The notes under the pieces: model-generated
What the model was told of the DNA's origin: nothing
The model's input: only the letters and a program-made list of their open reading frames with translations
Database searches by the model: none
Shown: positions 1 through 20,116 of the stretch, in pieces
Position numbering within the stretch: position 1 is the stretch's first letter
Layout of the letters: every line of letters starts with the position of its first letter
Position numbers and translations under genes: made by a program
Origin: a virus
Length of the DNA: 20,116 nt
Direction: 5' to 3' (one strand)
Virus record (IMG/VR): IMGVR_UViG_3300000117_000336
Location: 1,209 to 21,324 of that record

Positions 1-3000
1 ACAGACGCCCAGTCTTCCTTGATCTTTTGGTAACTAGGATCCGCAATCTGCAATGCGAGTTCTTCCCTCAGTGTCCTTCCGTTGATCTTTACGTCACCAT
101 CTGCAATGGCTTGCTGCATGAGATCAAAGACACTTTGGTTTGAGCCGGGGTAGGTCTCCCACTGATGCAGAGGGACATCTCCGGTCTCCATGACTGCTCG
201 GTCGAAGCGAACTCCAGCGCTTAGGCTGATACGAGCCATTTCTTCTAAAACGTCATCAGTCTTAAATTCACGACTAACAAAGGGATTGAGACCTCGGCTG
301 TTTGAGGGTGTTAGCTCACCTAGCGCATTTCGCTCTGAGTTTAGAATACCACCGACCAACGGCTGCAGAATGGGTATCTGTTTACCAAAGACCTTAAACA
401 GGCTTGTGGGCTTCCCATCAAACTCTCCTTGGTTTCCAAACATAAGCATGGAGCGAACCAAACGGTTTAAAGGAACTGCAGTTGACACCTGACTAACTAA
501 GATTCGGCCCAAACCCTGCTGTCTGTCATCTACCAGTGCGTTGATAAAGTCTGTCATGTTTTGGAGTGACGACTTTTCCAGTGTTTGGTTGACAAAGAGC
601 GCAGAGAACATTCCCATCCCATCAGAAAACTCTAGGGCTTCCTTAGGGTCTTTAATACGTCTTCCAAGATGCATTGCCATACGCCCAAAGAGGTAGGCGT
701 TTGCAAAGGGCATCTCCATATCCATTACGTTAACGTATCGCTGCCCGTCTTCACCTTGGAACCTTATGGTCCCGTACTGAGGATGCTTGGGGTCGAGCTC
801 CACATCAATTGATGGCTCTTCACCTGAGTCGTACAGAGCGTATCCTTGCAACAAACCTGTGGTAAAGAAGATGCTGTTCAGCACCACCGCCGCTCTGGCT
901 CTACTGGCTACTCTAGGGTCCTGAGATCTTAGATCAGTAAGAAACTTACCAGCGAGGAACCGGAGTGCTGCATTACTACCGAGCCCACGAACCCCCGCTG
1001 CATTTGCGAGTAGGAGAGGGGCCAGATAGGTAGCAAACCTTTCCTCCATCACGTTCAGCGGTGTTGAAACGAAGCGCATTAGAACCAAACGAGCAATGGC
1101 ACTTGCCGTTCTGTTTTTCGCTGCCTCCTCTAGGGTTCGCGCTGGTTGGCGACCAAAGAATGAGTTCAATGTTTTGTTTAATGAATCATCAACGGCCTCT
1201 TGCTGAAACAAAGAGGTAAGCGCAAGGTCAATGGAGGATTTATCAAGAACCCTACCACCCTTAGCTACTCTCTGCTGATCAACAAAGTCACTTTTTGTAT
1301 CGCCAGACAGGTACTGCCGCAGCTCCACCTCAGAGGGCAGACGCTCTTGGGCGATAGCCTTCAGTTCATCGCCATACTCACCCATACGGGCGCGGACCTG
1401 CATGTCGGCGGTGAGGATTAGTTCTTTAAAGCTTTCATCGATTGCACCCATAAAACGATATAGATGCTCTGCCGCTTTTACAGCTTTGTTCTGTAGTGAG
1501 GGACTATCACCCCCCTCTGCTGGCATAGCCCTAATTTCTTCTAGAGATTTACCCGCAAAGGTTCCTTCTTCATCAAACATCGTTCGATTGTTGAATTCAG
1601 ATATGCCCGTTTTCCAGAAACGCCAGCCTGACCTCACAACTTTACCGGAAGCCCTCGCAGACGCCGATAGAAACAATGCGCTTTGTGCTAGTTTGCGTAG
1701 GCCAGTCTCGGATTGAGCAGTCAATCCTTGGCCCCTTAGAAGGCTTGAGAGTGAACCCGGCGCGCTTAGGGTTAAGTCGATTGAACCCTCAACGAAGCGG
1801 ACAACAGGAATGTAGACTGTCCTCAAGACGTTTGACACTAACATCAAGAACTGAGTGTCAAAGTTGGCGAGCAGGTTTGCGTTGGTCCAGATCAAGAACT
1901 TCTCGACTGGACTTTTACGCATGCGCGCTGACGTTCTAGCGACAGCCGCCTTAGCCTTAGCATCCGCTGCACGAGACAGCGCTTGATCAATCAGGCGTGC
2001 CTCCTCTTTTGCGTCAATCATGTTGCGTTGTTTTGCCCAGCGAGCGTGAGCGATCTCACGGTCTCTTTGGGAGTTTGCAGCCTTCTCCGCTTTGAAGGAT
2101 AAGAGAGCGAGAGCGTTGTTGCGCCCCATCTTCGCCTTACCAACAGCAAGGATCTCTAGCTGACCCTTGAGGGCATCAGCCCTTTTATTGAGGTCTGAGA
2201 GCTGCTTTATGGCTGTCTCTGTTGTTGCTGGTCCAAACTCAACAATCTGTTTGACCACGCGCTGGAGTTCGTAAGTAAACGCCTGTTGGAACATACCAGC
2301 AGCAAGGATGTTAACACTATCGCTGGTAGACCAATCCGCTGGATCAGATCGAATAATGTTATTGAAGCGTGCTGGATCTAACCCCTCAGCATCCATGATT
2401 TTCTGGAACACGTAGGCAGCACCAGCGCGGAGCTCATCAAAAGCTACCGGTGTGTTGATTGTCTCCATAGACTTCAACAATCGCGCCTGAAAGGTGTCCA
2501 ATGCACCAGAGGCATCCTCAAGCATATCGTCAACCCAGTTTTCACCGAAGATGCGCTGGAGAAAGCTTGAGTCGATGCCTGACTCTGTGCCTCGATTGAT
2601 GAAGTCATCCGTCAAATTTATGTTGGCAACATCAGCGTCATTGAGTTCAGGGAGCTTGTCTCGATCAAACTCAATACGAGTAGTTGTCCTTGTCCCTGCA
2701 ACGCCGGGGTCTGCTGCATCAACTTTATCTAAGGACCCTTGTGCTTCCTTAGCCTCTGTTTCCTTAGCAGTTTTAGTTTTCTCTCGGTCATCTAGGTACT
2801 TCTGCGCACGCTTTTGGCTGGCCGTCAGCTCCGCTGTGGCCGCTTTATCGAGCTCCTCAGCAGCACCCTTTAGGTTACCCTTAGATGCCATCCGGATGCC
2901 CCGTAGCATGGCTAGGAGGCTGTCAGCAGCACCACCAATAATCATACCCTCGATGGTAATCTTGGCACGCGCCTCAAACACCCCATCATCTTCTTCAGTG

Positions 3001-4247
3001 CGTAGGAGTGTTAATAGTTCATTGCCGGGTACATTATATTCAGCCAAGAGTGTCGCAACGGATTCATCACCAAGGTCAAACACGATGTTATCCGCGATGG
3101 CCCCCTTAGCGGCACCATTGATAATCTGGGTGTAGAGCTTGCTAGCCTTTAGGAAGTTTGGCGAGACCATGTAAGTAGAACCAAACTCAACGATGCCAGC
3201 AGCGATCCGTCCTGTCGTCGTGTCAATATGGCTGTAAGCTTCGGCCTCAAGTTGCTCTAGGTCAGCAACCAACTGGCTGGATTCCAAGGGCTTTTCATCT
3301 GGCCGGAAGTTGGCCATGAAGTCCAAATAGTCAGGTGCGCCAATGTCGAAGACGCTACGCTTACCAACCGCAAACTCATCATATTTAGCATTCTTTGTTC
3401 CACCAATCCCTGAGAGCAGCCTTGGTTTGGCTCGCTCCTGTAGGAAAGCCACTTCCGCTTCAGTTGTTGGGGTAAGTCGCAGGTCTTTGTAAGTGCCTCT
3501 TTTTTCCTTACCTGTCAGTAACTTAGCGATTGACTCTGATGTTTGGAACAGGCTTGTGCCGCCACTAATTCCCCCAGCAACTATAGAATCCACAACATCA
3601 TTGAGCGCGAAGTCTAACAAGGCTGATCCGAGAGACACGGTGCCACCAATGATTCCGTTGCGCTTAGCTTTGGTTTCAGCATCAACAGGTAACTTGAGCG
3701 ACTTCTCAATCGAGTCAGCAACTGACGCTCCATAGATCTCAATAAACTTATTGCGCCGTGCAGTGTTATCCCGAGCGAGGAGATACCAGCCAACTTGGCG
3801 CTCTGTGGCCCCACTGGCTGACATAAGCCGAGAGATTTCTGGGCGTACCTTAAAGTAATCTGGTCGATCACTGAATTGGGCAATGGTTCCGTTGGCGCGG
3901 AGACGCATTGCCTCAGCTATAGGTACTTCACCATAAATTGTTAATGCGAGTTCTTTGAGATTACCCCCAGCTTCATAGTCCCGAAGGAACTGGGGATCAA
4001 AGGGGGAGGGACCATCCATAAGGTTGGTAGCTCGGATGGGGGCTCTAGGCTCTAATACAAACTGCTGCTCTGGCTGTTGTTCTGGGGCCTCAGGCATAAG
4101 GCCTTTGGCAGCAACGGCAGCAGGATCAATAGTAAAAGGGGACCCAGTTGGATCCCCCTCGTTGACTTGTGTTGACTGTACTTGCTCGTAGGCGCGTGCG
4201 GATCGCTGGGCGAACTCACTCACCGTAGGCTGGACTGGTTCGACCAT
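1..4247 (-). CDS. gp16-like large internal virion (DNA-ejection) protein, partial
   Basis: A single open frame runs from the ATG at 4247 to the left edge, giving at least 1,415 codons; the stop lies outside the window. I translated it by hand because it has no stop here. T7 gp16, the large inner-core protein that enters the cell with the DNA and forms part of the trans-envelope conduit, has about 1,318 residues. Size and position directly after gp14- and gp15-like genes support this role. The first 80 residues are Pro/Gln-rich and disordered-looking. I see no N-terminal lytic transglycosylase domain as found in T7 gp16. There is a basic, Ala-rich, probably coiled stretch around residues 690-770 and hydrophobic segments near 780-815 and 1,115-1,135 that could insert into membrane. 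The upstream AAGGA, about 8 bases before the ATG, supports the start. Identity as the gp16 counterpart is secure by synteny; internal domains are not recognised. Confidence 0.85.
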   Translation of the reverse strand, partial: MVEPVQPTVSEFAQRSARAYEQVQSTQVNEGDPTGSPFTIDPAAVAAKGLMPEAPEQQPEQQFVLEPRAPIRATNLMDGPSPFDPQFLRDYEAGGNLKELALTIYGEVPIAEAMRLRANGTIAQFSDRPDYFKVRPEISRLMSASGATERQVGWYLLARDNTARRNKFIEIYGASVADSIEKSLKLPVDAETKAKRNGIIGGTVSLGSALLDFALNDVVDSIVAGGISGGTSLFQTSESIAKLLTGKEKRGTYKDLRLTPTTEAEVAFLQERAKPRLLSGIGGTKNAKYDEFAVGKRSVFDIGAPDYLDFMANFRPDEKPLESSQLVADLEQLEAEAYSHIDTTTGRIAAGIVEFGSTYMVSPNFLKASKLYTQIINGAAKGAIADNIVFDLGDESVATLLAEYNVPGNELLTLLRTEEDDGVFEARAKITIEGMIIGGAADSLLAMLRGIRMASKGNLKGAAEELDKAATAELTASQKRAQKYLDDREKTKTAKETEAKEAQGSLDKVDAADPGVAGTRTTTRIEFDRDKLPELNDADVANINLTDDFINRGTESGIDSSFLQRIFGENWVDDMLEDASGALDTFQARLLKSMETINTPVAFDELRAGAAYVFQKIMDAEGLDPARFNNIIRSDPADWSTSDSVNILAAGMFQQAFTYELQRVVKQIVEFGPATTETAIKQLSDLNKRADALKGQLEILAVGKAKMGRNNALALLSFKAEKAANSQRDREIAHARWAKQRNMIDAKEEARLIDQALSRAADAKAKAAVARTSARMRKSPVEKFLIWTNANLLANFDTQFLMLVSNVLRTVYIPVVRFVEGSIDLTLSAPGSLSSLLRGQGLTAQSETGLRKLAQSALFLSASARASGKVVRSGWRFWKTGISEFNNRTMFDEEGTFAGKSLEEIRAMPAEGGDSPSLQNKAVKAAEHLYRFMGAIDESFKELILTADMQVRARMGEYGDELKAIAQERLPSEVELRQYLSGDTKSDFVDQQRVAKGGRVLDKSSIDLALTSLFQQEAVDDSLNKTLNSFFGRQPARTLEEAAKNRTASAIARLVLMRFVSTPLNVMEERFATYLAPLLLANAAGVRGLGSNAALRFLAGKFLTDLRSQDPRVASRARAAVVLNSIFFTTGLLQGYALYDSGEEPSIDVELDPKHPQYGTIRFQGEDGQRYVNVMDMEMPFANAYLFGRMAMHLGRRIKDPKEALEFSDGMGMFSALFVNQTLEKSSLQNMTDFINALVDDRQQGLGRILVSQVSTAVPLNRLVRSMLMFGNQGEFDGKPTSLFKVFGKQIPILQPLVGGILNSERNALGELTPSNSRGLNPFVSREFKTDDVLEEMARISLSAGVRFDRAVMETGDVPLHQWETYPGSNQSVFDLMQQAIADGDVKINGRTLREELALQIADPSYQKIKEDWAS

Positions 4248-4257
4248 CTAGCTTTCC

Positions 4258-7173
4258 TTATTCTGAGCGTCGATAGCCGAGGAGACGGTCTTTATCGTAG
4301 CTCTTGATTGATACGGAGTTGTTCTGGTTACCGCCGAGGACCAAGATATCCCCGTCATCATCGAACCCAGCGAAGAAGCCTACGTGACCCTTCCAGCTCG
4401 ATTTACTTTCACGCCAGAAGACAACCACGTCACCTTCTTGAGGCTCACTGACGCTCTTGCCCCAGTTCAGGAACGAGCGAGCATTGAGCTTTCCAGTGCC
4501 TTTCCTATCGACGCCATTAAGAACGGCGTTCACGAACCCAGCACACCAAGCCATATCCTTGACGTTATCAAACTGAGGATTGACCTGTTTGATGAAGGAC
4601 GTGAGGACTTTGTGATCATCGCTCTCGGTCTTCCCAAGGTATTCCTTAGCGAAGTCGAAGGCTGTAGTGGTCTTGAGGATTTCCTCTGGGTTGGCAGCGG
4701 ATGTATTGCTGATCATCTGCTGTGCAACGGACGTGACCTGTTGTAGCTCTGGGATACTTGCTGCAACGCTTAACGCGCTTCCACGCGGAGCTGCGGTATA
4801 CCCACTGGTCTCAGGTATTTGAGCAGGATCGACTGTAGGTACGCTTATAGTACTACGGGTCCCTGCGGCATTAATGGAGGCTCTACTAGCCACCTGTGCC
4901 ATCTGTGGGATCTGTTGCTCTTCACGAGTTACGTCAGGAGCTGTAGCTCGCTGTGCGCCACTAGATGTCGGTATAGCCGTAGGGCTGGAGGTTTCTGGAA
5001 CATCCAAGGTATCCCTAGATCCCGGCAGAACGATTGGAGGACGGTACGCCACACTGTCAGATCCGAGGACCTCTGGGATCTGTTGTTCTTCCCGAGAGAC
5101 GTTAGGTCTCATAGCTGGCTGGTAGCCACTAGAAGTGGGTACTTCCGTTGGACTAGAAGCCGCAGGTACATCAAGAGTCGCAAGGGCTGCTGGCAGATCC
5201 AACGTCGCAAGCTCACTAGGAGCGTCAAGCATATCTAGGGTTACGGTGGCTTGCTGTTCGCTAACACTGGTGCGCCGCCTCTCTTCCCTAACAGCCTCAG
5301 CTTCCTGAAGACGCTGCTCAAAGTCTACCATTGCTGCGGCAGGGTTGTTCTCATCAAAACTTGGAGGAAATTCTATCGTTGAGACTTGGGAAGGAACTTC
5401 AATCCCATCATCTTCATTTTCCCCTCTCAAGGCTGGACCAAAGTCTTCTTCCATGTCGGAAATGAATGTTTGGTCCTGAGAATCCATGAACGAAATGTAG
5501 TCTTTAAAGTACAGCTTTGCAGCTAAGTCTTTTTCGAGCTCATCCCGATTTTTGGAGTAATATTCAATCACCTTGTCTTTAAGTGTTTGCCCGTCGCCCG
5601 TGGGGGTTCGCAGAGCAAACTCGAGCGCATATAGCTTAGCATTGTCGAGAAACTTTTTCTGAGCTTCTGGGCCATCCCTCAGGGCTTGTTCCCATTGGTC
5701 ACGGTACTGCTCTTCATACGCCTCTAGGCGCAGCTTGATTAGCTTAGTGATGTTGGATTGTGGACCTGAACCATCGTTGGAGAAAAGTGGTTTAAACGTA
5801 TCCCCAGCGATATTATCTAACAGAGCGGTCAGACCGCCCAAGTTGGACTTAAAGTTCTTATACTCACCACTGAGTTCTAGGGGGGATGGAGTATTTACTT
5901 TAGTCTTTAGAAGCGTTTGGAAATCACCCGCAGTTAACTGAGAGAAAGCCCCTGTGTAGAAGGCAGCAAGGTTTTCGTAGTCACCATTGTTCTTCTGCTC
6001 TAGGAGTTGAGCCAAAGCCAATTGACTCGCAATCTCATCTGTCTCACGCGCTTCATTTTTCAATGCCTCCAAAAGAGCTTCGACGTGTCTATACTGCTTC
6101 ATCGCCGTCGAGGTATCTCCACCATAGATATTCACCAGCTCACCCAAAGATGCTCTAAATGCCGCTGGGTTACCCAAAGCTTGAGCCACTAGGTCCGAGA
6201 ACTCTTCGTCTTGGCGTTGCCGCTCCTGCTGCTGTTTTTCTTCAAGAACACTCATGACATGCCCTTGGAGACCGTTCGCTGCCTCAATCAATCTAGCTTT
6301 GTCTTCATTGTTAAATTCTCGAATGAAGCTCTTTGAGAACGCTGGGTCATCCACGTTATCAATCAAACCAGTCATCAGCTTGGCCAACGGTGCTGTGATG
6401 CTGACATCCTCAGTAGCCTGAATGACGCCCATCATACTTACCAGCCCATTAGTGAACATATCGTTACCACGAACACCCCGAGCATCCCTCAGTTTATCAC
6501 GCTCTGCCAAGAGGGCATCCATGAAGGCTTGGGGGTTATTAGGGTCTGCTTGCATCGCCAAGCTGTACGTGATCTCACTCACCGCCTTAGTTTCCCTGCG
6601 GATCATCTCATTGGCAGAGGCTTCTACGTTACCCGCTGAGTTCGCCTGAAAACTTTGGGACCAGATCGCCGCTACTTCCTGTTGAGCGGCTGCTGGGGCG
6701 TTTAGGATCGACTGTGTGGCGGCATCTGTCCAAGCGCTCTGAAAATCCGAAGCCTGATCAGGGTCACCCCACATTCCACTTAGTTGAACTTGCGTTGCGA
6801 AGTCCGCTGCGGCTTTGCTTGCCTGACCGACAACTTGATACTCTTGGTAAACCGCTTGGGAGTTGGGGTTCATGACCATTGCTTCTGAAAGGTCTTGACC
6901 AGTCAACCCAGCGATTTTACCAAGTTCTTTGGCTCGTGCTTCTGCTTCTGCTTGCTCTTCCTCAGCCAGCGCTAGCTCCTCAGCTTGAGACCTAGCGGTT
7001 AAGCGGCTTTCGTTGGCGGCAATGCGACCGAAGCTGGCATTCATTTGCGCAAACGCCCGTGCAAGCATCCGAGAATTCTGGCTCTCTAGCGGGGGGCGCA
7101 TATAGGCCGCACGGTTCTGGATTGAACCTGGCGTTGCCCCTCCACGCGCTGGGGCCTCTATGGGTGCTCTCAT
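4258..7173 (-). CDS. gp15-like internal virion protein with C-terminal NlpC/P60-CHAP type murein hydrolase
   Basis: This 971-residue protein lies between gp14- and gp16-like genes, the place of T7 gp15 (747 residues), a tube-forming ejection protein. Residues 1-620 are mostly Ala/Gln/Glu-rich helix, with an acidic coiled-coil segment near 60-90. Residues 666-810 form a Pro/Ser/Thr-rich linker with three degenerate repeats. Residues about 840-971 match the TIGR02594-like NlpC/P60-CHAP cysteine amidase pattern: AWC with likely nucleophile Cys877, then GTGKLNARSFLNWG, GDVVVFWR, GHVGF with His930, and VLGGNQ with Asn949. All the key residues are present, so the enzyme is probably active and cuts peptidoglycan to let the ejection conduit pass. 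A lysis role is possible but less likely in a virion gene. The start at 7173 follows an AGGA motif, and the gene begins 4 bases after the gp14-like stop. The ejection role is inferred from position; the hydrolase call rests on visible motifs. Confidence 0.85.
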   Translation of the reverse strand: MRAPIEAPARGGATPGSIQNRAAYMRPPLESQNSRMLARAFAQMNASFGRIAANESRLTARSQAEELALAEEEQAEAEARAKELGKIAGLTGQDLSEAMVMNPNSQAVYQEYQVVGQASKAAADFATQVQLSGMWGDPDQASDFQSAWTDAATQSILNAPAAAQQEVAAIWSQSFQANSAGNVEASANEMIRRETKAVSEITYSLAMQADPNNPQAFMDALLAERDKLRDARGVRGNDMFTNGLVSMMGVIQATEDVSITAPLAKLMTGLIDNVDDPAFSKSFIREFNNEDKARLIEAANGLQGHVMSVLEEKQQQERQRQDEEFSDLVAQALGNPAAFRASLGELVNIYGGDTSTAMKQYRHVEALLEALKNEARETDEIASQLALAQLLEQKNNGDYENLAAFYTGAFSQLTAGDFQTLLKTKVNTPSPLELSGEYKNFKSNLGGLTALLDNIAGDTFKPLFSNDGSGPQSNITKLIKLRLEAYEEQYRDQWEQALRDGPEAQKKFLDNAKLYALEFALRTPTGDGQTLKDKVIEYYSKNRDELEKDLAAKLYFKDYISFMDSQDQTFISDMEEDFGPALRGENEDDGIEVPSQVSTIEFPPSFDENNPAAAMVDFEQRLQEAEAVREERRRTSVSEQQATVTLDMLDAPSELATLDLPAALATLDVPAASSPTEVPTSSGYQPAMRPNVSREEQQIPEVLGSDSVAYRPPIVLPGSRDTLDVPETSSPTAIPTSSGAQRATAPDVTREEQQIPQMAQVASRASINAAGTRSTISVPTVDPAQIPETSGYTAAPRGSALSVAASIPELQQVTSVAQQMISNTSAANPEEILKTTTAFDFAKEYLGKTESDDHKVLTSFIKQVNPQFDNVKDMAWCAGFVNAVLNGVDRKGTGKLNARSFLNWGKSVSEPQEGDVVVFWRESKSSWKGHVGFFAGFDDDGDILVLGGNQNNSVSIKSYDKDRLLGYRRSE
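4744..5178 (-). repeat. Three degenerate protein-level repeats in the gp15-like linker
   Basis: Three related units of 36-37 residues lie at residues 666-702, 722-758 and 775-810 of the gp15-like protein (bases 5068-5178, 4900-5010 and 4744-4851), separated by spacers of 19 and 16 residues. Units 1 and 2 share TLDVP, SSPT, PTSSG and REEQQIP. Unit 3 keeps T-S-VP, ETSGY and a final SIPEL. Short TLD motifs just before unit 1 continue the pattern. The bases are diverged, so this is an old duplication rather than a recent array. It probably forms a flexible stalk for the hydrolase. Confidence 0.8.
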
Positions 7174-7177
7174 CTAT

Positions 7178-7777
7178 TTATCCTAATGAAAAACCGCCAA
7201 ACGTGGATCCAAGGCCGAGTGCTCCCCCGCCAATCCGCGCTAAACTTTGATTATGTGCTGCATTATTCTGTTGTTGGATCATTAGTGAGCTGAAGCCATT
7301 TACGACTGGAGCCATCATGGAAAGCGAGTCTCCAGCAGTCCAACTGCCTTGAGAGACTGAGTTGATTTGGTTAACCATCGTCACTCTCAGGTTATCGAGG
7401 TCCCGTTCATACGAGTCTGCAAGGTTCTTTCGCTCATCGACGTACCTACGAGATCCTCTTGCACCCTTAGATCTAAGGTCTGCTAGGGAGGATCGAATTG
7501 ACCCTGTGTTCTTCAGGTTTGATGCCCCAGAGGCAGCACTGAGCTGGCTCTCTCGCAACTTGGAGAGGAGCTCAAAGTCAAACTGCTCTTGACGAATCTT
7601 TTTGTTGTTTTGAAGAAAGGTGAGACTAGCTGTCTCTTTTCCTGCGGCATACGCCGCCTGTGCTGCGGCCCTGTTGGCTTCATATTGTCGGTTCTGTTCC
7701 TCAATCCGCGCTTTTGATTGAGCAGCAGAGGCAAGCATTCCGAAGCCAATTTGTAGGACCTGACCGATTCCACACAT
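7178..7777 (-). CDS. gp14-like internal virion protein
   Basis: This 199-residue protein is close to T7 gp14 (196 residues), which is ejected into the outer membrane to form the first part of the DNA conduit. It starts MCGIG, and the Met-Cys start followed by a small hydrophobic helix resembles gp14 proteins. After that come a long charged helix (about residues 20-75), a second helical part rich in Ser, Arg and Asn, and a Gly-rich tail. The ATG at 7777 directly abuts the preceding stop and follows AAGGAG with good spacing, so the start is well supported. Order between gp13- and gp15-like genes fits the T7 gene 13-14-15-16 block. The role is inferred from synteny, length and the N-terminus, not from catalytic motifs. 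Confidence 0.8.
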   Translation of the reverse strand: MCGIGQVLQIGFGMLASAAQSKARIEEQNRQYEANRAAAQAAYAAGKETASLTFLQNNKKIRQEQFDFELLSKLRESQLSAASGASNLKNTGSIRSSLADLRSKGARGSRRYVDERKNLADSYERDLDNLRVTMVNQINSVSQGSWTAGDSLSMMAPVVNGFSSLMIQQQNNAAHNQSLARIGGGALGLGSTFGGFSLG

Positions 7778-8320
7778 TTAATTGCTCCTTTGAATTGGAA
7801 TCACCGTTTCCCCGCTCTCGTGGGTCATGGGGTCAAAAAGGGTGAAGCCGACATACTCAACCCAGCGTAGGTGAAGCTCATTGTCGGCATGGACATAGTT
7901 GAATAAGGCTTGATAGCCCCCCTGTAGGATTTCAACCTCTGACTTGCTCATTCGAAGAAAACCTACGACATGCTTGTCTAGGGCATCAGAGCCAAGCCCC
8001 CACACAATCCCGATGCCTTTCTGGAACTCAGATGTTCCATACATAATCAAGGGTTGGTCTCGGTAGCTCAGGGTCCTCGTTACACTGGAGAGGCGGTAGG
8101 ACTGAGTAAGTGCTTCGTGGGGGTCTTGATTTGATAGCAGCTTGACTTCTCGCTTGTCAGCAGGGCGCATAGAGGCTGCGATAGCCCCTATGTCCTCTGG
8201 CCGTGAGGGGCGAGCGTTATACTCTCCGCGCTCGTGGGTTGTGTTTCCCAAACCAGTCGATGTGGAGGATGTTAGAAGCGAATGGGGTGTCATTCTTGAT
8301 CCGGATCTCGGCGTTGTCAT
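7778..8320 (-). CDS. gp13-like internal core / GNAT-fold-like protein (start uncertain)
   Basis: The frame encodes up to 180 residues and sits directly after gp12, where T7 has gene 13 (138 residues). The conserved-looking part begins at ARPSRPEDIGAIAASMRPAD, near residue 36. It continues through LIMYGTSEFQKGIGIVWGLG and ends with a Tyr/Trp-rich block containing YVHADNELHLRWVEYVGFTLF. This layout resembles gp13-like phage proteins with a degenerate acetyltransferase fold; I see no convincing acetyl-CoA loop, so catalysis is doubtful. The start is unresolved. ATG codons at 8320 and 8293 overlap gp12 by 104 and 77 bases without a good ribosome binding site. A TTG at 8251 would give about 157 residues and a 35-base overlap. 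The internal ATG at 8170 would remove the conserved first motif. The coordinates give the longest frame. Confidence 0.7.
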   Translation of the reverse strand: MTTPRSGSRMTPHSLLTSSTSTGLGNTTHERGEYNARPSRPEDIGAIAASMRPADKREVKLLSNQDPHEALTQSYRLSSVTRTLSYRDQPLIMYGTSEFQKGIGIVWGLGSDALDKHVVGFLRMSKSEVEILQGGYQALFNYVHADNELHLRWVEYVGFTLFDPMTHESGETVIPIQRSN

Positions 8321-11300
8321 TACGTGTCATTACTGGCACGCGGATGTACCCAGATGTCTTAGGCACCTCTCCGTACTTAACATCCACGTAGCCCTGCTTA
8401 GGGCCAGCGTTAAACGTCTTTGTTGCTCTTCCTCGACTTGATGTCTCAACAGTAAATGCAACCGTGTCAGTATAGGCAATATTGATGTAGTTAATTGTCA
8501 GGCGTCCATCCGTTACCAAGATCTCACCAGATGGCTTTCTTGGTGCTGTCCGGTAGATGGTAGATAACTTGACATCCATTGTGTAAGGCTTACCGACAAC
8601 CAGAGTTCCCCCAGTCACCTGAGACGTATAGTCCCCGACAACGTAGAGATCGCCGTTGGAAGCTGTTCGCTCTACTGGGATCGTATGGCCGTTGGTCAAA
8701 TCCCAAACCTCTACTCCAGCCGTTTCATCGAACGGAATAAGTAGTCTGGTCTCATCGGTGGCTGCGTCGTAAGTCGCTGTAGGTATGACCTGCATATCGA
8801 GCCTTAGAAGCTCAGTCCCCGGAATATCCTGCTGATCTCGAATGTCTATTCGCGTTAACTCTCGCTCACTTCCGAGACTGGAAATGACGTACAGATAGTT
8901 CTGGTAGAGACCGATGGACTCTATAGATCCGACGCCCAGATCCCACTTACACCAAGCCGATTGGATCTTCTGTTCACCATCGTATTCGAACTTGTAAACA
9001 TAGATAGCGCTGGGGTCGTCCCTGCTTAACACAAAGATCGCCTTGTGGTCCCTAGAGGTCTGGATGTATCGAGCGTTCCCTGTGACATACTGAGGACACT
9101 GGATCGTTAGCTCACTGGACAACAGACGGTCATCCGTAGCGGCACCAAGGAAGAACTCTCGGGCCACTGTGTAGCCACCTAGTTCTGCGGTGAAGAAAGC
9201 CGACTTACCGATAGCGTGGGGTCTTACCGAGGACGACGTGACGTAGTCTCCAATCTGAATAACTGAGGCTGTCTTAGGTGTCAGAACTCCAGATCCTGAG
9301 TACAACCGGAACTGTCCCTTATCTGAGAACAGCAGCAGGTTGTCTTGGACTGCTAGGGCAGCGTGAGGCTTCTCGACGCGACCGAAGTTCAGTTCTACGT
9401 CAATCCGGTTATCATCTTCTAGCTGGACACAGGTTGATCTGTAGAATTGCTCGAAGAAATCAACTTCAGACAAGACGATAGACTCACCCGCACAGATACC
9501 CAATCGTCCCTGAAAGAGGAACATGTCGTTGATCTTCTTGGTGACGAATGAAGGTGTCTCGTTACTCTCAGTGTCACCTACAAGTCTACTACTCCACGAG
9601 TGAGGCTTGAGTTCCCAAGTCCCATTGGAATTTCGAATGAGGACCTGAGGCATGAGCTTTGGGTCTAAGCTCTCTGAGGCACCATAGCCCAGAGCTTCTT
9701 CCCACTGCTGTCCCGTCCATTCAACGTAGTAGTCGTCCTCTCCAGTGTCATTCTGCCCAGTTACTTGCACCAGCTCCCCCAGCTTACCCCGATCAGGGAG
9801 GTCGTCGTAGTCCACAACCTTACGGTACGAGAACTGTTTATCTGCTGTAGTAGAGGATACCGGGGCTCCATCTTGGAGTTCCACAATGGACTCTAGGAAG
9901 AACGGAGCATCTCCAACAATGTATAGGTTATTCGTCGGGGCATCATACGATGACGCAGACAGTATCAGGCTGTAGGCGTTACCCTCTGAGTCGTTCCCAG
10001 AGAAACCCGCCTGTATCAGCACAAGCAGTGCAGCGATGGTTCCAGCAGAGTAGCTCCTATAAATAACCTCAATCGAACCATTAGATAACTCTCGTTCAAT
10101 ACCAAGGGTTACCTTGTAGAACATCGTCGCAGTGCCAGTAGCGCCATCAGGGATAACGAAGCGTACAGCCTGAGTTGTATCAGGGTTAGCTCGTGCGTCC
10201 TGTCCGATGATCTCTGCGGCTGTCAGGGTGCCTTCGAGGGTTTCCGTAGCGTTGGCAACGTAACAAGGAGTGTCAGTCACAAAGGTAATAACGCTGCCAT
10301 CCGTTGACACGCTTGTAGACGTAATCTGGATCGAGAAGGCAACACCATCGCTATCCGTAAAGGCAAACGTCATACCGTTCGTGCGGGTAGCTACGATGTC
10401 GTTATAGGATACCGGGGCATTCCACTTCGAACCTGAGACGGACGCGGCGGAACTAACGCCCATACCATATGCCAGCCAATCCGTTGGCGTATTATAAACA
10501 GCGCTATCGTAATCACCTTGGTGGTATGCGGCGACCGTCGTATCCAACAGATATTTCGAGGGCCACGGTGTAGCATCCATACTGCTAGCGAGCTTGGGTA
10601 TCCCTCCGGTCCATCCTGCAGTAGCCTGAAAACCAGCCGAAACCAACGTGGAATAAACACCATCGGAGTTGTCAGTGGGAACTGGTATCGTCAGGATTCC
10701 TGAGTTTCGGTTGAAATTGCCTGTCCCTGTTGCAAAGCTGTAGCGAGCTACGGTGGTCGTATTCCAACCGAAAGTATCTTGGGTTGCTCCCCGCCCAGCG
10801 TACCATGTGAATACAATGGGTGATCCTGTATAAGTATACCCGACGTGGGAATAATTAGAATTGATGTAGGTTCTCTCGGTTGGTAAATACCTCTCAGTAG
10901 CCGTAAGAGCTTCACCAGTATTGGGGTACATGTAGAAGGTTTCTGTAGACCCGTCTGCGAGTGTTCTCTCATGTGCAAGAGTTAAATCAGCCCTATAGTA
11001 GTTTAGGTCTATTCTAGGAGTCGCAGCGTTAGTACCCCAGCTCCCACCGTCATCATAGTGATCTGCGGGGTCCAAGAACTTATCAAACTTAACCTTGTGG
11101 GTTGTCTGTTGGGGAGTACCAGCGAGACCACCTACGATCTGCACGGTCTTCTCACGGTTCGCTAAGAACGTGTAGTCACCCACAGTTACCCCACGGATAC
11201 TCACGCTGGGGTCTACGGTTGTCAGGTACGAGACAGCATCAGCGTCTATAGTAACGCTTTGCTGATTTCCGTTAAGGTCATATACCTCTACGGTTCCATC

Positions 11301-11543
11301 GCTATTAACTACCGCAAAGTATTTCTCCAGCTCGTCTCGGTCAATCGTGTGCATGAACGATGTTGTCCCGAGGGCCGTGGATGTTAGCGATGCTACGAAC
11401 TCAGCTCCACGTCGCTTAGAGAGACCTTGGATTGCCGATGGATAGGCATTCACCATCTCATCAACCGCAGTTTTAATCCGAGTTTCTGGAGGTTGCTGGG
11501 TAATGCCTCCGACTAGATTTGGGATATGATCGGTTATCTGCAT
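8217..11543 (-). CDS. Tail tubular protein B (gp12-like nozzle protein), enlarged
   Basis: This 1,108-residue protein forms the distal tail nozzle. The N-terminus (residues 1-50: NLVGGITQQPPETR, then NAYPSAIQGLSKRRG) has the gp12 pattern of a GG(I)(S/T)QQP motif followed by GL.KR. Residues about 575-740 carry the other recognisable gp12 block: YYVEWTGQQWEEA, then PSFVTKKINDMFLFQGRLGI, then a serine/acid-rich stretch ending in IDVELNFG. T7 gp12 has 794 residues. The excess lies mainly between residues 155 and 560, a Thr/Gly/Tyr-rich beta-type region with an apparent internal duplication. The start ATG overlaps the gp11 stop by one base (TAATG), typical of translational coupling. The downstream gene starts inside this one. 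The identification is firm; the function of the extra region, perhaps receptor contact or fibre docking, is inference. Confidence 0.92.
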   Translation of the reverse strand: MQITDHIPNLVGGITQQPPETRIKTAVDEMVNAYPSAIQGLSKRRGAEFVASLTSTALGTTSFMHTIDRDELEKYFAVVNSDGTVEVYDLNGNQQSVTIDADAVSYLTTVDPSVSIRGVTVGDYTFLANREKTVQIVGGLAGTPQQTTHKVKFDKFLDPADHYDDGGSWGTNAATPRIDLNYYRADLTLAHERTLADGSTETFYMYPNTGEALTATERYLPTERTYINSNYSHVGYTYTGSPIVFTWYAGRGATQDTFGWNTTTVARYSFATGTGNFNRNSGILTIPVPTDNSDGVYSTLVSAGFQATAGWTGGIPKLASSMDATPWPSKYLLDTTVAAYHQGDYDSAVYNTPTDWLAYGMGVSSAASVSGSKWNAPVSYNDIVATRTNGMTFAFTDSDGVAFSIQITSTSVSTDGSVITFVTDTPCYVANATETLEGTLTAAEIIGQDARANPDTTQAVRFVIPDGATGTATMFYKVTLGIERELSNGSIEVIYRSYSAGTIAALLVLIQAGFSGNDSEGNAYSLILSASSYDAPTNNLYIVGDAPFFLESIVELQDGAPVSSTTADKQFSYRKVVDYDDLPDRGKLGELVQVTGQNDTGEDDYYVEWTGQQWEEALGYGASESLDPKLMPQVLIRNSNGTWELKPHSWSSRLVGDTESNETPSFVTKKINDMFLFQGRLGICAGESIVLSEVDFFEQFYRSTCVQLEDDNRIDVELNFGRVEKPHAALAVQDNLLLFSDKGQFRLYSGSGVLTPKTASVIQIGDYVTSSSVRPHAIGKSAFFTAELGGYTVAREFFLGAATDDRLLSSELTIQCPQYVTGNARYIQTSRDHKAIFVLSRDDPSAIYVYKFEYDGEQKIQSAWCKWDLGVGSIESIGLYQNYLYVISSLGSERELTRIDIRDQQDIPGTELLRLDMQVIPTATYDAATDETRLLIPFDETAGVEVWDLTNGHTIPVERTASNGDLYVVGDYTSQVTGGTLVVGKPYTMDVKLSTIYRTAPRKPSGEILVTDGRLTINYINIAYTDTVAFTVETSSRGRATKTFNAGPKQGYVDVKYGEVPKTSGYIRVPVMTRNDNAEIRIKNDTPFASNILHIDWFGKHNPRARRV

Positions 11544-12139
11544 TAGAGTAACCTTTCGACCGTGTAGGACATGAGCGGTTCATCAGTTATCATGTTGTTA
11601 TCGCTCATTGAGTCCTCCTCCCAGTTTAGTTGGACCCAAGAACGCTGTGCCTGTTGCTGAACCTGCTGCAGATCCGCATCAGCGCCTAAGACGTTTGTCA
11701 TGTATCGGGTCGTTGCATCGAGCGTGATGAAACGTCGGGCAGACTCCGTTAGGTCTGGAAATGCTAGCCCGTAAACGCGGTCAATAAATTGATCTTTGGT
11801 AAAAACATACGTGTGGTTTACTAAATCAAAAAGCTTCCGGTCCCTCATTGTAAACCGCTTGCTGCGATCTGGGAGTCCGGAAGTCTCATGGACAGCCTCA
11901 ACTTTGAGGGTGTTTACAGGGAGAAGAATCTCACCGTTTGACGATATGATGAACTTTCTTTTCCGTTCAGTATTCCAAGTCCAACCTTGGGACTGCACTT
12001 CGCGACTAACCTCATCAAGAATTGAGACTGCAATCTGTGCTTCAGCAAGGTCTTCATCGAGGTTTGTGATAGGTGCTTCTCCGACAGCGGAGAGCATCGA
12101 GTTCACAGACTCAATTTTTGTGGTGGGTGTAATCAGCAT
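11543..12139 (-). CDS. Tail tubular protein A (gp11-like gatekeeper)
   Basis: With the ATG at 12139 the product has 199 residues, almost the same as T7 gp11 (196), the adaptor ring between portal and nozzle. The start TPTTKIESVNSMLSAVGEAPI is the family signature (E-x-VN-x-ML-x-x-x-GE-P-x). The body contains SREVQSQGWTWNTE, ILLPVNTLKVE, RDRKLFD and a C-terminal helix with Arg and Gln repeats. An upstream ATG at 12193 would add 18 residues but would read through the hairpin downstream of the capsid gene and lacks family support, so I chose 12139. The stop overlaps the gp12 start by one base. Confidence 0.93.
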   Translation of the reverse strand: MLITPTTKIESVNSMLSAVGEAPITNLDEDLAEAQIAVSILDEVSREVQSQGWTWNTERKRKFIISSNGEILLPVNTLKVEAVHETSGLPDRSKRFTMRDRKLFDLVNHTYVFTKDQFIDRVYGLAFPDLTESARRFITLDATTRYMTNVLGADADLQQVQQQAQRSWVQLNWEEDSMSDNNMITDEPLMSYTVERLL

Positions 12140-12168
12140 GTGCCTAATCCAATGGAAGAAAGAAGGGA

Positions 12169-12186
12169 GGGACCCCAAAGGATCCC
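12169..12186 (-). terminator. Hairpin after the capsid gene, possible weak terminator
   Basis: Read on the minus strand, GGGATCC and GGGTCCC pair over 7 bp (one T-G pair) around a 4-base loop. The following bases are pyrimidine-rich (CTCCCTTCTTTCTTCC) but lack a true T run. It lies directly after the capsid stop, the position of the leaky T-phi terminator in T7. It is probably a partial terminator or mRNA-processing hairpin that lowers tail relative to capsid expression. Confidence 0.5.
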
Positions 12187-12195
12187 CCCACAAAC

Positions 12196-13335
12196 TTAGA
12201 ATGCTGCTGCATCAGCGAGGTTGTTCACCTCGTAGAGACAGTCAGGACGGAGCGTAGCCATGCCACAGAGGAGCTTAGCCACCAGCAAGTTGCCCTGCTT
12301 AGCGACCGAGTACTCGCTCTCGGTGGTCAGATCTTGGAGCTTCGCCATGCCAAGACCCTCAGTGTGCAGGAACATGCCTACAGTTGCACGAGCGTCGATG
12401 GCGTAGTCGGTGCTGAAGCCACCGCTTGGGGTGCCGAGCGGGGTACGACCGTCAGGGCCGAAGTTATCATCTGCTGCACCAGTGCGACCGTTGGTGCCAA
12501 CACCAGCAGTGTTAGTACCGTCGATTGCCAAGTGGTTCGTTGGTACGATGTTGAATCCGGCTACCTTGTAGAGAACAGCGTCACCGAAGTTACCGTTACC
12601 TGCGCTGAAGTCGCTGTTGATAATGGTCTTATCGGTTTGGTTGATCAGGCGGTAGTAGGTCCGAGGGCTTACAAAGAGGTTACGACCTTCGGTAGGAATA
12701 TCGTTCTCATCGAAGTAGGCCGCAGCGTTAAACGCCTCAGTTACCAAGTTGGACGCAATGTCAGCATCAGCGACAGCGTTGAGGCGTTTGGAGATAGCGT
12801 TCTCCATGCCAGCAACACCAGCGCCTTGGCCGGAAGCAGCGTTTGCGATGGTGCCTTCACCGGGGGTCTGGCCGGAGACGTAAACGTCACCCGAGCGAGA
12901 ATCGCCAACCGCCATCTGGAACAGCGAGCGCTCAACGGTCAGGGCGATAGCCTGTGCCATTTGCTTGCTGTATTCAGAGCGGAATTCGAAGTGAGTCAGC
13001 ATCTCATCGATGTTGTGAATAAAGACCGAGCTCACAATGTAATCATTGATTGAAATCGTCTTTTCCGCACTAACCATAGATTGACCTACAATCTCCTGGC
13101 CCGGCACAAAGTGCTCTGCGGATGCTTGGCCAATCGCCGGGAACTGAGCGGTTTTGCCCCCAGAGATTGTGCGGGTGCGGATCTTGTCCTTGAGCCCAAA
13201 CTTTTCATCGAAATGCTTGAGGACTTCACCACCATAGGTTTTCAAAAGGAGGGCGCGAGACCCTGCGTAAGTATTATTGGTCGAGGCCGCAAAGTTTTGG
13301 ACGTTTGCTGGACTCGGAGTACCAGTCTGAGACAT
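12196..13335 (-). CDS. Major capsid protein (gp10-like)
   Basis: The product has 379 residues from the ATG at 13335 and forms the head shell with the HK97 fold. Family features are the early GSRALLLKTYGGEVLKHFDE, then KTAQFPAIGQASAEHFVPGQ, the segment ISINDYIVSSVFIHNIDEML, the ALTVERSLFQMA helix, and LFVSPRTYYRLI with GDAVLYKVAGFNIVPTNHL near the C-terminal half. T7 gp10A has 345 residues and P22-type shells are larger, so the length is normal. A strong AGAGGAA sits 5 bases before this ATG. The frame stays open for 43 further codons upstream to an ATG at 13464, but that start has no good ribosome binding site and adds a low-complexity segment, so I rejected it. The gene stands behind a long structured leader and before a hairpin, which suggests separate control. 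No programmed frameshift site for a longer form was seen. Confidence 0.95.
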   Translation of the reverse strand: MSQTGTPSPANVQNFAASTNNTYAGSRALLLKTYGGEVLKHFDEKFGLKDKIRTRTISGGKTAQFPAIGQASAEHFVPGQEIVGQSMVSAEKTISINDYIVSSVFIHNIDEMLTHFEFRSEYSKQMAQAIALTVERSLFQMAVGDSRSGDVYVSGQTPGEGTIANAASGQGAGVAGMENAISKRLNAVADADIASNLVTEAFNAAAYFDENDIPTEGRNLFVSPRTYYRLINQTDKTIINSDFSAGNGNFGDAVLYKVAGFNIVPTNHLAIDGTNTAGVGTNGRTGAADDNFGPDGRTPLGTPSGGFSTDYAIDARATVGMFLHTEGLGMAKLQDLTTESEYSVAKQGNLLVAKLLCGMATLRPDCLYEVNNLADAAAF

Positions 13336-13545
13336 GATATTTCCTCTGAGATATTCTGGTATTAGAAAGGATCGATCCCCGCGCTCTGAGCTGCGTATCT
13401 CCCTCAAGGTTATCCCCGCAGGGGCCAAGGGGCCTTCCGGTGTCGTAAGGCTTGGGGGTGTCATTCTTGGTCGTCACCAAGGCCGTTCCACTAAAGAGCG
13501 GCAACGGGGGGTGGGGCCTTGAAATACCAGTGGCCCCAAGTGAAA
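13336..13545 (-). promoter_or_regulatory. Structured leader region of the capsid gene
   Basis: This 210-base gap is the longest non-coding stretch in the window. It can form several hairpins: TGGGGCC/GGCCCCA (7 bp) at 13512-13538, CCAAG-CCTT/AAGG-CTTGG (9 bp with a 3-base bulge) at 13425-13455, and CCCC-GCA-GGGG at 13414-13424. None is followed by a T run on the minus strand, so they look like processing or stability structures rather than terminators. A promoter would be expected here, as in front of T7 gene 10, but I find no convincing -35/-10 pair and no repeated phage promoter elsewhere in the window. Confidence 0.45.
13341..13347 (-). promoter_or_regulatory. Strong ribosome binding site of the capsid gene
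   Basis: AGAGGAA on the minus strand, 5 bases before the ATG at 13335. It is among the best matches to the 16S rRNA 3' end in the window and decides the capsid start over the upstream in-frame ATG at 13464. Confidence 0.8.
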
Positions 13546-13776
13546 TTATCTGTTGCGTGAGCGGTTCTTCTTGCGAGACTGGATACGCAGGTTGCTCATG
13601 CTGTTGTTCTTTGGATTGCGATCTTTGTGGTCAATATCTTTTCCACGTACCGCCGCCTTACCCTTCTTTTTAATCATCAGCCGCCGAGCTTTCTTGCGAG
13701 CATCATTGCGCCGCCGTTGCTCTGGTCTCGACTGATAGTTGTCGTATTCTTTGCGGTAGTTCCGCTTACTTGCCAT
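13546..13776 (-). CDS. Small basic HNH-like protein
   Basis: This 76-residue, Arg/Lys-rich protein has a core GKDIDHKDRNPKNNSMSNLR (residues 45-64). The D-H followed by an N and then NLR resembles the central part of HNH nucleases, with His50 as the candidate base and Asn62 as the structural Asn. The final metal-binding His of classic HNH motifs appears to be Asn (near residue 71), and the zinc-ribbon Cys pairs are absent, so activity is uncertain. Related small HNH-like proteins are common beside phage capsid and packaging genes, where they may aid packaging or simply bind DNA. It overlaps the preceding lipoprotein gene by 11 bases and is the last gene before the capsid leader. Confidence 0.7.
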   Translation of the reverse strand: MASKRNYRKEYDNYQSRPEQRRRNDARKKARRLMIKKKGKAAVRGKDIDHKDRNPKNNSMSNLRIQSRKKNRSRNR

Positions 13777-13996
13777 CGCAGAATGCCTCCCGCTTGATGT
13801 TGTTCATAAAAATTTGGTCAACAGTGGCTAGCGTGTCGTACCGAGAGGCGTAGATATAATCCCAAGTTCCACAGGCTTGCTCAATCCCTGAACCAACCCT
13901 TGTCGCGCATCCGCTGATGGCGCTGATCAGGAGTAAGACGCAGACCATCGGAAGCAGCGTCGTGAGCAGCGCGAGAACGTCGATCCGCTTCTTCAT
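13766..13996 (-). CDS. Rz1-like outer-membrane lipoprotein (putative o-spanin)
   Basis: The 76-residue product has a basic start MKKR, a hydrophobic stretch (residues 7-28) and a lipobox I-S-G-C with Cys30, the pattern of a signal peptidase II lipoprotein. The mature part would be 47 residues with two further Cys (42 and 73). It contains TWDYIYASRYDTLATVDQI, a pattern I recall in small phage lipoproteins next to Rz-like genes. It starts inside the gene upstream, in a different frame, sharing 116 bases, which is the classic Rz/Rz1 layout. The predicted role is fusion of inner and outer membranes at lysis together with its partner. An AGGA motif precedes the ATG. It is shorter in Pro than lambda Rz1, so the call rests mostly on the lipobox and overlap. 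Confidence 0.65.
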   Translation of the reverse strand: MKKRIDVLALLTTLLPMVCVLLLISAISGCATRVGSGIEQACGTWDYIYASRYDTLATVDQIFMNNIKREAFCDGK

Positions 13997-14129
13997 CAGT
14001 CTCGTCCTTATATTTTTTTATAGCTGCGCGTTGGGATACAAAGACAAGGGCAACGAGAGCCGTAAGGATCGCTGCTGCTCGTGCCTTCCCGGCGTCAAAC
14101 CAAGACAGGATTATGGAAAGATAATTCAT
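13881..14129 (-). CDS. Rz-like inner-membrane protein (putative i-spanin)
   Basis: The 82-residue protein has one membrane segment (about residues 17-33, AAAILTALVALVFVS) followed by a highly charged, helical part rich in Lys, Asp, Glu and Arg that ends GWFRD. A single N-terminal membrane anchor plus a periplasmic helix is the i-spanin layout, although it is shorter than lambda Rz (153 residues). Its start overlaps the 45-residue gene stop by four bases (ATGA), and its C-terminal half overlaps the lipoprotein gene in another frame. An alternative is a small holin-like membrane protein; no other holin candidate was seen in the window. Confidence 0.6.
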   Translation of the reverse strand: MNYLSIILSWFDAGKARAAAILTALVALVFVSQRAAIKKYKDETDEEADRRSRAAHDAASDGLRLTPDQRHQRMRDKGWFRD

Positions 14130-14263
14130 GTCTTCCTTTTGAACCCGCCAGTCTTGTTTTTCATCTTGGAGTAAGTTTTTGGCGAGATGGTAGACTTACT
14201 CTTTGGTCGGCTCGTTCCAGCCTTCTTCCGAGCGTTCATATTTGAGTAAAGGCCTTTAGGCAT
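14126..14263 (-). CDS. 45-residue basic phage protein
   Basis: A short frame reads MPKGLYSNMNARKKAGTSRP, then KSKSTISPKTYSKMKNK, ending FKRKT. It is very rich in Lys, Ser and Thr with almost no acidic residues. The start M-P-K-G-L-Y-x-N resembles a small basic protein (typically MPKGLYANI-) seen in many marine and enterobacterial phages near structural genes, of unknown function. Support for coding: an AGGA motif before the ATG, position 1 base after the previous stop, and an ATGA overlap with the next gene. It could bind DNA or RNA or associate with virions. The function is not known to me. Confidence 0.75.
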   Translation of the reverse strand: MPKGLYSNMNARKKAGTSRPKSKSTISPKTYSKMKNKTGGFKRKT

Positions 14264-14264
14264 T

Positions 14265-14948
14265 TTAGCGGGTCCTTTTTAGGTAGAAGAGAAGGGTACG
14301 CCACCAAGCCCCACCTTCTTCGGTAGTCACCCGAGGCTCCTCAGGAGTGACGTAGCCCAACTCTTCCCTTGTCTTTTTGATTTTGTAGCCACGGTCACGC
14401 AGTCCTTCGCGGATGCCGTGAACCATTCCCCAGAACAACTCATCTACCACCGCTTGGTCATCCAAGTTGTAGACGATATGAAAAGCCTCGTAGCCAGGGG
14501 CAGAGGGGTGACGTGCGCCAGCTTCCCAACGCCCCATCGCTATCATAATGCGATAGAGCTTGTGGTATGCTTGCTCATCCTCGAACAGTAGAATTTGCTC
14601 TTCACTGTTAATGTTCACGTCGCGGCTGATTGTCTTCTTGTAGGTAGCCGAGTGGCCTGTGGCGTAGGCATTCATAATCATTGCGATAGATGTAAAGCCT
14701 CTTTCATCGAAGGCCCTGCGGATGACGTAATGACCCCAATAAGCTGCTCCTCCATAAACATGAGCAAACGCTGGGGTGGGGAGGATGGTGCCATCTGAGG
14801 CGGGTAAATCTTGAGCTGAGAGAGCCCCAAATCGCCTTTCATGTTTGCCCTTAGATGAGCCGATGGCACCGATGTTCCTCAGCCTCACTGAAGCTGGGAC
14901 TGTCTTGTCATGTACGCTGTAGGCCCACGGTCCAGTGTATAGGTCCAT
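14265..14948 (-). CDS. Unknown 227-residue protein, possible phage peptidoglycan hydrolase
   Basis: The gene lies between the scaffold and the spanin-like pair. The central part (residues 20-145) has an RNIGAI start, then RRFG, a downstream DG, then FAHVYGGAAYWGHYVIRRAFDERGF, SIAMIMNAYA and a Y-K-K-x-I motif, followed by an L...IMIAMGRWEAG helix. This order of short motifs resembles phage lysins of the RNNNPxN type (F, G, a helix with RG-x-x-x-I, INxYA, Y). The NPxN core itself is not present, so the match is weak. The C-terminus (GGAWWRTLLFYLKR) is hydrophobic and could touch membrane. A GAGGA motif stands shortly before the ATG. Alternatives are a minor head protein or an uncharacterised virion protein. 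Its place before spanin-like genes makes an endolysin plausible. Confidence 0.4.
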   Translation of the reverse strand: MDLYTGPWAYSVHDKTVPASVRLRNIGAIGSSKGKHERRFGALSAQDLPASDGTILPTPAFAHVYGGAAYWGHYVIRRAFDERGFTSIAMIMNAYATGHSATYKKTISRDVNINSEEQILLFEDEQAYHKLYRIMIAMGRWEAGARHPSAPGYEAFHIVYNLDDQAVVDELFWGMVHGIREGLRDRGYKIKKTREELGYVTPEEPRVTTEEGGAWWRTLLFYLKRTR

Positions 14949-14956
14949 TGGGTCCT

Positions 14957-15697
14957 CTATAGGTTACTGCGTCCAATCTTCTGCACGACGCTATTGTTAT
15001 AAGCAGGGTCGGTCTCATACCGAGGGTCACTCATGGCTTCTTTAACCTGAGCCCATGACTCAAAACGATCTGCAGTTGCCGAGGTTCCTCCCTCGATTTG
15101 GCGGAGAGGCTCTTTAGGTTCACCCTCAGCCTTGCGTGCCTTCAATCCAGAGATAGCTAGTTTGATTGCTGCCACATCATTCGAGGCAATAGTCTTGTTA
15201 AAACTATCGATTTCAGGCTCAGACAGGGCATCACCAGCCCACTCAATCAGATCGATATACTGCTCCCTTCCACCTGAATACTCAAAGATTTCAGTGACTT
15301 GAGCATCGACAATGGCTTGCTGGCCAGCGATATACTTATCGACAACATCCTTTGTGAACCCAGCCTTTTCTGCTGCTTCATAACTATCTGGGCTTAGCTC
15401 ACCCTTCTCTTGGTACTCTTTTTCAAGTGCAGATAGATCGATGTTCTCGTTTTGCAGGAGGGTATCCCGAGTTAGAGTCTCAGGTTCATCCTGAGCCTCA
15501 GCAGATCCCATCTTCTTTTCTAAGTTCGCATAAGCCGCTGCCATTGCCTCGGGCGTCTCAAATTTTTCAGGGAGCCAATCAGGGCGGGGGGGAGCATCTT
15601 GAGCCGCTGTTGCTTCGGCTTCGGCTACATACTGCTCAGGGGTTTTTTCAATATTCTCGGTAGAGGTATCAATAGAAACGGAGGTGACTTCACCCAT
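14957..15697 (-). CDS. Capsid assembly scaffold protein (gp9-like)
   Basis: The 246-residue acidic protein lies between portal and capsid genes as scaffolds do; T7 gp9 has 307 residues. Residues about 35-63 contain PPRPDWLPEKFETPEAMAAAY followed by NLEKKMG, a common N-terminal pattern of podovirus scaffolds. The middle is Glu/Ala-rich helix. The C-terminus has the usual capsid-binding element: FESWAQVKEAMSDPRYETD, then AYNNSVVQKIGRSN. It drives shell assembly with the portal and leaves before DNA packaging. The start at 15697 has only a weak AGGA about 13 bases upstream, but no better start exists. It follows the portal stop by 7 bases. Confidence 0.92.
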   Translation of the reverse strand: MGEVTSVSIDTSTENIEKTPEQYVAEAEATAAQDAPPRPDWLPEKFETPEAMAAAYANLEKKMGSAEAQDEPETLTRDTLLQNENIDLSALEKEYQEKGELSPDSYEAAEKAGFTKDVVDKYIAGQQAIVDAQVTEIFEYSGGREQYIDLIEWAGDALSEPEIDSFNKTIASNDVAAIKLAISGLKARKAEGEPKEPLRQIEGGTSATADRFESWAQVKEAMSDPRYETDPAYNNSVVQKIGRSNL

Positions 15698-15704
15698 TCT
15701 AAAT

Positions 15705-17261
15705 CTATTCCTGTGGTTGTTGTTCCTGAGCCTTCAGCATATCCATGCCACCCTGTGCCATCATCTGGGTCATTTGGGCTTCCATAGCTTGCTGTTGCTC
15801 AGCTTCAATTTGTTCTTGTGATTTGATAAGCCCATCGGCGTCGATCCCCAGAGAGGTGGCGATCCGTTTAACAAGGTCCCCAACATTCACCATCGCAAGT
15901 GCTTCTGGGCCAACGGGGGCGAGCATCTGCATCATCTGGCCATATTTGGTAAGATCATGCCCACGTCCTAAGGCCTCTAGGCCACTGACGATGTGTGGCT
16001 TCACAACACCTTCTGGAAGCTTTGGGAGCTTCTTCTGTTGCTGCATACGGGACATCAAGCGGCTCACGAGGGGCTTCTGGAGGTCAGAGCTCAAGGCCCC
16101 GTAGGTTCCCGAGAGCTGTCCCTCTAGCATCGTCGCCATGAGGCGCACCTCTTCAGCACTTACTCGCTCAGCCTGTCGAATGACTGAACTCTCCATCACA
16201 AAGGCTTGTGCTAGGCGCTGTTCGATCCGTTGAGCTGTCTGCCCAGCGACCGATAGATCTGCTGCCTTGTTGACCTGCAGCATCTCCACGTCTGAGGCCT
16301 TGCCAGTGACGACAGAGCCGTTTGCTGCTGAGGCAACTGCTTGTTTCTTGGTGGTGCCGTTTGGGTTTACCATGACCAGTAGACGGGCAGAGGCCGCTGA
16401 TCCATCAAGGATAGCTTTATGTAGCCCCTCGAGACTGCGGAGGTCACCAAAGATCTCTTCGACATGGCTGCGCCCGTAGCTTTCTCCCGTAACAGCAGTC
16501 CATCGGAGAGCCATAATTGGTGGAGTATCGACGTCATATTCGCCGTAGGTACCAGGGATCTGCATGCCGTTAATTTCTTGGTATGTAATCCACTTCTTTT
16601 TGCCCCGTTCATTAAGGCCAATCATGTACTTAGTGTATACATCGATTACCTTAGCTTCACTGCTTACTGCTTGGTCGAGGGAATCAATATGACCAATAAG
16701 CTGGAGGACTTCGGCATCAAGGGTGTCAGGCGCGAATTGCTCTTTGATTACGACATGCTTCAGACGACCCTGTGGATCTCTGCTGACAACATATCGCTCA
16801 AGACCAAAGCCTTTTAGGTTACCTTCTTGAGGAAGAGTAAGCAGGTAGTTTCCGGTGACAATTAGATGGCGAATACACTCATGCAGAGTGTTGCGCATTC
16901 CCTCACCTTCCAGCTCCGAGATTACAGCTCTCTCGATTGTAGCGAGGCTTTCATCAACAGCAGCCCGTTGGGTATCATCACCACCAGTAAGTTCAGCTAG
17001 CGTGAAATCATCTACGCTAAGTTTAAAAAAGGGCGTGTTTGGGGGGAACAGCGCCATCATCAATTTTGATGCTAGATTATTCACCCCCCTCGCACCTATG
17101 GATTGATAGGGAGTCACCAATCGCGTATCGGAGTTATGACCCTCTTCCATTAGAAGAGACGGAATTGTAAGTGCAGCGCATTCTCGTGCGCGCTCTAGGT
17201 AGATATTCCTTGGTCCCTCCAAGCGACTGTAAGTCCCAGCGCAGGAGATATTTTGGTGCAT
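15705..17261 (-). CDS. Portal / head-tail connector protein (gp8-like)
   Basis: The 518-residue product is near T7 gp8 (536). The N-terminus is diagnostic: RARECAALTIPSLLMEEGH, then TPYQSIGARGVNNLASKLMM and ALFPPNTPFFKL (residues 24-80). Later motifs include LFDLR-type helix GRSHVEEIFGDLRSLEGLHK and IRQAERVSAEEVRLMATMLE (near residues 370-390). The Gln/Met-rich tail is typical. The dodecameric portal nucleates head assembly, gates DNA and binds gp11. The ATG at 17261 follows the upstream stop by one base; its ribosome binding site is weak, suggesting coupling to the preceding gene. Confidence 0.96.
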   Translation of the reverse strand: MHQNISCAGTYSRLEGPRNIYLERARECAALTIPSLLMEEGHNSDTRLVTPYQSIGARGVNNLASKLMMALFPPNTPFFKLSVDDFTLAELTGGDDTQRAAVDESLATIERAVISELEGEGMRNTLHECIRHLIVTGNYLLTLPQEGNLKGFGLERYVVSRDPQGRLKHVVIKEQFAPDTLDAEVLQLIGHIDSLDQAVSSEAKVIDVYTKYMIGLNERGKKKWITYQEINGMQIPGTYGEYDVDTPPIMALRWTAVTGESYGRSHVEEIFGDLRSLEGLHKAILDGSAASARLLVMVNPNGTTKKQAVASAANGSVVTGKASDVEMLQVNKAADLSVAGQTAQRIEQRLAQAFVMESSVIRQAERVSAEEVRLMATMLEGQLSGTYGALSSDLQKPLVSRLMSRMQQQKKLPKLPEGVVKPHIVSGLEALGRGHDLTKYGQMMQMLAPVGPEALAMVNVGDLVKRIATSLGIDADGLIKSQEQIEAEQQQAMEAQMTQMMAQGGMDMLKAQEQQPQE

Positions 17262-17262
17262 T

Positions 17263-17601
17263 TTAATAGTTCACCGGCTTTTGGGCGTTGACGCCCCCAA
17301 TTGTTGGAAGACCAGATCGAACTACTGTTGCAGGACGTGGAATTGCCATTGGATTACGGTAGCTTGTGCCACTAGGCCCTGAGGTCTTCTTTGCCACAAT
17401 GGCACTAGAGGTACTTGGTGACCCAGTGCTGTCCTCGGGTAGACTTTGGTTGATGCTGGCTTGGCTCCCAGCCGCCGAAGAATAATTCGTGCTTGGCATA
17501 GGTGCCGAGGGAGCTTGGCGAGGTTGCTCTTTCTGTTTTCGGTTGCGCCCCATGAGCATGAGGAGTCCAACACCAGCCACAGCGGCAGCGAGATTACACA
17601 T
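17263..17601 (-). CDS. Small Ser/Pro-rich protein with N-terminal hydrophobic helix
   Basis: The product has 112 residues from the ATG at 17601. Residues 1-18 (MCNLAAAVAGVGLLMLMG) are hydrophobic and followed by a basic RNRKQK. The rest is low complexity in Ser, Pro and Thr, ending GGVNAQKPVNY. I chose 17601 because it overlaps the upstream stop by a few bases (AATGTGTAA) and gives a clean membrane-type start; an ATG at 17640 would lie deep inside the previous gene. T7 gene 7.3 encodes a small tail-assembly protein just before gene 8, so a similar role is possible, but sequence likeness is slight. Not recognised with confidence. Confidence 0.6.
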   Translation of the reverse strand: MCNLAAAVAGVGLLMLMGRNRKQKEQPRQAPSAPMPSTNYSSAAGSQASINQSLPEDSTGSPSTSSAIVAKKTSGPSGTSYRNPMAIPRPATVVRSGLPTIGGVNAQKPVNY

Positions 17602-17782
17602 TAAACAGGCTCTCTTCTTGTTGTTGATGGAGGGCCGCAAGGTGTTTAATTACGTTTTGCTGGCCAATCTGATAGTTGATCTGGTGAGGGTCCGCAGTGG
17701 GACCCTCGGGTAGCTCAACGGGAAACTGAACCTGCAGATAGCGAATTAATTCAGTAGAAACATGGGGTTGTGTGTCTTCCAT
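17594..17782 (-). CDS. Small protein of unknown function (62 residues)
   Basis: The protein begins MEDTQPHVSTELIRYLQVQF and is rich in Gln and acidic residues, with a C-terminal amphipathic helix (NVIKHLAALHQQQEES). A strong AAGGGAG, 4 bases before the ATG, marks it as a well-translated gene. It lies 29 bases after the reductase stop and overlaps the next small gene. The segment ELIRYLQ-x-x-FP resembles short proteins found just before portal genes in other marine podoviruses, but I do not know a function. Confidence 0.65.
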   Translation of the reverse strand: MEDTQPHVSTELIRYLQVQFPVELPEGPTADPHQINYQIGQQNVIKHLAALHQQQEESLFNV

Positions 17783-17811
17783 GATACTCCCTTAGCTCTT
17801 ATGGGTAAAAA

Positions 17812-19773
17812 TTAGCGCACCGGACAGGCCCCGGTTGCACAGTCAGCATCCTCCACGGCATCCAAAATGTCAGAGCCACCGAGATCCACCGTATGAAGCT
17901 CAGATATGTAGGATTCGTACTGATCCTGTGTGACAACTTCTTGGGGTAGGTAGGGGTAGCCGAGATCTTGGGCTGTCTTGGTTGGATCGTTCCTGTAAAT
18001 CCACGAAACGCCCACGTAGGTACCCCAATTTTCCATGAGCCAATCTATGATCTCAGGGATCTCACCAACGTCATAACTTATTGTAACCGAGCAGTTATGA
18101 TCGACGTAGGCCTCCATCAAAAGCTTGTATCGCTCAAGCTGTTCAATAGCTGACTCAAGGTTTACTTCCTTACCATCAACCGAGCTGAACGCCACCGAAT
18201 CCCAGCGCACTGGAAAGGTAACAATAGTTGCTTCCTCAGTTGCATAGGGATCAGGAAAACTCCTGTACCCAGCCTGTTTTAGGGCAGGAACTAGGGGGTC
18301 GGTGTTCGAGAATTTGACGTTGTTAAAGATGTACTTGCCTAGAGGCTTATGGACACCCTCAGTCGTACTCATGATTTTACTCAGAGTACCACTGGGCTTA
18401 ACGGTCGTTACGGCCTTGGCGTGGGGAAGCCCCAGTTCATCAGCCATTTCCCGAGCGGCATCGTGAGCCGCAGCTCGTAGGGCCTCAAGGTATTCGCGGC
18501 TAGGGTTAGCCGCAGCAATGCCTGTGATACCAACGCCCATAAGACGGAGGTAATCGTTGGTCTCATGCCACGAGGGCTGGAGAATGCCATCCTTGAATGA
18601 AACACAGGTTTGCCGATAGTTAGCCCGAGCAACCAAGCGCATGACTTGGAGGATGCGGGGGTTGTGCATACCAAATTTAGCAATGTCGATTTCAACAAGG
18701 TTGCAGAAGCTGCCTTCCCCTCCGAGCAGAATCTCAGCGCATGGGTTTACCCCAGCAAACCAAGGTGCTCGGCGTTTGGCTGACTCGCCATTAATAAACC
18801 CTGGCTCACTCCCTCCAGCCTCGACCATCTTCGCAAAAACCGCCTCGATTTCTAGACGACTAGGCTTTTTCCAGAACATGATGGAGTTGTTGGATTGTGA
18901 CCGCCACGGCTTGTCGACCCAGTGATCCTTCTTGGCGAGGATAAAATCAGACGCCATTGGATTGTCTACATCAAGAAGAGCAATCTCAGCGGAGCGCCTA
19001 GAGGATAGGGTTGTCCCTAACAGGTTTAGTATGTCGAGAATGTCAATCTCATCAAGAAGGACACCCACCTTACTGTTCAGGATCTTAGCAATCTGCTGGT
19101 AGGCCTCAGCTAGCGTGGCATCACCAGAGCTAATCCACCCGTACCCAGAAAGGCGTTCTCCTCCCGGTCGGATCTCACTAAAGTCCAGCTTCAGCTTCTT
19201 ACAGTCAGCAGGAAGCGTGAGAAGCTTTCCAACTGACTTGGCCCAACCCTCAGCGCTGTCACCAACAGTAAGGATGTAGTGACCCTGCAGGGGGTTCAGG
19301 AAGATCGTGGACTCTCGGCCACCCTTAGCTTTACGCTGGGATCGCTGAACAACGATTTCGACAGGTTGGTGAAATCCCCGAAGCACACCCACCTGAGGTT
19401 TGAAACCGACACCGCAGCCTTGGAGAAGAAGCCAGAGAGCATCAACAATGTCACTTGCGTTCCGTATGGTGTTAAACGAGCAATTGAATTGACTTGCCTC
19501 TCGGCGCTTCGCAACTGGCGTTCCACCCAACCAGCGGGTCCGTCCAGATGGGCTAGCTTCAAGATTGTAGAAAACATCAAATAACTCATCGAGCTCATCA
19601 AGCTGCTTGGCGTTGAGCGGAGATCCTTGAGCTCGTTCCCAGAGCCACTTTTGATGTTCAATGATACGTTCCGTAGTTTGTTCTAGGGTTTCAAAAACAC
19701 CCCCTTCTTCATCAAGGGGGCGGCTGTAGGTTCTGCGGTGGACGATTTCCGCCCTAATGTCTGCAAATGACAT
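17812..19773 (-). CDS. Class II adenosylcobalamin-dependent ribonucleotide reductase
   Basis: The enzyme reduces ribonucleotides to deoxyribonucleotides using vitamin B12. From the ATG at 19773 it has 653 residues, slightly short of the monomeric Lactobacillus enzyme (739). Visible motifs: QFNCSF with redox Cys98, QGCGVGF (119-124), the finger loop NPCAE with Asn343, thiyl Cys345 and Glu347, second redox Cys357 in SFCNL, VKPSGTLS (458-465), and a C-terminal C-x4-C pair (Cys645 and Cys650) for re-reduction. All catalytic residues are present and there is no intein. An ATG at 19908 would add 45 residues overlapping the MazG-like gene and the terminator; a GAGGT placed 5 bases before 19773 favours the shorter form. 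The phage thus depends on host B12 for nucleotide supply, as described for cobaviruses and SIO1. Confidence 0.95.
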   Translation of the reverse strand: MSFADIRAEIVHRRTYSRPLDEEGGVFETLEQTTERIIEHQKWLWERAQGSPLNAKQLDELDELFDVFYNLEASPSGRTRWLGGTPVAKRREASQFNCSFNTIRNASDIVDALWLLLQGCGVGFKPQVGVLRGFHQPVEIVVQRSQRKAKGGRESTIFLNPLQGHYILTVGDSAEGWAKSVGKLLTLPADCKKLKLDFSEIRPGGERLSGYGWISSGDATLAEAYQQIAKILNSKVGVLLDEIDILDILNLLGTTLSSRRSAEIALLDVDNPMASDFILAKKDHWVDKPWRSQSNNSIMFWKKPSRLEIEAVFAKMVEAGGSEPGFINGESAKRRAPWFAGVNPCAEILLGGEGSFCNLVEIDIAKFGMHNPRILQVMRLVARANYRQTCVSFKDGILQPSWHETNDYLRLMGVGITGIAAANPSREYLEALRAAAHDAAREMADELGLPHAKAVTTVKPSGTLSKIMSTTEGVHKPLGKYIFNNVKFSNTDPLVPALKQAGYRSFPDPYATEEATIVTFPVRWDSVAFSSVDGKEVNLESAIEQLERYKLLMEAYVDHNCSVTISYDVGEIPEIIDWLMENWGTYVGVSWIYRNDPTKTAQDLGYPYLPQEVVTQDQYESYISELHTVDLGGSDILDAVEDADCATGACPVR

Positions 19774-19778
19774 AATGC

Positions 19779-19783
19779 ACCTC
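19779..19783 (-). promoter_or_regulatory. Ribosome binding site of the reductase gene
   Basis: GAGGT lies 5 bases before the ATG at 19773 and directly abuts the T run of the upstream terminator. It decides the start over the longer in-frame ATG at 19908. Confidence 0.75.
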
Positions 19784-19811
19784 AAAAAAGAAAAAGGGAC
19801 CCGGAGGTCCC
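19784..19811 (-). terminator. Intrinsic terminator between MazG-like gene and reductase
   Basis: On the minus strand GGGACC and GGTCCC form a perfect 6-bp GC-rich stem with a TCCG tetraloop, followed at once by TTTTTCTTTTTT. It begins 6 bases after the MazG-like stop. This is the best rho-independent terminator in the window and probably marks the end of the early/middle metabolic operon, with leaky read-through into the reductase and head genes. Confidence 0.88.
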
Positions 19812-19816
19812 CTGTG

Positions 19817-20116
19817 TTATTCGAATAGATCTGTGAGATCTGGTGGTTGGTAGTTTTGCCCTTTGAGGACTTTGCCATCCTCTCGGTAAACAGGCTTTCC
19901 ATCGTCACCTAGCTTGGACATGTTGCTTCGATGGACCCGCTCGAACACTTCATCAATCGGGAGGCCAAACGTCACGGCGAACCCATAGGTCACGTAGAGA
20001 AGGTCAGCGAGTTCCTTGGTGAGTTCCAGCTTGTCAACCTTCGGAACGCCAAAGGCATCTTCCCACAAGGTCTCTTGTACTACTTCTTTGGTTTCCTCTT
20101 CGATTAGCTTGGTCCG
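19817..20116 (-). CDS. MazG-like nucleotide pyrophosphohydrolase, partial (C-terminal part)
   Basis: The open frame enters at the right edge and stops at 19817; 99 residues are visible and the start lies outside. It begins RTKLIEEETKEVV, with the helix containing E-E-x-x-x-E, followed by KELADLLYVTYG, where Glu and Asp (E-x-x-D) complete the metal site of the MazG/HisE-like fold. Then come the phage-type motifs VFERVHRSNMSKL, DGKPVYREDGKVLKG and NYQPPDL. A TTG at 20068 is an internal codon, not the start. The enzyme hydrolyses (d)NTPs or a related substrate to monophosphates; in marine phages it is thought to adjust nucleotide or ppGpp pools. Its place before the ribonucleotide reductase fits a nucleotide metabolism cluster. 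Confidence 0.88.
   Translation of the reverse strand, partial: RTKLIEEETKEVVQETLWEDAFGVPKVDKLELTKELADLLYVTYGFAVTFGLPIDEVFERVHRSNMSKLGDDGKPVYREDGKVLKGQNYQPPDLTDLFE

Follow-up and report, generated by a model that had tools for sequence, protein, structure and literature searches.

Do the genes that separate scaffold from capsid in this T7-like virus form a lysis cassette, and if so, what does their position inside the head operon mean? A preliminary description of this DNA had proposed that a possible lysin, a membrane-anchored charged protein and a lipoprotein follow one another there, and had contrasted this arrangement with that of T7, in which, as the annotation of the T7 record bears out, the amidase is encoded early and the holin and Rz-like genes late. 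Our reading, to which we assign a probability of roughly 80%, is that these genes make up a host-lysis module like that of the Hafnia phage Enc34, with a proposed N-acetylglucosaminidase endolysin and overlapping spanin genes, set in the scaffold/capsid slot of a T7-like genome.

Gene order and borders of the cassette

The stretch analyzed here, which we call the window, comprises 20,116 nucleotides (bases 1209-21324 of a 21,324-base IMG/VR virus record) and carries T7-like genes on the minus strand. Family matches identified portal, scaffold and capsid genes together with internal virion proteins resembling gp13, gp14 and gp15, and gp11- and gp12-like genes were assigned by size and order; the early region and the terminase region both fall outside this contig. 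The three open frames proposed earlier, of 227, 82 and 76 aa, were found on the minus strand where they had been placed, and the families of the two bordering genes confirm that they sit between scaffold and capsid. The earlier gene list had missed two members of the series, a 45-aa ORF and an HNH gene. In the order of transcription, the features are:

14957..15697, minus strand: scaffold (capsid assembly) gene, T7 gp9-like, upstream border (PF05396, E 1.9e-24; phrog_1052, E 1.4e-55)
14265..14948, minus strand: putative Enc34-type endolysin, 227 aa (fold match to 7q47; profile match; invariant residues in 14 rows)
14126..14263, minus strand: basic protein, 45 aa (matched in 20 of the 24 relatives tested, those with both spanins)
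13881..14129, minus strand: candidate i-spanin (Rz-like), 82 aa (hydropathy; 8 relatives; hhalign to Enc34 ORF40)
13766..13996, minus strand: putative o-spanin (Rz1-like) lipoprotein, 76 aa (phrog_1275; hhalign to Enc34 ORF41; invariant Gly29-Cys30)
13546..13776, minus strand: small HNH endonuclease-like gene in the interval between spanins and capsid (PF13392, E 2.1e-7; phrog_4590, E 5.9e-17)
12196..13335, minus strand: major capsid gene, downstream border (PF21703, E 3.3e-43; start moved from 13464)

For the capsid gene, a start at 13335 is more likely than one at 13464. Between the scaffold stop and the start of the lysin gene lie 8 nt, the stop of the 45-aa ORF overlaps the start of the i-spanin gene (ATGA), and the i-spanin and o-spanin genes overlap by 116 nt in different frames. 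No promoter was found by a sigma-70 scan (0 found, 3.0 expected) or by an 18-mer comparison of the gaps.

The non-coding DNA around the capsid gene has features of its own. Just past the capsid stop, at the place of Tphi in T7, lies a terminator-like hairpin (window 12166-12189, minus strand); the scan gave four such hairpins in total against 4.2 in shuffles, i.e., no excess. The capsid leader (window 13337-13545, minus strand, and the same gap in relatives) carries a conserved hairpin. Across 11 sequences, all 55 cells of its inner five-pair stem are paired, and in 4 of these sequences one pair differs on both of its sides. The number of paired cells and the covariation score were reached by 1 of 500 shuffles, but the tally of changed pairs by 462 and that of pair types by 492, so the covariation is thin. 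A second hairpin, with the loop UGACGA, is present in 6 of the 11 rows. The leader matched no Rfam family at the gathering score (one chance match, E 3.2), and no tRNA was found in it.

Likeness of the putative lysin and spanins to those of Enc34

The 227-aa protein had no match in Pfam, NCBIfam or PHROG (its long relatives gave E 0.026 or worse) and none among PDB sequences, against which its alignment produced one chance match (E 1.1). Its predicted fold matched the all-helical catalytic domain of the Enc34 endolysin, 7q47 (Foldseek E 6.7e-5, probability 1.00), and the two chains of this entry were the only Foldseek matches with E <= 0.001. The VIA Z to 7q47 was 11.3 over 140 residues at 19 percent identity, the next entry reaching Z 3.9, and the TM-score was modest (0.44 by query, 0.60 by target). 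The fold model used has a mean pLDDT of 78.9 and was built from 15 sequences, with the five models spanning 58.2-78.9. Profile comparison pointed in the same direction: when the lysin family was aligned with hhalign to the single Enc34 sequence, the result was E 0.093 (probability 0.6), against eight Enc34-type proteins it was E 1.4e-3 (probability 17.6), and after the query had been enlarged by two gp15-type domains it was E 3.3e-5 (probability 72.2). With alignments trimmed to the catalytic domain, the real score of either query was reached by none of 200 column-shuffled Enc34-type profiles. Tyr95, Tyr103 and the putative catalytic Glu142 of the lysin are invariant in 14 alignment rows and align with Enc34 Trp79, Tyr95 and Glu131, the lysin's Tyr95 being an aromatic residue in place of Trp; these Enc34 residues are proposed for catalysis in the Enc34 report (PMC8943055), whose numbering is one less than that of the Enc34 translation. 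The protein thus has the predicted fold and the catalytic positions of Enc34-type (PHA02564) endolysins but is not recognized by the family's sequence models, and its membership is detectable only by profile-profile and fold comparison. On this basis its assignment as an Enc34-type endolysin, with a proposed N-acetylglucosaminidase activity, is supported, and the possible lysin of the preliminary description (14265-14948) can be given a predicted family.

In Enc34 and in part of the relatives of the window's lysin, the enzyme ends in two hydrophobic helices, an uncommon layout according to the Enc34 report (PMC8943055). This C-terminal hairpin is matched in 11 of 28 relatives, has no match in 14 and is cut off in 3; the window's own lysin lacks such a membrane domain and has a short cationic tail in its place. 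In one relative the hairpin was modeled as helices 222-247 and 252-274, with middling pLDDT (61-76) over the block. On the tree of the catalytic domain, 5 gains or losses of the hairpin are needed, against a shuffled mean of 5.9. Matches of lysin relatives to the 'holin' PHROG 962 were set aside as weak (4 of 9 members, best E 0.33).

The lipoprotein proposed earlier at 13766-13996 falls in PHROG 1275 'Rz-like spanin' (E 6.4e-7), as does Enc34 ORF41, with which it also aligns directly (hhalign E 3.5e-5). It has a signal sequence followed by ISGC at residues 27-30, which, going by the usual consensus, we take to be a lipobox; Gly29-Cys30 are invariant in nine rows, and the gene overlaps that of the i-spanin in another frame. 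These traits support its identification as an o-spanin. The 82-aa protein, previously described as a membrane-anchored charged protein at 13881-14129, shows by hydropathy a single N-terminal hydrophobic helix (mean hydropathy peak 1.95, residues 19-37) and a charged second half, as would an i-spanin, and has eight relatives that are 39-78% identical. Its alignment with Enc34 ORF40 (hhalign E 1.1e-4) runs mostly over the membrane helix, and for this reason its identification as an i-spanin is more weakly supported. Another record with an o-spanin match, MW202711, has no recognizable head or lysis genes beside the match. In Enc34, the endolysin (ORF39) has the same catalytic fold and positions and is likewise followed by overlapping i-spanin and o-spanin genes (ORF40 and ORF41). 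Since the lysin, the i-spanin and the o-spanin of the window all match this set, we regard them as one Enc34-like module. There are differences as well: in Enc34 (PMC8943055), the module follows the virion genes and has the holin-like ORF38 directly before it, whereas that of the window occupies the scaffold/capsid slot, with no adjacent holin and no hairpin.

The scaffold/capsid slot in relatives and other T7-like phages

Two scans yielded 28 distinct viral contigs with a relative of the 227-aa protein, duplicates (four contigs) being counted once; several of the 28 are near-identical, so that independent cases are fewer. By tblastn, the order scaffold, lysin, i-spanin, o-spanin, HNH, capsid is complete in 21 of the 28, the other seven being cut by contig ends. 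This gene order is more than chance and, together with the fold, profile and spanin matches, it supports the core of the preliminary description, a lysis cassette inside the head module. An extra basic protein of 76-84 aa, absent from the window, precedes the i-spanin in 16 of the 24 relatives with both spanins. All relatives of the lysin come from viral contigs: tblastn (E 0.01) against 50,697 phage records found none, and neither did tblastn with a gp15-type domain nor a scan of genome contigs.

The position itself has an annotated precedent. In the T7-like Rhizobium phage Pasto (MT708545), an annotated endolysin, holin, i-spanin and o-spanin lie exactly between scaffold and capsid, although the lysin is a different one, a T7 gp3.5-type amidase with intact zinc ligands. 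The Pasto o-spanin matches PHROG 456 weakly (E 0.0064), its i-spanin matches no lysis PHROG, and the text of the Pasto announcement uses none of the terms lysis, spanin, endolysin or holin. In Roseobacter phage CRP-403, a marine T7-like relative, this slot contains an HNH gene, and the likely lysin of that phage, gp39, lies after the tail fibre beside the i-spanin-like gp40 and has a hydrophobic tail. This gp39 is related to the CHAP domain encoded in the window (48% identity), and gp40 is not matched by the window's i-spanin (E 0.25). Judging by annotation, the slot holds only small genes in CRP-403, CRP-125, LUZ100 (which also has a tRNA there) and HTVC109P, and one small gene plus a tRNA in RHEph21. 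Limnohabitans phage YIMV22061 was not counted, as no scaffold gene is annotated in it. The slot takes insertions and, because Pasto has a different lysis set there, has received lysis genes at least twice. Our literature search found no publication on lysis genes at the scaffold/capsid position, which is no proof of absence.

The preliminary description had further suggested that placing these genes before the capsid gene would tie the timing of lysis to head assembly. In T7 the spanins are already late genes, and therefore timing would change mainly for the lysin. The position may have evolved so that lysis would be coupled to head assembly, a reading compatible with an Enc34-like lysis module in this slot; both the close succession of scaffold and lysin genes and the presence of Pasto's different set in the same place speak for it. 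Nevertheless, we consider such coupling improbable, as other T7-like phages carry small genes, an HNH gene or a tRNA at this point and the slot may simply tolerate insertions.

The T7 lysozyme homologue, gp15 and the rest of the proposed lysis system

Like T7, whose lysis genes are 3.5, 17.5, 18.5 and 18.7, the relatives still encode a gp3.5 homologue, and they have small membrane proteins by the terminase. Unlike T7, they carry their spanins and another kind of lysin within the head operon, and their gp3.5 has lost His122, Lys128 and Cys130. In relatives that reach the early region, this homologue is found where T7 has it, flanked by endonuclease I and primase, and four contigs (G001, G002, G007 and G008) hold both it and the head-operon lysin; of the 22 records with a gp3.5 homologue, 17 lack a lysin match, and each of these is shorter than 14 kb. 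The zinc residues of T7 lysozyme are His17, His122 and Cys130 (PMC4573324), and the site we scored consisted of these, Tyr46 (by water) and Lys128. His122, Lys128 and Cys130 were missing in 16 of 16 distinct homologues, a count biased by the scan query, an alignment of four zinc-less sequences with which intact homologues are harder to find. His17 was kept in all 15 homologues that reach that site, and Tyr46 was replaced in 11 of 15. With those three residues gone, the homologue is probably dead as an amidase. In T7 lysozyme, Y46F or K128T leaves the inhibition of RNA polymerase largely intact (PMC4573324). Among other phages, RHEph21 and Pasto have gp3.5-type proteins that keep all the residues scored, while the gp12 'lysozyme' of CRP-403 (L016:7170-7592) also lacks H122, K128 and C130. 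We do not claim that the presence of the lysin is tied to the decay of gp3.5, since CRP-403 lost the same zinc ligands without having such a lysin. A PF01510 search of 12 relatives' records gave no match. The profile misses the degenerate gp3.5 homologues, which four of these records proved to contain on reading and by tblastn. No publication on zinc-less T7 lysozyme homologues was found in a literature search, again no proof of absence.

The preliminary description would have been called into question by a complete standard lysis cassette elsewhere in the genome. We looked for one in two relatives, G003, which extends from the portal to the terminase, and G023, which runs from the last part of the lysin to gp3.5, using tblastn with the lysis proteins of T7, Enc34, CRP-403, Pasto and the family itself. 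The search returned the head-operon spanins once in each, domains on gp15, and the gp3.5 homologue in G023; there was no lysin gene or second spanin pair near the terminase or between tail fibre and terminase. Outside the head operon, tblastn likewise found no lysin gene, only domains on gp15 in G003, G004 and G023. The terminase side of G003 and G023 comprises, by PHROGs, the tail fibre, the terminase and unknown proteins. Near the terminase, both encode a protein of 97-98 aa, hydrophobic in its C-terminal part, whose matches to a hemolysin PHROG are weak (E 0.0011 in G003, 0.036 in G023), and G003 also encodes one of 69 aa that matches nothing below E 0.1. These small membrane proteins may be holins, which is a guess.

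The domains on gp15 bear on a different explanation, namely that the 227-aa protein is packaged in the virion as a peptidoglycan hydrolase aiding genome entry, with only the spanin pair serving lysis. The gene has head genes for neighbors, and in G004, G005 and G023 the gp15-like internal virion protein ends in a related domain. In T7-like phages of E. coli, LM33_P1 among them, Enc34-type domains are likewise part of internal virion proteins, and 5 of the best 12 BFVD neighbors go by the name of 'Virion protein' or 'Internal virion protein D'. The objection foreseen earlier, that homologues might prove to be virion proteins, is thus partly borne out, inasmuch as a related domain does occur on gp15 and on virion proteins of other phages. 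Against a virion role, however, every one of the 24 contigs with both spanins (contigs chosen by the lysin) encodes the 227-aa protein in a free-standing gene near the pair, some relatives carry the Enc34-like hydrophobic hairpin, the window's gp15-like protein (4258-7173, minus strand) already ends in a CHAP hydrolase domain of its own (E 2.8e-7), and the relatives would otherwise have no evident dedicated lysin, because their gp3.5 is without zinc ligands. We therefore regard packaging in the virion as a real but unlikely alternative.

The ends of gp15 themselves vary. G003, like the window, has CHAP there and G004 an Enc34-type domain, despite 97-99 percent identity over long nearby stretches. 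Identity between the two contigs is 99.5 percent along 6.7 kb containing the lysis cassette and 91-97 percent in other matching stretches. Because gp15 ends differ between such closely matching contigs, wall-cutting domains appear to have been exchanged in this gene.

It is very improbable that the 227-aa protein, while sharing the fold, serves some other purpose (e.g., as a moron or host-modifying protein), with the lysin encoded elsewhere: although it has no family-level sequence match and the window's record of 21324 bases is about half the size of the T7 genome (39937), its catalytic positions are invariant, the neighboring spanins match the Enc34 set, and no further lysin was seen in G001 and G003 (frames read) or in G003 and G023 (tblastn) save the gp15 domains and the zinc-less gp3.5.

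From what was observed directly, that is, the gene order, the homologies, the conserved residues and the zinc-ligand loss in relatives, an Enc34-like lysis module in the head operon would most likely work as follows, given the familiar modes of action of holins and spanins. The lysis genes would be expressed with the late head operon, the lysin would cut the glycan strands of peptidoglycan, and the spanin pair would then disrupt the outer membrane. Access to the wall would probably depend on a holin encoded elsewhere, and the two-helix tail may help in those relatives that have it. If the window's own early region is like that of its relatives, its T7-type lysozyme homologue would probably no longer be lytic and may survive as an RNA polymerase regulator. 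The whole looks like a split lysis system whose Enc34-type lysin and spanins have been relocated to the head operon, and the relatives suggest that the genes there took over from the T7-type wall-cutting enzyme.

T7 lysozyme is the textbook example of a two-in-one protein, wall amidase and RNA polymerase inhibitor. Tentatively, and with slightly less than even confidence, we propose that this clade split the two jobs, keeping a dead gp3.5 for control of RNA polymerase and using the Enc34-type lysin and spanins of the head operon for lysis, while wall-cutting domains move in and out of gp15. If this is true, a clade that has lost the amidase site while keeping the gene would let both functions of T7 lysozyme be studied apart. 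Annotating such gp3.5 homologues as endolysins by family match would then be misleading. The findings would also extend the Enc34 lysin family into T7-like phages, in a form missed by ordinary family searches.
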